A stretch of DNA of 64,000 nt from Dethiobacter sp. (lineage in GTDB: Bacteria > Bacillota > Dethiobacteria > Dethiobacterales > Dethiobacteraceae). The notes under the pieces are model-generated. The model worked only from the letters and a program-made list of their open reading frames with translations. It searched no databases and was not told the origin of the DNA. Location: the NCBI GenBank assembly GCA_020725465.1, contig DYEY01000043.1:1-64000 (forward strand). The letters run 5' to 3'. Made by a program: the position numbers and the translations under genes. This document shows, piece by piece, positions 1-64,000 of the stretch; position 1 is the stretch's first letter; every line of letters starts with the position of its first letter.

Positions 1-6
1 CTATCA

Positions 7-780
7 TTATTCAGGTTTGACCCTGTTTATTGCAAGCAACCAACGCATAGCCGACTCCACCGCCTCCGGTACATTGCGCAGGCGGTGGCCTGCCCCCTCC
101 ACCAGGGAAAGCACGGAGTTTTCCCCGGCCAGGCCATAAAGGATACGGGCGTCCCTGACCGGCACCAGGTCATCGCCGGTACCGTGCAGTATCAGGACGG
201 GACGGGGCGAGATGGCGCTGATATACCGGCGGGGTTCCACCCCGTAAAGGGCTGCCAGCCATTGCCCGGGATCCGGCGGAAAATCCGGGTCCCTGATCAC
301 ACCGATCTCCCGTGCTTTTCTGATAATTTCCGCCAAATCCTCCGCCGGAAACAGGTAACCGAACTCTGCCGGGCAGGCTGCCAGCACAACAGCCCCAACC
401 CGTTCATCCAGCGCCGCCGTCTTGCAGGAAACGGCAGCGCCCCCGGAAAAACCAAAAAGGTTCAACCGCTTCCGGTCCACATCATCCCGCCGCCACACCA
501 GGTCGATAACCGCCACCAGGTCACGGCACCAACCCTCCAGGTCAATATTGCCGCCGCTTTCCCCGCAGCCCCGGAAATTAAACACCACCGCCAGGAACCC
601 TTCCCCGGCCAGGCGCTCCGCCAGGTAGCGGTAGCCTTTGTCGTCCGGGTCCGCCGGCCGGCCGGAAGGAATGCCGTGGCAGACAATAACCGCCGGGGAA
701 ACCTTTTGTGTACGCGCCGGCATGTGCAGCTCCCCTTTAACCGGATTGCCATCCACCACCAGCGTAAACTGCCAGACCAT
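7..780 (-). CDS. alpha/beta hydrolase, S33/dienelactone hydrolase-like
   Basis: The 257-residue protein has an alpha/beta hydrolase fold. An HG oxyanion motif (CHGIP) lies near residue 35, a GFSGG nucleophile elbow near residue 110, an Asp in the HGTGDD segment near 200 and a His in GAGHR near 230, so the Ser-Asp-His triad looks complete. No signal peptide is seen, so it is probably cytoplasmic. I chose the ATG at 780 because AAGGAGG sits about 8 bases before it; a longer reading frame reaches upstream but has no such site. It lies downstream of the acyl-CoA dehydrogenase on the same strand, which fits a role on an ester or thioester, but the substrate is unknown. Confidence 0.85.
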   Translation of the reverse strand: MVWQFTLVVDGNPVKGELHMPARTQKVSPAVIVCHGIPSGRPADPDDKGYRYLAERLAGEGFLAVVFNFRGCGESGGNIDLEGWCRDLVAVIDLVWRRDDVDRKRLNLFGFSGGAAVSCKTAALDERVGAVVLAACPAEFGYLFPAEDLAEIIRKAREIGVIRDPDFPPDPGQWLAALYGVEPRRYISAISPRPVLILHGTGDDLVPVRDARILYGLAGENSVLSLVEGAGHRLRNVPEAVESAMRWLLAINRVKPE

Positions 781-948
781 GCGCCCTCCTCCTTGCAGCC
801 GGTTCTCAGCTCTTATAGAAAAGAAAGGGTAAGACACGTTTGTCCACCCCTAATTTTATCATATTATTTTCAGCCAAAACAGTTAAAACATGAAAACGGG
901 AAATACCGCCGTGCGCCGGGAGGCATGCGTTTACCGCCTGTATGCCGT

Positions 949-2088
949 CTAGCAGCCGAGCTGGCGGGCGATGACCAGGCGCTGGATTTCGGAGGTGCCT
1001 TCGCCGATCTCCATCAGTTTGGCGTCGCGGAGGTAGCGCTCCACCGGGTATTCTTTCATATAGCCGTAGCCGCCGTGGATCTGGATGGCTTCCAGGGCAT
1101 TCTGCACGCAGATTTCCGAGGCGTAGAGCTTGCCCATGGCCGCTTCTTTGGAGAACGGCTTACCATTGTCTTTGAGCCAGGCGGCCTTGTAGACCATGAG
1201 GCGGGCCAGCTCCGTCTTCATGGCCATATCGGCCAGCTTGAACTGGATGGCCTGGAACTTGGAGATGGGTTGCCCAAACTGGACACGCTCCTTAGCATAT
1301 TTCAGCGAAGCGTCCAGGCAGGCCTGGGCGATACCCACCGACAGCGCGCCGATGCTGATGCGCCCGCCATCCAAGGCTACCAGAAACTGCTTGAAGCCCT
1401 CCCCTTCTTTGCCGAGAATATTTTCTTTGGGGATACGGACGTTCTCCAGGATGATTTCCCTGGTATCCGAAGCCTTAAGACCCAGCTTGTGGTAGGGCTG
1501 GCCCACGCTGAAACCGGGGGTGTCGGTGGGCACGATAAAAGCGGAGATACCCCTGGTACCCTTGGAACGGTCGGTAACGGCGGTGATGACTGCCACACCG
1601 CCCACACCGACGTTGGTGATAAAGCACTTGCTGCCGTTTAAGACCCACTCGTCGCCGTCCAGGACCGCGGTGGTCTGGGTGCCGCCGGCATCGGAGCCGG
1701 CGTTGGGCTCGGTAAGGCCGAAAGCCGCGAACATCCGTCCCTCAGCGCAGGGTATTACCCACTTCTTTTTCTGCTCTTCGGTGCCGAACAGGTAAATGGG
1801 TCCGGTACCGATGGAGCAATGGGCAGCATAGGTGATGCCGGTGGAGGCGCAGGCGCGGGAGATTTCCTCCACGGCGATGGCATAGGCCAGGTACCCGGCG
1901 CCGGAGCCGCCGTACTCTTCGGGAAACGGCAGGCCAAACAGGCCCATTTCACCCATTTTCCTGGTTATTTCATGGGGGAACTGGCCTTTTTCGTCCAGTT
2001 CCGCCGCAACAGGCGCCACTTCCTTTTCCGCAAATTCGCGAACAATCTTTTGTATCATCAGCTGCTGGTCATCTAACTGAAAATTCAC
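949..2088 (-). CDS. acyl-CoA dehydrogenase, short-chain (butyryl-CoA) type
   Basis: The 379-residue flavoprotein matches the full length of short-chain acyl-CoA dehydrogenases, which oxidise acyl-CoA to trans-2-enoyl-CoA with FAD. Visible landmarks are the FAD-binding stretch with [10 protein letters not shown] near residue 128, FITNVG near 157, and the C-terminal IHGGYGY and GEGTSEIQ motifs; the Glu of the EGTSE segment is the usual catalytic base. The GTG start at 2088 follows a GGGAGG site. It sits next to an enoyl-CoA hydratase, the next beta-oxidation step. No electron-transfer flavoprotein gene is in view, so its electron acceptor is unknown. Substrate chain length is inferred from the family only. 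Confidence 0.93.
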
Positions 2089-2310
2089 AAAATTTCCCTC
2101 CCTTGTTTATACTGGTCAGTCTCCCTTACCCGTGACCCTGGCAGGAGTCCCTGGCCAGGTTAAGCTGTTTGTCCCGCCCTTTATGCCAGTAACTGCTTTC
2201 CTCATGGCTGAAAGCCGTTAAGGCGGCCATGTGACCTGATCTTGCCTTTTTGGGAATTATATTTTCCGGTCTTTTCCGGCATGCTCTATTCTGACCGGTG
2301 AGGGAATCTG

Positions 2311-3090
2311 TCAGCGCCCCTGGTACTGGGGTTTGCGTTTTTCATTAAATGCGCGCAGGCCTTCATCTCTGTCTTCACTGTAAAGGCACTTGTTAAGGGC
2401 CTCGGCCTCCAAGGCCAGCCCGGCCTGCAGGTCAATTTCCGTACCGAAGTCGATGCACCGCTTGGCCTGCTGCAGCGACAACGGCGCATTCCTGGTAATC
2501 TCTTTCAGAAGCTCTTCCGTTACCGCCATCAGCTGTCCGCGCTGTGCCACCTTGTTGGCAATACCCCACTCAAAAGCGGTCTGCCCGGTAATACGCCGGC
2601 CGGTGTAAATCAGTTCTTTGGCTTTATTTTTGCCGATAATCCGCGGCAGGTTCTGGGTACCGCCGCCACCGGGAATAATGCCAAGCCCCACTTCAGGCAG
2701 TCCCAGGAAAGCCTCTTCGGAAGCGATAATGATATCACAGCAGAGCGCTAACTCAAAGCCGCCGCCCATGGCAAAACCGTTGACCGCGGCTATGATGGGT
2801 TTTGGAAAGTTTTGCACCGCTGAGAAGGCCTTGACAAAGAGCTCCCTTTGCCTCTGCATCCCGTCTTTGGTCATGTCTTTGCGTTCTTTTAAGTCGGTGC
2901 CCACGCAGAAAGCACGGTCACCCGCTCCGGTGAGGGCCACAGCCCAGACGTCAATATCTCCGGCCAGCTCTTCCATCACAGCGATGATGTCGCGGGCCAT
3001 CTGCGTGTTCAGGGCGTTAAGAGCATCGGGCCGGTTCAGTGCCACAACGGCGTAGTGGTCCTGCCGGGCCACATCGACTGTTTCCCACAA
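2311..3090 (-). CDS. enoyl-CoA hydratase/isomerase (crotonase family)
   Basis: This 259-residue crotonase-fold enzyme would hydrate 2-enoyl-CoA to 3-hydroxyacyl-CoA. It carries the oxyanion-hole stretch AFCVGTDL, the AAVNGFAMGGG loop and the LPEVGLGIIPGGGG active-site segment. One catalytic Glu is present in FELALCCD and the second in PEVGLG. Translation starts at a TTG at 3090, preceded by AAGGAGGTGA at good spacing. A sigma-54-type promoter lies about 140 bases upstream. It works in sequence with the dehydrogenase just downstream, although a gap of more than 200 bases separates the two genes. Confidence 0.92.
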   Translation of the reverse strand: MWETVDVARQDHYAVVALNRPDALNALNTQMARDIIAVMEELAGDIDVWAVALTGAGDRAFCVGTDLKERKDMTKDGMQRQRELFVKAFSAVQNFPKPIIAAVNGFAMGGGFELALCCDIIIASEEAFLGLPEVGLGIIPGGGGTQNLPRIIGKNKAKELIYTGRRITGQTAFEWGIANKVAQRGQLMAVTEELLKEITRNAPLSLQQAKRCIDFGTEIDLQAGLALEAEALNKCLYSEDRDEGLRAFNEKRKPQYQGR

Positions 3091-3229
3091 TCAGCTCACC
3101 TCCTTAATTATTCAGATTTCCCGGCCATGGCGCCGTCCCTGCGCTGGGCGTTTTTTCCGTATACCCTTGTCCTGTGGATTGCCGATTTATGTCCTGGTTC
3201 CGGTATGGCTCCCACAGCATACCTGCACA

Positions 3230-3246
3230 CGCAAGAATAATGCCAA
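3230..3246 (-). promoter_or_regulatory. sigma-54 (-24/-12) promoter for the enoyl-CoA hydratase
   Basis: On the minus strand the sequence reads TTGGCATTATTCTTGCG. This has the GG and GC dinucleotides separated by exactly 10 bases, as sigma-54 holoenzyme requires. It lies about 140 bases upstream of the hydratase start. Two further sites of the same form stand before the synthetase and the symporter operon, and a sigma-54 activator gene is nearby. Confidence 0.75.
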
Positions 3247-3405
3247 ATATGAACTAACACCAATATCAACCAAAGCAGGCAAATTTAACGTATTTTTTTC
3301 TTCGGTTTGCCGCTTTGCGCCCAAAAAGGACAATATTTAAGCACCAATCTGATGCGCCAAACCATAAATTATGGATATATGCATCAAACATCAGGCCCTC
3401 GCACA

Positions 3406-3444
3406 GGGAAAAGTGACCTGAGCCAGTCTCAGGTCACTTTTCCC
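3406..3444 (-). terminator. long perfect hairpin after the acyl-CoA synthetase
   Basis: A 17-bp perfect inverted repeat (GGGAAAAGTGACCTGAG and its complement, 5-base loop) begins 20 bases past the synthetase stop. The 3' arm is T-rich within the stem but a clean T-tract is lacking. It may terminate transcription or block 3' decay. Confidence 0.65.
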
Positions 3445-3464
3445 ATTGCATTACCGCATCAGCC

Positions 3465-5129
3465 TTATGCCGTCTCTATTTTGGCGGCTTCCTGCAGGCC
3501 CAGCTCCTCAATGGCCCACTCCCGCAGCTTATACTTTTGGATCTTGCCGCTGGCAGTCATGGGATAGGAGTCCACAAAGCGGATATACTTGGGTATCTTG
3601 TGCCGGGCTATTTTGCCCTGGCAAAATTCGCGGATTTCCTCCTCGGTGGCCTCCACGCCCTCACGGAGCTTGATACAGGCCAGCACTTCCTCGCCGTACT
3701 TTATGCTGGGCACTCCCAGCACCTGCACGTCCGATATCTTGGGGTGGGTGTAAAGGAATTCCTCGATCTCCCGCGGGTAGATGTTCTCGCCGCCCCGGAT
3801 AATCATGTCCTTCAGGCGGCCGGTTATCTTCACGTAGCCCGCCTCGTCCTTGGTCCCAAGGTCCCCTGAGTGCAGCCAGCCGTCCTTGTCGATGGCTTTC
3901 TCCGTGGCCTCCGGCATCTTGTAGTAGCCCTTCATCACCACATAGCCGCGGAAGCAGAGCTCTCCCTGCACGCCCGGCGGGCAAAGCTGCCCTGTCTCCG
4001 GGTTGAACACCTCCACCTCCACCCCTTCCAGGGCCCGGCCCACGGTGGATACCCGCCGCTCCAGCTCATCATCGGTGCGGGTCTGGGTCACCACCGGCGA
4101 CGATTCGGTCTGGCCGTAAGCGATGGTGACTTCCGGCGCCATCTTTTCCGTGACCTTGCGCATCACTTCAATGGGGCAGGGAGCGCCGGCCATAATGCCG
4201 GTGCGCAGGCTGGACATGTCATATTTGTCAAAGTCCGGGTGCTCCAGCTCAGCTATCCACATGGTGGGCACACCCTGCAGGGCGGTGCACTTCTCTTTGT
4301 CGATGGCCTCCAGCACCCACACCGGATTGAATTCTTCCACCGGCACCATGGTGGCTCCGAATACCACGCAAGTGGTAATACTCATGGTCAGGCCGAAGCA
4401 GTGGAAGAAGGGAACCGGGATGCACAGGCGCTCTTTTTCGGTGTATTTCTGGGCTTCGCCTACGTAGTAAGCGTTGTTGATGACGTTGTTGTGGGTGAGC
4501 ATGACGCCCTTGGGGAAACCGGTGGTGCCTGAGGTGTACTGCATGTTGATGACGTCTTCCGGGTCGCAGGCGGCCTGCATGGCGGCCAGGGTCTCATCGG
4601 GCACGTCGTCGCCCATGGTGTAGAGGTCGCTGAAGTTGAACATGCCGGGGAACTTCTTGTCCCCGATGAAGATGACGTTCTTTAAGAAGGGGAGCTTTTC
4701 ACAGTTCAGCTTGCCCGGTTCGGACGAAGCCAGCTCCGGGCAAACCTCGTTGATAGTTTTGACGTAGTTGTTGCCGCGGTATTCTTCCACCAGTATCAGC
4801 GTCATGGAGTCGGACTGCCTGAGCAGGTACTCCAGCTCGTGGCTGCGGTAGTTGGTGTTGACGGTGACCACCACGGCTCCGATCTTGGAGGCGCCAAAGA
4901 GGGCGAAAACCCATTCCACCACGTTGGTAGCCCAGATGGCCACGTGGTCGCCCTTCTTCACGCCCATTTTAATGAAGCTTTTGGCCACCTTGTTGGCGAT
5001 GTCCCGCAGCTCCCGGTAAGAATATCGCTGGCCGCGCTGGACGTTGACCAGGGCGTCCTTGTCGGGAAACCGGGCCGCCGTCTGGTCCAGCAGGTCGCCG
5101 AAAGTGATATTGAACTTGGGTTTGAACAA
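3465..5129 (-). CDS. AMP-forming acyl-CoA synthetase
   Basis: This ANL-superfamily adenylating enzyme activates a carboxylic acid to its acyl-CoA through an acyl-AMP. The P-loop-like TSGTTGFPKG is near residue 180, the YGQTES motif near residue 325, GWLHSGDLG near 405, and the C-terminal PMTASGKIQK with the catalytic Lys near 535. The ORF can be extended to 5270, but I place the start at TTG 5129: AAGGAGG lies 8 bases before it, and a sigma-54 promoter at 5173-5189 would fall inside the longer version. The resulting 554 residues fit medium-chain/FadD-like enzymes. It would feed the dehydrogenase and hydratase downstream; the exact acid is not readable from sequence. Confidence 0.92.
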   Translation of the reverse strand: MFKPKFNITFGDLLDQTAARFPDKDALVNVQRGQRYSYRELRDIANKVAKSFIKMGVKKGDHVAIWATNVVEWVFALFGASKIGAVVVTVNTNYRSHELEYLLRQSDSMTLILVEEYRGNNYVKTINEVCPELASSEPGKLNCEKLPFLKNVIFIGDKKFPGMFNFSDLYTMGDDVPDETLAAMQAACDPEDVINMQYTSGTTGFPKGVMLTHNNVINNAYYVGEAQKYTEKERLCIPVPFFHCFGLTMSITTCVVFGATMVPVEEFNPVWVLEAIDKEKCTALQGVPTMWIAELEHPDFDKYDMSSLRTGIMAGAPCPIEVMRKVTEKMAPEVTIAYGQTESSPVVTQTRTDDELERRVSTVGRALEGVEVEVFNPETGQLCPPGVQGELCFRGYVVMKGYYKMPEATEKAIDKDGWLHSGDLGTKDEAGYVKITGRLKDMIIRGGENIYPREIEEFLYTHPKISDVQVLGVPSIKYGEEVLACIKLREGVEATEEEIREFCQGKIARHKIPKYIRFVDSYPMTASGKIQKYKLREWAIEELGLQEAAKIETA

Positions 5130-5172
5130 AACAATCGCCTCCTTATTGTTTTCATTAGCACATGCTATTTTC

Positions 5173-5189
5173 TGCAAATTGTATGCCAA
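5173..5189 (-). promoter_or_regulatory. sigma-54 (-24/-12) promoter for the acyl-CoA synthetase
   Basis: The minus strand reads TTGGCATACAATTTGCA, which matches the sigma-54 consensus TGGCAY-N6-TTGCA with the required 10-base GG-to-GC spacing. The -12 element is about 45 bases before the TTG start, a normal distance, and it supports the shorter synthetase start. Confidence 0.85.
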
Positions 5190-5302
5190 TTCAGAAAATT
5201 TCCATGAAAGCCCAAAGCCGGCAGAGGCGAACTCTTCCGGCTTCGGGTCTCTCATCCGGGGCAGGGACAAGAGGTTAGGAGAAAGAACGGGCCGCTAACC
5301 TG

Positions 5303-6919
5303 TCAATGCAGGTCTTCGCAGTATTTCTTGATGGTTTCCGGCGAACACGGTTTGGTCAGGTAGGACACGACGATGAAGAAGATGAACGATACTGGCACCA
5401 GCCACCACTGGTGGGCAACAGGGATCTTCCTGCCAAACAGCGCCTCACCCCAGATTGCCCAGTGCGGGCTGCCCAGCGTGGCCCTGGCCTGGAGCCAGCT
5501 CCAGAGCGAAAGGGGCAGGAAGATGAGGATGGTGGCATAGGCCGCCGTCTTAGTGGCGCGCGGCCACCAAAGACCGAAAATCAGCGGAGCGCCCACGGTA
5601 CAGATGATAACCACAAAGGCCCACCCGGAAAGGTCGAGCACCAGGGCCATGGGGTTAAGAGAGGGAATAATGCTGATGACAAGGATTATGATAGTCCAGA
5701 TGCGGAGCGACTTGACCGGGTTTTCAATGGCCCATTTGCTGCCGAAAACCTTGCCCATCCAGTCGCGCCCGATCATAACGTTCAGCACCATGATCCAGCC
5801 GGCGGCGGTAGCCATGGCGATGGCCAGACCCCCTGCCACCAGGATGCCCATCAGGATCGGGCTTCTCAGCGATTCCAGGGCCGCGATCATGGAGTAGTCG
5901 GTAACGGCGGCGCCGCCGACTCCAAACTGCGCCTTGATATAAGCCAGCACCTGGGTAGCCGTCTGAACCACGGTCTTGCCGTCCGCCATGGTAGCCCCCA
6001 CATAGGGATGCAGGCTCTCAATGAGGGTACGGGCAGCGGTGCCGATGATAATCAGGCCCCAGTACATGCTGCCGCCGAACACCACCGCCCAGAAAACGGC
6101 GCGGCGGGCAGACTGGATATTCATGGCGGTGAAGAAACGGACAACGGTATAGGGCATGGTGGCAAAGCCATAGTGCCAGATGAAGTAGAAGCTGACCACG
6201 CCGGTCCACATGCCAAAGAGCGGGTGCGAAACATTTTCCTGGGCATGGGGCATCAGCCAGAAGTTGGGGTTGTTGGCGTAAACGGCGTCCGCCAGGGCGC
6301 CAAACCCGCCATAATGTGACAGGATAGCGAAGGCGCTGACAACGGCGGCAATGGCCATCAACAGGCCCTGGAAGGCGGTGGACCAGGTGGTGGCCACCAT
6401 GCCGCCCATGTAGACGTAGAACAGAACAGCGATAGCGCCGAGGAAAACGGCCATCTGGTAGTCAACCTTCAGGATGGCCATCATAAAGAGGCCGGTACCC
6501 ACCAGGGACAGGATAACGTAGGCAAAACCGGATACAAGAACGGGCAAGCCGGCGATGATGCGCATGGCTTTGTCCGACTCGTAGCGGTCGGCATAGTAGT
6601 CGGTAAAGGAAACGGGAGCGTACTTCCGCAGCGGCGCCGCGGTAAGCATGGACGCCACCGGCAGGCCGGCGATAATCCCAATCAGCGCCCACCAGAAGGG
6701 ATAGCCCAGCAGGAAGATAAAGGCGGGGAGCCCAAGGAAACTGGCGGGGCTGAAATAGGTGGCAGCCAGGGCCGCGCCGTTGACCACCGCCCCCACTTTT
6801 CGGCCGGCCACGTAGTAATCCATCGGGTTGACGGAAGCTTTCCGCGTCACGTAACCGATGGCAAAAACAATAACAAAATATAGGACCGCAGCAAAGATAA
6901 CTACTCCGCTAACTTGCAC
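5303..6919 (-). CDS. sodium:solute symporter (SSS family), acetate/organic-acid type
   Basis: The 538-residue integral membrane protein has about 13 hydrophobic segments and SSS-family features: the early MDYYVAGRKVGAVVNG and AATYFSPASFLG stretches, resembling cation/acetate symporters. It would import a monocarboxylate with Na+. The GTG start at 6919 follows GGGGGTGA and overlaps the small upstream membrane gene by 11 bases, so the two are translationally coupled. The acyl-CoA synthetase directly downstream suggests that the imported acid is then activated to CoA. The substrate is inferred from context; acetate, propionate and short fatty acids are all possible. Confidence 0.88.
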   Translation of the reverse strand: MQVSGVVIFAAVLYFVIVFAIGYVTRKASVNPMDYYVAGRKVGAVVNGAALAATYFSPASFLGLPAFIFLLGYPFWWALIGIIAGLPVASMLTAAPLRKYAPVSFTDYYADRYESDKAMRIIAGLPVLVSGFAYVILSLVGTGLFMMAILKVDYQMAVFLGAIAVLFYVYMGGMVATTWSTAFQGLLMAIAAVVSAFAILSHYGGFGALADAVYANNPNFWLMPHAQENVSHPLFGMWTGVVSFYFIWHYGFATMPYTVVRFFTAMNIQSARRAVFWAVVFGGSMYWGLIIIGTAARTLIESLHPYVGATMADGKTVVQTATQVLAYIKAQFGVGGAAVTDYSMIAALESLRSPILMGILVAGGLAIAMATAAGWIMVLNVMIGRDWMGKVFGSKWAIENPVKSLRIWTIIILVISIIPSLNPMALVLDLSGWAFVVIICTVGAPLIFGLWWPRATKTAAYATILIFLPLSLWSWLQARATLGSPHWAIWGEALFGRKIPVAHQWWLVPVSFIFFIVVSYLTKPCSPETIKKYCEDLH

Positions 6920-7172
6920 TCTTGGTCACCCCCTTGGAGGCTTCGGCCTTCTTTTCTTCCTGTTCCGGTACCCAGTACAAAAGGAAAGCCACAATCAGGT
7001 TCAGCACCAGGCAGCCGAAGAAGTTACCGTAGAGGAAAGATGCCGGAGCGCCGCCGATTTTAAGCGTATAGGGCGCCGCAGGGATATTCATCTCGATGAG
7101 CATAAAGATTAATGCATACCCGTAAAGAATCGCCAGGCTAATCCAGAAGATCGGCCTTAATCCCTTAAACAT
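6909..7172 (-). CDS. small two-TM partner of the symporter
   Basis: The 87-residue protein has two membrane segments (about residues 9-28 and 45-67), a short loop containing KIGGAPASF, and a charged C-terminus. Small proteins of this shape (DUF485/YjcH or DUF4212 types) precede SSS symporters in many bacteria. I cannot tell which family it belongs to from reading alone. It is translated from an ATG behind GGGGAGG and overlaps the symporter gene, so a subunit or accessory role is likely. Confidence 0.7.
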   Translation of the reverse strand: MFKGLRPIFWISLAILYGYALIFMLIEMNIPAAPYTLKIGGAPASFLYGNFFGCLVLNLIVAFLLYWVPEQEEKKAEASKGVTKSAS

Positions 7173-7242
7173 TTACCTACCTCCCCTTCGGAATTAAAGT
7201 GATTTTCTCTTGGAACCCACTTTTGGCGCCCCAAATCACCTC

Positions 7243-7569
7243 CTACCTGTTTTTAATAAAGACCTGGTAATGCAGTTCCGTCAGCAGGAACATGGTGCCC
7301 AGCGGAACCGCAACGCCAACAAGGGCACCAAGCAAAATGTTGCGCGCCAGGTCTACCCCCAGCTTATAAAGCAACAGATTAATGCCCACACCCACCAGAA
7401 AATAAGGAGTATACCATTTGCTTTTCTTAAAAGCTTTGTTCCAACCCGCCCTGTCTTCTTCGGAAGCGAACTCCAGCCGCTTCAGCCTGCCCCGCTCCAT
7501 TACTTCGAGAGTGAATTTTTCTGCCAACAGCGGTCCCTCCTCACTATTTTTCTTGCTGTTATCCGTCAT
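7243..7569 (-). CDS. small membrane protein, paralogue A
   Basis: This 108-residue protein has a charged N-terminal half with a LEFASEEDRAGW motif, then KSKWYTPYFL and two hydrophobic stretches ending in a LLTELHY segment. The start at ATG 7569 is chosen because GGGAGGTGG precedes it; a longer frame to 7602 lacks a site. It is the first gene behind a sigma-54 promoter and precedes the two-TM protein and the symporter. It is clearly related to the protein at 7839-8144 (shared SEEDR-GW, KWYTPYFL and MFLLTELHY blocks). I do not recognise a named family. Confidence 0.75.
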   Translation of the reverse strand: MTDNSKKNSEEGPLLAEKFTLEVMERGRLKRLEFASEEDRAGWNKAFKKSKWYTPYFLVGVGINLLLYKLGVDLARNILLGALVGVAVPLGTMFLLTELHYQVFIKNR

Positions 7570-7632
7570 CGCCCACCTCCCTTGGGGGAAAACACTTCTC
7601 ACAAGCGAAATTTTTTTAATAATTCTGAATAT

Positions 7633-7649
7633 AGCAAATATTATGCCAA
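7633..7649 (-). promoter_or_regulatory. sigma-54 (-24/-12) promoter for the symporter operon
   Basis: The minus strand reads TTGGCATAATATTTGCT, an excellent match to the -24 (TGGCA) and -12 (TTGCW) elements with 10 bases between GG and GC. It stands about 65 bases before the start of paralogue A. It would drive paralogue A, the two-TM protein and the symporter as one unit. Confidence 0.85.
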
Positions 7650-7838
7650 GGGGGAAGGGCTTTATAAAACGGCATAATCAGGCTTGCCGGCGACAAAGGG
7701 CCTGCTCTGGCCGGGTATCAGCAAGGCCGGATTTATGCAATTATTCATCATAGCTGTCAACGGCATCCATTTAAACTATGTCATGGTTTTGATTCCCTGC
7801 AGCATCAGGCTATGCGTCATTACATCAGCGTTAAGCTT

Positions 7839-8144
7839 TCAGGCGGGAGCTTTCGGCTTGGCGTAAAACAAACGGTAATGCAGTTCGGTCAGCAGAAACA
7901 TGCTGGCAATGGGTACGCCCACTCCCACCGCAAACCCGAGAAAAATGTTGCGTGACAGGTCAAGGCCTGCTTTATACAGGACCAGGTTAATTACCACGCC
8001 AAGCAGAAAGTACGGCGTATACCACTTGCTCTGGCGGTAAGCCTTTTCCCAGCCCAACCGGTCCTCCTCCGATTCAAAGTACAGCTTTCGCCGCCGGTCC
8101 CGCAAAACGACTTCCAGCGTAACTGTCTTCTCTTTTTCCGTCAT
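7839..8144 (-). CDS. small membrane protein, paralogue B
   Basis: This 101-residue protein has the same layout as the product of 7243-7569: a short charged N-terminus, SEEDRLGW, QSKWYTPYFL, two membrane segments and MFLLTELHY. The pair looks like a local duplication. This copy stands alone between the activator gene and the promoter of paralogue A, and I saw no sigma-54 site directly before it. Function is unknown; a role with the nearby symporter or in sensing its substrate is only a guess. Confidence 0.75.
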   Translation of the reverse strand: MTEKEKTVTLEVVLRDRRRKLYFESEEDRLGWEKAYRQSKWYTPYFLLGVVINLVLYKAGLDLSRNIFLGFAVGVGVPIASMFLLTELHYRLFYAKPKAPA

Positions 8145-8210
8145 CAGGCCGCCTCCTCTGCAAAGTTGTCATTCTAAATCTTCTTACAAAAAGCGGGATT
8201 TTATACCTGG

Positions 8211-9962
8211 TCAGCTGTCTGTGCCTGACTCGCGGATACGCTGAAACTTGCGGACAACGGTGGACTGGTCCACGCCCAGCGCTTCGGCGGCCCGTCTTGT
8301 GGTGCCGTATTTCTGCAGGGCCTTTATAATCAGCTTTTTTTCCACCTGGAACAGCGCCTCTTTCAGGGGGATGACATCAGACACATCCACGTGGAACTGG
8401 CGCTCTTTTTCCACCAGCGTTTTAATCTGCGGCGGTATGTTTTCCAGGCGGATTTCCTCCTCCCTGGTCAGAACCACCATCCGCTCCACAATATTCTGCA
8501 GCTCCCTCACGTTCCCCGGCCAGTCATACTCCGCCAGCCGTTTCACCACCGGCGCGCTGATATACTTTTTCTGCTTGTACTTCTCATTGTACTTCCTCAG
8601 GAAATGGTCGATGAGGTGAGGGATGTCTTCCCGGCGCTGCCGCAGCGGCGGCACAGTGATGGGAATAACGTTAAGGCGGTAAAAAAGGTCCTCCCTGAAT
8701 TCCCCTCTCCGTACCAGCTCCTCCAGGTCCTTGTTGGTAGCGGCGATAATACGCACGTCCAGCTTGATGGGCCTGGTGCCGCCCACCCGCATTATCTCCT
8801 GTTCCTGGATGGCCCGCAGCAGCTTCACCTGCAGGTTGGAAGGTATTTCGGCCACCTCGTCCAACAGCAGTGTCCCCTTGTTGGCCAACTCGAACATGCC
8901 CGGCTTACCTTTACGGTCGGCGCCGGTAAAGGAGCCTTTCTCATAACCAAAAAGCTCTGACTCCAACAGGTTCTCCGGGATGGCTCCGCAGTTTACCTTG
9001 ATAAACGGCTCATCACGCCGGTCGCTGCTGCGGACAATGGCCTGGGCGATAACCTCCTTACCGACGCCGGACTCCCCCAGGATCAGCACGGTGGAATCCA
9101 CCTGCCCCACCCAGGTGGCCAGGTCGTAGATATGGCGCATCTGGGGGCTTTCCACCACCAGGTCCTCATCGGTGCGCTGAGAACGGAGCTGGGCCAGCTC
9201 GTTCTGGTAACGCGCCGCCTGCCTTTGCTTATCTTCCAGTTCCTGCTTGAGCCGGTTAAGTTCGGTGATATCGCGCACGTTGGTCACCACGCGCTCGATT
9301 TCGCCTTTTTCGTTAAAGATGGGGTTGCCGGTAATAAGTACCCGCTTGCCAGTCTTGATTATGTCGTGCATTATGGTCACCCGCTCTTTTTTGCGGAGCA
9401 CATGCAGCGTGACCGAGTCCGAGAAATAGCCTTGGTCCACCAGCTCCTGCATATGGCGGCCGATCACTTCCTCGGCCCTGATACCGGAGATGCGCTCATA
9501 CGCGCTGTTGACATGCAGCGTCTTGCCCTGACCATCGGTTATCCAGATGCCGTCATAGGACGACTCGATTATTTCCTCCAGCTCCCGGGCGAAGATTTTT
9601 TCTTCCCTCAGCTCCTGGCTGACTTTTTCCAGCTCGGAAATATCCTGAAAAACGCCTATAGCCCCCACCAGCCTGCCCGACCGGTCATAGATGGGGGAAC
9701 GGTTGGAAAGAAGCGTCCTGCCACGGAATTTCAGCTTCTGGTGCGGCTGGTTCTGCCCGGTTTTTAAAATCTCCAGCAGGCCCGTCTCGGGAAAAACGTT
9801 TTCAATCCTCTCACCCAGCAGTTTTTCCTCCTGCTCTCCCGCCACCCGGGCCGCCGACTTGTTTATCAGGATGATTCTGCCCTGAATGTCAATAGCCACA
9901 ATGCCGTTATAAACGGCATCCAGCACTTCCTGCACGTCCAGCCCGCTTTTTACCACTGCCAT
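8211..9962 (-). CDS. sigma-54-dependent transcriptional activator, PAS-PAS-AAA-Fis
   Basis: The 583-residue regulator has two N-terminal PAS domains (about 5-110 and 120-240) and a short coiled coil. A central AAA+ domain follows, with Walker A GESGVGKE, the sigma-54 contact loop as GSFTGA (usual form GAFTGA) and the Walker B stretch LLLDEVAEI. The C-terminal Fis-type helix-turn-helix has RRAAEALGVDQSTV. PAS sensors and the lack of a receiver domain suggest direct sensing of a ligand or redox state. I use the ATG at 9962 because AGGAGG precedes it; the frame extends 47 codons further without such a site. Three sigma-54 promoters within 7 kb make it the likely local regulator of acid uptake and oxidation. 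Confidence 0.93.
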   Translation of the reverse strand: MAVVKSGLDVQEVLDAVYNGIVAIDIQGRIILINKSAARVAGEQEEKLLGERIENVFPETGLLEILKTGQNQPHQKLKFRGRTLLSNRSPIYDRSGRLVGAIGVFQDISELEKVSQELREEKIFARELEEIIESSYDGIWITDGQGKTLHVNSAYERISGIRAEEVIGRHMQELVDQGYFSDSVTLHVLRKKERVTIMHDIIKTGKRVLITGNPIFNEKGEIERVVTNVRDITELNRLKQELEDKQRQAARYQNELAQLRSQRTDEDLVVESPQMRHIYDLATWVGQVDSTVLILGESGVGKEVIAQAIVRSSDRRDEPFIKVNCGAIPENLLESELFGYEKGSFTGADRKGKPGMFELANKGTLLLDEVAEIPSNLQVKLLRAIQEQEIMRVGGTRPIKLDVRIIAATNKDLEELVRRGEFREDLFYRLNVIPITVPPLRQRREDIPHLIDHFLRKYNEKYKQKKYISAPVVKRLAEYDWPGNVRELQNIVERMVVLTREEEIRLENIPPQIKTLVEKERQFHVDVSDVIPLKEALFQVEKKLIIKALQKYGTTRRAAEALGVDQSTVVRKFQRIRESGTDS

Positions 9963-10129
9963 AGAGCAAACCTCCTGATGAAATATTACATCATCTCTAT
10001 TCACCGCCTGCCCGCAGAATCCTCTTTTTAAATTGCGCAAATCTTTAAAATAATTTATCTGGTTTTTGTCCCACAAAATGCCTGCGGGAACGCCGCATAT
10101 CAAAAAAGGAACCGGTTAAAATAAAAGCG

Positions 10130-10528
10130 TAAGGGTTCGTAATGGCCGAGTCAAGACTGTTGCAGGGTCTTGCGGCTCTGTAACGGTCGGCCAAAGGTCT
10201 GCAAGCGGGTCCTGAGGCTCGGTGCAGGCCGGAGGGAAGATCAACAGGTGTCATAAGCTCATGCTCTGTGGCAGCCGCAAGGTTGTCACAGGGTGGCGAA
10301 GATACCTGTTGGTCGAGCCAAGACAGCCGTAGGTGCTGAATTCCTGCAGTACTTAACATGCAGGGTCGTCGCCGGCCGCAAGGCCGGTGGTGGCTCAGTA
10401 GGTATCTATGGCTGTCGGGCAAAGGTTGGCATGGGTCCGCCACGGGTTGTGCGCAGCCGGGAGGTTGCCCACAGCTCCCAAAAGACGCACGCCAGCCGGC
10501 GCGAAGGTCATTACGGGCTCTTTTTTTT
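10130..10528 (+). ncRNA. unassigned structured RNA, about 390 nt
   Basis: This stretch has no credible coding frame but many mutually compatible helices. A 10-bp closing stem pairs 10138-10147 with 10506-10515. Others are 10152-10157/10167-10172, 10243-10252/10301-10310 (10 bp), a 13-bp stem 10264-10276/10281-10293 capped by a GCAA tetraloop, 10322-10332/10406-10416 (11 bp) and 10343-10348/10359-10364. Further stems are 10372-10377/10382-10387, again with a GCAA loop, 10449-10453/10486-10490 and 10459-10463/10475-10479. Eight T residues at 10521-10528 follow the closing stem, giving the strand. It lacks the conserved cores of RNase P RNA, tmRNA and SRP RNA as I know them. I do not recognise the class. 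Confidence 0.75.
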
Positions 10529-10563
10529 GTTAGTGCCAAACTTAAAACATGGCCTCAGGTTTT

Positions 10564-10592
10564 TTGACCTAACCGGTGTATGGTGATATAAT
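10564..10592 (+). promoter_or_regulatory. sigma-A promoter for the DUF3786 gene
   Basis: TTGACC and TATAAT are separated by 17 bases, close to the housekeeping consensus. The -10 box ends about 30 bases before the ATG of the DUF3786 gene. Confidence 0.85.
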
Positions 10593-10622
10593 CGAGGCGA
10601 GAAACCGACGAGGAGGTCTGTC

Positions 10623-11243
10623 ATGAGCAGGAGCCCCTATAACCTGGGAGAGACGCTGGAGGTGGCCAAGAAAGAGTTTGCCGGGCTTTCCCCGCTGGTA
10701 ATGGCGTCTAACAGCGGTTGCCTTTTTGACCTGGAACGCCGCCGTTTCACCGTACCCTTTCTGGGCAGCCGGTACCTGGTGGAACACCCCAGCGGCGCTG
10801 TTACCCACAAAGACAAAGAGGGCGAAGCGCCCATCGTTATCACCATCCTTCTCCTCCATTACCTGTGCCGGGCCAGCGGCGTTGAGCTGTCGGCGGACTG
10901 GATATCCTTCAAAGAGCTCCAGGGCGGTGCCATCTACATCGAGCCATTTCGCAAGCGCGCCGTCATACCCTTTGTCAGGAATTTCGGCTCCCGCAGCGAA
11001 GACTTCGCCCGTGCCGCGGAAAAACTGGGCGGCCGTAAAGCCAACCACGGTGACGTTTCCTACATAATTCCGGCCCTGCCCCGGGTACCGCTGCTGTATG
11101 TGCTCTGGCGCGGCGACGACGAATTCCCGCCCAGCGGCAATATCCTGTTTGACCGTTACGCCAACACCTACCTGCATACCGAAGACTACGCCATGATCTG
11201 CGGCATGACCGTGGGCGCCCTGCTTTCCGCCCTGAAACAATAA
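10623..11243 (+). CDS. DUF3786 domain protein
   Basis: The 206-residue soluble protein matches my recollection of DUF3786 proteins of anaerobes: an N-terminal FAGLSP region, a central LLLHYL segment, and a C-terminal part with PRVPLLYVLWRGDDEFPPSG and ILFDRYANTYLHTED. No cofactor motif or membrane segment is visible. It has its own sigma-A promoter, GAGGAGGT before the ATG, and a strong terminator behind it, so it is a single-gene unit. Its biochemical role is unknown. Confidence 0.8.
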   Translation: MSRSPYNLGETLEVAKKEFAGLSPLVMASNSGCLFDLERRRFTVPFLGSRYLVEHPSGAVTHKDKEGEAPIVITILLLHYLCRASGVELSADWISFKELQGGAIYIEPFRKRAVIPFVRNFGSRSEDFARAAEKLGGRKANHGDVSYIIPALPRVPLLYVLWRGDDEFPPSGNILFDRYANTYLHTEDYAMICGMTVGALLSALKQ

Positions 11244-11310
11244 ATATTTTATTGCAGTTTTTTGGTGTAACAGACAGCCCCCGCCCCTCACAGCCGCTAT
11301 AGCAGCCATG

Positions 11311-11340
11311 AATAACCGCCCTCCGGCGGTTATTTTGTCT
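11311..11340 (+). terminator. rho-independent terminator
   Basis: A 10-bp perfect stem (AATAACCGCC with its complement) followed by TTTTG lies about 70 bases behind the DUF3786 stop. Confidence 0.85.
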
Positions 11341-11439
11341 TTGCGCGTCCTGCTTTGTCACCTCCCCCCTGACATGCTTCGCAGGACTTCGCATAAACTG
11401 AGTATTATAATCCAATAATGAAACAGAGGGGGGCAAGCC

Positions 11440-11616
11440 ATGTTGAAGTGGGATGAATACGGACAGGAAGAAAATTTCCTCCGCCTGCCAAGGTTCTTGT
11501 TTTGGCTGGTGATGCTTCTTTATGCCGCCGCGTTTCTTTTGGTGGCCATGGGATGGGCTAAATGGCTCGGCCTGGTGCTGAGGCACCACCAGACTTTCCT
11601 GTCCCTGGTACGCTGA
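11440..11616 (+). CDS. 58-residue single-TM membrane protein upstream of the signal peptidase
   Basis: An ATG at 11440 behind GAGGGGGG opens a 58-codon frame ending in TGA at 11616. The protein has a charged N-terminus (MLKWDEYGQEE), one hydrophobic stretch of about 28 residues (LPRFLFW to AMGWAKW) and a short tail ending LSLVR. It ends 4 bases before the signal peptidase ATG, so the two are very probably co-translated. I know of no family match; a role as a membrane partner or chaperone of the peptidase is a guess. Confidence 0.7.
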   Translation: MLKWDEYGQEENFLRLPRFLFWLVMLLYAAAFLLVAMGWAKWLGLVLRHHQTFLSLVR

Positions 11617-11620
11617 CCGC

Positions 11621-12109
11621 ATGGCCAGGACCTGCAAAACCCTGTTCCCGGTCCTGGCGCTGGGCCTGGCCGCTTACATATTGCTGGCCCCGCGCGGGCT
11701 GGCACCCTTGCTTTCCTTAAACCGCTACGCCCTGCTTTGCGTACAGAGCGGCAGCATGGCGCCGGCACTGCCCGTGCACGCCGTTATCACGGTGGACAGG
11801 CAACAGGCTTTCCCTCTGAACCGGGGAGACATCATCACTTACCGGTCAGGCGACGGGCGGCTTATCACGCACCGCGTGGTAGGAGCCGGTTTTGACGGCG
11901 CCTTTTATTACATCACCAAGGGCGACGCCAACCTCAGTACCGACCCCTATCCCGTGCGGGAAAATGACATCTTCGGCCGCGTCATCTTCGTAACCCCCCC
12001 CAAACTGGCCGCCTTTATCCGCTTTCTCAGCTCCCCTACCGCTTCCCGGACGGTGGCCCTGCTGTTTTTGCTTGTGTTCCTGCGTTCCTTTTCCCGGCGG
12101 CGCGCCTGA
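11621..12109 (+). CDS. sipW: signal peptidase I, SipW/ER type
   Basis: This 162-residue membrane protease would remove signal peptides from exported proteins. The catalytic Ser lies in QSGSMAPAL near residue 45. THRVV near 88 supplies His instead of the Lys of classical bacterial enzymes, which marks the archaeal/ER (SipW) branch. KGDANLSTDP near 107 is the third conserved box. Membrane segments flank the catalytic part at residues 7-25 and about 140-155. SipW enzymes in Bacillus process biofilm fibre proteins, but no TasA-like gene is in view. Confidence 0.92.
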   Translation: MARTCKTLFPVLALGLAAYILLAPRGLAPLLSLNRYALLCVQSGSMAPALPVHAVITVDRQQAFPLNRGDIITYRSGDGRLITHRVVGAGFDGAFYYITKGDANLSTDPYPVRENDIFGRVIFVTPPKLAAFIRFLSSPTASRTVALLFLLVFLRSFSRRRA

Positions 12110-12200
12110 AGAAAACCATACCGGCTTGCGGGCCGTTTTTTATTACATAAAAAAACTGCCTCCCCGGCAATGCTAAAATGTACTGTAAACGGAGGCAACT

Positions 12201-13208
12201 ATGGCGGAAATAGTTTTTTTTGAAGTTCAGAAAGGTGACCGGCAGTTCTACCGCCGGCACCTGAAAGACCACAAACTGCATTTCCACGCAGAGCCGCTGG
12301 ACACCGCCCACAGACCCGGCTTAGAGCAGGCGGAAGCGCTCTGTGTCTTCATCTATTCCCCGGCCTCAGCGGAAAACCTTTCCCGTTTCCCAAACCTCCG
12401 GCTCATCGCCACCCGCTCCACCGGCTTCAACCACATCGATCTGGACTACTGCCGCTCCCGGGGCATCACCGTCTGCAACGTCCCGGTCTACGGCGAAAAC
12501 ACCGTGGCCGAGCACACCTTTGCCCTGCTCTTGTCCCTTTCGCGCAACCTGCACCGGGCTTATCTGCGCACCCTGCGGGAAAACTTCTCCCTTTCCGGCC
12601 TGCAGGGGTTCGACCTGGCGGGCAAAACCCTGGGCGTGGTGGGCACCGGCCGCATCGGCCTGCACGTCATCAAAATCGCCCGCGGCTTTAACATGGAAGT
12701 ACTGGCGGCGGACCCCGCTCCCAACCCCTTCCTGGCCCAAGTCCTGCAGTTTTGCTACCTGCCCCTGGACGAAGTGCTCTCCCGCTCCGACATCATCAGC
12801 CTGCATGCCCCCTTAAACGAGCAGACCCGCCACCTGATCAACCGGCAGAATATCAAAAAAATCAAAAAAGGCGCCCTGCTCATCAACACCGCCCGCGGCG
12901 GGCTGGTGGAGACAGAAGCGCTGCTGGAAGCTTTAAACACCGGCATCCTCTCCGGGGCCGGCCTCGATGTGCTGGAAGGGGAAGAGTTCCTGGCCGAGGA
13001 AGAAAAACTCTTCAGTCCCGGACTGCCCCGGGAGGCCCTCTCCACCATGCTGAAAAACCACCTGCTCCTGCACCGGGAGGATGTGGTGATCACCCCCCAT
13101 ATCGGCTTCTATTCGCGGGAAGCGGTGGCCCGCATCCGTGAAACCACCGCCCGCAACATCAACGCCTACTTTGCCGGTCATCCCCAAAATACGGTCAAAA
13201 ACCCCTGA
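12201..13208 (+). CDS. D-isomer-specific 2-hydroxyacid dehydrogenase (D-lactate dehydrogenase-like)
   Basis: The 335-residue NAD-dependent oxidoreductase has an N-terminal substrate lobe, the Rossmann motif GVVGTGRIG near residue 150, the active-site Arg within NTARGGLVE near 235, and the Glu-His pair with His in ITPHIGFYS near 298. D-lactate dehydrogenases reduce pyruvate to D-lactate; related enzymes handle other 2-oxo acids, so the substrate is not certain. The ATG lies behind CGGAGG. The gene overlaps the convergent radical SAM gene by 14 bases at its 3' end. Confidence 0.9.
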   Translation: MAEIVFFEVQKGDRQFYRRHLKDHKLHFHAEPLDTAHRPGLEQAEALCVFIYSPASAENLSRFPNLRLIATRSTGFNHIDLDYCRSRGITVCNVPVYGENTVAEHTFALLLSLSRNLHRAYLRTLRENFSLSGLQGFDLAGKTLGVVGTGRIGLHVIKIARGFNMEVLAADPAPNPFLAQVLQFCYLPLDEVLSRSDIISLHAPLNEQTRHLINRQNIKKIKKGALLINTARGGLVETEALLEALNTGILSGAGLDVLEGEEFLAEEEKLFSPGLPREALSTMLKNHLLLHREDVVITPHIGFYSREAVARIRETTARNINAYFAGHPQNTVKNP

Positions 13209-14064
13209 AAGCCTCGTGTTTCAAAAGCCTTGGGTCGGCCATGGCCATTGCCAGCGCTCCCAGCATCCGCTCCCGGTCCCGCGGCAGCACGCCGCCCACC
13301 GGGTAATAATTGGAGGCGTGGTTGGAGCGGAAAACGCAGTCTTCCACCTGCAGGTTCTCGATCAAAAGCTTCATCTCCGCCAGGCTTTCCCGGGGCGAGA
13401 GCAGCTCGAACCTGCCGCTTTCTATTTCCCTGGCCAGCACGGTACCCGGATGCACCATCAGAGTCAGCGCCGCCAGGTATTCCGGGTTAATCGCCGAGGC
13501 CACCTCCGCCGTGCCCAGCGCGTGCTCCCGCCAGCGCTGCCGGCCACCCAGCCCCAGTATCACCGTGGCCGACAGCGCAAACCCGGCGGCCCGCGCCTTC
13601 CGGCCTGCCGCCACCATCTCCTTTGCCGTCACGCCCTTGTTGGTCTCCCGCAACACCGTGTCGTCGCCGCTCTCGATCCCGAAGTAGACCAGCGACACCC
13701 CGGCGGCCCGTACCGCCGCCAGCTCCTCTTCGCTTTTAGCCAGAATATTGGTGGGGCCGCCATAAATGGAAATCCTCTCCACCCCGGGAAAAGCGCTTTT
13801 CACTTCCCGGACAACCGCCACCAGCTCTTCCGTCGCCATGGCCAGGGCGTCCCCGTCCGCCAGGAAAACCCGCGACACCGAGCCGTACCTGGCCCTGGCC
13901 CAGGCGATGTCCGCCTGCACCTCCTCCAGCGTCTTCACCCGGTACTTCTTTTTCTTGTACATGGCGCAAAAAGTGCAGCGGTTATGCGAACAGCCCACCG
14001 TCACCTGCAAAATCAGGCTGTAAGCTTCGCTGGGGGGCCGAAAAAGCGGTTGTTCGTATTTCAT
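13195..14064 (-). CDS. radical SAM protein of the CSHNRCTFC family
   Basis: This 289-residue protein has the [4Fe-4S] cysteine cluster C-x4-C-x2-C (CSHNRCTFC) near residue 25, one residue more than the classical C-x3-C-x2-C spacing; this form is common in a clostridial family of small radical SAM proteins. A SAM-binding GGPTN box and FGIESG segment follow, then a C-terminal part with HASNYYPVGG. The chemistry and substrate are unknown. It stands alone, has GGGGAGG before its ATG, and converges on the hydroxyacid dehydrogenase. Confidence 0.85.
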   Translation of the reverse strand: MKYEQPLFRPPSEAYSLILQVTVGCSHNRCTFCAMYKKKKYRVKTLEEVQADIAWARARYGSVSRVFLADGDALAMATEELVAVVREVKSAFPGVERISIYGGPTNILAKSEEELAAVRAAGVSLVYFGIESGDDTVLRETNKGVTAKEMVAAGRKARAAGFALSATVILGLGGRQRWREHALGTAEVASAINPEYLAALTLMVHPGTVLAREIESGRFELLSPRESLAEMKLLIENLQVEDCVFRSNHASNYYPVGGVLPRDRERMLGALAMAMADPRLLKHEAFRGF

Positions 14065-14160
14065 GCCCTGCTCCTCCCCGGCCGCGGCCCTGCCCCGGCG
14101 CGGCCTTTATAACCTATGGTACCATAAACCATTTCCTGTTTCCACACCAAAGCAGCCGGA

Positions 14161-14200
14161 AATTAAATAAAGCCTGCCGGCGGTTGCCTGCCGGCAGGCT
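14161..14200 (-). terminator. rho-independent terminator behind the coiled-coil gene
   Basis: An 11-bp perfect stem (AGCCTGCCGGC and its complement) is followed on the minus strand by TTTATTTAATT. It lies 20 bases after the stop at 14220 and would end the two-gene exported-protein unit. Confidence 0.8.
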
Positions 14201-14219
14201 GGCCCTTATAGCGGCCACC

Positions 14220-14753
14220 CTAATTCCCCTGGTTCAGCAGCGAGGCGATGAAGGCCTCAAGGGTTTCAAGCTCTCTTAGCAGGCTCTCCAGCCCGGCAAT
14301 TCTTTGTGCCTGGATTTCCAGCACCCTCTCCAGGCCGTTAAGCACTTCCTCTTGCTCATTTTTTAGCCGCCCAATCCTCACAAGCAGGCTCTGCTCCCGG
14401 ACCTGGCCGACGGTGGACCCCAGCTGCAGCCTGCCATGCCTGATCAGGCGGTTCATTTCCCGCAACCGGGCCAACTGCTCCGCAGTAAGCTCACTTTTGC
14501 TCTCTATCAGCTTCAGGATGTCTTGCCTGGCCGCCCGCAGCCTCTTCCCAAACTCCAGCTTCAGCTGCTGTATTTGCAGCGTGTTGGCCTTTATCTGTCC
14601 CACCCTGTCCAGCACCTGCCGGCGCTGGTCAACCAGCTGCTGCCTGTTTTTTGCCGGTTCACCTGTCCTGTCCTGTACCCTGGCTGCCAGCGCCACCCCT
14701 GAGGTGGCGAGCAAAGCAAGGGCCAGGAGCAGGCAGAACATTTTTCTGACCAT
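14220..14753 (-). CDS. exported coiled-coil protein of unknown function
   Basis: The protein (about 177 residues) starts with a signal peptide ending near ALAARVQD. The remainder is almost all predicted helix, rich in Gln, Arg, Leu and Glu with heptad-like spacing (for example RQQLVDQRRQVLDRVGQI). AGGAGGT lies 9 bases before the ATG at 14753 and 6 bases before a TTG one codon upstream, so the start is uncertain by one codon. It sits 14 bases downstream of a lipoprotein gene, and both lie behind a two-component system. The family is not recognised; an envelope-stress (CpxP-like) helix protein is one possibility, on general appearance only. Confidence 0.7.
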   Translation of the reverse strand: MVRKMFCLLLALALLATSGVALAARVQDRTGEPAKNRQQLVDQRRQVLDRVGQIKANTLQIQQLKLEFGKRLRAARQDILKLIESKSELTAEQLARLREMNRLIRHGRLQLGSTVGQVREQSLLVRIGRLKNEQEEVLNGLERVLEIQAQRIAGLESLLRELETLEAFIASLLNQGN

Positions 14754-14767
14754 CAAATCCACACCTC

Positions 14768-15136
14768 CTAAAAGTTTAAGTCGTCACCGGACAAATCTTC
14801 CAGGCTGTCCAGTATCTTTAACAGTTCATCCAGTTCTTTGACGATTTCCTCCATAACCTGTTTTGTGCCGGTAAAAACCGGGTTATCCGAAAAAATAATG
14901 TTGCCGCCCCCTTCCTTTGTCTCCGCAGCCTTCCCCTCTTCTGCCGGGTTTGGCCGGTTATCCTCCGGCCCCTCTCCTGCGCCGGCGGTCTCCGCGGGGC
15001 CGGCAGCGGCGGCGGGGGGTTTGTCTGCTGGCGACGGCGCCGGGCTTTGCTTTTCACCGGCCCCGCAGCCGGCAAGCGCGGCAACCAGGACAACCACCAG
15101 AGCTGCCACCATAACCCGCCTGAGATAATATGTCAT
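14768..15136 (-). CDS. small lipoprotein with Pro/Ala/Glu-rich linker
   Basis: The 122-residue protein has a lipoprotein signal peptide with LAGC at the lipobox (Cys near residue 24). A low-complexity linker rich in Pro, Ala, Gly and Glu follows, then a short acidic C-terminus with repeated LDELLKILDSLEDL-like leucines. I chose the ATG at 15136 because AGAGGGG lies before it; frames reaching 15175 lack a well-placed site. It is probably co-transcribed with the exported coiled-coil gene. Function unknown. Confidence 0.65.
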   Translation of the reverse strand: MTYYLRRVMVAALVVVLVAALAGCGAGEKQSPAPSPADKPPAAAAGPAETAGAGEGPEDNRPNPAEEGKAAETKEGGGNIIFSDNPVFTGTKQVMEEIVKELDELLKILDSLEDLSGDDLNF

Positions 15137-15261
15137 AAACAATCCCCTCTTCATTCCTGTTTTTCCCCATGCCACCTCCCGGCCGGATGCCTCTTACTGT
15201 ATCATACAACCGGGTTGTTTCAGGGAAATGAACTGATTGTAAAAAAAGTGTAAAACAACTG

Positions 15262-16665
15262 TCAGGACGGTAACCATACGCGGAAAACCGTGCCCTGCCC
15301 GGGCGCGCTTTCCGCTTCCACCCGGCCGCCGTGCAGTTCCACCAGGCTTTTGGCTATGGCCAGGCCGAGTCCGGTGCCGCCCAGGGCGGCGTCCCTTGAC
15401 TTTTCCACGCGGTAGAACTTATCAAAGACAAAGGGCAGCTCTTCCCCGGGAATGCCAAACCCCGTGTCCCTGACCTCCACCACCGCCGCCCCGTCGCCGC
15501 TGTCCACCGTTACTGCCACCCGCCCGCCAGGGTTATTGTAAACTATGGCGTTGGCCAGCAGGTTCCAGATCACCTGCCTGATACGGTCACCGTCGGCCGG
15601 CACCACCACTGCTTTTGCCGGCAGGTTGACCACAAGCTCTATCTTCTTTTCCCCGGCCTGGGGAGCCATCATAGCGGCCACGTCAGCTGCCAGCCTCCCC
15701 AGGTCAACTCTCTCTTTTTTTAAAAAGAGTCCCCCTGATTCCATCCTGGCCAGGTCCAGCAGGTCACCCACCAGGCCGGACAGCCTCTTGGTTTCCTGCA
15801 GGGCCAGTTCCAGGTACTTCCTCTGTTCCTGCTCCCCCACCACCCCGTCCAATATGCCCTGGATGAAACCGCGGATGGCGGTAAGGGGCGTGCGCAGTTC
15901 GTGAGAGACTCCGGCCAGCAGCTCTTTTCGCAACTTCTCCGCCCGAAGCAGCTTGTCCTTCATAAAGTTGAACGACCTTACCAGCTCCGCCGCCTCGTCC
16001 CGGCCCACCACCGGCAGGTCGCTCACTTCCTGTCCCAGTGCCAGTTCCCGGGCTGTCCTGCTCACCCTGACAATGGGATGGGAGATCCCCTTCGCCACAT
16101 AAAAAAATGCCGCCCCGCCCGCCAGCAAAGCCAGCAGGGCCGCCCACCGGATCCTCCCGTACAGCTGCCACAACCCGCGGTCCAGCTGGTACACGGGGGA
16201 AAAAAGCAGGACCGCCCCCCGTATATCGCCCTCCAGCCAAAGCGGGATGGCCACCGCCACCACATGGGTGTCCAGGCCGCCGGCAAAATAACGGCTTGCC
16301 GCCAGCGTCTCACCCTGCCACACCTTCTCCAGCCTCTCCCTCAGCTGTCTGTCCCGTAATCCCAGCTTCTCTTGCAGGAACTCCTCAGCCTGCTGCGGGC
16401 CGGCCCCTTCGATTACCACCACGCGGCTGTTCACCGTCTCGCCGATAATATTGATGTAGGCCTCCATTTCGCTTTTACTGATGCTGCCGCGGGCATACCG
16501 TACCATCAGGGTGTTGGCCAGCCGCCCCGCTTCCAACAGCAGGTGCTGCTTTTCCCGGAAAACATGTTCCCGGAAAAGCTGTGCCAGCATGATGGTCAGG
16601 GAAGCGATAATCAGGGCGGCGACGGCCAGGTAGGCCACCAGGAGCTTGCTGAAGATCCGCGTCAA
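15262..16665 (-). CDS. membrane sensor histidine kinase
   Basis: The 467-residue kinase has an N-terminal membrane segment (about 8-30), an extracytoplasmic sensor of about 125 residues, a second membrane segment near 165-185 and a HAMP linker. The HisKA box SHELRTPLTAIRG carries the phosphorylated His near residue 245. N, G1 (DTGFGIP) and G2 (GTGLGLA) boxes complete the catalytic domain. It begins at a TTG just after the TGA of the response regulator, with GGAGGTGA inside the regulator's last codons, so the pair is translationally coupled. The signal sensed is unknown; the type resembles ResE/WalK-like kinases. Confidence 0.93.
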   Translation of the reverse strand: MTRIFSKLLVAYLAVAALIIASLTIMLAQLFREHVFREKQHLLLEAGRLANTLMVRYARGSISKSEMEAYINIIGETVNSRVVVIEGAGPQQAEEFLQEKLGLRDRQLRERLEKVWQGETLAASRYFAGGLDTHVVAVAIPLWLEGDIRGAVLLFSPVYQLDRGLWQLYGRIRWAALLALLAGGAAFFYVAKGISHPIVRVSRTARELALGQEVSDLPVVGRDEAAELVRSFNFMKDKLLRAEKLRKELLAGVSHELRTPLTAIRGFIQGILDGVVGEQEQRKYLELALQETKRLSGLVGDLLDLARMESGGLFLKKERVDLGRLAADVAAMMAPQAGEKKIELVVNLPAKAVVVPADGDRIRQVIWNLLANAIVYNNPGGRVAVTVDSGDGAAVVEVRDTGFGIPGEELPFVFDKFYRVEKSRDAALGGTGLGLAIAKSLVELHGGRVEAESAPGQGTVFRVWLPS

Positions 16666-17349
16666 TCATCTCACCTCCAGTTTATAGCCGATACCCCATA
16701 GCGTCCTGATTTTAAGGCTAGAGCCCGGGACAGCCAGTTTTGCCCTCAGCCTCTTGATATGGACGTCCACCGTCCTTGTGCCGCCGTGATAATCGTACCC
16801 CCATACCTTCTCCAGCAGCTGGTCACGGGTAAACACCACATCGGGGTTTCTGAGGAGAAAGCTTAACAGCTGTATTTCCTTTCCTTTCAGCTCAACCGGA
16901 CTGCCCCCGGCAGTGACCCGGTAAGTGGACAGGTCTATTTCCACCCCCCCGGCCTTAAGCACCTGCGTCTCCTTCTCTTTGCCCTCCCCTGCCCGGCGCA
17001 GCAGCGCCTTCACCCGGGCTACCGCCTCCTTGGGATCAAACGGCTTGACAATATAATCGTCGGCCCCCAGGTCAAACCCGGACAGCTTATCCTCCGTCCC
17101 ATCCCGGGCGGTAATCATAATAATGGGAACATTGCTCTCCCTCCTGATCAGACGGCATACTTCCCACCCGTTAATCAGCGGCAGCATAATATCCAGGAAC
17201 ACCAGGTCCGGTTTTTCCGACCGGAACAGATCCAGGGCCCTGCTGCCGTCCCCGGCAAAACACAGCCTGTAACCCTCGTGTTCCAGGTAAAGGCGCAACA
17301 GTTCACAGATATTTTGGTCATCGTCCACAACCAAAACTTTGGCAGGCAT
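16666..17349 (-). CDS. OmpR/PhoB-family response regulator
   Basis: The 227-residue regulator has a receiver domain with acidic pocket DDD near residue 9-11, phospho-acceptor Asp in LVFLDIMLP near 53, Thr in MITARD near 80 and Lys in IVKPFDP near 103. A winged-helix DNA-binding domain with the usual VDVHIKRLR recognition segment follows. GGAGGGG precedes the ATG. It is paired with the kinase gene immediately downstream. The two small exported proteins further downstream are possible targets or feedback partners, by position only. Confidence 0.94.
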   Translation of the reverse strand: MPAKVLVVDDDQNICELLRLYLEHEGYRLCFAGDGSRALDLFRSEKPDLVFLDIMLPLINGWEVCRLIRRESNVPIIMITARDGTEDKLSGFDLGADDYIVKPFDPKEAVARVKALLRRAGEGKEKETQVLKAGGVEIDLSTYRVTAGGSPVELKGKEIQLLSFLLRNPDVVFTRDQLLEKVWGYDYHGGTRTVDVHIKRLRAKLAVPGSSLKIRTLWGIGYKLEVR

Positions 17350-17404
17350 CTCATCCCCTCCACCCTATTCATACTACACCACAACCGCCTTTCCCTGCCG
17401 GTAC

Positions 17405-17441
17405 AAAAAAATGGCTCCCAGGCATCCCGCCTGAAAGCCAT
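17405..17441 (-). terminator. rho-independent terminator behind the cytochrome gene
   Basis: ATGGCT/AGCCAT outer pairing and CAGGC/GCCTG inner pairing are followed by seven T residues on the minus strand, about 20 bases after the cytochrome stop. Confidence 0.85.
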
Positions 17442-17459
17442 CTTCTTTATCCTGAACCC

Positions 17460-18437
17460 TTACCTCAGCTCTGCTCCCGGCACATCCTCCCCGGTCAGCG
17501 CCCGGTAGGACTGCTGCAGGAGCTGTACCGCAAACAGCGGGTTGTGAATACCAAGGCTCCCGTCCTGGCTTACCAGCGTATGGTTGTAAGCCGCCTGGTA
17601 AACCTGGTTTTCCACCTGGATCTCGTCGCCCGCGGCGTTCCTGAACCGTAACCGCCCGCCTTCGGCGGTAAACGAGCCGCCGTCCAGCGCCGCCACCACC
17701 GCGTCCCGCACCACGTTCAGCAACCCTTCCACCTCGTCCATGAACCCCTCCACGTTGCCGTCCCCGTCATAGTCGGCCTTGGCCCGCAGGTTGCTGTTAC
17801 GGATGCCCTGGTGGCAGCGTCCGCAGGCTGCCTCCACATTCTCCACCCGGAAGGTGTGCCCGGCAAAATTTCCCTCCGTCCGGGTCATATGGCAGCCCAC
17901 ACAGGTGTCCCTGATATTCACATGGGCCGTGGTGCTGCCGTAACTGAACCCTTCGGCCCTGATACCGCCGGTAGCCGTAAAAACACCGGCCTGGGAGCTG
18001 GGGTGCGGCGCCGCCCTGTTCTCATCGGCGATATTGGGCGCCCGCCGCTCGTTGTGGCAGGCCAGGCACTGGGCGCCAAGGCCCGCCTGAACCCCCTGCC
18101 GGGTAGGAATATCCACCGTGCCTGCTTCCATCAGGTCCACCCCCCTGCCCGTGTGGCACGCCCGGCAGTCAATGGCCACGTTAAAGTCCCTCTCCAGGGC
18201 AGCAGGGTCAGTGATGCCTTCGGCAAAAGCGCCCCCGTCATGGCAGACCACACAACCTTCCCGCCCCGCCGGGTAAAGCAGGACGTTGGCGTGTCCCGAC
18301 TCCGTCCACTGGGCCACCAGGGCGTTGATGTCAATCTCCTCCCCGCCCGGCGGCGGCTGCGCCTGGTCCCGCCTGGGACAACCGCCGGCAATAAGCATCA
18401 ACGCCAGCAATACAACCAGCCATATGAACCTCTGCAA
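17460..18437 (-). CDS. pentaheme c-type cytochrome lipoprotein
   Basis: The protein has five CxxCH heme-attachment motifs: CVVCH, CRACH, CLACH, CVGCH and CGRCH, spread from about residue 65 to 215. It has a lipoprotein signal peptide (LIAGGC), so it should sit on the outer face of the cytoplasmic membrane and carry electrons. The C-terminal third lacks heme motifs and contains a DYDGDGNVEGFMDEVE stretch resembling an EF-hand-like acidic loop. I chose TTG 18437 because GAGGTG precedes it and this puts the signal peptide at the N-terminus; an upstream frame to 18497 exists. No reductase or maturation genes adjoin it, so its redox partner is unknown. Confidence 0.88.
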   Translation of the reverse strand: MQRFIWLVVLLALMLIAGGCPRRDQAQPPPGGEEIDINALVAQWTESGHANVLLYPAGREGCVVCHDGGAFAEGITDPAALERDFNVAIDCRACHTGRGVDLMEAGTVDIPTRQGVQAGLGAQCLACHNERRAPNIADENRAAPHPSSQAGVFTATGGIRAEGFSYGSTTAHVNIRDTCVGCHMTRTEGNFAGHTFRVENVEAACGRCHQGIRNSNLRAKADYDGDGNVEGFMDEVEGLLNVVRDAVVAALDGGSFTAEGGRLRFRNAAGDEIQVENQVYQAAYNHTLVSQDGSLGIHNPLFAVQLLQQSYRALTGEDVPGAELR

Positions 18438-18502
18438 TTCCTGACCACCTCTTTGCCGCATATTACTTACAGCTATAGGTTTACCCAAGCAAAGCAAAAT
18501 AT

Positions 18503-18529
18503 GTAAAAAAAATAAGCGCCCGGCTTATT
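18503..18529 (-). terminator. rho-independent terminator behind the DUF362 gene
   Basis: AATAAGC and GCTTATT pair around a short loop, followed by about eight T residues on the minus strand. The stem begins within the stop codon. Confidence 0.75.
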
Positions 18530-19625
18530 TCCCCATCCATTCCTCCATGGCCTCCACAATCTCTCTCGCCCCCGGCGGGCAGCCCCGCACATACCTCCCG
18601 CAGCCGCTGGCGCACTCCCCCACACCAAACTCCCCGCTCCTGCCCCGGAAACCCTGACCGACACAAACCTTCCCCTTCCACCCGGCCAGCTTCCCTTTCT
18701 CCTCCAGCCTGGCCAAAGCAAACACCAACCCGGCGAAACAGGGCGAACAGGCCCCTTCCTCCCCGATATGCCTCCGCAGCTTATCCAACTGGCCCCATTT
18801 CCTCAAATCAAGCCTGAGCCCCTCGCCCCGGTTCAGCTCTTCCACCGCGCCCGGCTCCACCTTTGCGCTCCCCGCACCCAGTCCCTCCGCCAGCGGGATA
18901 TACGGGATATCGCCGGCACCGTACCCCAGCAACCCCGCCGCGTAAGCGTCCACCAGCACCGGGTCCCGGCCGGCAATGACCCGCTCCATCCGCACCGGGT
19001 TGCCTCCCCCCTCGTAGGACAAATCACCGGCAATGGCGTCCACCACCGTCAGCGCCGGCCTGATGGCTTTACCCAGGCAGGCTATGGGCAGGTCAAGGCC
19101 CAAAGCATGAAAACGCTTCTTCTCCCTGTCCGGTATGCAGCCCTTCAGGTTCTTCAGAGCGCAGGTCATCCGGGTCTGGCAGTGCGCCTTCAGCACCGGC
19201 ATATTAATCAGGTAATCCACCGCCAGCACCTGAGCGCACACCTCAAACGCCAACCCTCCCGCCTCCACCCTGACCCCCTTATCCTTTTTCAGGTCCACCA
19301 AAGGCACCCCAAACTCCCGCCCCAGCTCCAGGTAACCGCACTCCTTAAATGCCTTCCCCGTATCCTCCCCTACCCACGAACTCTCCATAATCACAATATG
19401 GGCAAAGCCCCGCTCCTTCAGGTACCTGATAACCCCCCTTACCAGCCCGGGCTCCGTGGTAGCCCCCCACTCCGCCGGCTGCGCCACCACCAGATTAGGC
19501 TTAACACCGATAAGCGGCCGCTTTTTCCCTGATTTAGCCAGCTCCCCGGCCACATCCAGCTTCTCCATCACCACCCGGGCCAGCTCTTCGGCTTTATTGC
19601 CATAGATTACGCACAAACGGCCCAC
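18525..19625 (-). CDS. DUF362 protein with C-terminal cysteine-rich region
   Basis: This 366-residue protein has the DUF362 core: GVKPNLV near residue 40, a conserved INMPVLKAH stretch near 165, KNLKGCIPD near 185 and DAIAG near 225. The C-terminal 100 residues carry several Cys (CSPCF, then CVGQG, CASGCGRYVRGCPPG), which could hold an iron-sulfur cluster, although the spacing is not the standard ferredoxin pattern. GTG 19625 is chosen over TTG 19631 because of its spacing from GGGAGG. DUF362 proteins occur in many anaerobes; their reaction is not established to my knowledge. Confidence 0.85.
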   Translation of the reverse strand: MGRLCVIYGNKAEELARVVMEKLDVAGELAKSGKKRPLIGVKPNLVVAQPAEWGATTEPGLVRGVIRYLKERGFAHIVIMESSWVGEDTGKAFKECGYLELGREFGVPLVDLKKDKGVRVEAGGLAFEVCAQVLAVDYLINMPVLKAHCQTRMTCALKNLKGCIPDREKKRFHALGLDLPIACLGKAIRPALTVVDAIAGDLSYEGGGNPVRMERVIAGRDPVLVDAYAAGLLGYGAGDIPYIPLAEGLGAGSAKVEPGAVEELNRGEGLRLDLRKWGQLDKLRRHIGEEGACSPCFAGLVFALARLEEKGKLAGWKGKVCVGQGFRGRSGEFGVGECASGCGRYVRGCPPGAREIVEAMEEWMGK

Positions 19626-19699
19626 AGCCAAGCCCTCCCTTGCGCCTTATAAGGCTTAGATTTAAACTCTATTATATCGATTTAATCTATATGTTTTTA

Positions 19700-19729
19700 T
19701 TGACTTTACCAATCTCAGGGTGCTAATAT
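19700..19729 (+). promoter_or_regulatory. probable sigma-A promoter for the stalk-domain protein
   Basis: TTGACT and TAATAT are separated by 18 bases within an AT-rich stretch, about 33 bases before the TTG start at 19762. Confidence 0.6.
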
Positions 19730-19761
19730 TATATCAAAATTAACCCGGGGAGGCAGCGTAG

Positions 19762-20436
19762 TTGGTAAACAGAAAAAGCGTAATCCTTGTCGTTTTAATT
19801 GTCAGCCTGCTGGCTTTGGCATCAGCCGCAGCCGGCGCGCTCAGAGTGCAGAAAATTGAAGCCCACCTGGCCCATGACATAGGTTTCCGCCTGGATGGGC
19901 AGCCATGGCAGCCTGTTGACCTGGACGGGACAATCCTGACCCCTATTATCTACAGGGGCAGGTCCTATGTTCCGGCCCGGGCCTTGTTGGAGGAAAAAGG
20001 TGTCGCTGTGGGTTTTGACAGCAATACAAGAACCATCACTTTAGATTACCCTGAAACTGTGGTGCCACTGACCGCAGGCACCGAAACAGTGACGCACAGA
20101 GGCGCCGCTGTCAAAGCCAAAACCATAACGGCTACTGCCGGCCAAAGCTCGCCGGCGTTGTCCCGCCTGGTCCATAAAATCACCGTGCCCCTTAGCGACG
20201 ACTCCCTGATATTAGTGGACGGCAAAGAATTAAGCCAGCCACCTGGTGAGCTCGCCCAGTCGCGCCGCGTGTTCAGTCCCGACAGCGTGCGGCTTTATTT
20301 AAACGAAAACGGGGAGGCCTTCAGGGCCAGCCTGACCGGCGATAACCCGGGCGGTGGCCAACCGGGCATAAGGATCAGGATCGAAGTGACTGTTACCTGC
20401 TGCCCCGCTGCCATCGTTATCACCATTTATTTTTAA
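19762..20436 (+). CDS. exported copper-amine-oxidase-type (stalk) domain protein
   Basis: The 224-residue protein has a signal peptide followed by a segment (about 40-95) with the pattern of copper amine oxidase N-terminal-like domains: a hairpin with TPIIYRGRSYVPARALLEEKG and a closing strand pattern NTRTITLDY. Such domains decorate the S-layer in Clostridia. The C-terminal part is low in recognisable motifs and has CC near the end. The start is a TTG behind GGGGAGG. Its partner and purpose are unknown; a surface-attached or wall-binding role is inferred. Confidence 0.75.
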   Translation: MVNRKSVILVVLIVSLLALASAAAGALRVQKIEAHLAHDIGFRLDGQPWQPVDLDGTILTPIIYRGRSYVPARALLEEKGVAVGFDSNTRTITLDYPETVVPLTAGTETVTHRGAAVKAKTITATAGQSSPALSRLVHKITVPLSDDSLILVDGKELSQPPGELAQSRRVFSPDSVRLYLNENGEAFRASLTGDNPGGGQPGIRIRIEVTVTCCPAAIVITIYF

Positions 20437-20447
20437 AGCCCCCGCCT

Positions 20448-20483
20448 AGCCCTGTCACAAAACCGGCAGGGCTTATTTTTTTT
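20448..20483 (+). terminator. rho-independent terminator
   Basis: AGCCCTG and CAGGGCT enclose a 12-base loop and are followed by TTATTTTTTTT. It lies between the stalk protein gene and the convergent murJ gene. Confidence 0.8.
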
Positions 20484-20494
20484 ACCGCAGTTTG

Positions 20495-22024
20495 CTACAG
20501 TTTCGGCTTCCGCCGCACCAAAGCGATCCCCTCCCGCAGCTCCTCCACCCCCAACACATAAACAACCCCCAGGTAAACCAACCCCCCCACCATAATCAGC
20601 GTCCCCAGCTCCGCCGCCTGCCGCCCAAAACTCCCCCCGCCCAGGAAGCCGAGCCCGTAAAAAAGTACCCCCGCCATCACCAGAGAACCCAGCCCCGCCT
20701 TCCACAAAGAAGCCAAAAGCCTTCTCCCCCCCAAAGGCCCCATCTTCCTCCTGAGCAAAACCCCAAGCAGCACCGTCCCCATATTTACCGACAACGCCGT
20801 CCCCAGCGCGATACCTCCCTGCGCCAGCGGCCCGATCAAAAGCCAGTTGAAAAAGATGTTCAGCCCCACCAGCACCACCGTCACCGCCGTCGGCGTCACC
20901 GTGTCCTTCATCGCATAAAAAGCCCGGTTCATCAAAAGCTGCCAGCCCAGCCCCACCAGCCCCAGGCTGTAAAAAGCCAGGGCGAAAGCCGTCGCCTCCG
21001 TGGCCGCGGCGTCAAAAGCGCCCCGCTCAAACAGCAGCCTCACCACCGGCACCCGCAGCACCACCAGCCCCACCATCATGGGAAACACCAGCACACTCAC
21101 CAGACCTATCCCCTGCCGCAGCGTCTCCTTAAACTCCCTGACCCTGCCTTCCACGTGCAGCTCCACCAATGCAGGGTAAATCACCGTAAGCAGGGACAAA
21201 ATCAGTATGCCGCTTGGCAAAAGGTAAATCCGGTTGGCAAAATTAAGCGCCGCAATACTGCCCTCCGGCAAAAGCGACCCGAAAGCCCTGTCCACAATGC
21301 TCTTTAACTCAATGGCCGCACTGCCCACCAGCACCGGCACCAGGAGTATTGCCATTTTCCTCAGCCCCGGGTGACCCCACACCAGCCGCTCCCTCCTGAA
21401 AATGCCGGCCCTGGCCACCCACGGTACCTGCACCAGGAACTGGCTGGCAAACCCAACCAAAGTGGCCCACGCCAGCCCCATGACTCCAAACCTTACCCCG
21501 AACACCACCGCGGTGAAGATAATAATAATATTGCCGGGGAAGGCGGTCACCGCCGGCACCACGAAATTCTTCCCGGTATGCAGGATCCCGCTGGACAACC
21601 CACTCAAACCCATAAATATCAATCCCGGCAGCAGCACCCTGGACATGGCCACCGCCATCCCGTAAACCTCCCCCTCAAACCCCGGCGCCACCAGTCTCAC
21701 CACCAAAGGGGCCGCCAATACCAGCGCCCCGCTGGTTAAAACCAGCAGTACCCCCATCACCACATACACCGTCAGCGCAAAAGCGCCCCCTTCGCCCTGG
21801 CGGTGATACTCCCCGTAAACAGGAATAAAAGCGGTCTTCACCGCTTCATTAAACGCCAGGAACAAAATCCCCGGCAGCGTCGCCGCCACCAGGTAAGCAT
21901 CAGTCTCTGCCGTGGCCCCGAACCGGTAAGCAATGGCCGTCTCCCGCAAAAACCCAAGCAACCGGGAAATCAGCAAAAGGACGGTCACCACACCGGCCCA
22001 CTTTAAAATCTGCCTGTTTGTCAT
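20495..22024 (-). CDS. murJ: lipid II flippase MurJ (MviN family)
   Basis: The 509-residue membrane protein has about 14 hydrophobic segments and MATE/MOP-fold features of MurJ: an early RETAIAYRFGA stretch with the Arg-Glu near residue 28 and the conserved DAYLVA. MurJ moves lipid II across the membrane for peptidoglycan synthesis. It is 1 base downstream of a sugar nucleotidyltransferase gene. MurJ-family proteins are also used for other lipid-linked glycans, and the neighbouring sugar gene keeps that alternative open. Confidence 0.88.
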   Translation of the reverse strand: MTNRQILKWAGVVTVLLLISRLLGFLRETAIAYRFGATAETDAYLVAATLPGILFLAFNEAVKTAFIPVYGEYHRQGEGGAFALTVYVVMGVLLVLTSGALVLAAPLVVRLVAPGFEGEVYGMAVAMSRVLLPGLIFMGLSGLSSGILHTGKNFVVPAVTAFPGNIIIIFTAVVFGVRFGVMGLAWATLVGFASQFLVQVPWVARAGIFRRERLVWGHPGLRKMAILLVPVLVGSAAIELKSIVDRAFGSLLPEGSIAALNFANRIYLLPSGILILSLLTVIYPALVELHVEGRVREFKETLRQGIGLVSVLVFPMMVGLVVLRVPVVRLLFERGAFDAAATEATAFALAFYSLGLVGLGWQLLMNRAFYAMKDTVTPTAVTVVLVGLNIFFNWLLIGPLAQGGIALGTALSVNMGTVLLGVLLRRKMGPLGGRRLLASLWKAGLGSLVMAGVLFYGLGFLGGGSFGRQAAELGTLIMVGGLVYLGVVYVLGVEELREGIALVRRKPKL

Positions 22025-22025
22025 C

Positions 22026-23087
22026 TCACTCTTCCTTTGCCGCCGCCGCCTCCAGTACCTGCCCCAGTGTCACCGGCTCCAGCACAACCTCCCCCAACTC
22101 CCTCCCCGCCGGCACCCCGCACCCGTCAGCCACCACCGTACCGTACAGCCGCGCCCCTTCTTCTACCCGTACATTATTCCATAAAATTCCTCTTTCTATA
22201 ACAACACCCTTGCCCACAAACGTACCCTCACCCAAAAACGAGGGCCCCTTTATCTTTGCCCCCTCCTCCACCACACAGCCGCTACCCAGGCAAACCGGCC
22301 CCTCCAGCACAGCGTCCTTATGTACCCACACCCGTTCACCCAACCACAGGTTACCGGACCTCCCCGGCAGGTCCACTTTCACCTTCCCCGCCAGCATATC
22401 CCAATGCGCCTCCCGGTAGACCCAAAGATCCCCCACGTCGCACCAGTACCCCTCCATCTCGTACCCGCAAACCAGCCTTCCCTTCTCCAGCAGCTCAGGG
22501 AAAACCTGCCTTCCGAAATCATAAAAAACACCCCCCGGTATCTCCGTAAAAATACCCGGCTCCATCAGGTAAATGCCGGTATTGGCCAGGTTGCTCACAG
22601 CCTCCTCCCGCTTCGGCTTCTCCTGGAACCGGACTATCCTGTCCCCCTCTTTAATCACCACGCCGTACCGCTCCGGCTCCTCCACCCGCTTCAGGGCAAG
22701 CGATGCCAAAGCCCCGCTCTCTTTATGAAAACGGTAAAACCCGCTGATATCCACATCGGTAAGGGCATCCCCGCTCACAACCAATGCCGTCCCGCCTCCA
22801 AAAAAATCCTCCACCTTTTTAAAGCCCCCCGCTGTCCCCAAAAGCTCCTCTTCATACGAATATGTAATCCTAAGCCCAAATCTTTCCCCATCCCCAAAAT
22901 ACCCCATTACCTGCTCCGGCAGATAATGCAGATTCACCACCACATCTTCCACCCCATGCCTCTTAAGCAGCCGTATCGCGTGCTCCATACACGGTACTCC
23001 ACCCATCCGCACCATGGGCTTCAACACACTGTTGGTCAGAGGCCTAAGCCTGGTCCCAAGCCCCGCCGCCAGTATCATCGCCCTCAT
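22026..23087 (-). CDS. sugar-phosphate nucleotidyltransferase with left-handed beta-helix
   Basis: The 353-residue enzyme starts with the nucleotide-binding signature ILAAGLGTRLRPLT near residue 5, and shows GTAGG, VVSGDALTDVD and the PKREEAVSNLANTGIY segment. The C-terminal 120 residues show hexapeptide repeats (for example VWVHKDAVLEGPVCLGSG) of a left-handed beta-helix. It would make an NDP-sugar (GDP-mannose or NDP-glucose type) from the sugar-1-phosphate. ATG 23087 overlaps the stop of the upstream membrane gene by 4 bases (ATGA) and has TGGAGGTGG before it. Its product may feed wall polymer synthesis. Confidence 0.88.
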   Translation of the reverse strand: MRAMILAAGLGTRLRPLTNSVLKPMVRMGGVPCMEHAIRLLKRHGVEDVVVNLHYLPEQVMGYFGDGERFGLRITYSYEEELLGTAGGFKKVEDFFGGGTALVVSGDALTDVDISGFYRFHKESGALASLALKRVEEPERYGVVIKEGDRIVRFQEKPKREEAVSNLANTGIYLMEPGIFTEIPGGVFYDFGRQVFPELLEKGRLVCGYEMEGYWCDVGDLWVYREAHWDMLAGKVKVDLPGRSGNLWLGERVWVHKDAVLEGPVCLGSGCVVEEGAKIKGPSFLGEGTFVGKGVVIERGILWNNVRVEEGARLYGTVVADGCGVPAGRELGEVVLEPVTLGQVLEAAAAKEE

Positions 23088-23554
23088 AAGCCACCTCCAA
23101 ACAACCACTCAAAACCCGACAACGCCAGTATCTTCGCCACCAGCATAATAAGCCCCGATGTCACCACCCCGGCCGAGATGATAAAAAACGACTCCCGCAG
23201 CGGTATCCGGAATAAACGGGCCGCCACACATGCCGTCCATGCCCCGGTGGTGGGCAGCGGCACCGCCACGAACAGAAACAGGACATACTTGCCGTACTTA
23301 CGGAAGCTGTCCTTCTTTTTTTCCGCCCTCATAATCAGCCTCCGGTACAGCCCTTGCACCGTCCGGTTCCTGATAACCATCTTCTCCAGCCTGGCCAGCA
23401 CCAACAGCCAGGGTAAAATTATGGTGATATTGCCCAGCACGCTGAAAAGCAAAGACTCCCACCTGGACAATCCCAGCAGGATACCCAGGGGGAAGCCCCC
23501 CCTCAGTTCAATGACAGGCACCATGGAAAATACAAACACCTTTAAGTAGCTCAC
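23084..23554 (-). CDS. COG2426 small integral membrane protein
   Basis: The 156-residue protein resembles the family annotated as small multidrug export protein (PF06695). The motif VIELRGGFPLGI near residue 15 is typical, as are LPTTGAWTACVAARL near 102 and the C-terminal membrane segment. Four hydrophobic segments are seen. The export activity in the name is weakly supported. It starts at a GTG and is coupled to the sugar nucleotidyltransferase by a 4-base overlap. Confidence 0.8.
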   Translation of the reverse strand: MSYLKVFVFSMVPVIELRGGFPLGILLGLSRWESLLFSVLGNITIILPWLLVLARLEKMVIRNRTVQGLYRRLIMRAEKKKDSFRKYGKYVLFLFVAVPLPTTGAWTACVAARLFRIPLRESFFIISAGVVTSGLIMLVAKILALSGFEWLFGGGL

Positions 23555-23626
23555 CAGTTCATCCTCTTAACCGTTAATTCATAGTGTATTCTGTCTCCCG
23601 GGAGCAGACTCCTTCCTTAAGCATTA

Positions 23627-24020
23627 TCATTCCGTCACAAGATCTTTAACCAACTGTTTCACTTCTGTCAACGGAAGCTCCGTAGATTGTGCTACCTGCT
23701 CTATATTAAACCCTGCCTTTAGCAGGTTTATCGCCGTTTTTCTCTGGCCTTCCAGAATACCTTCCATCTTCCCTTCTGCCCTACCCTTTGCCCTACCTTC
23801 CCTAAAATGCTTTTTCCTTAATCTGATCATCGCTTTTTCAAGGTTAGTCATCATTCCTTCCACCCCCACTTCAGATCTCCACCATATACAAAAGCAGCCG
23901 GTACGGCATCAGGAAGTCAACCCGGGACTGCAGCTCAATCAACAAGTAAAAGATAACATCCCGGTCACCCAAGCTGATCCGGTAAACCAAGTCGGCCTCT
24001 TTCCTTTTAAAGTCCTGGAG
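23627..24020 (-). pseudogene. remnant of an Rpn-family (PD-(D/E)XK) nuclease/transposase
   Basis: Two reading frames together look like the middle and end of an Rpn/PDDEXK_2 protein. From about 24020 to 23873 the minus strand encodes LQDFKRKEADLVYRI, then FYLLIELQSRVDFLMPYR and LLLYMVEI, then a stop; this is the catalytic-core E-x-Q region of the family. An 80-codon frame at 23627-23869 encodes the charged GRAEGKMEGILEGQ tail and its helical end. The two parts are in different frames and much of the usual linker is missing. The 5' end is cut by the adjacent TnpB element. It should be inactive. Confidence 0.75.
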
Positions 24021-24023
24021 GGT

Positions 24024-24140
24024 GAAGGCTCCCCTGACTAAAGTCAGAGGCTTCTAGGGACTGATACCCAGGGCTTGCCTTCCCAAACCCAAAATGTTTA
24101 GTGCCGCATTAACATCACGGCCTAATTCCATGCCACAACA
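24024..24140 (-). ncRNA. candidate omega (reRNA) guide RNA of TnpB
   Basis: TnpB nucleases use an RNA made from the 3' end of tnpB and the element's right end, with the guide read from flanking DNA. Here the tnpB 3' end, the right-end hairpin and the CCTTCAC end follow in that order. The expected guide would be the next 15-20 bases at and below 24020, within the Rpn remnant. The 5' limit given is arbitrary. Confidence 0.5.
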
Positions 24141-25154
24141 TGGGCACTTGAACGCTCTCTCCGATAACGGCATTTTTTGCCTATGACCACAATTGGAGCA
24201 GTCCTGACTGGTGTAGGCGGGATTGACAGCCACAAACTGGCGACCGGCCCATTCTGCCTTGTATGCCAGCAGTTGAAAGAATCCCGACCAAGCCGCATCA
24301 GAAATGCTTTTGGCTAAACAATGGTTATGCACCATGCGGTTAACGTTTAAGTCTTCAACGGCAATCGCGCCAAAATGATTAACTATCCTGCGGGAGTGCT
24401 GATGAATGAAATCTTGTCGCTTCCATGCAATGCGTTCGTGTGTTCTGGCAACAACTTTGCGGCGTTTCTTTCGTTCAAGTGTTCCTTTCTCAGCCCTTGA
24501 CAGCTTACGCTGCGCCTTGGCCAAAGCCTTTTCTTCCTGTTGGAAGAATTTCGGATTTTCGATCTGTTCACCGGTTGAAAGAGTGGCGAAAGAATGAAGG
24601 CCAACATCAATGCCAGCAGTATTGTTATTCGCCGGCAGGGGCATAGGTTTCCAATCGCAGGAGAACACGGCATACCATTTGCCAGTAGCAGACCGTTTGA
24701 TAGTGCAGTTTTTAATCTGGCCTTCAATTGGCCTATGAAGAACAAGTTTAATGTTGCCTATTTTGGAAAGATGCAGAAACTTGCCATTAACGCTGAAACC
24801 AGACTGCGGGAAGGTAAAACTATCATACCGGCCCTTACCGCGAAAACGAGGATAACCGGGTTTTTCGCCAGCTTTCACTCTGCGGAAAAAGGCTTTAAAA
24901 GCAAGATCAATACGGACGGCAACGTTTTGCAATACCTGAGAATGTATGCTAACGAGAGAAGGGCGTTGCTCTTTGAAGGCAGGAAGACTTGTCGCTTGAG
25001 CATGGTAATTAATGCTTCTTTGTTCCCGTTCCCAGGCTTCTTTTCTCTCAGCAAGAAAATGATTAAACAACCAACGGCACTCTTCAAGCCATTGGTTCAT
25101 TATGCGACTTTGTTTTTTGGTTGGGTAGATTCGGTATTTGAAGGCTTTAAGCAT
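24054..25154 (-). CDS. tnpB: TnpB RNA-guided nuclease
   Basis: The 366-residue protein is full length. It begins LKAFKYRIYPTKKQ (typical N-terminal helix-turn-helix region). All three RuvC acidic residues are present: Asp in GIDVGLHSFA near residue 186, Glu in AIAVEDLNV near 268, Asp in LGRDVNAALNI near 349. The zinc ribbon has CSNCG and CPCCG. It should therefore be able to cleave DNA with its guide RNA. It stands alone, transcribed opposite to darG, and interrupts an Rpn-type gene remnant. Confidence 0.93.
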   Translation of the reverse strand: MLKAFKYRIYPTKKQSRIMNQWLEECRWLFNHFLAERKEAWEREQRSINYHAQATSLPAFKEQRPSLVSIHSQVLQNVAVRIDLAFKAFFRRVKAGEKPGYPRFRGKGRYDSFTFPQSGFSVNGKFLHLSKIGNIKLVLHRPIEGQIKNCTIKRSATGKWYAVFSCDWKPMPLPANNNTAGIDVGLHSFATLSTGEQIENPKFFQQEEKALAKAQRKLSRAEKGTLERKKRRKVVARTHERIAWKRQDFIHQHSRRIVNHFGAIAVEDLNVNRMVHNHCLAKSISDAAWSGFFQLLAYKAEWAGRQFVAVNPAYTSQDCSNCGHRQKMPLSERAFKCPCCGMELGRDVNAALNILGLGRQALGISP

Positions 25155-25236
25155 ATTGCATTCACCTGCTTAAATTATACCACATTTTCAGAAAGGGAGG
25201 CACGCCGCCTTTCATCCCCTGAATGAATTCAGGGGT

Positions 25237-25497
25237 ATTCACGGCGGCTAGACAAACAAACATCTGTTCGATTGCAAGCTTAAAATAATTTGCCTTCTCT
25301 GGGTGTTGCGCAAAAAAGCAGGTGAGGTCAGGTGACTGTTGAACTGTCATTCTCTGATTGTGACTTTTTCTTTCTGTTTTAGCCGTGGCCGTACCTTTCA
25401 CCGGTGCGCTGTTTTTTCGGGCTGCCTGTGGTCATCCGGGCCAGGCAAAATGCAGTGGCCCATGAGACTCACACCAAAAGGTGGCTGTAACGCTTAA
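25237..25497. other. gene-free stretch between the TnpB element and the darT remnant
   Basis: I see no credible gene here. The minus strand has a short frame (CFFAQHPEKANYFKLAIEQM and so on) that runs into the left end of the TnpB element and lacks a ribosome site, so it is probably debris. The plus strand has stops in all frames just before the darT remnant. The stretch is the likely deletion or rearrangement scar that removed the start of darT. Confidence 0.5.
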
Positions 25498-25725
25498 GTG
25501 GCCGGAATTTTTGGTCCTCAGGCATTGCAGGAAAAAGGAATTAATTGGAGAAGAGAATTAAAAGAGGGAAAACAGGCCGAGTTTCTTGTATATGGTTTCT
25601 TACCCTGGAGCTTGATACAGCGTATCGGAGTAAAATCTATATCTATGCTAAAACACGTGTCATGTCTAGTTGCCGGTTTTACCCACCAACCTAAAATTGA
25701 AGTTCTCCCGGAATGGTATTATTAG
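25498..25725 (+). pseudogene. darT: C-terminal remnant of a DarT toxin
   Basis: The 75 codons match the end of DarT (DUF4433) DNA ADP-ribosyltransferases: KQAEFLVYGFLPWSLIQRI carries the probable catalytic Glu, and the protein ends IEVLPEWYY, the usual last residues of the family. Intact DarT proteins are a little over 200 residues, so roughly the first 130, with the NAD-binding His/Arg part, are missing, and a TAA stop lies just before the GTG at 25498. It should lack toxin activity. It sits immediately before darG, as in intact darTG operons. Confidence 0.85.
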
Positions 25726-25749
25726 AAGAAAATGGGGGGAGAAAAAATA

Positions 25750-26787
25750 ATGATCAAATTTGTTAAAGGGGATATCCTCCAGGCTGAGGCTGAAGCTTTA
25801 GTTAATACCGTCAACTGTGTCGGTGTGATGGGACGAGGCATTGCACAGCAATTTAAAAAAGCCTTTCCGGAAAACTTTAAGGCATATGTTAAAGCATGCC
25901 GGCGCGGAGAAGTACAGCCGGGGAATATGTTTGTTTTTGATACAGGCAGGTTAATCCATCCTCGATATATTATCAATTTTCCCACTAAGAGGCATTGGCG
26001 GGGCAAAAGCCGTATTGAGGACATTGAAGCCGGACTTATATCGCTGGTAAAAGAAATCCGGTTACTTAATATCAGGTCGGTTGCTGTTCCTCCATTGGGA
26101 AGTGGACTCGGGGGGCTTGATTGGAGTAACGTGCGTCCACTTATAGAGCTTGCATTAAAGTCTTTGCCAGACGTTGATATTAAGGTATTTGAGCCATGTG
26201 ATGCACCAGCAGATGCATGGACAAACAATTCAACGGATGTGCCAAAGATGACAGCAGGCCGGGCCGCTCTGGTAGGATTGGTGGAGCGCTATTTAACTGC
26301 GCTACTGGATCCGACTATCACTTTGCTGGAAGTTCATAAACTAATGTATTTTTTGCAAGAAGCCGGCGAGCCTTTACGTCTGCGTTTTGCGAAAGCAAAG
26401 TATGGTCCGTATGCAGAAAACCTGCGCCATGTGCTTCATGCGATTGAGGGGCACTTAATTGCTGGTTATATGGATACCAGTGATAAACCGGAAAAACAAT
26501 TAACTTTGGTACCGGGGGCGGCAAAGGAAGCAGGAGCTTTTCTTGAAAAACTTCCTGCCACACGTAAACACTTTGAGCGTGTAGTCAGCTTAGTTGAGGG
26601 TTTCGAGACACCGGTAGGATTGGAGTTGCTTTCAACAGTGCACTGGTTGGTAACTAAGGAACACATAAAGGACCAAGATACTCTGGTGCAGGCTATACAC
26701 GATTGGGTTCCCAGAAAGAGACAGTTTACACCAACACAGATAAAGTTGGCAATAGACCGATTGTCTTCTGAGGGGTGGATTCAGTAG
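25750..26787 (+). CDS. darG: DarG antitoxin, macrodomain ADP-ribosyl-DNA hydrolase
   Basis: The 345-residue antitoxin has an N-terminal macrodomain (VNTVNCVGVMGRGIAQQF; VPPLGSGLGGLDW) that removes ADP-ribose from DNA. Lys80 within INFPTKRHW lines up by number with the catalytic Lys80 described for Thermus aquaticus DarG. The C-terminal half (about 170-345) matches the DarG domain that binds and neutralises DarT, with LHKLMYFLQEAGE and KYGPYAENL motifs. ATG 25750 has GGGGGAG before it; an ATG at 25732 is less well placed. The gene is intact although its toxin partner is truncated. Its AT-richer base composition suggests horizontal transfer. Confidence 0.92.
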   Translation: MIKFVKGDILQAEAEALVNTVNCVGVMGRGIAQQFKKAFPENFKAYVKACRRGEVQPGNMFVFDTGRLIHPRYIINFPTKRHWRGKSRIEDIEAGLISLVKEIRLLNIRSVAVPPLGSGLGGLDWSNVRPLIELALKSLPDVDIKVFEPCDAPADAWTNNSTDVPKMTAGRAALVGLVERYLTALLDPTITLLEVHKLMYFLQEAGEPLRLRFAKAKYGPYAENLRHVLHAIEGHLIAGYMDTSDKPEKQLTLVPGAAKEAGAFLEKLPATRKHFERVVSLVEGFETPVGLELLSTVHWLVTKEHIKDQDTLVQAIHDWVPRKRQFTPTQIKLAIDRLSSEGWIQ

Positions 26788-26831
26788 TCATCTTTAAAAA
26801 ATAAGCGCTGGCAAAATATAAAAACAGCTGT

Positions 26832-26872
26832 AACGGCGTGCGGTCAAAATACTTAGCGCATGCCGTTTTTTA
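26832..26872 (+). terminator. rho-independent terminator behind darG
   Basis: AACGGC-GTGCG pairs with CGCA-GCCGTT around a 14-base loop, followed by TTTTTT, about 45 bases after the darG stop. Confidence 0.75.
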
Positions 26873-27061
26873 ACGACTTTTGCTATGGCCATGGGCCCGA
26901 TAAGGGAAAACCGGGAACATGCAGGTGGAACCTGGCAAAAGTAGCCTGACAAAGTACAGGTAGTTACAAAAACTTAATATAAATTAAAAAGGAGAAGCGG
27001 AACCAAATGTTAAAACAATCAGTCAGTATATAACTGAGGACATGGCGAAAGGAGCGATGTT

Positions 27062-27754
27062 GTGCCGATCCTGGAGTTGAAGAACGTTGTCAAAAAGTAC
27101 CGGGTGGGCAAAGAGACGATTACCGCCCTCGGCGGGGTGAGCCTGGCGGTGGAGGAGGGAGAATTTGTGGCTATACTTGGCACCTCCGGCTGCGGCAAGT
27201 CCACGCTGTTGAATATCGCCGCCGGGTTGGAGCGGCCGACCCGGGGCGAGGTGGTTTTTCGCGGCGTTACCATCAGCAAGCTGAAGGAAAAACAGATGGT
27301 CCCCTTCCGGCGCCGGCAGATGGGGTTTGTTTTTCAGTCTTACAACCTGCTGCCGGCCCTGACGGCCCAGGAGAACGTGGCATTGCCGCTTATGTTCAGC
27401 GGCCTGTCCAGGCGGGAAAGGGACAAAAGGGCACTGGAGATGCTGGCCGGGGTAGGCATCGCCGACCGGCGACGGCACAAACCTGCTGAGATGAGCGGCG
27501 GGCAGCAGCAGCGGGCCGCCATTGCCAGGGCGCTGGTAGCCAGGCCGAAGATTATCTTCGCCGACGAGCCCACCGGTAACCTGGACACGCGCACCACAGC
27601 TGCTGTGATGGACTTGCTGCGCAAGGCGGTGAAGGAGAACCGCCAGACGCTGCTCCTGGTTACTCACGACCGGGACGTGGCCGGCTTTGCCGACCGGTAC
27701 ATACATATGGTGGACGGACAAATTGTCAATGAAACACGGGGAGCGATGAATTGA
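27062..27754 (+). CDS. ABC transporter ATPase, MacB/LolD type
   Basis: The 230-residue ATPase has Walker A GTSGCGKST near residue 38, Q-loop VFQSYNLLPAL, signature MSGGQQQRAAIARAL near 140, Walker B KIIFADEPTGNLD and switch His in LVTHDRD. The TGNLDT form is typical for the MacB/LolD/FtsE branch, which powers mechanical work on an exported partner instead of pumping a solute through the membrane. It starts at a GTG behind AAAGGAG. It is the first gene of a three-gene operon with an exported CARDB-type protein and a MacB-type permease. Confidence 0.92.
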   Translation: MPILELKNVVKKYRVGKETITALGGVSLAVEEGEFVAILGTSGCGKSTLLNIAAGLERPTRGEVVFRGVTISKLKEKQMVPFRRRQMGFVFQSYNLLPALTAQENVALPLMFSGLSRRERDKRALEMLAGVGIADRRRHKPAEMSGGQQQRAAIARALVARPKIIFADEPTGNLDTRTTAAVMDLLRKAVKENRQTLLLVTHDRDVAGFADRYIHMVDGQIVNETRGAMN

Positions 27755-29787
27755 TGAAGCACAAGGCAGCGGTTCTGGTTTTGCTGCTTGTTTTCAGCAT
27801 TTTGGCAGCAGGCGAAAGCTACGCCCAAGCGCCGGACCTGGAGGTCAGGTTCCTGTACTCGCTGGTGGACGTCAATGCGGGCGAATCTTTTCTGATTCCG
27901 GTTACGGTGGAAAACAAAGGCGGCGGGGAAGCGACGGATATTACCCTGTCCCTGAGCTCCCCGTCACCGCATGTCAGCGGCGGCACCCTGAGTTTGGGCA
28001 CGCTGGGAGCGGGGGAGAAACAGACCAGGCACATTTTTGGCCATGTTTCGGCTTCGGCCGGGGCCGGCTTTTTCCAGCTGCAGGCGCTGGCGGCTTACAA
28101 GGGTCCGGGCGGCAACCCTTTCAGCAGCGTTTCGGTCAACGAGCTGACCATCAGGGTGAGCAGGGTGACTGCGCGGCCTTACCTGGCGGTGGCCAGGGCG
28201 TCTTTTTCCCCGGCCACTCCGGACCCGGGCCAGCCCTTTACGCTCAACCTGGATTTTGAGAACCTGGGGGCGGCTGAAGCCCGCCAAGTGGTGGCCACTT
28301 TGGACGGACTGGACAATTTTGAGGTAACCAGCCTGACCAACAGGGTAATTTTCAGCGCAGTGGAAAGCGGCAGCAGAAGGACCGCCAGTTTTAACCTGAG
28401 GCCCAGGCCGGACCGGGCTGCCAACACGGTAAAGCTGACCTTTACCTACTACCATGAGGGCCAGGAAACCCAGGTTGAGCTGGTAAACCTGCCGCTTGGG
28501 GAGATCAGGCAGCCGGAGCCGGAGCCGGAAAAATCACCCTTTTTGAAAGTGGCGTCTTTTCAGGCGGAGCCGGAGAAGCCGGCCGGCAATTTCGTGCTGA
28601 ACTTCCGGCTGCACAACCTGGGAGATGGTGAGGCCAAGTCCGTGCTGGTGCGCCTGGACAGCAGCCAGGCCTTCCCGCGGGAAACCAGCAACGTGCTGTA
28701 CGTCCCCTCCCTGGCTGCAGGCAAAACCGTGGATTTCTCCGTTAAGATGAAAGCGGCCTCCACCGGCCAGAGCGTGTTCAGCATCCCCATCACCGTCAGC
28801 TACAGCGGCACCGGCAAAGAACAGTACAGCGTGCAGGAAACTGTCAGCGTGTCAGCCGAAAGCATCAACCTGGCCGGGGAGAAAGAGCCGGCCAGCGGGA
28901 CGCCCCGGGTAATGCTGGGTAAATATACGCTGTCCCAAAACCAGGTGCTGGCAGGGGATACGGTAAGGCTGACGCTGTTCATCGAAAACAACAGCCGGGT
29001 GGAGGTGGGCAACGCCAAGATCTCCCTGGGGGTTATCCAGCTGGGCGGGGAGACGGGAGGCACTGTTTTCTCCCCGGTCAACAGCAGCAACAGTTTCTTT
29101 GTGGAAAGCATCGGCGCCAGGCGGACTTACACGCGGGAAATTGACCTGTACGTGGACCCCAACGCCGCAGCCAGGACTTATATTGTGCCGGTGGAAATCG
29201 TTTACGAAGACAGGGCGGGCAACCAGTACAAGGTGGATGAACTGGTCAACATCCCGGTTATTCAGGAGAGCCGGCTGCAGGTGCTTTCTGTGGATGTGCC
29301 CCCGGTGGGGGCGCCGGGTCAGCCTATCCCCGTCAGCGCCGAGTTTGTCAATGTAGGGAAGGTGGCGCTGAAAAACTTCCTGGTCAGCATAGAAGGAGAC
29401 TTCCATAAAGAGAACGCCACTTACTTCCTGGCCAGCATGGAAATCGGTGCCAGCGACTATTTTATGGGAATGATCATCCCCCGGGAAGAAGGGCTGCTCA
29501 CAGGTACCGTGGTGTTTACCTATACCGACAATACCAATAAAGAGGTCCGGATCGAAAAACCTTTCGAGGTCAGTGTGCAGCCGATGGAAGGGGGAGGCCG
29601 GGATCCCGGCATGGATTTCCCCCGCCCGGAATTCCCCCCTGACCAGGGCGGCCGGACCGGACAAAGCCGCCTGCCGGGCAGCCTTAAGTGGCTGGGACCG
29701 CTGCTGCTGGCGCTGGCGGCGGCGGCATTTATAACCGTAAGGAAAGTGCGCGCAAAGCGTGGTGAGATGTTCAGTGAAGATTTCTGA
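27754..29787 (+). CDS. large exported protein with repeated CARDB/NEW3-like domains (COG1361 type)
   Basis: The 677-residue protein has a signal peptide ending near SYAQA, about five beta-sandwich repeats, and a C-terminal membrane segment with a positively charged tail (TVRKVRAKRG). Each repeat has the NxG(x)AExx pattern in its first half, as in ENKGGGEATDITL and ENLGAAEARQVVATL near residues 51 and 170. It is anchored to the membrane with its bulk outside. It takes the place that a MacA-like adaptor holds in MacAB operons. The ATG overlaps the ATPase stop (TGATG) and the last codons overlap the permease gene. Its role, for instance as an adaptor or substrate-binding scaffold, is inferred from position. 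Confidence 0.8.
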   Translation: MKHKAAVLVLLLVFSILAAGESYAQAPDLEVRFLYSLVDVNAGESFLIPVTVENKGGGEATDITLSLSSPSPHVSGGTLSLGTLGAGEKQTRHIFGHVSASAGAGFFQLQALAAYKGPGGNPFSSVSVNELTIRVSRVTARPYLAVARASFSPATPDPGQPFTLNLDFENLGAAEARQVVATLDGLDNFEVTSLTNRVIFSAVESGSRRTASFNLRPRPDRAANTVKLTFTYYHEGQETQVELVNLPLGEIRQPEPEPEKSPFLKVASFQAEPEKPAGNFVLNFRLHNLGDGEAKSVLVRLDSSQAFPRETSNVLYVPSLAAGKTVDFSVKMKAASTGQSVFSIPITVSYSGTGKEQYSVQETVSVSAESINLAGEKEPASGTPRVMLGKYTLSQNQVLAGDTVRLTLFIENNSRVEVGNAKISLGVIQLGGETGGTVFSPVNSSNSFFVESIGARRTYTREIDLYVDPNAAARTYIVPVEIVYEDRAGNQYKVDELVNIPVIQESRLQVLSVDVPPVGAPGQPIPVSAEFVNVGKVALKNFLVSIEGDFHKENATYFLASMEIGASDYFMGMIIPREEGLLTGTVVFTYTDNTNKEVRIEKPFEVSVQPMEGGGRDPGMDFPRPEFPPDQGGRTGQSRLPGSLKWLGPLLLALAAAAFITVRKVRAKRGEMFSEDF

Positions 29788-31135
29788 CCTGGCCGCAATG
29801 GCTAACCGCAACCTGTGGCGGCGGAAAGGGCGGACCGTGCTGACCGTGCTGGGGGTAATAATCGGCACCGCCTCCATCGTGGTGATGCTGTCCCTTGGCA
29901 TCGGCCTGGTGGAATCACAGAAAAAAACCATGGCCCAGTGGGGGAGCCTGCAGATAATCCGGGTGAACCAGGCCTGGGAATTCCCCGGCGAAGAACGGCC
30001 GCAAAAACGGCTCACCGATGCGGCCCTGGAGGAAATAAGGGCCATGGAGGGGGTGGTGGGCCTGTCGCCGGCGTTTGACGTGTGGGGCGAGGCCCGCTGG
30101 GGGAGGCTGCGCGGCCATATTACCCTTATCGGCATCGAACCGGGCATGATGGAGCTTTTGGAGTTCGACACAGCAGCCGGCCGCCTGCTTACGGAAAACG
30201 ACCGTTTCAACGTGGTGGCCGGCTCCCAGGTGGTAAACAACTTCTGGGACGAAAAGGCACGGTTCCGGCCCTGGGAGGGGCCGCCGCCGCAGCGCGACCC
30301 CCTGGAACTGTTAAACCAGCGCCTCAGCGTGACCATCTTTAACGCCAACCAGCAAAAGCGCATCTACAGCCTGAATGTGGTGGGGGTGCTGAGCGACAGG
30401 ACGATGGAGCGGGCCTGGGAAGTTTACGGTCCCCTCCAGCAGGTAAAAAAGATTCGCGACTTTATGAACCAGGGCCGCCAGGACCAGGATTTCGGCTATC
30501 GCCTTACGTCGGTTAAAGAGGGCCCGGTCCGGGTGACGCCGGGCAAAAAGGAGCCGAAAAAAGAAGAGCAGTACAGTTACGCCCTGGTGGCCACCAGGGA
30601 CGTCTCCCACACCCGGCGGCTGAGCCGGGAGCTGCGCGACATGGGCTATAACGCCTGGTCCATGGCCGACAACCTGGAGGGCATCGAGGAAACGGCGCGG
30701 CGCTTCCAGGCCATCCTGGGCGGCATCGGCGCCATCAGCCTGCTGGTGGCGGCCATCGGCATCACCAATACCATGGTCATGTCTATATACGAGCGGACCA
30801 AGGAAATAGCCATTATCAAAGTGGTGGGCGCCTCCTTCAGCAACATCCGCTGGCTCTTCCTGGCCGAATCGTCAATGATCGGCCTGCTGGGCGGCGCTTT
30901 CGGCATCGCCGTCAGCTTCCTCTTGTCGCACCTGCTCAATAAGTACGCTGCCGTTTTCTTCAACCCGGGGATGGCCGGGCCTACCCCTCCCCAGGCGCTG
31001 CAAATCTCCCTGATACCCCCCTGGCTGGTGGGCTTTGCCTTGCTCTTTTCGCTGGGAGTGGGGCTGGTTTCCGGGCTTTACCCGGCTAACCGGGCCATCC
31101 GCCTTGACCCCATTACCGCCATGCGGCACCTGTGA
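29774..31135 (+). CDS. MacB-type ABC permease with periplasmic-like core domain
   Basis: The 453-residue protein begins KISDLAAMANRNLWRRKGRT followed by a first membrane helix with VLGVIIGTASIV, as in MacB permeases. A large outer domain spans about 45-310. Three C-terminal helices follow, with the FtsX-like EIAIIKVVGAS coupling motif near 345 and LDPITAMRHL at the end. GTG 29774 is chosen because GGTGAG sits 7 bases before it; upstream GTG codons also exist. It overlaps the exported-protein gene by 14 bases. With the ATPase it would form a mechanotransmitting exporter; the cargo is unknown. Confidence 0.9.
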   Translation: MKISDLAAMANRNLWRRKGRTVLTVLGVIIGTASIVVMLSLGIGLVESQKKTMAQWGSLQIIRVNQAWEFPGEERPQKRLTDAALEEIRAMEGVVGLSPAFDVWGEARWGRLRGHITLIGIEPGMMELLEFDTAAGRLLTENDRFNVVAGSQVVNNFWDEKARFRPWEGPPPQRDPLELLNQRLSVTIFNANQQKRIYSLNVVGVLSDRTMERAWEVYGPLQQVKKIRDFMNQGRQDQDFGYRLTSVKEGPVRVTPGKKEPKKEEQYSYALVATRDVSHTRRLSRELRDMGYNAWSMADNLEGIEETARRFQAILGGIGAISLLVAAIGITNTMVMSIYERTKEIAIIKVVGASFSNIRWLFLAESSMIGLLGGAFGIAVSFLLSHLLNKYAAVFFNPGMAGPTPPQALQISLIPPWLVGFALLFSLGVGLVSGLYPANRAIRLDPITAMRHL

Positions 31136-31170
31136 CCGTCAGAGGGGATCCTGTTATAATCCTGTAAACA

Positions 31171-31201
31171 AAAACCTCCGCGGGTTTTCCGCGGAGGTTT
31201 T
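31171..31201. terminator. bidirectional terminator
   Basis: AAAACCTCCGCGG pairs with CCGCGGAGGTTTT around a 4-base loop. It separates the ABC operon from the convergent wall-polymer genes and has T-tracts on both strands. Confidence 0.85.
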
Positions 31202-31216
31202 GTTATGGCGGGCCAA

Positions 31217-32164
31217 TCAGAAAAAGCTCACATTGCGCAGCATCCAGAGGGCGCTGACGCTAAAGAAAAGGGAGAGGCCGTAGATTACCAGCACGGCCTG
31301 GCGGTGGCTGAGGCCGCGGCCCAACAGGCGGTGGTGGATATGCCTTTTGTCCGCCTGGAAGATGGGTTTGTGCTCGCAATAGCGGCGGAAAATGGCGAAG
31401 CAGGTATCGAAGATGGGGACGCCAAGCACCACGATGGGCACCACGAAGGCCACCATGGCCACCCCTTTGAGCAGTCCGAACACAGCCAGGACCGAGACCA
31501 TGAAGCCGAGAAACATGCTGCCGGAGTCGCCAAGGAAAATCCGGGCCGGATAGAAATTGTAGCGCAGAAAGCCCAAGACAGCGCCGGCCAGGGCAAAGGC
31601 CAGCAGGGAGACGGTGGGCTGGCCAATCTGGTAGGCGATAAACGAGAAAGTGAGCAGGGCAATGGTGGACACGCCGGAAGCGAGCCCGTCCAGGCCGTCG
31701 ATAAGGTTAACGGCGTTGGTCACCGCCACAATCCAGAACACGGTGAGGGGGGCGCCAAAAGAGATGCCCAGGAACTCAAGGTAAAAATAACCGTCGAAGG
31801 GGTTGTTGAGAAACTCGATGCGTATGCCAAAGTACACCACTATAGCCGCGGCCAGGGCCTGGCCCAGCAGCTTGACTTTGGGCGAAAGGCTGTACACGTC
31901 GTCGGCTATGCCAAGGAGCAGGATAGTTGTCCCACCCAAAAGCAGACCGGTTACTTTGGGCCCCTCGCCAAGGAGCAAAGAGGCGGCGGCCAAAAAACCG
32001 GCGAAAACAGCCAACCCGCCCAGGCGGGGCATTATTTTGTCGTGGATCTTGCGCTTGTCCGGCTTATCCACGGCTCCGATCCGGAAGGCCAAACGCGCCA
32101 CCCAGGGAGTGACGGCCAGACTGACCACAAAGGCAATGCCAAACATTAACAGGTAAAGTTGCAT
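31217..32164 (-). CDS. WecA/TagO-like undecaprenyl-phosphate sugar-1-phosphate transferase
   Basis: The 315-residue membrane protein of the MraY/WecA family links a sugar-1-phosphate (usually GlcNAc-1-P) to undecaprenyl phosphate, the first step of many wall polymers. It has about ten membrane segments, GIADDVYSLSPKVK near residue 90 with the DD Mg2+ motif, NAVNLIDGLDGLA near 154, LGDSGSMFLG near 218 and the HIHHRL box near 285. ATG 32164 follows GGGGGAG. It stands with TagA/WecG and CsaB, so it probably starts the secondary cell wall polymer. Confidence 0.92.
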   Translation of the reverse strand: MQLYLLMFGIAFVVSLAVTPWVARLAFRIGAVDKPDKRKIHDKIMPRLGGLAVFAGFLAAASLLLGEGPKVTGLLLGGTTILLLGIADDVYSLSPKVKLLGQALAAAIVVYFGIRIEFLNNPFDGYFYLEFLGISFGAPLTVFWIVAVTNAVNLIDGLDGLASGVSTIALLTFSFIAYQIGQPTVSLLAFALAGAVLGFLRYNFYPARIFLGDSGSMFLGFMVSVLAVFGLLKGVAMVAFVVPIVVLGVPIFDTCFAIFRRYCEHKPIFQADKRHIHHRLLGRGLSHRQAVLVIYGLSLFFSVSALWMLRNVSFF

Positions 32165-32247
32165 ACTCTCCCCCACCGGCAACGGCTTTCTCTCCCTAAA
32201 AAGCTGCCCACTATTTTTGTATCACAACAGGGCCGTTTAGGCAAACA

Positions 32248-32970
32248 CTATTTTTTCCTGGCCAGGAGCACCAGGGGCAGGAACCTGGGCAGCGCCAGGC
32301 AGCGCAGCAGGCGCCGGGGCTGCTGCCAGAGGCGGAACAGCCACTCCAGCCCCAGCTTCTGAAAAAGCAGCGGCGCACGCCGCAGCCTGCCCGACAGCAC
32401 ATCGAAAGCGCCGCCCACCACCATCAGCACCCGCGCTCCCGTGGCGGCGCCGTGGCGGACCACAAAGAGCTCCTGGCGGGGACTGCCGAGGCCGACAAAA
32501 ACCAGGTCAGCTCCGCTTTGGGCGATTATGGCCGCCACCTCCCCTTCTTTTTCCGGCGGCAGGTAGCCGTGGTGGGTCCCCGCCACCTTCAGGCCGGGGA
32601 AGCGGGCAGTCAGGTTGGCAGCGGCGGCGGCGGCCACCCCTGCGGCCGCGCCGAAGAGGTAGACGCTTTTGCCTTCGCTGGCGGCCATCTCCGCCAGCGC
32701 CTGCAGCAGGTCAATCCCGGTCACGCGCCGGCGGAGGGCGCCGCCGCGCAGCCGCGAGGCCAGCACGATGCCGATGCCGTCAGGGATGCCCAGGTCCGCC
32801 TGCTGCAGCGCCTGCCGCAGCTCCCGGTTCCTGCCCGCCGCCAGGCAGATTTCCGGGTTCACCGAGGCGACGAAATGGGGGCGGCCCTCCCCCAGCATGG
32901 CCCGCACCCGGTCCCGGGCCTGCTCCAAAGTCAAAACGTCGGCCCAGATACCAAGAAACTCTTCCTTCAC
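32248..32970 (-). CDS. WecG/TagA/CpsF glycosyltransferase
   Basis: The 240-residue GT26-family enzyme has the conserved NPEICLAAGRN segment near residue 38, PDGIGIVLASR near 63, VTGIDLL near 83, FGAAAGV and FVGLGSPRQE near 159, and GAFDVLSG near 186. TagA adds ManNAc to the GlcNAc lipid, and WecG adds ManNAcA. Its gene overlaps csaB by 4 bases. It should act directly after the WecA-like transferase. Confidence 0.92.
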   Translation of the reverse strand: MKEEFLGIWADVLTLEQARDRVRAMLGEGRPHFVASVNPEICLAAGRNRELRQALQQADLGIPDGIGIVLASRLRGGALRRRVTGIDLLQALAEMAASEGKSVYLFGAAAGVAAAAAANLTARFPGLKVAGTHHGYLPPEKEGEVAAIIAQSGADLVFVGLGSPRQELFVVRHGAATGARVLMVVGGAFDVLSGRLRRAPLLFQKLGLEWLFRLWQQPRRLLRCLALPRFLPLVLLARKK

Positions 32971-34112
32971 CGCTGCCCCTCCCTTTGGCCCGCCGTCAGG
33001 CGCGGCAGCAGCGCGCCGCAGGGCTCCAGGATAAAGTCCGCCACGTCCTCGGCGGTCTGGCGGGCGACAGCACCAAGCCCCGCGCTTTTGGCCCGCAGCT
33101 CCCGGGCAATTTCAGCGCGGCGGCCCCACAGCTCCAGGGCGCGGCCAACCAGGTCGGCAGCCGCCAGCCCTGCGGGAAGGCCGGCGGTTTTTTGGCCCAC
33201 CCGGTCCAGGAAGGCCTCCACTTTGGGGTCGTAGCCGATGCCCAGCACAGGCACCCCGGCCCGGGCGGCAAAAATCAGGGCGTGCAGCCGCATGGCCAGC
33301 ACCAGGTCAAAGCGTTGGAAGAGGCCGGCCACCTCCGGCGGGGACAACTGTTCTTCCAGCACCACGGGGCGGTGTTTAAGCATGGCAGCCAGCTCGCGGC
33401 AGACCGGGAGGTCCTCCTCATAATGCATGGGGACCAGGACGGCAACAGCCTCCAGCTCCTGCAGCAGGCAGTTTAGGGCGCCGGCTATTTCCGGCAGGAA
33501 CCGTTCCTGCCCCGGCCAGGGCCGCACCGCTACGCCAAGGACAGGCTTCCCCTCCGGCAGGGCGGCCAGGACCCGGTCCGGCTGCTTAAGTTCCAGCAGG
33601 AAAGCCGGGTCCGCCGTTACGGCCAAGGCGGGCTTTTTTACGCCCAAGGCCAGCAGGCCGTCCAGGGAGCCCTGGTCGCGGACGGTGATGATGGCGGCGC
33701 GGTTGGCCACAAGGCGGACCAGCAGGCGGTTGAGGGGGTGGCTGACCGGTCCGAAACCCTGGGCGTAGAACACCACCGGCCGGGCAAAAAGGCGGGCCAG
33801 GGCCACCAGGCCCAGGTAGTAAGCCACGGACAGCCGGCGGCCGGTGGCATCCTGCAGCAGGCCGCCGCCGCCGCTGATGAAGGCGTCGCAGCGCGCCAGG
33901 GAGCGCAGGACCTGCAGGAGAGAAGTGCGGGGTATGGCGTTTACGCCAAGGCGCTCCGCCGTTGCCGCGGGGCTGGCGGAGAGCACGGTGACGGAAAGCT
34001 CTTCGCCCCGGCGGCGGACAGCGGCGGTGAGGGACTCCACCATGCTTTGCAGGATGGCCTCGTCGCCGGCGTTGTTAAAGCCAAAGTAACCGGAGATCAC
34101 GATTTTTTTCAT
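32967..34112 (-). CDS. csaB: polysaccharide pyruvyl transferase CsaB
   Basis: The 381-residue enzyme begins KKIVISGYFGFNNAGDEAIL, the family hallmark. It also has FISGGGGLLQD near residue 83, GFGPVSHP near 120 and the C-terminal MRLHALIFAARAGVPVLGIGYDPKV stretch. CsaB adds pyruvate ketals from phosphoenolpyruvate to wall polysaccharide, which SLH-domain proteins need for binding. An SLH protein gene lies 4 kb away. ATG 34112 has AGGGTG before it and overlaps the DUF5693 stop by 4 bases. Confidence 0.93.
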   Translation of the reverse strand: MKKIVISGYFGFNNAGDEAILQSMVESLTAAVRRRGEELSVTVLSASPAATAERLGVNAIPRTSLLQVLRSLARCDAFISGGGGLLQDATGRRLSVAYYLGLVALARLFARPVVFYAQGFGPVSHPLNRLLVRLVANRAAIITVRDQGSLDGLLALGVKKPALAVTADPAFLLELKQPDRVLAALPEGKPVLGVAVRPWPGQERFLPEIAGALNCLLQELEAVAVLVPMHYEEDLPVCRELAAMLKHRPVVLEEQLSPPEVAGLFQRFDLVLAMRLHALIFAARAGVPVLGIGYDPKVEAFLDRVGQKTAGLPAGLAAADLVGRALELWGRRAEIARELRAKSAGLGAVARQTAEDVADFILEPCGALLPRLTAGQREGQR

Positions 34113-36085
34113 ATTTTCACCCTTTTTCGTACAAACGGGACCACAGACAAAAAAAGGAAACAAAGGAGCAGGCCCAGCAGAAGGCCGAGCCAGAGGCCGT
34201 TGAAGGAGCGGAGCAGGGCATCGCTCACCGGGGAGGGGGTGGTGAAGTGCATGAAAGTGTTGGCCATGGAAACGGGGCCGATGGCGCCGGCGGCCACCAG
34301 TGCGGTGGTGAGGGCGCCGCGGTTACCCCGGGCGGCCAGGGTCAGGCCCAGCAGCGCCAGGGGGTACCCTGCCATGAACTCCTTAAAGCGGGGGCGCACC
34401 ACCAGGATGTCGCCGAGAAGCTGGCGCAGGCGCACCTCCAGGGCGGGAACGGGTAGGCCGGCGGTATGTCCGGTCCGCCCCACGTAGATAAAGGCGGCGG
34501 CAGCCAACACCAGCAGCAGGGCCAGGAAATATACCCGTACCGGCTGGCAGAAGAGGTCCCGGAACACTTTTGCCAGGCCGGCCGCCTCCCATTTTTCCAC
34601 CTGGTGCCAGTAGACACGGAGCAGGGCCAGCAAGCCAATCAGGACCAGCGGGAGGGTATGGACCAGCTTGACGCCGTGGAAAAGGGCGGTGCCGCCGATA
34701 AAATACCGGCCGGAGGTCAGGCTGACCACCACCAGGCCGCCCGCGGCCACCAGCAGCGCGCTGCGGGCTATGGCCAGGGTGGCAAAGCGCAGGGAGGCGG
34801 CGCCGCTTAGAGGCCCTTTGGGCAGCCGGTTCAGCTGCTGGCTGATAACCGCCAGGGAGGGGAATGCCCCGGCCGCCAGTATGGACCAAAGGTGCAGTGC
34901 CCGGTTGGCGGACAAAAGCGGCAGCGACACCGCCATAGCCAGGAAGGACAGGGCCAGGACGGCATATAGCCAGGGCGGCTCCGCCCGCAGTATTTCCGCC
35001 AAAAGCAGGGTACAGGCCGCAGCCAGCCCAAGCAGCACCAGGTAGCGCAGGGCGGCAGGGAAAGGAGGCGCCTCCGGTGCCGCGGCCGGCCCGCCGGTGT
35101 AGCCGTGGCGCGCCAGGTTTTCCGTTACTCCCGCCACCATGCTGAGCGATTTTTCCACCACAGCGGGGTCGTTGAGCTGGAAGCGCAGGTAAATAAGCCG
35201 CACCCGGCGCTCGCGCACCGAATTGGCCACGGCCTGCACGGTTTTGCCCGGCATGCTGGGGTGGACCAGCAGCGCCCGGTAGCCGGTCAGGGCTGACAGG
35301 CGGGGGATACCCTGCTGCCGGTCGATAAATTCAATGATGCCAAAAGGCACCCCGGCGGCGTTTAAGGCGGCGGCGGTCTCAGCGATGTATTTGGGATGGC
35401 CGGTGACTTCGGTGCCCTCAAAGACCACCGCCGACAGCAAATCTGGCGGCAGGGACAGAAATTCGGCCATGGTCTCCCGGGCAGCGGCGGCACTTTTAAT
35501 ATAGAGGTTGTCAGGCCGGGCGACCACGCGCAGCCACAGCCTGCGGGCCAGCGCCACATCGCCCGGGTCAACCCCCACGCGCAGGTTCTGCACCCGGGCC
35601 GGCTCTTCGTTGATTTCCACCAGGAAGAAAGGCCCCTCCAGCAGCTCCCGCACCGGTTTTTGCAGTTTCAGGCGGGCTTTGTCCGCAATGCGCCCCGCCA
35701 GCTCAGCGTTTTCGGTGATCACGTAGGTGGCGGCGCCGTTGATAACACCCCCTGCAAACAGCGGCTGCAGCTGCGGGTGAGCTGAACCGGTGACGCGCCA
35801 GGCCTGCAACAGGTCGCTGCCCTGGACCAGGGACAGGGTGCCCTCCCGCCGGTAACGGAGGAGGGTTGCCTCGCGCACGCCCACCGCCGTTACGCCCAGC
35901 TCCTGCAGCTTCGAGAGCATCTGAACGCCGGAAAGGCCGGCTTCGCGGGCCAGCGCCAGGGCATCGTCCAGGTCCACGGTGATTTCCACCTGGCGGTGGG
36001 CGCTGTCCGCCCGGTCAAGGGGTACGGCAACCAGGGCGGAAGCCAGGATGCCAAGCGCCAGGAGCGCAATTAAGATCTTTTTCAT
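34109..36085 (-). CDS. DUF5693 membrane protein linked to csaB
   Basis: The 658-residue protein has an N-terminal signal-anchor (about 4-20), an extracytoplasmic domain of about 330 residues with LQELGVTAVGVREATLLR and GFGIIEFIDRQQG-like stretches, and about ten C-terminal membrane helices. This layout and its place just upstream of csaB are typical of DUF5693 proteins in Clostridia. The outside domain shows alternating beta-alpha features as in a TIM-barrel-like fold. The function is unknown; polymer ligase or flippase activity would fit the membrane layout. ATG 36085 has GAGGTG before it. Confidence 0.85.
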   Translation of the reverse strand: MKKILIALLALGILASALVAVPLDRADSAHRQVEITVDLDDALALAREAGLSGVQMLSKLQELGVTAVGVREATLLRYRREGTLSLVQGSDLLQAWRVTGSAHPQLQPLFAGGVINGAATYVITENAELAGRIADKARLKLQKPVRELLEGPFFLVEINEEPARVQNLRVGVDPGDVALARRLWLRVVARPDNLYIKSAAAARETMAEFLSLPPDLLSAVVFEGTEVTGHPKYIAETAAALNAAGVPFGIIEFIDRQQGIPRLSALTGYRALLVHPSMPGKTVQAVANSVRERRVRLIYLRFQLNDPAVVEKSLSMVAGVTENLARHGYTGGPAAAPEAPPFPAALRYLVLLGLAAACTLLLAEILRAEPPWLYAVLALSFLAMAVSLPLLSANRALHLWSILAAGAFPSLAVISQQLNRLPKGPLSGAASLRFATLAIARSALLVAAGGLVVVSLTSGRYFIGGTALFHGVKLVHTLPLVLIGLLALLRVYWHQVEKWEAAGLAKVFRDLFCQPVRVYFLALLLVLAAAAFIYVGRTGHTAGLPVPALEVRLRQLLGDILVVRPRFKEFMAGYPLALLGLTLAARGNRGALTTALVAAGAIGPVSMANTFMHFTTPSPVSDALLRSFNGLWLGLLLGLLLCFLFLSVVPFVRKRVKI

Positions 36086-36240
36086 TTTGCACCTCGCCGT
36101 GTGGGGCAATTGTAGTTATATTCACCGGGAAGGCAGTCCTTCCTGCCCTTGGGCCCAGGGTGAGACGGACTGACATTTTCCGGTTGTCTCTGCCGTCTTA
36201 TCCGGATATAATTACGGTAAGAAGCCAAAGGAGGAGGAAC

Positions 36241-36705
36241 ATGGGCAGGAGAAAAACTTACTTGCTGGCGGCGTTGTTTTTGCTGCTGGCGTTTGGGGCG
36301 GGGACGGTTGCCGGCAGGACCGCCAGCAGTTCCGCCACTCCCGAACCGGGCTCGGCCGCTGACCCGCTGGTAACGGTAAGCTACCTTAAGGCGTATGTCC
36401 GGGAGCACGGCGGAGGGGGCGGAGACGCCAGTTTCAGGGTGGTTAACGTGAAGCCGGGCCAGGCGCTGGAGGGCGGCGAAGGCACCGAGCTGATCCTGCG
36501 GGCCGGTGTGGCCCTGGCCGTGGGCAACAGCGCAGGCAACGGCATCTCCAACATATCGGTGGGTAAAGACCTGGCCACCGGCGAGCGGCTGGCCGCCAAC
36601 CAGCTGATTATCGTCCCCCGGGCGGACGGCCGCGGCATCCGGGTTCCGCCCACAGCCACCGGCGATGCCATCTTCATGGTGCGGGGGACCTATACCATCC
36701 GCTGA
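36241..36705 (+). CDS. small exported protein near the csaB cluster
   Basis: The 154-residue protein has a signal-anchor sequence (RRKTYLLAALFLLLAFGAGTVAG), a short Ser/Thr/Pro linker, and a compact beta-rich domain containing LKAYVREHGGGGG, VNVKPGQALEGGEGTELILRAG and ISVGKDLATGERL. The pattern suggests a small surface domain. AGGAGG precedes ATG 36241; a frame reaching 36160 lacks a site. It is transcribed away from DUF5693. I do not recognise the family. Confidence 0.7.
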   Translation: MGRRKTYLLAALFLLLAFGAGTVAGRTASSSATPEPGSAADPLVTVSYLKAYVREHGGGGGDASFRVVNVKPGQALEGGEGTELILRAGVALAVGNSAGNGISNISVGKDLATGERLAANQLIIVPRADGRGIRVPPTATGDAIFMVRGTYTIR

Positions 36706-36720
36706 CAAAAAGGCTGCAAA

Positions 36721-36744
36721 AAAGAAAGGCGCTGCCTTTCTTTT
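36721..36744. terminator. bidirectional terminator
   Basis: AAAGAAAGGC and GCCTTTCTTT pair around a 3-base loop, with T-rich tails in both directions. It lies between the small exported protein gene and the convergent LCP gene. Confidence 0.8.
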
Positions 36745-37672
36745 ATTGTTCGTCCTTTTCCCAGCGCAGGTATGAACGGACGGTGTCCTGCAGGAAAGCC
36801 CCGTCCAGGGCCACGTAGGAAACCCCGTTAAAATTCCTGGTCTGGCCTTTGAGCGTAACCATCTCCACCTGGTCGATGTCGATGCTAAAAGCCCGCCGGC
36901 CAAAGGCCAGCAGCTGGGGGATGGTCATGTCGGTGCGCAGGTGGCGGGCGGCCTGCTCCATCAGCTGGGGCAGCCTGAGCAGGGTGGTCACCTGGAGCGT
37001 CTCTTTGGCCAGGGCCTTCAGGAATACCTGCTGGCGGTTGATACGGCCGAAGTCTCCCTGGTCGTCGCCGCGGTAGCGGACGTAACCCAGGGCCTGCTCG
37101 CCGTTCAGGCGCTGTACCCCGGGCTTTAAGCGGAAGGGGAAAGGCTCGTCCTCGCCGTCGTGGATCATCTCCTTTTCCACGTCGACGGTGACCCCGCCCA
37201 GGATGTCCACAATACTGGCAAAGCCACGGAAATTGGTGTACACGTAGTGGTCCAGGGGCACGCCCAGCAGGTTCTCCACCGTCTTTTTCATCAACACGAT
37301 TTCGCCCCTGTAAGCCATGGCATGGTTGATCTTGTCCAGGCCGCGGCCGGGGATTTCCACCCTGGCGTCCCGGGGAATGGAAATCAGCGCCGCCTCACCG
37401 CTGTCTTCGTTAATGCTCATCACCATGATGGTGTCGGCCCTGGCCGCTTCGTGCTTTACCTGGTCAATGCCCAAGATAAGGATGTTGGTTATGTTCTTCT
37501 TTTTCCCGGCAGGAGGTTGCTCCCATGTTTCCTGGCCTGTCTCCGGCGGCAGGGAAGGCTTGTGGTGGATCCTCACCCACACCGACCAGCCCCACCCGGC
37601 GGCGGCCAGCAGGACAACCAGCGCCACGGCCAGCGGCACGGAAATCTTTCTTGGTCTGACTCTCTTCCCCAT
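36743..37672 (-). CDS. LytR-CpsA-Psr (LCP) family wall-polymer ligase
   Basis: The 309-residue protein has an N-terminal membrane anchor (about 12-30) and an LCP domain: RADTIMVMSI with the metal-binding Asp, SIPRDARVEIPG near residue 98, KINHAMAYRG near 113, and GYVRYRGDDQGDFGRINRQQ near 195 with the Arg/Asp residues that hold the pyrophosphate lipid. LCP proteins transfer polymers from undecaprenyl carriers to peptidoglycan. It fits with the WecA-TagA-CsaB genes next to it. The start has GGGGGAGGG upstream. Confidence 0.92.
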   Translation of the reverse strand: MGKRVRPRKISVPLAVALVVLLAAAGWGWSVWVRIHHKPSLPPETGQETWEQPPAGKKKNITNILILGIDQVKHEAARADTIMVMSINEDSGEAALISIPRDARVEIPGRGLDKINHAMAYRGEIVLMKKTVENLLGVPLDHYVYTNFRGFASIVDILGGVTVDVEKEMIHDGEDEPFPFRLKPGVQRLNGEQALGYVRYRGDDQGDFGRINRQQVFLKALAKETLQVTTLLRLPQLMEQAARHLRTDMTIPQLLAFGRRAFSIDIDQVEMVTLKGQTRNFNGVSYVALDGAFLQDTVRSYLRWEKDEQ

Positions 37673-37815
37673 TGGAATGCCCTCCCCCGGGCCATGCTTG
37701 CACCGTACCTATTATATAAGATTACGTTTTTAGTGACAATGGAAAAACCAAATTGTAAAGGAATCTTCAACTTTATGAAGAAATAAAAGCAATTATATGC
37801 AAACGGAGGTCTGGC

Positions 37816-39297
37816 ATGAAGAGAAAAAACTGCCGCCTTGCCTTCTTGGTGCTGGCGCTGCTTTTGGCGCTGCAGCCGGTTGCCGGCGCCTCTGCGCCCT
37901 ACTCCCGCGCCAACCCGCTTTTGTTCACAGGGAAACATGTCTATACACTGGCCAACAACACCGGCTCCCCCGCCACCAATATTACGGTGGCCCTGCCCGG
38001 GATTTATCCCGACCCCTTCCCGTACCAGGTGGTGGTGGCCGCCCGCTGGAACCGCCTCCCGGCTGAAACGCGGCGCGATGAGCGGGGCAACGTCACCTAT
38101 GTGTTCCATATCCCCCGGCTGGAAGCTGGGGCACGGGCGGAGCTGGTCCTGGAGTTCCTGGTCCAAAGCTTTGAAACCAGTTACAGCCTGGAGGCCGCTT
38201 TCGGCCCCTTTCCCCCTCCCCACCTTTCCTACCTGCTGCCTGAGGAAAAAATAGAGAGCACCCACCCGGAAATCATGGCCAAAGCGCAGCAGGTAACCGC
38301 CGGCAAAACCGGTGACCTGGAGAAAGCCCGTGCCATTTTTGCCTTCGTGCAACAGTACATGTCTTACAGCACCGTCAACGCCAACAAAGGAGCCCTGAAC
38401 GCCCTGCGCACCGGCCTTGGTGTCTGCGAGGACTATTCTTCCCTGTTTGTGGCCCTTTGCCGGGCCAGCGGCGTCCCCGCCCGCCTGGTCTACGGCTGCG
38501 GCTTTGACCTGGACCGAGGCCTGGGCCAGGGCCATGCCTGGGCCGAATTCCATTCCCCTGCCCACGGCTGGGTCCCGGTGGAGCCTACGGTTATCTCGCC
38601 CCAGGTCCCCTGGCACTTTTTTGCCTCCCTGCCGCCGCACCTGAGGAACCTGCCTTTCTCCCTGGCCGCTCCCCGGCTAAGCGGCGGCTGGCAGGGAGCG
38701 GGCAGGGTAAGCATCAGTACCAGCCAAACAATGAGACCGGGCCGGCACATGGAGCTTTACGGCGACATCAGCGGCCACTGGGCCGCCGCCGTTATCTCCG
38801 GGCTGGCGCTGCAGGGCATCACCTTCAGCCAGGGCGAGAAGTTCGAGCCGTCACGGCCGCTGACCCGGGCCGAAACCGCCCGCGCGCTGGTCCTGGCTAA
38901 CGGCCTCCCGCCCCTCTTTACTCCCTCCGGTTATAGAGACGTAAAAGAAAGCGATTGGTTCCACCCTTATGTGCAGGCGGCCACCCAGGCCGGGATTTTC
39001 GGCGGGTTTGGCGACGGCACCTTCCGCCCCCATGACACCATCACCCGGGAACAGCTGGCGTCGGTCCTTTCCCGCAGCCTGGGTCCCGGCACAAAAACCG
39101 AAGGAGAGGTCTCCCTCTCCTTCCGTGACCTTTCCGCCATTGCGGGCTGGGCTTTGCCGGAGGTAAAGCGCTGCGTGGCGCTGGGCCTTTTTGCCGGTGA
39201 CGACCAGAACCGCTTCCGCCCCCGGGACAACACCACCCGGGCGGAGGGGGCCGCTCTCATCCACCGCTACCTGCTCATTAAAAACGCGGCCAGGTAA
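37816..39297 (+). CDS. transglutaminase-like protein with C-terminal SLH repeats
   Basis: The 493-residue protein has a signal peptide, a beta-sandwich region (about 30-130), a transglutaminase-like core (about 150-270) and three SLH repeats (about 315-490). The core has Cys in GVCEDYSSLF near 200 and His in GHAWAEF near 235. The third residue is Glu in GWVPVEPT where most relatives have Asp. The SLH repeats show ITFSQGEKFEPSRPLTRAE, FGDGTFRPHDTITREQ and RFRPRDNTTRAE. It should be anchored to the pyruvylated wall polymer made by the adjacent genes. It overlaps the convergent protease gene by 20 bases. Confidence 0.9.
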   Translation: MKRKNCRLAFLVLALLLALQPVAGASAPYSRANPLLFTGKHVYTLANNTGSPATNITVALPGIYPDPFPYQVVVAARWNRLPAETRRDERGNVTYVFHIPRLEAGARAELVLEFLVQSFETSYSLEAAFGPFPPPHLSYLLPEEKIESTHPEIMAKAQQVTAGKTGDLEKARAIFAFVQQYMSYSTVNANKGALNALRTGLGVCEDYSSLFVALCRASGVPARLVYGCGFDLDRGLGQGHAWAEFHSPAHGWVPVEPTVISPQVPWHFFASLPPHLRNLPFSLAAPRLSGGWQGAGRVSISTSQTMRPGRHMELYGDISGHWAAAVISGLALQGITFSQGEKFEPSRPLTRAETARALVLANGLPPLFTPSGYRDVKESDWFHPYVQAATQAGIFGGFGDGTFRPHDTITREQLASVLSRSLGPGTKTEGEVSLSFRDLSAIAGWALPEVKRCVALGLFAGDDQNRFRPRDNTTRAEGAALIHRYLLIKNAAR

Positions 39298-40723
39298 CAA
39301 TCACTTCCCAGGCCGAACCGTGCCACCAGGCGCGCCCGCCCAGGGCTGCCGCCACGGCGCGCACCGGCACAAAAAGGCGGCCGCCCTTTAAAACCGTCCG
39401 GGCCGCAAGGTCAAATTCTCTCCCGTCCTGCAGTCCCCTGGACTGGCCGGCGGGTATTTTTATTTGTGTCCGTTCCGTCTTCAGCGTGGCCGTCCGGGTC
39501 TTACCGTCCCAGAGGACCGTGGCCCCCATGGCCTCCGCCAGCGGCCGCAAGGGGACAAAACCGCGGCCGCCTTCAAGGTAAGGAGCGCCGCTCAGGCTGA
39601 TGTCCACGCCGCAGCAGCGGGCCACGGTTTCACCGATTTTAAAGACCAGGGTGGGGCCGGTGCTCCGTATGTAAGCCAGCGCCGCCGCCAGCTGGCCTTC
39701 CGGGCCAGAGACAACCAGGCCGGGCATAAGGCCGGTGCCGCTTACCGACCTGCCATGGGGGGTGTAGTAGCGCCCGGTGGTAACTTTAAGGCCGCTGCCG
39801 TCTGAGAGCAGAAACACCGTCTGTACCGAGGCTTTGCCGAAAGTAGGCTCTCCCAGGAGGATACCCGCCCCGTAGTCCTGGATAGCCCCGGCCAGGATTT
39901 CGGCGCTGCTGGCCGTGCCGCCGTTGACCAGCACCACCAGGTTGGGCAGCGGGCCGGCGCCGCGCCGGTTTTCGTACGTTTCGCTGTAGCCATGGCGCCC
40001 GCGCAAAGTAACCACCGGCCCGGGCGGCAAAAGCTCCTCCGCCGCTGCCAGCACCGCGGACAGCAGCCCGCCCGGGTTGTCGCGCAGGTCCAGTATGTAC
40101 CCGCGCGGGTTTTGTCTCTTAAGCCGGGCCAGCTTCTCCCGGAAAAATCCCGGCGTGTTTTCGTTGAAGCCGTAAACCGCCAGGTACCCGGTATCGCCCA
40201 ACATAAAGGCGGTCACGGTGGGAGAACTGATGTCCTCCCGGAGCAGGCCGCGGGTAAACGGCAGCCCCTCCCGCTCCAGCTCCAGTACCACCCTGGTGCC
40301 CGGCGTGCCCCGGATCAGCAGCACCACCTCTTCCAGGGAAAGGCCAAAGACCGGCACGCCGTCCACGCTGACCAGGATATCCCCGGGCTTTAGTCCGGCC
40401 CGTTCGGCCGGCGTACCAGGAAACACTTCCCGCACCACCGTCCGGCCCTCCTCCTGAGACAGGGCCATGCCGGTACCGCCGTAGGTACCGTAGAAATCTT
40501 TTAAAAACTTCCGGAATTGCTCCGGCGGGTAATACACGGTATAAGGGTCGCCCAGCACCGCTCCAAGCCCGGAGGGGCCGGCCCGCAGCAGCGCTTCCCA
40601 GTCCACTGCGTCGGCATCAATATGGAAGGTTTCTATGATGCTGTAGATTTCATGGAGCGGCGCAGCCACCGCAGGAGCAGCCAGCAGCAGCAGCGCCAGG
40701 ACAATGGCAGCCAGTCGTTTCAT
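39278..40723 (-). CDS. S41 C-terminal processing peptidase with PDZ and copper-amine-oxidase-type domain
   Basis: The 481-residue exported protease has a signal peptide, a PDZ domain (about 80-155; GLKPGDILVSVDG), the S41 core with Ser in NGGTASSAEI near 275 and Lys in FGKASVQT near 300, and a C-terminal copper amine oxidase N-terminal-like domain (about 355-480; GGRGFVPLRPLAEAMG and GGRLFVPVRAVAAALGG). The catalytic Ser-Lys pair is intact. The extra domain is not part of standard CtpA/CtpB and may tether it to the envelope. ATG 40723 has GGTGAGGTG upstream. SpoIVB/CtpB-type roles in sporulation are possible but not shown. Confidence 0.9.
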   Translation of the reverse strand: MKRLAAIVLALLLLAAPAVAAPLHEIYSIIETFHIDADAVDWEALLRAGPSGLGAVLGDPYTVYYPPEQFRKFLKDFYGTYGGTGMALSQEEGRTVVREVFPGTPAERAGLKPGDILVSVDGVPVFGLSLEEVVLLIRGTPGTRVVLELEREGLPFTRGLLREDISSPTVTAFMLGDTGYLAVYGFNENTPGFFREKLARLKRQNPRGYILDLRDNPGGLLSAVLAAAEELLPPGPVVTLRGRHGYSETYENRRGAGPLPNLVVLVNGGTASSAEILAGAIQDYGAGILLGEPTFGKASVQTVFLLSDGSGLKVTTGRYYTPHGRSVSGTGLMPGLVVSGPEGQLAAALAYIRSTGPTLVFKIGETVARCCGVDISLSGAPYLEGGRGFVPLRPLAEAMGATVLWDGKTRTATLKTERTQIKIPAGQSRGLQDGREFDLAARTVLKGGRLFVPVRAVAAALGGRAWWHGSAWEVIVTWPRF

Positions 40724-40813
40724 GTCGCACCTCACCGGAGAATATTGGCAGCACCTATTCCTGTTGTTTCGCCGCCGGCCTCCCTTTCCCCTGCCGCCCG
40801 GGCAGGAAAAATG

Positions 40814-41419
40814 TCACTGCTCCCCCGGACCCGGCCGCGCACCGGCCAGACCTGCCAGGTACAAATCCAGGATGGTCTGGGCCACCTGCTCCCGGTCCCG
40901 GTCGGCCAGTTCACCCAGGAGCACCGCCGCCCACAGGGCGGTGAGGGCGCCGGTCAGGGCGTGGACCGTCACTGCCGCCTCCAGTTCCCGGAACTCCCCT
41001 GTTTTCACCCCCTCCTCCAGGATGCCCCCCACCAGCAGCAGCAGCTGGCGCCGCCCTTCCAGCATGGCCTGCAGCAGGTCAGGGTGGGGCGGCCGCCGGT
41101 CCCCGGCCAGCAGGCGGGCGGCATCGGCATGTTTTTCCACAAAGCTCAGGTGCTGGCAAAACAGGGCGCGCAGCTTCTCCAGGGCGTTTTGGCCCGCGCT
41201 CACCGCCGCAGCCAGCTCCGCCAGGTACAGGCGCGACCCTGCCTGGGCCACCGCCAGGAAAAGCTCGTCTTTGCTGCAGAAATACTCGTAAATGGTGCCC
41301 TTGCCCACCCCGGCCCGCTCGGCGATATCCTCCATCTTGACCAGGTGGTAGGCATGGCGGCTGAAGACCTCCATGGCCGCCTGCACAATGCGCTGTTTTT
41401 TCTCAGACCAGCCGTACAT
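40814..41419 (-). CDS. TetR-family repressor of the efflux operon
   Basis: The 201-residue regulator has an N-terminal helix-turn-helix, KKQRIVQAAMEVFSRH then IAERAGVGKGTIYEYFCSKDELF, which is typical TetR. The C-terminal ligand domain is variable. ATG 41419 has AGGAGGGG upstream; a longer frame overlapping the TolC gene is a shadow. It is the last gene of the MFP-RND-TolC operon, so it is made with its own targets. A perfect TetR-style inverted repeat stands before the first gene of that operon. Confidence 0.92.
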   Translation of the reverse strand: MYGWSEKKQRIVQAAMEVFSRHAYHLVKMEDIAERAGVGKGTIYEYFCSKDELFLAVAQAGSRLYLAELAAAVSAGQNALEKLRALFCQHLSFVEKHADAARLLAGDRRPPHPDLLQAMLEGRRQLLLLVGGILEEGVKTGEFRELEAAVTVHALTGALTALWAAVLLGELADRDREQVAQTILDLYLAGLAGARPGPGEQ

Positions 41420-41429
41420 ACCGCCCCTC

Positions 41430-42530
41430 CTAACCGACCGGCCGGCCGGTGGCGAACAGCCATTGCAGGTAGGTGAGGTAATGGTCGTACCTGGCCTGCA
41501 GCAGCTGGTTCTCCAGCTCCGACTGGCTGTAGAAGGCAGAGAGCACTTCCGCCTGGGTGCCCACCCCGGCGCCATACCGCAGCCGCGCCAGCCGGCTGCT
41601 CTCGGCGCTGTAAGCCACCGCCTTTTCCAGGGCGGCCAGCCGGCCAGCCATCGCCTCCAGCGCGTTGTAAAGCTGGTGCACCTGCAGGGTGACGTTGTCC
41701 CGGGCTATCTGCAGGTTGTACATGGCCTCCACCAGGTCCAGGTACGCCGTCCGGTAGGCCCGGTCATCCGGAGGCAGGTGGGCCGCGGCGTGGTTGAAAG
41801 ACAACTCTTTCAGGTAATAAGCCTCCTGCGCTTCAAAGATTTCAAACCGGTGGGACAGCGCCGAGGCCAGGCCGCTCTCCAGGTCCACCTCCCCCGTTTC
41901 CGGGAGGGCAAAAGGTTCGGCCAGGGTTATTTCCCCATTTAAATCATTGCCCAGCGTTTTGTTTAAGTCCATCCGGGCATTGCGCTCCGCGGCGGCGGCG
42001 GCCAGCACCTGCGCCTCCGCCAGGGCCAGCTGGGCCTCGGCCCCCAGGACGTCGCTGCGGGGCACCGTCCCCGCCCGGTAAGCCGCTTCCGCCAGCCGTT
42101 TCAGTTCCGCCGCCCTCTCCAGCCCAATCCTGGCCAGGGCCAGGTTTTCCCGGGCCTTGCGCAGCGCCAGGTACTTCTGCTGCGCCTCCAGGGCCAGCTG
42201 GTCACGGACCAGCTCCCCGGACCTGGCCAGCAGCCTTTGCGCGCTGGCGGTCTCCGCCGCGGTCAGGTCTATCACCTTTTGCTGGGAATAGGGCAGGGGG
42301 ACGCCCAGGTCCCGCAGGTAAACCAGCAGGTCAACCGTCTCCTGCGCCTGGCCAAGGCCAAGGCTTGCCCTCTCCTCCCTTAATTGCGCCTTCATGGCCA
42401 TGGGGTTGCGCGCCGCCGCCAGCTCCACCGCCTGGCTCAGGGTCAGGCCGCCCTGGGCTGCCAGCAGGCCGCGCCCCAAAAGCAGCAACAACAAAACCAG
42501 CCCCGCTGCCGCCCGGTATTTTTTATTCAT
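41430..42530 (-). CDS. TolC-family outer-channel-like protein
   Basis: The 366-residue protein has a signal peptide (ending near GLLAAQG) and two long helical halves with the TolC/OEP features: LTLSQAVELAAARNPMAMKA at the start of the mature protein, then EAAYRAGTVPRSDVLGAEAQLALAEA, then LRYGAGVGTQAEVLSAFYSQSELENQ. It is shorter than typical TolC (over 400 residues). The short loops between helices leave little room for a full beta-barrel. It is coupled to the RND gene by a 4-base overlap. In a single-membrane cell its place is unclear. Confidence 0.88.
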   Translation of the reverse strand: MNKKYRAAAGLVLLLLLLGRGLLAAQGGLTLSQAVELAAARNPMAMKAQLREERASLGLGQAQETVDLLVYLRDLGVPLPYSQQKVIDLTAAETASAQRLLARSGELVRDQLALEAQQKYLALRKARENLALARIGLERAAELKRLAEAAYRAGTVPRSDVLGAEAQLALAEAQVLAAAAAERNARMDLNKTLGNDLNGEITLAEPFALPETGEVDLESGLASALSHRFEIFEAQEAYYLKELSFNHAAAHLPPDDRAYRTAYLDLVEAMYNLQIARDNVTLQVHQLYNALEAMAGRLAALEKAVAYSAESSRLARLRYGAGVGTQAEVLSAFYSQSELENQLLQARYDHYLTYLQWLFATGRPVG

Positions 42531-45500
42531 GATACCGCCTCCTTCTTCAAAGGTTTTGGTCTCCGGCTTTTAAACGTGGCGCGCAGGTCGTCCAGGCTGC
42601 TGTAAATCACCGGCACCACCAGCAGCGTCAGCACCGTGGACATGGAAAGGCCGCCCACCACCACCGTGGCCAGGGGCGCCTGCACTTCGGAGCCGGAACC
42701 GATGCCAAGGGCCATGGGAAACATGCCCAGCACCGTGGTCAGGGTGGTCATCAGGATGGGGCGCAGCCGCACCGGCCCGGCGGCCAGCAAAGCCTCCCGG
42801 CAGCCCAGGCCCCTGGCCCGCAGCTTGTTGGTGTAGTCCACCAGGACGATGGCGTTGTTCACCACGATGCCGGCCAGCATGATCAGCCCCACAAAAGCAG
42901 GTACGTTCAGGGTGCGCCCGGTAACGGCCAGGGAAAGCACCACCCCGATAAAAGTCTGGGGCAGGGCAAACATGATAACGAAGGGGTGGAGCAGCGACTC
43001 GAACTGGGCGGCCATTATCATGTAGACCAGCAGGACCGCCAGCACCAGCGCCTGGGTCAGGGAGCCAAAAGAGTCCGCCATCTGCCGGCGTTCGCCGGCA
43101 AACTCCACCGTGTACCCTGGCGGCAGGCTAAAAGCAGACAGCTCTTTCTGGATGTCGGCCACCACAGGCCCCAGGGCCCGGCCCGCCAGCTGGGCGGTCA
43201 CCCGGGCGCTGCGCACCTGGTCCTCCCTGGTTATCCGCGACGGCCCCTCTTCCGGCCTGAAATCAGCCACCTCTCCCAGGGGCACCCGCAAGCCGTAGGG
43301 GCTGGCCACCTCCAGCCGCTTCAGGCTTTCCACGCTGCCCCGCAGCTCCTCCGGCACCAGCAGCCGCACGTCGTATTCCCTGCCGCCGGACCGGTAGCGC
43401 GTCACCACCTGGCCGCTCAGGGCGGTGCGCAGCGTGGAGGCCACGGTGTAGGACTGCAGCCCGAAGTGGGCCGCCCTCTCCCGGTCCACCACCACGTGCA
43501 GCTCGGGCCAGCCCCGGTCGAAGCTGGTGGCCACTTCCCTGGTGCCCTCCACCTTTTCCACCAGCGCTTTTATCTCCGCGGCCAGCTGCCGCAGCACCGC
43601 CAGGGATTCCCCTTTGACCAGGATGTCAACCGGCTGTCCCCCGCTGCCTATGCTTAGCCCCTGCGCAACCCTCACCCCCACCTCCATGCCCGCCAGGCCG
43701 CGGGTGGCCTTCCTCACCAGGTCAGCCACCTCGCTGTTGCTCAGCCGGCGCCGGCCCATATCCACCAGCCGCGCCTCCAGCGAGGCCCGGTTTACCGCGC
43801 CGCCGCCGCCAAAACCTCCCAGCCCGCCGCCACCGCCAATAACGGTGTAGACATAGCTGATTTCAGCCATGCCGTACAGGATTTCCTCCACCCTGGCCGC
43901 CGCCAGCGAGGTTTCTGCCAGGGAGGAGCCGTCGGGCAGGCGGACGCTGACGCTCAGCCAGTTGTCGTCCATGCCGGGGATGAACTCGGTCCCCACCAGG
44001 GGCACCAGGGCCAGGCTGCCCAGGAACGCCGCCAGCATCAGGCCAAGCACCAGCGCGCGGCGGCTGAGGGCCCAGCGCAGGAGCCGGCCGTACCCCCCGG
44101 CCAGCCGGTCAAAGAGGCGGCCGAAAGCAGCGGAGGCGGCGCTTTCTTCCTTGGGCCGGCCCGTTGTGAGCAGCCGCGCGGAGAGCACCGGCACCACCGT
44201 CAGGGCCACCGCCAGGGAGGCCAGCAGCGCAAAGCTGACAGTCCAGGCCATGGAGGAAAAGATCTGCGAAGCGATGCCCCGCACATACACCACCGGCAAA
44301 AATACCACCACCGTGGTGAGCGTGGCCGCCACGATGGCTTCAGCCACCTCGGCGCTGCCGGAAACGGCCGCCTCCTGCGCAGGCAGGCCCTGGCCGCGGA
44401 AGCGGAAGATGTTTTCCAGGATGACGATGGCGTTGTCCACCATCATGCCGATACCCAGCGCCAGGCCGCCCAAAGTAAGTATGTTCAGCGTCAGGCTGTT
44501 GAAGTACATCAGCACAAAGGTGGAAATGACCGACACCGGTATGGCCAGGACCACAACCAGGGTGCTGCGCAGGTCGCGCAGAAAGAAAAACAGCACCAGG
44601 GCCGCCAGCACAGCCCCGGCCAGGCCGATCCTCAGCACGCTGGCCACCGACTGGTTAATGAAGTCGGCCTGGTCCAGCAGCACGCCCACGCTGTGGCCGG
44701 CGGGCAGGCTGAGCTCCCGCATGGCTTTTTTTACTCCGGCCGATACCATGACGGTGTTGGCGTCGGACTGCTTGTAGACAGACACCCCGATGGCCGGCCG
44801 CCCGTCTAAGCGCATCAGCTGCCGCTGTTCCCGGTGGCTGTCCACCACCTCCGCCACGTCCCGCAGGTACAGGGTGCCGGCTTGGGTAGCCGCCAGGACC
44901 AGGTTTTCCAGGTCCCCCAGGGAGCGGTATTCCCCCACCGAACGCACCTGGAATTCGCTGGCCCCGTCGGCCACCCGCCCGGCGGAAACGTTCAGGTTCT
45001 CCGCGCGCAATACCTGGCCCAGCTGCTCCAGGGTGAGGCCGTGGGCCGAAAGCCGCGACGGGTCCACCACCACCTGTATCTCCCGCTCCACGCCGCCCAC
45101 CACGCTGACCGAAGCCACCCCCTCCATTCTCTCCAGGCGCGGCTTCACCACTTCCTCCGCCAGCCGTTTCAGCTCCTCCGGGGCCCCTTCCCCCTGCACC
45201 GCCAGCTGGACCACCGGCATGAGCGCCGGGTCCGCCTGGATCACCATGGGCGCCCTGACGTCGCCTGGCAGGTAGCTTTTGGCCAGGTCCACCTTTTCCC
45301 TCACGTCCAGGGACCGGAAGTCCATGTCCGTGCCCCAGGTAAATTCCAGCACCACCGTGGAGGTGCCCTGCCCCGACGTGGAGGTGATCCTCTCCACCGC
45401 CGGCACCGTGGCCAGCACCTGCTCCAGCGGCCGGGTAACCATGGTTTCCACCTCTTCCGGCGCCGCCCCGTCGTAATTGGCGGTAACCACCATCAGGGGG

Positions 45501-45625
45501 AACTTCATTTCCGGCAAAAGGTCCACCGGCAGGTTGACAAAAGAAAAAATGCCCAGCACCAGCATGACGCACACCGCCATCAGCACCGCCACCGGCCTCC
45601 TGATGGCCAAAGACGGCAGGCTCAC
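42527..45625 (-). CDS. RND-family efflux pump, HAE1/AcrB type
   Basis: The 1032-residue pump has the full two-fold RND layout: helix 1 followed by a large outer domain, helices 2-7, a second outer domain, and helices 8-12. Proton-relay acidic residues are visible in helix 4 as GIGMMVDNAIVI near residue 397, with the helix 10 segment GIVVNNAIVLVDYTNKL near 930. VAILKQSDANT-type loops are replaced by ISVYKQSDANTVMVS. It starts at a GTG that overlaps the adaptor stop. It would export hydrophobic compounds driven by protons, but normally needs a TolC channel. Confidence 0.93.
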   Translation of the reverse strand: MSLPSLAIRRPVAVLMAVCVMLVLGIFSFVNLPVDLLPEMKFPLMVVTANYDGAAPEEVETMVTRPLEQVLATVPAVERITSTSGQGTSTVVLEFTWGTDMDFRSLDVREKVDLAKSYLPGDVRAPMVIQADPALMPVVQLAVQGEGAPEELKRLAEEVVKPRLERMEGVASVSVVGGVEREIQVVVDPSRLSAHGLTLEQLGQVLRAENLNVSAGRVADGASEFQVRSVGEYRSLGDLENLVLAATQAGTLYLRDVAEVVDSHREQRQLMRLDGRPAIGVSVYKQSDANTVMVSAGVKKAMRELSLPAGHSVGVLLDQADFINQSVASVLRIGLAGAVLAALVLFFFLRDLRSTLVVVLAIPVSVISTFVLMYFNSLTLNILTLGGLALGIGMMVDNAIVILENIFRFRGQGLPAQEAAVSGSAEVAEAIVAATLTTVVVFLPVVYVRGIASQIFSSMAWTVSFALLASLAVALTVVPVLSARLLTTGRPKEESAASAAFGRLFDRLAGGYGRLLRWALSRRALVLGLMLAAFLGSLALVPLVGTEFIPGMDDNWLSVSVRLPDGSSLAETSLAAARVEEILYGMAEISYVYTVIGGGGGLGGFGGGGAVNRASLEARLVDMGRRRLSNSEVADLVRKATRGLAGMEVGVRVAQGLSIGSGGQPVDILVKGESLAVLRQLAAEIKALVEKVEGTREVATSFDRGWPELHVVVDRERAAHFGLQSYTVASTLRTALSGQVVTRYRSGGREYDVRLLVPEELRGSVESLKRLEVASPYGLRVPLGEVADFRPEEGPSRITREDQVRSARVTAQLAGRALGPVVADIQKELSAFSLPPGYTVEFAGERRQMADSFGSLTQALVLAVLLVYMIMAAQFESLLHPFVIMFALPQTFIGVVLSLAVTGRTLNVPAFVGLIMLAGIVVNNAIVLVDYTNKLRARGLGCREALLAAGPVRLRPILMTTLTTVLGMFPMALGIGSGSEVQAPLATVVVGGLSMSTVLTLLVVPVIYSSLDDLRATFKSRRPKPLKKEAVS

Positions 45626-46833
45626 CGGACTTCACCTTCCTCTACCAGCACCGGCAGGCCGTCCCGCAGGAAATGGTGGCCCGCCGTCACCACCAGGTCG
45701 CCGGGGGCAAAGCCGCTTTGCACCTCGACGTAGTTTTCATCCCGCAGGCCCACGGTGACCTCCCGTCGCTTTGCCCGGCCATCCCGGACGCTATAAGCGT
45801 AAAAAACCCCCCCCTGTTCCAGCAAAGCCGCCCGCGGCACCAGCACCGCTTCTGCCCGGGAAGCCGCCGCCACCCTCACCCTGGCGAACATGCCGGGCCT
45901 GGCCTCCTTCGCTTCCGCCAGCGCTATGCGCACCGGGTATGACCGCCCCCCGGCCGCCGCGGCCGGCGCCACTTCCCGGACCTCCCCGGCAAAGACGGCG
46001 CCAAGGGAGGGTACCTCCACCGCCACCGCCATGCCCGGCGCCAGCAGCCTGAGCGTCTGTTCCGTCACCCTGGCCGTCACCAGCACCCGCTCCATATCGG
46101 CAATAACCGCCACCGGTGCCCCCGGCGCCACCATGGCGCCCACTTCAGCGTTCCTGAGGGAAACCACCCCGCTCACCGGCGCCGTTACCAGCGAGTTGCG
46201 GTAGTTGAGGCGCGCCATCTCCAGCCCCGCCTCCGCCTGCCTGACCTGGGCCGCCAATATTTCCAGCTGCCCTTCGCCCCGCCGGAAGGTTTCCGCCTGC
46301 TCCCGGGCCAGGTTGTACTGGCTTTCGGCCACCCGGTGCTGGAGCCTCACCCCTTCCAGCTGCTGCAGCGAAACGGCCCCCTCCTCATAAAGCATTTCCA
46401 TCCGCGCCAGGTTGCTTTTCACCGCCTCCAGGTTGGCCAAAGACTGCTCCTCCGCCGCCTTCAGCTGGGCCAGCGCCGCACCGGACCGGGCGTTTTTCAG
46501 GTTGGCCCGGGCCATCTCCAGCGCAGCCTCCGCCTGTTTCACCATCACCGCCAGCTCCTCCGCCTCCAGGCGCACCAGCAGGTCCCCTTTTTTCACCTCC
46601 TGGCCCACGGCAAACTCCACAGCGGCTACCCGCCCGGCCGTTTTCGGCATAACCTGGACCTCCCGGCCCGCCGCCACCTCGCCGCTGAAGCTGATCTCTT
46701 CGCTGATGCTGCCGCTGATGGCCCGGCTTACCCGCACCGGCACCGGGTCCGGCTCCGCTGCGGTTTTTGCGTCCCCGGCGCAGCCCGTCAAAGCCAGCGC
46801 CAGGAGCAAAAGCCAGGCAGACAATTTTTTCAC
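45622..46833 (-). CDS. RND periplasmic adaptor (MFP/HlyD family), lipoprotein
   Basis: The 403-residue adaptor has a lipoprotein signal (LALTGC), a barrel-sandwich domain (about 65-100 and 230-260), a long coiled-coil hairpin (about 105-225), a beta-barrel (about 265-335) and a membrane-proximal domain. GTG 46833 is chosen because GGGGAGGG precedes it and the lipobox then lies near residue 18. It is the first gene of the efflux operon, 29 bases behind the TetR-type operator. Confidence 0.92.
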   Translation of the reverse strand: MKKLSAWLLLLALALTGCAGDAKTAAEPDPVPVRVSRAISGSISEEISFSGEVAAGREVQVMPKTAGRVAAVEFAVGQEVKKGDLLVRLEAEELAVMVKQAEAALEMARANLKNARSGAALAQLKAAEEQSLANLEAVKSNLARMEMLYEEGAVSLQQLEGVRLQHRVAESQYNLAREQAETFRRGEGQLEILAAQVRQAEAGLEMARLNYRNSLVTAPVSGVVSLRNAEVGAMVAPGAPVAVIADMERVLVTARVTEQTLRLLAPGMAVAVEVPSLGAVFAGEVREVAPAAAAGGRSYPVRIALAEAKEARPGMFARVRVAAASRAEAVLVPRAALLEQGGVFYAYSVRDGRAKRREVTVGLRDENYVEVQSGFAPGDLVVTAGHHFLRDGLPVLVEEGEVR

Positions 46834-46861
46834 GTTACACCCTCCCCTGTCAAAATCCCGA

Positions 46862-46877
46862 CTGACCGGTCGGTCAG
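46862..46877. promoter_or_regulatory. TetR-type operator
   Basis: CTGACCGGTCGGTCAG is a perfect 7-2-7 inverted repeat, resembling known TetR-family operators. It lies just before the adaptor gene of an operon that ends with a TetR-family gene, so autoregulation is likely. Confidence 0.85.
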
Positions 46878-46883
46878 AAATAA

Positions 46884-46914
46884 CAAAAAAAACAGGCCAG
46901 CCCCGGGGGGCTAG
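46884..46914 (-). terminator. rho-independent terminator behind the anti-sigma gene
   Basis: A GC-rich stem (GCCCC with GGGGC) overlaps the stop codon and is followed by eight T residues on the minus strand. Confidence 0.75.
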
Positions 46915-47987
46915 CTTTCCAGCCATATGGTAAAACTCTTCATAGCCTGCGCCGCCTGGTGCATCCTGGCCAGGTCGCCAAGGAGCAGGGCCGCCGTCCC
47001 GGCGCTGCCCTCCTCCCCGCTGCCAGCCTGCGCCGCCAGCTGCAGGTACTGCTCCAGCTTGCTGTTGTATTCCCCGCTGATGTCCGAAGCGGCGCGCTGC
47101 TCGCTGAGCAGCCGGCCCAGCGACGTGGTGCCGGCCACAAACTGGTTGGCCAGCATAAACGGCACATCGTAGCGGTATATCCGGACCAGGCGCCCGTCGT
47201 GAGCCAGGACGGTGTACTCCATGGCCGGCGCCAGCCCGTAGCTGGCAGCCACCTCCTCCAGCTGGGCCGCTGCCGCGGCCATGCTGGGCACCGCCACCCT
47301 CAGCGTCACGCCCTCCGCCACCCGCTTCTGCGGCAAAAACACTTCCGGCCCGGGGATGACCACCGTATCCAGAGACGCCACCAGCACCGGCGCCGCTTCC
47401 ACAGCCGGCACGGCTACAGCCGCCTCGGGGGCCGGCGCGGCCGCAGTTACCTCCGGGGCCGGCGCGGGCACAGGCCCCCTCTGCCGCTCCACCGGAGCCG
47501 CCACCACCGGGGCGGCCTTGGTCACTTCCGGCTCCGCCGCCTCCGGCGCCAGGTCAGCCGGGACGTAATTATCCACCACCGGCAGCTCAGCCGGGTCTTC
47601 CGGCAAGGCCAGCCCGTCCCGCGGCGCAGCGGCCGGGGCCACAGGCCACCTTGCCAGGTAATCCCTGGCCACCAGGCTGTGGAGGCCAAACACCAAAAGC
47701 ACCGAAACCGCCAGCGACAGCGCCTTAAGGCGCAGCGCGTAAACCGGGCGCGCCGGCGCTTCCTCCAGCCGCGCCATCACCCCCGCCGCCAGCCAGGGCG
47801 GCGGCTCCGCCTCGGCCCAATGGGCGCGCAGGGCACCGGTTATGGCTTTGAGCTGCCGCGCTTCCCGCGCGCAGGAAGGGCAACGGTCCAGGTGACGGAG
47901 GAAACCGCTCTCCGGGGCAGCGGCCAGCGCACCGTCCAGCCACGGCGACAGCATCTTCTTCGCTTTCCGGCAACGCACCGCCTCCAC
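46911..47987 (-). CDS. anti-sigma factor with zinc-finger N-terminus
   Basis: The 358-residue protein starts with a zf-HC2 type domain: Cys near residue 6, then HLDRCPSC (H-x3-C-x2-C) near 32-39. One membrane segment follows near 88-105. A long Ala/Pro/Val-rich linker spans about 115-205, and a C-terminal outer domain of about 150 residues ends in a helical tail. This layout fits a membrane anti-sigma factor that sequesters the ECF sigma factor encoded 5 bases upstream. The outer domain has no family I recognise and is the probable sensor. Confidence 0.85.
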   Translation of the reverse strand: MEAVRCRKAKKMLSPWLDGALAAAPESGFLRHLDRCPSCAREARQLKAITGALRAHWAEAEPPPWLAAGVMARLEEAPARPVYALRLKALSLAVSVLLVFGLHSLVARDYLARWPVAPAAAPRDGLALPEDPAELPVVDNYVPADLAPEAAEPEVTKAAPVVAAPVERQRGPVPAPAPEVTAAAPAPEAAVAVPAVEAAPVLVASLDTVVIPGPEVFLPQKRVAEGVTLRVAVPSMAAAAAQLEEVAASYGLAPAMEYTVLAHDGRLVRIYRYDVPFMLANQFVAGTTSLGRLLSEQRAASDISGEYNSKLEQYLQLAAQAGSGEEGSAGTAALLLGDLARMHQAAQAMKSFTIWLES

Positions 47988-47992
47988 CCCCT

Positions 47993-48619
47993 TTACTTCT
48001 TATCGCTCTCCACAACACAGGCCAACTTCCCGCCGGGGATATGTATCCGCTCCTGCCGGGCCCGCTCCACCACCTGCCGCCGCAGCGCCTCCCGGGCCCG
48101 GCTGAGGCGGGAGCGCACCGTGCCCAGGGAGCAGTTCATAACCGCCGCTATCTCCCCGTAAGACAAGCCCTCCAGCTCCCGCAGCACCAGCACCGCCTTC
48201 TGCTCCCGGGGCAGCTGCTCAAGGGCCTTCTGCAGCAGCTCGCTCAGCTCCCCCGCCATAACCACCGTTTCCGGCTCATCAGCCAGGGTCCCCACTTCCC
48301 GGTTTACCGTCCCCTCCCCGGTATCCACCTGTTGGTCCAGGGAGACGGTGGGCACCACCGCCCTGCGCCTGCTGTTTAGCCAGATGTTGACGGCGATGCG
48401 GTGCAGCCAGGTGCCAAAATCCGCTTCCTGGCGGAACGCCCCCAGCGACCGGAAAGCCCGGACAAACACTTCCTGCGCCAAGTCCTGGGCATCCTGTACG
48501 CTCCCCGTCAGTTTCAGCGCCAGGTTGTATACCCGCTTCTGGTACAGCAGCACCAGCCGCTCAAAAGCCGCCTTGTCGTTCTTTTTGGCCTTTTCCACCA
48601 GCTGCCGGACAGCTTCCAC
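47993..48619 (-). CDS. ECF (sigma-70 family) sigma factor, SigW-like
   Basis: The 208-residue sigma factor has region 2 (RVYNLALKLTGSVQDAQDLAQEVF), region 2.4 (GTWLHRIAVNIWLN) and region 4 (LPREQKAVLVLRELEGLSYGEIA, with SLGTVRSRLSRAREALRR). An insert of about 30 residues rich in Thr/Glu separates the two. I use GTG 48619 because GGGGG lies before it; a frame to 48700 runs longer. It is paired with the anti-sigma gene just downstream. Its regulon is unknown, but the exported flavoprotein and efflux genes alongside are candidates. Confidence 0.9.
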   Translation of the reverse strand: MEAVRQLVEKAKKNDKAAFERLVLLYQKRVYNLALKLTGSVQDAQDLAQEVFVRAFRSLGAFRQEADFGTWLHRIAVNIWLNSRRRAVVPTVSLDQQVDTGEGTVNREVGTLADEPETVVMAGELSELLQKALEQLPREQKAVLVLRELEGLSYGEIAAVMNCSLGTVRSRLSRAREALRRQVVERARQERIHIPGGKLACVVESDKK

Positions 48620-48728
48620 CCCAGCATCCCCCTGCCAGTGCGGGAACTGCCCCCTTACCGTAGTTAGACACCCCCGGCCAGGGGAAAAGTTCCGCAACAC
48701 AACTTATTTCGCAAAAAACACCTGCGCC

Positions 48729-50648
48729 TCAGCCGCCAAGCGCCTCCAGGAACCAAGCGATCACTTCATAGAGCACGCCCCGGGGCACCGGGCCCTCCCC
48801 CACCGCCCACTTTTGCCATTGGGCCGCCATCTGCTCCGGCGGACAAAGCCCCGCCAGGTGGGGGTTATATTTATAAAACAGGGCGTTGAGCTCAGCCAGG
48901 TCGGCGCCGCTCACGTCTCCTCCCCGGTCCGCCGTCACGTAAAAGGTGCGGCCGGCCAGTTCCCCCCGCCCGGCCAGGTTCAGCTGCCGGTAAGCGCCGT
49001 GATAAAGCAGGTTCAGGTACTGCTGGGCCGACAGCGGCGCCTCCAGCCTGTAGTCGTTGTGGTAGCCCGCCGCCAGCAGGCCGAGGCGCCTAAGCCGCAC
49101 CGCCGCCCCGTAATGCTCCGGCCGCGGGGCGGCCACCACCTCCGGCAGCCCAACCAGCGCCCCCTGGGCGGCCAGCACCTCCCGGACAAAGCCCGCCGCC
49201 GCCGGGTCCCGCGCCATTTCCTGAAAAGAGACGCCTTTGGCCAGGGCATAGGCGCAGGCCACGCCCGCCGCCTGCCCCCCCACCATGCCCACCGGCACCA
49301 CCCGGGCGCTGCCGTGGGCCAGCGAACTGTAACCGGCCGACCGCCCCACCACCAGCAGGTTGGGGATACCCGGCGGCACCAGGCTGCGCAAAGGCACGCC
49401 GTAGCGCTCCGGCACCCCCACCACCACCCCGGCCAGGTGCTTGTCAATGGCCTGGATGTCCACCGGGTAGCTGCCATAACCTATGCCGTCATAAAAATCC
49501 CGGTCTTCCAAAACGTCGTCGATGCTCAGCCGGTACAGCGCCTGCATATGCCGGCTCTGCCTCACATAAAGCTCCGGGGCAAACCCGGCCACCCGCGCCC
49601 TGGCAAACCCGGGCAAGTTCTCCCGGGCAAACAGCACGAAGCGGTACACCTCCGCCTTGGCCTCCTCCGCCGCCGCCGCCCTGGCCTCCCGGTCCAGCGG
49701 GTCCAGGCCGTAAATCAAAAGGCCGTTGACGTAAACCCGCCCCCCCTGCCGCACCATGTTAAAGCCCCGGAACCCGATCCGGTCGTTTTCCGGCCGGTAC
49801 TCATTAATATACCGGTCGTAGCCCCAGGCCGTCCGGAAAGTGGCCCCGGAGCTCGGCCTCCGGTCAACCACCAGAGTTTCCCACATCACCCGCGGCCAGC
49901 TGACCCCCTCCAGGCTGAAAACCAAAGTGGACACCATGTACTTCCCCGGCAGCCCGATATCTTCAAAACCGTGGCTGAAAGGGACACCGGCCAGGTAAGC
50001 CAGGTCGGCGTCCTGGGAGGCGTCGACAAAAACGCTCCCGTAGACTTTGTATTCCCTCTCCCCCTCACGCAGGGAAAGGGCCGTTATCCTGTCAACGTCC
50101 ACCAGGGGCCCGGCCAGCTCCTGGCCCAGCCTGACCGCCAGCAGCTCCTCCTTAGCCAGCATCGCTTCCAGCACCTGCTGCGCCCGGTCAAGGTCAAAAG
50201 CAGCGCCCCCCACCCTGACCAGGAACTCCTCGAAGATGCCCCTGGTCAGCAGCCTCCGGCCAAACCGCGCCCGGTAGCGGTTCATGTCGATCAGGTTCAG
50301 CTGCCCCAGGGTAAAAAGCCCCCCCACCCGGTCCCTGCTGTCCACCAGCAGGGTATGCAGCCCGTTCCTGGCCGCCGCCACCGCCGCCGCCACCCCCTCC
50401 GGGTCGCTGCCCCAGACAACAACATCATAAGGGTACTCCAGACTCCCGTCCGCCTGCCGCTCCGCCGCCGGGACCAGGCCCGCCTCCTGCCAGGTCCGGG
50501 CGGCCCGGCCGTACCCCTCCGGCAGCACGTACCTGCCTTTCAGCTGTACCACCGCCACAAAAACCAAAACTGCCGCCAGGCTTAAGGCCACCGCTGCCCG
50601 CAAAAAGCAGCGAAAACCTCCCCGCCCACCCCCTCTATCCTCCGGCAA
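48729..50648 (-). CDS. exported FAD-dependent oxidoreductase
   Basis: The 639-residue protein has an N-terminal signal-anchor (AAVALSLAAVLVFVAVVQL) followed by a FAD_oxidored-type fold. The dinucleotide motif is YDVVVWGSDPEGVAAAVAA near residue 75, with DSRDRVGGLFTLGQ near 103, FVDASQDADLAYLAG near 190, and PNLLVVGRSAGYSSLAHGSARVVPVGMVGGQAAG near 435. A FAD enzyme placed outside the membrane by a Sec signal is unusual. A TTG at 50648 is assumed; ribosome sites nearby are weak, so the start is uncertain. The substrate is unknown. Confidence 0.8.
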   Translation of the reverse strand: MPEDRGGGRGGFRCFLRAAVALSLAAVLVFVAVVQLKGRYVLPEGYGRAARTWQEAGLVPAAERQADGSLEYPYDVVVWGSDPEGVAAAVAAARNGLHTLLVDSRDRVGGLFTLGQLNLIDMNRYRARFGRRLLTRGIFEEFLVRVGGAAFDLDRAQQVLEAMLAKEELLAVRLGQELAGPLVDVDRITALSLREGEREYKVYGSVFVDASQDADLAYLAGVPFSHGFEDIGLPGKYMVSTLVFSLEGVSWPRVMWETLVVDRRPSSGATFRTAWGYDRYINEYRPENDRIGFRGFNMVRQGGRVYVNGLLIYGLDPLDREARAAAAEEAKAEVYRFVLFARENLPGFARARVAGFAPELYVRQSRHMQALYRLSIDDVLEDRDFYDGIGYGSYPVDIQAIDKHLAGVVVGVPERYGVPLRSLVPPGIPNLLVVGRSAGYSSLAHGSARVVPVGMVGGQAAGVACAYALAKGVSFQEMARDPAAAGFVREVLAAQGALVGLPEVVAAPRPEHYGAAVRLRRLGLLAAGYHNDYRLEAPLSAQQYLNLLYHGAYRQLNLAGRGELAGRTFYVTADRGGDVSGADLAELNALFYKYNPHLAGLCPPEQMAAQWQKWAVGEGPVPRGVLYEVIAWFLEALGG

Positions 50649-50764
50649 AAGCCACCGCCCCCATCCCAGCGCCGGGCGCGCTGTTTTGACCCCTGCTTCT
50701 ATTCGCCGCCGCCCTACCTTTTTCCTGTATGGCAGCCCAGCTAAAATCTGTCAGCCCCGCCCGC

Positions 50765-50796
50765 AAAAAAAATGCCCCGGGCGTCAACCCGGGGCA
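50765..50796 (-). terminator. rho-independent terminator behind the S-layer-type gene
   Basis: TGCCCCGGG and CCCGGGGCA enclose a 6-base loop and are followed by eight T residues on the minus strand. Confidence 0.9.
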
Positions 50797-50818
50797 CCTG
50801 CCTTGCGGCAGAGGGCTC

Positions 50819-52951
50819 TTAGTAAGGCATTACGGTGACGGTCCTGGCAGTGCCGTCCCACTCCACGTTGGCGCGCAGGGCCAAGCCGATCCAGCGGATG
50901 GGCAGCATGGTGCGGCCGTCGATAATTTCCGGGGCCACGTCCATGGTCACCACAGCGCCGTTAATCAGCATGGTGGTGCTGCCGATGGTCACCTGGACCA
51001 CGCGGTCGCCGCGGATCAGGGTCACGGCCTTGCGAACCGGATCCCAGATGACTTCGTCGGCATTGACGCCGGCAGCCTGGGCGGCAAAGCGCAGCGGCAG
51101 CAGGGTGCGGCCGGCCTTAATGACCGGGGCCACGTCCATGGTGTAGCTCCTGCCGTCCACGGTGTAGTTCAGGGCACCGATGGTGAAGACGGTGGAACCG
51201 GCAGCACCGATGCGGGCGTTAAAGACCTTCACCGCCGGGAAGGCGGGAGTAGCTGCAGCAACGTTCGGATGAATAAGTGACGTGGAAGTAGCATCAAGGC
51301 TTAATTCAATGTTGCCGTCGGGAACAAGGCGGTCGACGTTGTACTTGATGCCGCTGACGGTTATAACGCTGGCGACCGTGCTGACAGCGCTGACCGGAAT
51401 GGTCAGGGTGTTGCCGCCGGTCACAGAAGCGGTGCCGAGGGTAATGTTACCGCTTGTCCTGGTGACAGTGGGGGTGCCGCTGAAGGTCACGCCGGTGGGC
51501 AAGGTAAGCACGATGTTACCGGCGCCGATCCTGCCGGCGGCAGCTTCGGTAATAACGATATTGCCCGCGTCCTGGCCGGTAATACCGGTGCGTAGGCTGG
51601 GTACGGAAGATGCGGTGAAGGAAGCAGTGGGGCGGACGTTGGCCAGAACAGCGGAACCTGCAGCGCTGGCAGTGCCGCTGACTGCAACAGCCACATCACC
51701 GGAGAACTTGGGAGAGACCAGCACGTTGCCGGAAATTGTTACCTTGGAAGCTGCTGTTGAAACAGCTGTTACTCCGAAACGGTATTTGCTGTCATTGGTA
51801 TTGGGAACTACTGTTCCGTTAGCGTCAACAACAACGTTACCGGCTAAAGTAGTGGCAGTCGGGGCGGCAGAGAAGCGCAGGCCTTCCGGCAGGGCTACTT
51901 CGATATAACCACCCTGTATCAGGCTGCCCGGGGTGGCTTCGACCAGCTCCAGGGTCGCCAGCGTACCGATGTTGCCGGCGTTCAGGTTGGCAACCGGGCT
52001 GGTGGAGAGACGGCGGACTGTAATGTCAAAATCCGCCACGGTGGCCAGTACCAGCGAACCGGTAATCCCGGAGTTGGTGCCTTCACCAGCTATGGTTACC
52101 ACCAAGTCACCAAGGGGAGCCAGGCGGTTAATGTTTAAGGAAATGTTAGAAAGAGTGAAGGTGGTGGCGCTTCCAGTAGCAGTACCCAGTGAAACGTCCA
52201 GCTTGGTGGGGTCACCGGACCTGATAGCGGCGTCAATACCGCCGGTAAGGGTGGGTACGTCATCCCAGGTGGCGCCCGCGGGCAGTGTCAGCACCACCCT
52301 GTTGGCGGGAGAACCGGTCTTGAAGGCGCCGGGGGCGTTTTCAGCCAGCCGGATGGTCCTGGCGCCAAGGGACTGGGGTGAGGTAACAAAGCGGGAAACA
52401 GTGCTCACTGTGCCGGTAGCACTGACAGCAACGGCAGCGGTCCCGTAGGTGCCCACTGTAAAGCTACCGCCGGCAACAGCGGTGGTGTTGGTGGAAACAG
52501 TGGCAGTTACACTGCCCGGAGGTGTCCCCATGGTAGTCACATTGGCAGGCAGCTGAAGCAGGAAACTAGCGTTTGTGTTCAGGTCTGCTGTCCTGGTAAG
52601 AGTCAGTTCCACCTTGTTGTCGCCTGCTTGGCTGGTGGCAGCTGCACTGGGATAGAACTTGGCAGTGGCGGTGACGCCATTGCCGAGGAAAACGGCACTA
52701 GCAACGGAACCTGCAGCAAAGTTAACGCCACTGGGCAGTTCGACGGTGATAACATTTCCACCCTGAATGTTGCCCGGGGTCGTTTCCGCATAGCGGATGG
52801 AGGCCAGGGTCACTGGACCGGTAGCTACGATGGTAGGCACGTTGCCCACAACCACGCCGCTGACGGCGGTGCTGGCGGCCGCCGGGTAGGCGAACAGCAG
52901 CGACAGTACCATCGCCACGACGAGAAGTGCGGAAATCCTTTTCTTAGTCAA
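50819..52951 (-). CDS. probable S-layer protein, four repeats plus copper-amine-oxidase-type domain
   Basis: The 710-residue protein has a signal peptide (ending near YPAAAS) and a Val/Thr/Ala-rich body. Four related segments near residues 54, 203, 336 and 470 each have the pattern E-x2-P/A-G-x(n)-G-x-I-x-L-P-x-G-x-x-F/W. The C-terminal 140 residues (about 570-710) form a copper amine oxidase N-terminal-like domain with VAPVIKAGRTLLPLRFAAQAAG and VAPEIIDGRTMLPIRWIGLAL. Few charged residues and no Cys fit an S-layer or surface fibre protein. No SLH repeat is present, so attachment probably uses the C-terminal domain. Confidence 0.8.
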   Translation of the reverse strand: MTKKRISALLVVAMVLSLLFAYPAAASTAVSGVVVGNVPTIVATGPVTLASIRYAETTPGNIQGGNVITVELPSGVNFAAGSVASAVFLGNGVTATAKFYPSAAATSQAGDNKVELTLTRTADLNTNASFLLQLPANVTTMGTPPGSVTATVSTNTTAVAGGSFTVGTYGTAAVAVSATGTVSTVSRFVTSPQSLGARTIRLAENAPGAFKTGSPANRVVLTLPAGATWDDVPTLTGGIDAAIRSGDPTKLDVSLGTATGSATTFTLSNISLNINRLAPLGDLVVTIAGEGTNSGITGSLVLATVADFDITVRRLSTSPVANLNAGNIGTLATLELVEATPGSLIQGGYIEVALPEGLRFSAAPTATTLAGNVVVDANGTVVPNTNDSKYRFGVTAVSTAASKVTISGNVLVSPKFSGDVAVAVSGTASAAGSAVLANVRPTASFTASSVPSLRTGITGQDAGNIVITEAAAGRIGAGNIVLTLPTGVTFSGTPTVTRTSGNITLGTASVTGGNTLTIPVSAVSTVASVITVSGIKYNVDRLVPDGNIELSLDATSTSLIHPNVAAATPAFPAVKVFNARIGAAGSTVFTIGALNYTVDGRSYTMDVAPVIKAGRTLLPLRFAAQAAGVNADEVIWDPVRKAVTLIRGDRVVQVTIGSTTMLINGAVVTMDVAPEIIDGRTMLPIRWIGLALRANVEWDGTARTVTVMPY

Positions 52952-53144
52952 GCTCTTTTCCTCCTTTTTTTTCTTGCCTTACGACAAAACTGGCATAAGA
53001 AGACGTTTTATGTACCTTGCCGTTCTCCCCCTTTCGGCTGCGCGGTAAGCGCCTGGTTATCTACAAATGCCTTCGCCGGGCGGCGGTGGCATTGCAGGCA
53101 GGTTCAGGACAACGCGCGCTATCTAGTTAGACAACGCAGATTCC
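52952..53144 (-). other. structured 5' leader of the S-layer-type gene
   Basis: This stretch on the minus strand could form AATGCC-CGCC-GCCC-GGCG-GGCATT and CTTACCG with CGGCAAG, followed by AAGGAGG before the start codon. It does not match the GEMM (c-di-GMP), cobalamin or ydaO cores that I can recall. A long stable leader would be normal for a strongly expressed surface-layer gene. Confidence 0.45.
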
Positions 53145-54773
53145 CTAAAAGTTCCCCGGGGTAATTTTTTTTGCAAAAAGGCATGTTTTTTTTGGCCGGC
53201 CGGTTGCCAGGCGGAGGTCAAAGAGGCGGCCCCAGGGCAAACCCACAGTTTCGATACCGGCCCAGGATTGGAAATTAGCAGGGAAATATTCGCCGGAAAA
53301 CTCTGCCAATCCTGCTTTGATGGCCGAAATCGCAAAATCTTTTTTTTCAGGAGGGATGGGGGCGCCGCCGTGGGGCAGGCCGAGCAGGGCCGCCACCCGG
53401 GGGCGGACGCGGGACTGGTAGCCCCAGTCTTCCAGGAGGCGGAGCTGCAGGGCCTGGTGGTGGGCCTGGCGGTCAAAGCCGGGCCGGGCGCGGTAACAGC
53501 TGTAAAGGAGGCCGTGGGCCAGGGCGGTGCCCAGGCTGTTGCCGGCAGTGTTCCAGCCGGCGAAAGAAGCGAGGGAGGAGAGGAGCTTTTCTTCGGCCAG
53601 CAGGCTGAGGAGGGCGGCGTCGGCGCCGTTGCTGTAGGCGACGTCGGCCAGGGCGGCGGGCCGGCCGGCGGTGACGGCGGCGGCAATGGCAGCGGCCAGG
53701 CGGTGGTGGCGTTGTGCAGGGTGCCCGGAGGGGTCCTGGGCAGCAGCTTCCGCAAAGCCCTCCTCGGGGGTATTGACAAAGAGCAAAAGGTCCGCCTCAT
53801 CGGGCCCGGACTCCACAGCGCCCAGGGCCAGCAGGCGGTAGCGCAGGCTCTCCTCCAGGGATATATCCTCGTAGTGCGGCACCAGGCGGGAGGCGCGGGG
53901 CGCGGCATAGATGGCATGAATACGGGGGGTGCGGTTGTTTAGCAGGTTGACGGCGCGGGCGTAGAGCATCATGCCTATTTCGTCGGCACCGGGAAAAGCC
54001 ACGGCGCGGTCTCCCAGGCCGGCCATGAGAGGGGCAAGGCGGCGCAGTTCCAGGCTGCTGTGGCTGAAGGGGGCGGTGTCGTCCTTTGCCAGGACGATGA
54101 AGGAGAAGGCGCCTTCTTTGGCCAGGCGCAGGGAGGCGGCCAGCAGGCGGTGGTTGAGGGCGCGGCGCCGGAGGTGGTCGGCCAGCACAGCGGCGGGGAT
54201 ACTTTGGCGCAGGGCGGCCAGGGACCGCTGTTCGGCGGGGGAAAGGAGCCCCCGGTCAGCTTTGTCCTCCTGTATGGAGAGGAGGTTAAGCAGGCTGCCG
54301 TATTGGGCGAAGTATTCGGGGTGGCCGAAACTGGCGGCTGAAACCTGGGAGCGCAGGACGGTGGCAAAGGCCAGGATGGGTACATTGTAAGCGGAGAGTT
54401 CCTGTACCGCCTTAAGGCGGGAGGCGAGGGTTTCAGGCGGGAGGTGGTGGTTGCGGGAGGGGACCAGGCCGCCGTAGAGGAGGGCGTCCAGGGACAGCAC
54501 CATGACGGAGGAGGAGGAGGCGTTTGCCCGCAGCCAGTCCCAGAGCGGGCCGGGGTCGGTTTCGGCTTCGCCGCTGTTCAGGAGCTCTTGAGGAGGGGTG
54601 AGCAGGCGGAAGGGGGTGAGCCGGTTTAAGCTGTGGACGAAGTCGTAGTTGACCGGGCGGTTGTCCAGGGGGACATAGAGGATGGCCGGGGGCTGCGGCT
54701 TTGGGTGGGGGGTGAGCGCGAGGAGCGCGCAGGCCAGGAACAGGGTGAGCAAAAAAGCGGTTTTCCTCGGCAA
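53145..54773 (-). CDS. DUF4127 exported protein
   Basis: The 542-residue protein has a signal peptide (LLTLFLACALLALTPH) and the DUF4127 features ILYVPLDNRPVNYDFVHSL near residue 32, MVLSLDALLYGGLVPSR near 90, FSFIVLAKDDTAPFSHSS near 225 and DEIGMMLYARAVN near 265. Several Asp/Asn/Arg residues are conserved and suggest enzyme activity, but no reaction is known to me. It starts at a TTG behind GGGAGG, about 80 bases downstream of the PHP gene on the same strand. Confidence 0.85.
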   Translation of the reverse strand: MPRKTAFLLTLFLACALLALTPHPKPQPPAILYVPLDNRPVNYDFVHSLNRLTPFRLLTPPQELLNSGEAETDPGPLWDWLRANASSSSVMVLSLDALLYGGLVPSRNHHLPPETLASRLKAVQELSAYNVPILAFATVLRSQVSAASFGHPEYFAQYGSLLNLLSIQEDKADRGLLSPAEQRSLAALRQSIPAAVLADHLRRRALNHRLLAASLRLAKEGAFSFIVLAKDDTAPFSHSSLELRRLAPLMAGLGDRAVAFPGADEIGMMLYARAVNLLNNRTPRIHAIYAAPRASRLVPHYEDISLEESLRYRLLALGAVESGPDEADLLLFVNTPEEGFAEAAAQDPSGHPAQRHHRLAAAIAAAVTAGRPAALADVAYSNGADAALLSLLAEEKLLSSLASFAGWNTAGNSLGTALAHGLLYSCYRARPGFDRQAHHQALQLRLLEDWGYQSRVRPRVAALLGLPHGGAPIPPEKKDFAISAIKAGLAEFSGEYFPANFQSWAGIETVGLPWGRLFDLRLATGRPKKTCLFAKKITPGNF

Positions 54774-54851
54774 AAGGGCAGCCTCCCTTCTTGGGCAGGG
54801 GCGGTTTAATTATACCTTTTTTGTATGGCCGCGGCAATGGGCCTGTGGCCG

Positions 54852-55892
54852 TCAACGGTCCCCTGCGGGGCGGAGGTAAATGGGGTTGGTGAAGAGCCAG
54901 GGCTTTTTGTTTTTATATATTTCCAGGCGCAGGGGGCCGGGCGTGTGCAGGGGGAAGGAGGCGGGGGGGGAGGAAAAGGCGGCCAGGAGGCGGCCGTTTT
55001 GGATAAGGCGGTGGTGGAGGCGGCGGCAGGGGGGAGAGGTGATGCGGAGGGCGGCGGGGAGGGGGGCGGCGTCGCCGCTGTGGTACTCGGTGTTGCCGCT
55101 TTGGGCGGTGAAGGAGAAGCCGGGGGCGTCGCCGAGGAGGTTGTTGATGATAAAGGAGCGGCCGCGGCGGAGGGCGTCCAGGACCTGGTTTTTGGCGGCG
55201 GCGAAGTCGGGGGAGAGGGGCTGCTCCAGCAGCAGGCAGTTGTTGGCGGTGCGGAACTGGTATTCGTAGGGGAAGATGGTGCGGCGGACGGGGCCGCGGC
55301 GGATGGGCCAGGCGTGGGCGTCGCTGCCGGCGATGGCGGTGAGGGGGCGGCTCCGGGTGAGGCGGTCGAAGGTCTCCATGGCTTGGGGGTCGGGGCCGGT
55401 GATGGGGCCGGCGGGGTCCAGGTAGGCGTACCAGAGGGCCAGGGGGAGGGTTTGGGCGTTGTCCCGCCACTGGGAGCACCAGTTCCAGACTTCGATGCCG
55501 GTAAAGCCGGTAACGTCCCAGTGGTCCCAGGGGAAGCGCAGGTAATTATGGACGAGGCGGGAGCCTTTTTCAAAGGGGTGGGCGATGAAGCCGAGGCCGC
55601 CCTGGGCGTTTACCGCGTCGATTACTTTTTGCGGGTGGCGGTCGTCGGCGGGGACCGGGCGGTGGAGGCCCAGGGCCAGGTAGTGGTTCTTTTTGTCGTT
55701 GATTTCGCTGCCCACCAGGACCAGGACGCCGTGGCGGAACCCTTCTTCCGGGAGGCCTTTTAGGGTGTTGTGGTCGGTGACCACCACAAAGCTCAGGCCG
55801 GCTCGGCTGGCCGCCCGGGCGATTTGGTCGATGGTGGCGTGGCCGTCGGAATGGGAGCTGTGGACGTGGATGTTGCCTAAGCACCGGTACAT
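54852..55892 (-). CDS. PHP-domain phosphoesterase
   Basis: The 346-residue protein has the four PHP metal-binding motifs: HVHSSHSDG near residue 9, VVTDHNTLKG near 38, GFIAHPFEKG near 103 and GSDAHAW near 195. PHP enzymes hydrolyse phosphoesters with two or three metal ions; DNA-linked and sugar-phosphate substrates both occur. The C-terminal part (about 215-346) is a beta-rich extension. No signal peptide is present. The ribosome site (AAGGCGG) is weak. It leads the DUF4127 gene. Confidence 0.85.
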   Translation of the reverse strand: MYRCLGNIHVHSSHSDGHATIDQIARAASRAGLSFVVVTDHNTLKGLPEEGFRHGVLVLVGSEINDKKNHYLALGLHRPVPADDRHPQKVIDAVNAQGGLGFIAHPFEKGSRLVHNYLRFPWDHWDVTGFTGIEVWNWCSQWRDNAQTLPLALWYAYLDPAGPITGPDPQAMETFDRLTRSRPLTAIAGSDAHAWPIRRGPVRRTIFPYEYQFRTANNCLLLEQPLSPDFAAAKNQVLDALRRGRSFIINNLLGDAPGFSFTAQSGNTEYHSGDAAPLPAALRITSPPCRRLHHRLIQNGRLLAAFSSPPASFPLHTPGPLRLEIYKNKKPWLFTNPIYLRPAGDR

Positions 55893-56049
55893 GGTTCAAC
55901 CGCCTTTTTAGCCGGAATGGCGCAGGCCGTGCCTGCCCGGGTTTGGAAAAAATTTTGCCCGGGTTTGGGGCTGTGGCTTTTGCAGGGAAAGGAAATGGCC
56001 GCCCCGGCGTTGAATTGAGCAAAAAAACAAGGGACGGAGGCAGAGGAAA

Positions 56050-56472
56050 ATGGTCAACGACGTTAAGTATGCGGATATCAGGATAGGGGATACCGCCAGT
56101 TTTGCCAAGACCATCAGCGAGGCGGACGTTTACGCCTTCGCCGGGGTGAGCGGCGATTTCAACCCCATCCACGTGGACGCGGAGTTCGCAAAGGGGACGC
56201 GGTTCGGCCAGCGCATCGCCCACGGCATCCTTACCGGGAGCCTGGTGTCCACGGTGATCGGGACGGGGCTGCCGGGGAAAAACACCGTTTACCTGTCGCA
56301 GGAGATGAAGTTCCTGGCGCCGGTGTTTATCGGGGACACGCTGAAAGCCGAGGTCAAAGTGGTGGAAAAGAACGACGAGAAGAAGATTCTGGTTTTGGAT
56401 ACCTGGGTGACCAACCAGCACGGCCGGCAGGTTTTGAGCGGCCAGGCCAGGGTTATGAAGATGGAGGGCTAG
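56050..56472 (+). CDS. MaoC-like (R)-specific enoyl-CoA hydratase
   Basis: The 140-residue hot-dog-fold protein has the hydratase 2 motif GVSGDFNPIHVDAEFA, with the catalytic Asp and His near residues 35 and 40, and GIL near 60. Proteins of this size (PhaJ type) hydrate enoyl-CoA to (R)-3-hydroxyacyl-CoA. ATG 56050 has CGGAGG upstream. It is in tandem with a Phd-like small gene, which has no evident metabolic link. Confidence 0.92.
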   Translation: MVNDVKYADIRIGDTASFAKTISEADVYAFAGVSGDFNPIHVDAEFAKGTRFGQRIAHGILTGSLVSTVIGTGLPGKNTVYLSQEMKFLAPVFIGDTLKAEVKVVEKNDEKKILVLDTWVTNQHGRQVLSGQARVMKMEG

Positions 56473-56473
56473 C

Positions 56474-56731
56474 ATGGGGCGCATCAGGATAAAGACAGAG
56501 GGGGAAGTGCGGCGGAAGCTGGGGAAGGTGGTGGACAGCCTGGCCCAAGGGCCGGTGTTTGTGGCCAGAAAGAGGATGGTGACGGCGGTGCTCATGGACA
56601 TCTCCGACTACTTTGACCTGGTGCGCGAGATTGAGGACCTGGCGGAGCTTTTGCGCACCATGGGCGGGGACTGCCGCTGCGACGAGGGTGACCGGTTGCT
56701 GGACAAAGCGCTGGGCGAGTCGGCGGATTAA
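56474..56731 (+). CDS. Phd/YefM-like antitoxin-type protein
   Basis: The 85-residue protein starts with a basic segment KTEGEVRRKLGKVVDSLAQ, then PVFVARKRMVTAVLMDISDYFDLVREIEDL. This matches the shape of Phd/YefM antitoxins (DNA-binding part ending in a strand with xVAVLxxxxYxxL). No RelE- or Doc-like toxin gene lies beside it. GGAGGG precedes the ATG. It could be an orphan antitoxin or a small regulator; identity is moderately supported. Confidence 0.55.
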   Translation: MGRIRIKTEGEVRRKLGKVVDSLAQGPVFVARKRMVTAVLMDISDYFDLVREIEDLAELLRTMGGDCRCDEGDRLLDKALGESAD

Positions 56732-56767
56732 ATGCACACCAGCCCGGGTCACTTCCGGGCTGGAGTG

Positions 56768-57124
56768 CTAAAGTTCTATAGCTTCTTTCAGGACATTTTC
56801 GAGGAACTTGCTGTTTTCTTTTTGCAGCCGGTCCATTTCACGGCGCGTGTAGACCAGGATATTGACGTCAAAAGGCACGGCGAAGCTGCCGGCGTATTGT
56901 TCTTTACGCTCCAGGAACGGCCGGTCGGTGTTTTTGACCACCACCAGGATGTCCACATCGCTAAACGGGGTATGGCTACCCCTGGCAAAAGAGCCAAAAA
57001 GATAAATTTTTTCTGTTTGCGGACTTTTTTTAAGTTCCCGGGCTGTTTCCCTTAAAGATGCCATCACCGCCCTGTAATCCACGGACAAGATCTTCACAGA
57101 ACCCAATGATTTTTCCTGAAGCAT
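56768..57124 (-). CDS. MNT-type nucleotidyltransferase
   Basis: The 118-residue protein has the polymerase-beta-like motif FGSFARGSHTPFSDVDILV (GS-x10-D-x-D) near residues 45-63. MNT proteins are antitoxins that AMPylate their HEPN partner. ATG 57124 has GAGGAGG 6 bases upstream and lies inside the 3' end of the HEPN gene, overlapping it by 95 bases in another frame. A longer frame to 57259 has no site. Confidence 0.85.
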   Translation of the reverse strand: MLQEKSLGSVKILSVDYRAVMASLRETARELKKSPQTEKIYLFGSFARGSHTPFSDVDILVVVKNTDRPFLERKEQYAGSFAVPFDVNILVYTRREMDRLQKENSKFLENVLKEAIEL

Positions 57125-57467
57125 TATATGCCTCCTCAGCAATTTGCCTGTCAAAGTAGTCCTGGGGGGCACCCTCCGGGAAGCTGTTGGGGTAGCGGCT
57201 TTGTATGTAATAACGGTCAAGAATGCGCGCCAGGTGCAAAAGGTCTTCGGGCACGTCAAGCCTTTCTTTGAGGCCTTCCAGCATTTTAACGGCTGAGTGG
57301 CCTCTGACGTAGCTGTTCATCAGCAGGTACAGCGCTTTTAAGGCTTTTTCCGCAGCCTGTTGGGCGGTAAAACAAGCCCATTCGTAATAAGAATGGTCAA
57401 AGTCTGTTCTTGCTTTTTCCAGGTCCCTTTTGGCCTGCCTGAGCCAGTCCATGCCTCTGTTTGCCAT
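57030..57467 (-). CDS. HEPN-domain protein (toxin of HEPN-MNT pair)
   Basis: The 145-residue helical protein begins WLRQAKRDLEKARTDFDHSYYEWACFTAQQAAEKALKAL, typical of HEPN proteins, and has YVRGHSAVKML near 52-62 in place of the usual R-x4-6-H ribonuclease motif. The spacing is atypical, so catalytic competence is uncertain. HEPN toxins act as RNases and are controlled by the MNT partner encoded just downstream. The ATG lies behind GAGG. Confidence 0.85.
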   Translation of the reverse strand: MANRGMDWLRQAKRDLEKARTDFDHSYYEWACFTAQQAAEKALKALYLLMNSYVRGHSAVKMLEGLKERLDVPEDLLHLARILDRYYIQSRYPNSFPEGAPQDYFDRQIAEEAYNASGKIIGFCEDLVRGLQGGDGIFKGNSPGT

Positions 57468-57497
57468 GGGAAAACCTCGTTTCAGTTTTTTTATATT

Positions 57498-58526
57498 TTA
57501 CATGCTGGCCTGCAGGCGGCGGGGGGAGATAAGGGAGGGGGCCAGGCGCTCCAGGAGCTCCAGGGCGCGGCCGGTGCCTTTGGCCACGCAGGCGATGGGG
57601 TCTTCGGCCAGGTAAGCAGGGACGTTGGTCTCGGCGGAGACCAGCCTGTCCAGGCCGTCCAGGAGGGAGCCGCCGCCGGTCATGACGATGCCGTGCCCGA
57701 TGATGTCGCCGGCCAGCTCGGGCGGGGTGCGCTCCAGGACGTGCCTGATGCAGTGGATTACCGCGTCCAGGGGTTCCTGGATGGCTTCCAGCACGTGGTC
57801 GGTCCTGACCAGGAAGGAGCGGGGCAGGCCGGAGATCATGTCGCGGCCGCGGACTTCCATTTCCCTGGCCCGGTTGCCGGGGAAGGCGGTGCCCACTGCT
57901 ATTTTCAGGGCTTCGGCGGTGCGCTCGCCGATGAGCAGGTTGAACTCGCGCTTGATGAAGCGGGCGATGGCCTCGTCGAACTTGTCGCCGCCCACGCGGA
58001 CGCTTTCGGTGACCACTGTCTCCCCCAAGGAAAGCAGGGCCACGTCGCAGGTGCCGCCGCCGATGTCCACCACCAGGTGGCCGCTGGGGCGGAAGATGTC
58101 CAGGCCGGCGCCCAGGGCGGCGGCCCGGGGTTCTTCGATGAGGAAGGCTTCGCGCACCCCGCTGCGGATGACGGCTTCGATGACGGCTTTCTGCTCCACG
58201 GTGGTGGTGGCGGCGGGGATGCAGACCACCACCCGGGGGCGGAAGAGGCGGCGGCGGTCGCATACCTTGGTGATAAAATGGCGGAGCATGATTTCGGTAA
58301 TTTCAAAGTCGGCGATGACCCCTTCGCGCAGCGGCCTGATGGCGGTGATGTTGCCGGGGGTGCGGCCCAGCATCCGCTGCGCCATCTCGCCCACCGCCAA
58401 TACCCGCCGGCTGTGCTGTTCAATGGCCACCACCGAAGGTTCGTGCAGGACTATGCCTTTCCCCCGCAGGTGGACCAGCACCGTGGCGGTGCCGAGGTCT
58501 ATTCCCATATCCGCTCCCAGGTTCAT
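57498..58526 (-). CDS. mbl: MreB-family actin homologue Mbl
   Basis: The 342-residue protein has MreB signatures: MGIDLGTATVLVH near residue 7 (phosphate 1), VVDIGGGTCDVALLSLG near 155 (phosphate 2), and GIVMTGGGSLLDGLDRLV near 285 (adenosine). MreB/Mbl filaments steer wall elongation. Its place directly behind spoIIID is that of mbl in Bacillus and Clostridia. The start has GAGGTGA upstream. Confidence 0.94.
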   Translation of the reverse strand: MNLGADMGIDLGTATVLVHLRGKGIVLHEPSVVAIEQHSRRVLAVGEMAQRMLGRTPGNITAIRPLREGVIADFEITEIMLRHFITKVCDRRRLFRPRVVVCIPAATTTVEQKAVIEAVIRSGVREAFLIEEPRAAALGAGLDIFRPSGHLVVDIGGGTCDVALLSLGETVVTESVRVGGDKFDEAIARFIKREFNLLIGERTAEALKIAVGTAFPGNRAREMEVRGRDMISGLPRSFLVRTDHVLEAIQEPLDAVIHCIRHVLERTPPELAGDIIGHGIVMTGGGSLLDGLDRLVSAETNVPAYLAEDPIACVAKGTGRALELLERLAPSLISPRRLQASM

Positions 58527-58611
58527 CTGCCGTCACCTCGTTTAAGGTTGTCCATCTGATATTTAACTTTTTTATTATTCGCTGGCTGGCGCTGTTTTCC
58601 TTTTTTGGCCG

Positions 58612-58866
58612 TTATTTTTCTTCGCAAAGATATTTTTTGCGGGTGGCCTCCCCTCCGCGCAGGTGGCGCTCCGCCTTGTTTTTCTCAAGGATAATCTTGA
58701 CTTCACGGGCGATGAAGCGGTTTATCTGGGGGAGTCGCTCTGTCATGTCTTTGTGCACGGTGGATTTGGAGACACCGAACACGCGGGCCACTTGGCGCAC
58801 GGTGGCACCTGTTTCCAGCATGTAACTGCTGATTTCCAGGATGCGCTGCTCGATATAATCCTGCAT
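58612..58866 (-). CDS. spoIIID: sporulation transcription factor SpoIIID
   Basis: The 84-residue protein has the SpoIIID helix-turn-helix, with GATVRQVARVFGVSKSTVHKDMTERLPQINRFIA-like sequence near residues 20-50. SpoIIID tunes mother-cell sigma-E and sigma-K genes. GGGGGCGG lies before the ATG. Gene order spoIIID-mbl agrees with other spore formers. Confidence 0.95.
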   Translation of the reverse strand: MQDYIEQRILEISSYMLETGATVRQVARVFGVSKSTVHKDMTERLPQINRFIAREVKIILEKNKAERHLRGGEATRKKYLCEEK

Positions 58867-58967
58867 CAGGCCGCCCCCTTTAAAAACTTTGTAAAAAATA
58901 TATGTGGGGGAACGGGCCGTTTATACCAGTACAAGCAGAAAACCGGCCCAGTGCGGCCGGTTAAATG

Positions 58968-59657
58968 TTACCTGCTGCCGATTTCGCGGACGGGATCCAG
59001 CGCCATACCGCCGCGGTAAAGGGCAAAGTGCAGGAAGTAGCCTTCGGAAGCATCCAGGAGGGCGGAGTTGCCCACTCTGGCCACGATTTCCCCGCCTTTG
59101 ACCTCCTCCCCCACGGCAAAGAAGACGTCGGCCAGGTTGCCGTAAAGGCTGATATATTCATGGCCGTGGTCTATTTCCATAACCAGCCCCAGGCGGGCGT
59201 CTTCCCGCACCGCGCTCACCACTCCCGGCCAGGCGGCCTTTACCAGCGCGTCGGGTGCGGCGGCTATGTCTACTCCCACGTGCAGGCGCAGCTGGTTATT
59301 TATGCGGTAAACTTCATGGTGGCCCGCAATTATTTCCCCTTCCAGCGGCCAGCGCAGGTTCCCCCTGGCCGTGGCCGCGGGCACGGCCTTTTCTGTTTCC
59401 GGGAGAGCAGGCTCTGTCACGTACTCTTCGTCCAGGGCGCTAAACGGCACGGGCGGCCTGGCCGGCGCTTCCGCCACCGGCGCCGCCTCATGCCCGGCAG
59501 GGAAGAGCGGCGCTTCCGGGCGGTCCAAAGGCATGTTCCGCCAGGCAAAGACGGCAATCAGGGCACTTACCGCCAGCAGGTAAGCCAAAAGCAACAGCGC
59601 CCTCCGTCCCGGCCGCAGCCGGCGCAAAACCACAAGGGGGGTAAAACTTTTTTTCAT
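58968..59657 (-). CDS. M23-type LytM protein, SpoIIQ-like, with altered active site
   Basis: The 229-residue protein has a membrane segment (about 15-35), a linker, and a C-terminal LytM domain (about 115-228). Zinc-ligand residues can be seen in HVGVD and in the last FLHFALY, but the first His of the usual HxH is Phe, and the His of the usual YxHL is Asn (LYGNL). It therefore probably lacks peptidase activity but keeps a metal site. Its place behind spoIID is that of SpoIIQ, which anchors the SpoIIIA channel to the forespore membrane. ATG 59657 has GAGGTG upstream. Confidence 0.85.
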   Translation of the reverse strand: MKKSFTPLVVLRRLRPGRRALLLLAYLLAVSALIAVFAWRNMPLDRPEAPLFPAGHEAAPVAEAPARPPVPFSALDEEYVTEPALPETEKAVPAATARGNLRWPLEGEIIAGHHEVYRINNQLRLHVGVDIAAAPDALVKAAWPGVVSAVREDARLGLVMEIDHGHEYISLYGNLADVFFAVGEEVKGGEIVARVGNSALLDASEGYFLHFALYRGGMALDPVREIGSR

Positions 59658-59708
59658 GGACATCACCTCTTGCGAGGTATTATGTCCAATATTTACCTGT
59701 TTATGCGC

Positions 59709-60719
59709 TTACTTAAGGGTATTGAGGGGGACTACCCGGGTGCCGGTATAGTAGTGGGCAATGATTTCAACGAAGGTGCGGCCGGCCCTGGCCTGCCCGT
59801 CGGCCCCGTACTGGCAGAGGCCCACGCCGTGGCCGTAGCCCCGGCACTTAAAAACCACTTTTTCGCTATCCTGGTGCCAGGTGAAATTGGTGGAGGGGAG
59901 GCCAAGGGCAGAGCGGAAATCGCGGCCGCGCACCGTTTCCCCGGCCACGCGCAGGGTGAGGACGCGGCCGGTGGCGGTGCGCTCGGGAGATGAAAGCAGG
60001 GCGTGGCCGGCGACTGATACCGGCACCGCGGTGACGTAAGGGAGCATGGCCCTGGCAAACCGGGCGGAGGTGAAGACGTGTTCCGTTTCAGACCAGCGCG
60101 TGCCGTCGCAGAAGCCGCAGGGGACGCCGCGCAGGTAGGGCAGGGCGGCGCTCCAGACGTTTTCGCTGTTTTCGGTGTGGCCGCCGCAGGTGGAATGAAA
60201 GACGGCGTCTGTCAGGTTGCCCTGGTAAACGATGACCAGGCCGGCCGTTTCCCGCACCGCTTCCCTGATTTTGTTATAGTTGGCGGCGGCCTCGGACGCC
60301 TTCCACTTGCCCAGGGACTCTTCTTCCGTCTCATAAGCCTGGCAGTGGCCGGCAACTGTGCAGATATCGTCCCCGGGGTGATGCAGGCAGCCCGGGCCGC
60401 CAAAAATTTTCATCTGGTTTGCGGTATAGGTGCGGGCCACCACCGCCTGGGCTTTCAGCGCTTCTTTGGCAAACGCCGCCGGCATTTCCGCCGCCACCAC
60501 GCCCACCAGGTATTCCTCCAGGGGCATGGCCACCGTTTCCTGCAGGTCGTCGCGGAAAACCCGCACTGTAATTTCACCGGCCGGGGAGATGATGGGGGCC
60601 CGGTCTATAGCCGGAGGGGGAGGCGGCGCCACGCGGCGGCAGCTGCGCACCGCCACGGCGGGCAGGACGATGATCACAAAAAACAACAAAAGCAGGATGA
60701 GCGGCACTGTACGGCCCAC
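59709..60719 (-). CDS. spoIID: SpoIID lytic transglycosylase
   Basis: The 336-residue protein has a membrane anchor (about 5-28) and the SpoIID domain: LVGVVAAEMPAAFAKEALKAQAVVARTY near residue 75, containing the catalytic Glu of AAEMP. A Cys-rich segment follows, with CTVAGHCQAY and FHSTCGGHTENSENVW near 185, and the C-terminal GYGHGVGLCQYGA. It cleaves septal peptidoglycan during engulfment. GTG 60719 has GGAGGT 7 bases upstream; a TTG at 60740 is less well placed. Confidence 0.95.
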   Translation of the reverse strand: MGRTVPLILLLLFFVIIVLPAVAVRSCRRVAPPPPPAIDRAPIISPAGEITVRVFRDDLQETVAMPLEEYLVGVVAAEMPAAFAKEALKAQAVVARTYTANQMKIFGGPGCLHHPGDDICTVAGHCQAYETEEESLGKWKASEAAANYNKIREAVRETAGLVIVYQGNLTDAVFHSTCGGHTENSENVWSAALPYLRGVPCGFCDGTRWSETEHVFTSARFARAMLPYVTAVPVSVAGHALLSSPERTATGRVLTLRVAGETVRGRDFRSALGLPSTNFTWHQDSEKVVFKCRGYGHGVGLCQYGADGQARAGRTFVEIIAHYYTGTRVVPLNTLK

Positions 60720-60808
60720 AGGAATACCTCCGCCTGGCAAGGTCAGAATAATCCATATGCCAGTGGAGGCGCCGTTAGAACAGCGGTGGGAAAAAACAGG
60801 GGCAGCGG

Positions 60809-62068
60809 CTATTCTTCCCGTTTTATGGCTGCTCCCAGCGAAGCCAGCTTTTCGGTGAGCCGGTGGTAACCGCGGTCTATATGGTGGACACAGGACACTT
60901 CGGTGCTGCCGGCGGCCGCCAGGCCTGCCAGCACCAGGGCGGCTCCGGCCCGCAGGTCGCTGGCTTTGACCGGGGCGCCGTAAAGGCGCTCTTTGCCGGT
61001 GACCACGGCGGTATGGCCTTCGATTTTTATCTGTGCTCCCATGCGCCGCAGCTCGTCCACGTGCCTGAACCTGTTTTCAAATACTGTCTCGGTGATGACC
61101 GAGGTGCCGCGGGCCAGGGTCAGGAGGGCCATCATCTGGGACTGGAGGTCGGTGGGGAAGCCGGGGTAGGGCAGGGTTTTTAAGTCGACGGCGCGGAGGT
61201 GGCCGCTGCGGCGGATGTGAATGGAGCTTTCCTCTTCCAGCACGTCGCAGCCGGTTTCTTTCAGCTTGGCGATGAGCGGCACCAGGTGGGTGGGGATGAC
61301 GTTATCCACCGTGACCTGGCCGCCGGTGATGGCGGCGGCCACCATGTAGGTGCCGGCCTCGATACGGTCGGGGATAACGGTGTGAACGGCGGGACTCAGG
61401 CCGGGTACGCCATAAATACGGATGGTATCGGTGCCGGCGCCCGCCACCCGGCCGCCCATGGCGTTGATGAACCGGGCCAGGTCCACCACCTCCGGTTCCT
61501 CGGCGGCGTTTTCGATAACGGTGACGCCGTCAGCCAGCGCCGCCGCCATCATTATATTTTCAGTGGCGCCTACGCTGGGGAAGTCCAGGTAGACCCGCTC
61601 TCCGCGGAGCCTGTCCGCCGTGGTTTCAATGAAACCGTGGCCGATGAGGACCTGGGCGCCCAGGGCGCGCAGCCCTTTGAGGTGGAGGTCGATGGGGCGG
61701 ATGCCGATGGCGCAGCCACCGGGCAGCGAAACCCTGGCTTTGCCCATGCGGGCCAAAAGAGGACCGATAACCAGGAAAGACGCCCGCATTTTCCGGATTA
61801 AGGGGTAGGGTGCTTCCACGCCGCACAGCCCTCTGGCGTCGATTGCCATCTTTTTTTCGGCCGGGTCGTAGGCCACGCGGGCGCCCAGGCACTCCAGGAC
61901 CTGGCACATGGATAAAACGTCCTGCAGCGGCGGCACATCACAGAGAGTTACCTCGCCCTCACACAGGAGGGAAGCCGCCATGACCGGGAGGCAGGCGTTC
62001 TTGGCGCCTTCGGCCCGGACATGGCCGCGCAGCGCCACCCCGCCCTCTATTTTTATCTTTTCGCCCAA
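60809..62068 (-). CDS. murA: UDP-GlcNAc 1-carboxyvinyltransferase MurA
   Basis: The 419-residue enzyme adds enolpyruvate from PEP to UDP-GlcNAc, the first committed peptidoglycan step. The active-site Cys is in [11 protein letters not shown] near residue 115, so fosfomycin sensitivity is expected. The conserved [13 protein letters not shown] is near 20 and [12 protein letters not shown] near 303. It starts at a TTG behind GGAGGTGG. It lies between ywmB and spoIID, as in Bacillus. Confidence 0.96.
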
Positions 62069-62155
62069 GGTGCCACCTCCCTCCGCTTTGCCCTGTTTAT
62101 ATCTTTTGCCGTGCAGCCGGCTTTAGACGGGCGCAATGCTGGTTTTATTTAGAAT

Positions 62156-62908
62156 TTAATAAGAGCCGTGGATAACGGGGAAGCCGGCCAGGACCACAGT
62201 GGTATCGTCTTCGCTGTGGATACGCAGCGCCAGGTTCAGGTTTATACGGTCACGCCCGTCTGTGAGGGAGCGGCCAAAGCGGGGCGTGTAGGCGGAGACA
62301 GAAAGCAGGCCGCCTTCGCGCATCCCTTCCACAATGCGGCCGTCCACCGCTTTTACCGCCCGTTCGGCCAGCAGGGTCATTTCCGCGGGCGAAATACGTC
62401 GGCGCACTTCTCCGGTCAGGAAGATGCTGGTCTGGCCACCCGGGGCCAGGGGGCGCAAAGCCACCTCCAGGCGCGAGGCCGTTTTTTTCAGTATCTCCAG
62501 GGAGGTATGGCGGCAGAACACCAGCAGGTAGGTCTGGGGAGGCAGGCCAAGATTTTTGTCACCGGGGTTGCTCTGCACCACGATGTGGAGGTCAGACCCA
62601 GGGGGTATGCTGCCTTTTAGGTCAAGGAGGCGGTATGTCTCACCTGCGCTTTGCTCCGCCCTTTGGCCGGTAAGGCCCACCAGCCGCGCGGCTTCAAGGA
62701 GTATTTTTTCCAGTTCAGCCATCTCCAGGAACCGGCGTTCAAGGTCAGCGAAATATTGCACCTCCCCCTCCAGAAAAGAGGCGCCGGTGGCCTTGAGCAC
62801 CGCCTCCAGGACCTCCGGCGGCTCCTGCCTGCCCCCGGCCAGGCGGAAAGCCAAAAGCAGCAAAGCCAGCACAAACAGTACACCTTGAGTTTTGTTTTTT
62901 CCCGTCAT
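62156..62908 (-). CDS. ywmB: YwmB-family protein
   Basis: The 250-residue protein has an N-terminal membrane segment (about 8-25) and the YwmB domain (PF08680 in memory), with a C-terminal TPRFGRSLTDGRDRINLNLALR stretch and a final VVLAGFPVIHGSY. Its position just upstream of murA fits Bacillus ywmB. The biochemical role is unknown. ATG 62908 has GGAGGT 8 bases upstream. Confidence 0.85.
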   Translation of the reverse strand: MTGKNKTQGVLFVLALLLLAFRLAGGRQEPPEVLEAVLKATGASFLEGEVQYFADLERRFLEMAELEKILLEAARLVGLTGQRAEQSAGETYRLLDLKGSIPPGSDLHIVVQSNPGDKNLGLPPQTYLLVFCRHTSLEILKKTASRLEVALRPLAPGGQTSIFLTGEVRRRISPAEMTLLAERAVKAVDGRIVEGMREGGLLSVSAYTPRFGRSLTDGRDRINLNLALRIHSEDDTTVVLAGFPVIHGSY

Positions 62909-63025
62909 CACACCGCACCTCCAACTACAATTATTGGCAGAATTTTCCCCGGCTATACTGCAGTATATGGCCTGTCCCCAAAAAAATACCGGCCGCCGCC
63001 GGGCTTAACGTCACAACTTTTCCCC

Positions 63026-63055
63026 TTGGTAGCGTCCGGAAATATATGATATAAT
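63026..63055 (+). promoter_or_regulatory. probable sigma-A promoter
   Basis: TTGGTA and TATAAT are separated by 18 bases and precede the start at 63098 by about 43 bases. Confidence 0.6.
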
Positions 63056-63097
63056 ACCCTTGCCACCGGCTTTACAGAGAAAACAAGGAGGATGGAC

Positions 63098-63712
63098 ATG
63101 AATAAGCTAAGCAGCACCGCTGCCACCAAAGAAGTGAACAGTCTGGTAGAAATGCTTGACCAGCTCTTCCTGGAAATTTATGTGGCTTTTATGAAGCACC
63201 GCCTTACTCTCAGGTACCGGCAGACAAGCGATGACCTGGCCAAACAGATACGCAAGAGCCTGGCCAATCTTTATGAAAGCAGCGCCAAGGTTTCGGCGGT
63301 GGAGGCGCTGGCCATGCAGTCCACGGCCATCAACTTCAGCAAGGTGTTTTACGACCTGCTCCGTATCTCGGACCAGGTGGAGACCAAGGTGAAGGAAAAC
63401 GTCCTCTTCAGCGAAGTGGCTTCCAAAGAAATGAGCGACCTGATGAAAGGAACCAGGGAGCTGCTGCACCACGTGGGCGATGCCGTCCTTACCCGCAACG
63501 AGCTCATCGCCGCCCATGTGGCCAGGGAGACGGCCGCCCTAAGCGCCATGGCGGCCAGCATGTCCGGCATGCACGAGGACCGGCTCTGTAAAGGGGTCTG
63601 CCACCCCAAAGCCTCCATCATCTACATGAACCTGCTGCAGCACCTCACCGATATTCTCTGGCACTACAGGGCGCTCACCAGCGAGGAAAACGTGGTGCCG
63701 GAAGTTTTGTAA
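63098..63712 (+). CDS. PhoU-like all-helical protein
   Basis: The 204-residue protein is nearly all helix, without a signal peptide or membrane segment. Helical hairpins such as LVEMLDQLFLEIYVAFMKHR and VYDLLRISDQVETKV-like sequence recall PhoU proteins, which bind metal clusters at acidic helix faces, but the usual E/DxxxD signature is not clear. GGAGG lies 6 bases before ATG 63098; an ATG at 63092 abuts the site. It is a single-gene unit with its own promoter and terminator. Function unknown. Confidence 0.6.
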   Translation: MNKLSSTAATKEVNSLVEMLDQLFLEIYVAFMKHRLTLRYRQTSDDLAKQIRKSLANLYESSAKVSAVEALAMQSTAINFSKVFYDLLRISDQVETKVKENVLFSEVASKEMSDLMKGTRELLHHVGDAVLTRNELIAAHVARETAALSAMAASMSGMHEDRLCKGVCHPKASIIYMNLLQHLTDILWHYRALTSEENVVPEVL

Positions 63713-63729
63713 AATAAGGCGCACACAAG

Positions 63730-63756
63730 AAACCTCCCGTTACAGGGAGGTTTTTG
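63730..63756 (+). terminator. rho-independent terminator
   Basis: AACCTCCC and GGGAGGTT enclose GTTACA and are followed by TTTTTG. It lies about 20 bases behind the PhoU-like gene. Confidence 0.85.
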
Positions 63757-63773
63757 ATCCGGGGAGCTTTTTT

Positions 63774-64000
63774 TCAGGTTTCCGTTAAGTCCACTTCCAT
63801 TTGCAGCAAGGCCCAGCTCAGTGACTTGCCATGGGCGTCCAGGTCAAGCGCCGCCGCCACCCCGCCGGGACGGGTGCCGTAGAGGACGAAGTTAAAAGCC
63901 TTAAGGGTTTCCAGCTCATACCTGACCACCTCACCGCTGACAATGGGGCCAAAATGCTCTTTCACAGCCGCTGCTGTCACCCGGGCTTTAAGGAGGTGGT
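63774..64000 (-). CDS. AtuA C-terminal-like small protein, cut by window edge
   Basis: The frame is open to the window end, so the N-terminus is missing; at least 75 residues are visible. VKEHFGPIVSGEVVRYELETLKAFNFVLYG and DAHGKSLSWALLQMEVDL resemble the small AtuA-related (acyclic terpene utilisation) proteins, which end in this way (LDAQGKALSxALLxMEV). AtuA-type proteins pair with a DUF1446 partner in degradation of branched acids. The exact enzyme role is unknown. Confidence 0.7.
   Translation of the reverse strand, partial: HLLKARVTAAAVKEHFGPIVSGEVVRYELETLKAFNFVLYGTRPGGVAAALDLDAHGKSLSWALLQMEVDLTET

Follow-up and report, generated by a model that had tools for sequence, protein, structure and literature searches.

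A candidate new class of large, modular structured RNA with a forespore-type promoter in Dethiobacter sp. and other spore-forming bacteria

Contig DYEY01000043.1 of Dethiobacter sp. carries a densely structured stretch of DNA that fits no familiar RNA gene, and it raises the question of what kind of RNA would be made there and what that RNA might do for the cell. The window analysed here comprises 64,000 nucleotides of this contig, in which the original prediction had placed a large structured RNA without an assigned class. We find a noncoding RNA gene of ~390 nt at window positions 10133-10520 (+), which is the only copy in this genome. Its minimum free energy is −232 kcal/mol, compared with a mean of −156.8 (sd 6.95) for shuffled sequences (z −10.8), and none of 100 shuffles equalled it. 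A coding gene was considered and rejected: among homologues the longest open stretch has a median of 45-58 of ~130 codons and a minimum of 18-31, and no frame is open throughout or conserved, in agreement with the earlier view that the region holds no convincing gene.

No known family accounts for this RNA. The Rfam scan that had been proposed as a check returned, for the window RNA, no Rfam 15 family at the gathering score and none at E<1. Scans of 20 homologous loci likewise gave no match at the RNA itself, their only Rfam matches elsewhere being a tRNA-Sec and two c-di-GMP riboswitches, and relaxed scans of the window and the homologues produced nothing beyond chance-level or flank matches. 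RNase P RNA, the core of which had already been judged absent, is rejected because 9 of 10 carriers possess a separate copy elsewhere. The window’s own 98%-complete assembly gave no match to either RNase P RNA model, which probably reflects an assembly gap. No description of the RNA was found in the openly searchable literature. Because it matches no library and no description, we rate it as a new RNA class present in no RNA-family library, with the Bacillus RNA Bvs196/S357 compared by description only.

The structure was derived from 51 full-length homologues, which yielded 141 consensus pairs, 115 of them with compensatory changes on both sides. Standard pairs fill 96.7% of the pair cells in this alignment, compared with 79.2% after shuffling and 29-44% when the partners are slid, and the covariation score is 0.630 versus 0.263 for the shuffled control. 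The window sequence itself forms 134 of the consensus pairs. The inner helices listed in the original prediction are thus present and not a product of chance, and its closing stem (10138-10147 with 10506-10515) proved longer than claimed, reaching 15 bp. The two GCAA-capped hairpins were also recovered, one at the tip of arm A3 (~10263-10294) and the other in arm A4, as was the T-tract behind the closing stem. Overall, the closing stem P1 and five arms, A1-A5, surround a hub in which six linkers separate the helices; second helices in A3, A4 and A5 bring the number of helices to nine (Table 1). The linkers are quasi-identical, purine-rich and of GRGCNAA type, with the consensus sequences GAGCCAA, GGCCAAA, GGCGGGCA, GAGCTAA, GAGCAAA and GGAGCGAA for L1 to L6.

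Table 1. Positions in the window of the RNA, its structural elements and the signals around it
Feature	Start	End	Strand	Basis
-35 element GCATA, forespore sigma-F/sigma-G type (putative)	10095	10099	+	Conserved upstream of homologues; 22.0 bits
-10 element GGTTAAAATA, 14 nt past -35 (putative)	10114	10123	+	Motif upstream of 57/71 homologues
Conserved RNA, entire (closing-stem ends)	10133	10520	+	Fold z -10.8; 51 homologues, 115/141 pairs compensated
P1 closing stem, 5' strand	10133	10147	+	99.9% of cells paired; 9/15 pairs double-changed
Hub linker L1, GAGTCAA (family consensus GAGCCAA)	10148	10154	+	Homologue consensus
Arm A1, 15-bp hairpin	10155	10188	+	Double changes in 13/15 pairs
Hub linker L2, GGCCAAA	10189	10195	+	Homologue consensus
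Arm A2	10196	10230	+	Double changes in 11/14 pairs
Hub linker L3, GGAGGGAA	10231	10238	+	Homologue consensus
Arm A3, two stacked helices, GCAA loop	10239	10314	+	Covariation; R2 (from arm A5) matches too
Hub linker L4, GAGCCAA	10315	10321	+	Homologue consensus
Arm A4, variable hairpin and conserved 13-bp GCAA hairpin (10364-10395)	10322	10416	+	Covariation
Hub linker L5, GGGCAAA	10417	10423	+	Homologue consensus
Arm A5, two stacked helices	10424	10497	+	Covariation
Hub linker L6, GGCGCGAA	10498	10505	+	Homologue consensus
P1 closing stem, 3' strand	10506	10520	+	Consensus structure of homologues, covariation
T8 tract, probable terminator tail	10521	10528	+	T-run in sequence
Sigma-A-like promoter of the DUF3786 gene, outside the RNA	10564	10592	+	TTGACC-17-TATAAT, 11/12 matches, TG-extended

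The helices resemble one another closely. Counting outward from the hub, position 1 is G-C and position 12 a G.U wobble in all six hub helices (in 61-98% of sequences), and position 3 is U.G in most of them; both wobbles recur in the three outer helices. Averaged over the nine helices, U.G reaches 0.78 at position 3 and G.U 0.79 at position 12, while the other positions, 1 and 14 excepted, stay at or below 0.14, and the pattern was reached in none of 20,000 within-helix permutations. The window retains the wobbles in most helices, not all. Internal likeness was also seen with covariance models built from parts of the RNA, R1 from the 5' part and R2 from the 3' part (arm A5): R1 matches the 3' half as well, and R2 matches arm A3. 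Given the shared wobbles and these matches of parts to other parts, the RNA looks like a repetition of one ~14-bp module, which may have arisen by internal duplication. Because the wobbles lie at positions 3 and 12, the helix appears near-identical when viewed from either end. To our knowledge, such a repeated-module build is unlike any known RNA family.

In many homologues the 5' strand of P1 can also pair fully with the 5' strand of A5 (10424-10438), this alternative partner lying a constant 82 nt upstream of the true one. A switch operating through the second partner was considered and set aside, as the shared module sequence of the arms explains the pairing better. The alternative is probably a by-product of that sequence, and strand exchange or domain swapping from it is possible.

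Upstream of the RNA, the homologues share the promoter consensus GYATA-N14-GGNNANAATA, which we take to match the B. subtilis consensus of the forespore factors sigma-F and sigma-G; the match does not distinguish the two factors. The pattern NNATR-N12..17-GGNNANNNTR occurs within 70 nt upstream of P1 in 57 of 71 homologues, compared with a mean of 2.0 and a maximum of 8 in shuffled sequences, and the predicted transcription start in the window is ~10130-10132. A promoter matrix trained only on the RNA promoters of distant families scores 22.0 bits at the window site. At the major SASP genes of the window’s relatives, the loci at which other forespore promoters were compared, the same matrix finds GTATA-N14-like sites at a constant upstream place, with 20 of 30 above the 95% control. 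In Clostridioides difficile the SigF and SigG consensus sequences overlap, SASP genes included (PMC7438776). Among the SASP-like sequences encountered, a 148-aa protein (G000:C1:29132-29416) has several separate matches to the SASP family, as do longer proteins in relatives, which makes them unusual multi-part SASP-like proteins.

Downstream, a T-run or a nearby hairpin terminator follows P1 in 64 of 69 homologues. The neighbouring genes vary: across 65 loci no conserved gene family lies beside the RNA and all four orientations occur. With a conserved promoter upstream, T-runs or terminators downstream and variable neighbours, the RNA is predicted to be a transcription unit of its own. These data bear directly on the reading of the RNA as a cis-regulatory leader, which is suggested by the DUF3786 gene (PF12654) directly downstream on the same strand. 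The DUF3786 gene, however, has a separate sigma-A-like promoter, as had been recognised before, terminator signals intervene, and in most homologues the downstream gene is unrelated or on the opposite strand; a constant kind of downstream gene sharing the transcript, as expected of a riboswitch or leader, was not seen in the 65 loci. A leader of DUF3786 is accordingly rejected and regarded as highly improbable, and the original proposal of a stable, free RNA holds up on its own promoter and terminator signals, its unrelated neighbours and its strong covariation. The RNA is free-standing and structured.

Regarding individual neighbours, the divergent gene in the window (8211-10103, −) encodes a PAS-domain sigma-54 activator, a homologue of which adjoins the RNA in one other locus only (L153). 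In several lineages (four loci and two further genomes) the RNA adjoins spoIVA or lies close to it, mostly on the opposite strand.

The RNA is widespread. A search at the nucleotide level detected similar sequences in 17 of 60 relatives. R1 matches 38 of 98 genomes from the class and 147 of 398 genomes sampled from the phylum. R2 matches 171 genomes of the same phylum sample, some of its R2-only matches being weak (E ~1e-4), and the two lists joined give at least one match in 174 of the 398. Carriers include metagenome-assembled genomes (MAGs) labelled Dethiobacter, Desulforudis, Desulfotomaculum, Desulfovirgula, Thermoanaerobacteraceae and Moorellales. One locus (L145, 6225-7211, in genome G047) holds a tandem pair of near-identical copies 567 bp apart, each with a promoter, and three other genomes (G467, G129, G170) have two or three dispersed copies each. 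A record labelled Armatimonadetes (L077, JAIMBK010000044.1) carries RNA, promoter and terminator nearly identical to those of a Desulfovirgula record (L076), so the label or the binning of that MAG is probably wrong. A single exact pattern match in a Planctomycetota MAG (L069), accompanied by no R1 match, was dismissed as chance. In MAGs the RNA is frequently found close to or at a contig end (five instances), and in one genome (G012) a run of N falls inside it; assembly may be interrupted by the strong structure or the repeats. A mobile or phage element was rejected on the grounds that phages and plasmids gave no match to the RNA, nor did viral contigs searched with one exact pattern.

The distribution of the RNA follows that of sporulation. 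With spoIVA (TIGR02836; found in 335 of the 398 phylum genomes) as the sporulation marker and the non-sporulating genomes of the same phylum as control, R1 is positive in 144/335 spoIVA-positive versus 3/63 spoIVA-negative genomes (Fisher p 2e-10, shared ancestry uncorrected), and R1 and R2 together in 169/335 versus 5/63. In four of the five spoIVA-negative carriers sigG scores above the curated cut-off; the remaining genome is 61% complete. The window’s genome contains spoIVA, sigG and SASP genes. The features that mark forespore-controlled RNAs of the CsfG and Bvs196 kind, namely a sigma-F/sigma-G type promoter directly upstream and restriction to spore-forming genomes, are both found here. 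Taken together, promoter and genome distribution strongly suggest that the RNA is transcribed in the forespore. About half of the spoIVA-positive genomes have no detectable copy, so that either the RNA is not essential for sporulation generally or some copies have diverged beyond the reach of the models. The forespore-type promoter, the confinement to sporulating genomes and the modular, repetitive build had all been missed in the original prediction.

The nearest known RNAs are CsfG and Bvs196/S357 in expression, and OLE, ROOL and GOLLD in scale. CsfG is much shorter, at ~70 nt, and has no multi-arm hub, and no Rfam match connects it to the present RNA. It is a forespore-restricted sRNA under sigma-F and sigma-G that is conserved among spore-formers (PMC9147052, PMC12456014). 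Bvs196/S357 of Bacillus is transcribed independently in the forespore under the control of sigma-F and sigma-G, and has a terminator and a conserved structure (PMC9147052); the present RNA is alike in forespore-type control, terminator and conserved structure, its own forespore expression being predicted. Compared by description only, Bvs196/S357 measures 294 nt, folds at −82 kcal/mol and occupies a fixed hinT-ecsA locus in Bacillus, whereas the present RNA has ~390 nt and −232 kcal/mol and lies at variable loci of clostridia-like genomes. OLE, ROOL and GOLLD are likewise large, free-standing and densely structured bacterial RNAs of unknown biochemical role, but they differ in size and fold, and no covariance-model match places the present RNA in any of these families. 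A forespore promoter and a nine-module build are not described for them in the literature searched. The raiA-motif RNA (ModT) differs in length and architecture, and there is no Rfam match to it at the present RNA. It is reported to be a structured RNA found widely in Bacillota and to have a role in C. difficile (PMC11706538).

What, then, might the RNA do? In the reading that we favour, RNA polymerase with sigma-F and/or sigma-G would transcribe the stand-alone gene in the developing forespore, and the product would fold into six helices (P1 and A1-A5) around a hub, with six near-identical purine-rich linkers joining them and a second helix on three arms, the nine helices being versions of one module with wobbles at positions 3 and 12. 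The wobble-marked helices could present equivalent sites on which several copies of a single forespore protein, probably dimeric, would dock, or they could serve as packing faces that bundle helices within or between RNA copies. A compact particle would result, located in the forespore or the spore core. We give roughly even odds (about 0.5) to such an architectural role in the developing spore, with the RNA acting as a protein scaffold or a self-assembling particle. The wobble pattern fits scaffolding, RNA-RNA packing or another role equally well.

A trans-acting regulatory sRNA of the forespore that targets spore mRNAs by base pairing, the role suggested for Bacillus Bvs196, would share promoter class and compartment with that 294-nt RNA. 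Nearly all conserved positions, however, lie in helices or short hub linkers, the alignment shows no long conserved single-stranded seed, and helix sequences vary freely while pairing is kept, which makes such a regulator unlikely; near-dyad-symmetric helices repeated round a hub, together with little conserved single strand, favour an architectural RNA over an antisense one. RNA-only homo-oligomers, which OLE, ROOL and GOLLD form (PMC12286853), offer a precedent for self-packing without a protein scaffold role, and the pseudo-symmetric modules would suit it; as no sequence model links the RNA to these three families, we hold this reading to be just as unlikely as a regulatory sRNA. Size, structural density and conserved hub linkers recall large catalytic RNAs, and comparable features have been used to argue that OLE RNAs are ribozyme-like (PMC11332333). 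A ribozyme or small-molecule sensor that works in the spore core and uses the hub as its active site is nevertheless a shade more doubtful again, given that the conserved elements occur six to nine times rather than as one unique site.

The architectural reading makes a direct prediction, namely that mutating the conserved wobble pairs would break binding or packing on every arm. Its fullest form, an undescribed developmental RNA class of many clostridia, with six spokes and nine near-dyad-symmetric modules, that builds or seeds a repetitive particle of RNA and protein, or of RNA alone, in the spore core, is put forward tentatively, at a little less than an even chance. If true, a component of spore development has been missing from view in about half of the sampled sporulating genomes of the phylum, and the role of large structured RNAs in dormant spores would become testable in culturable carriers.
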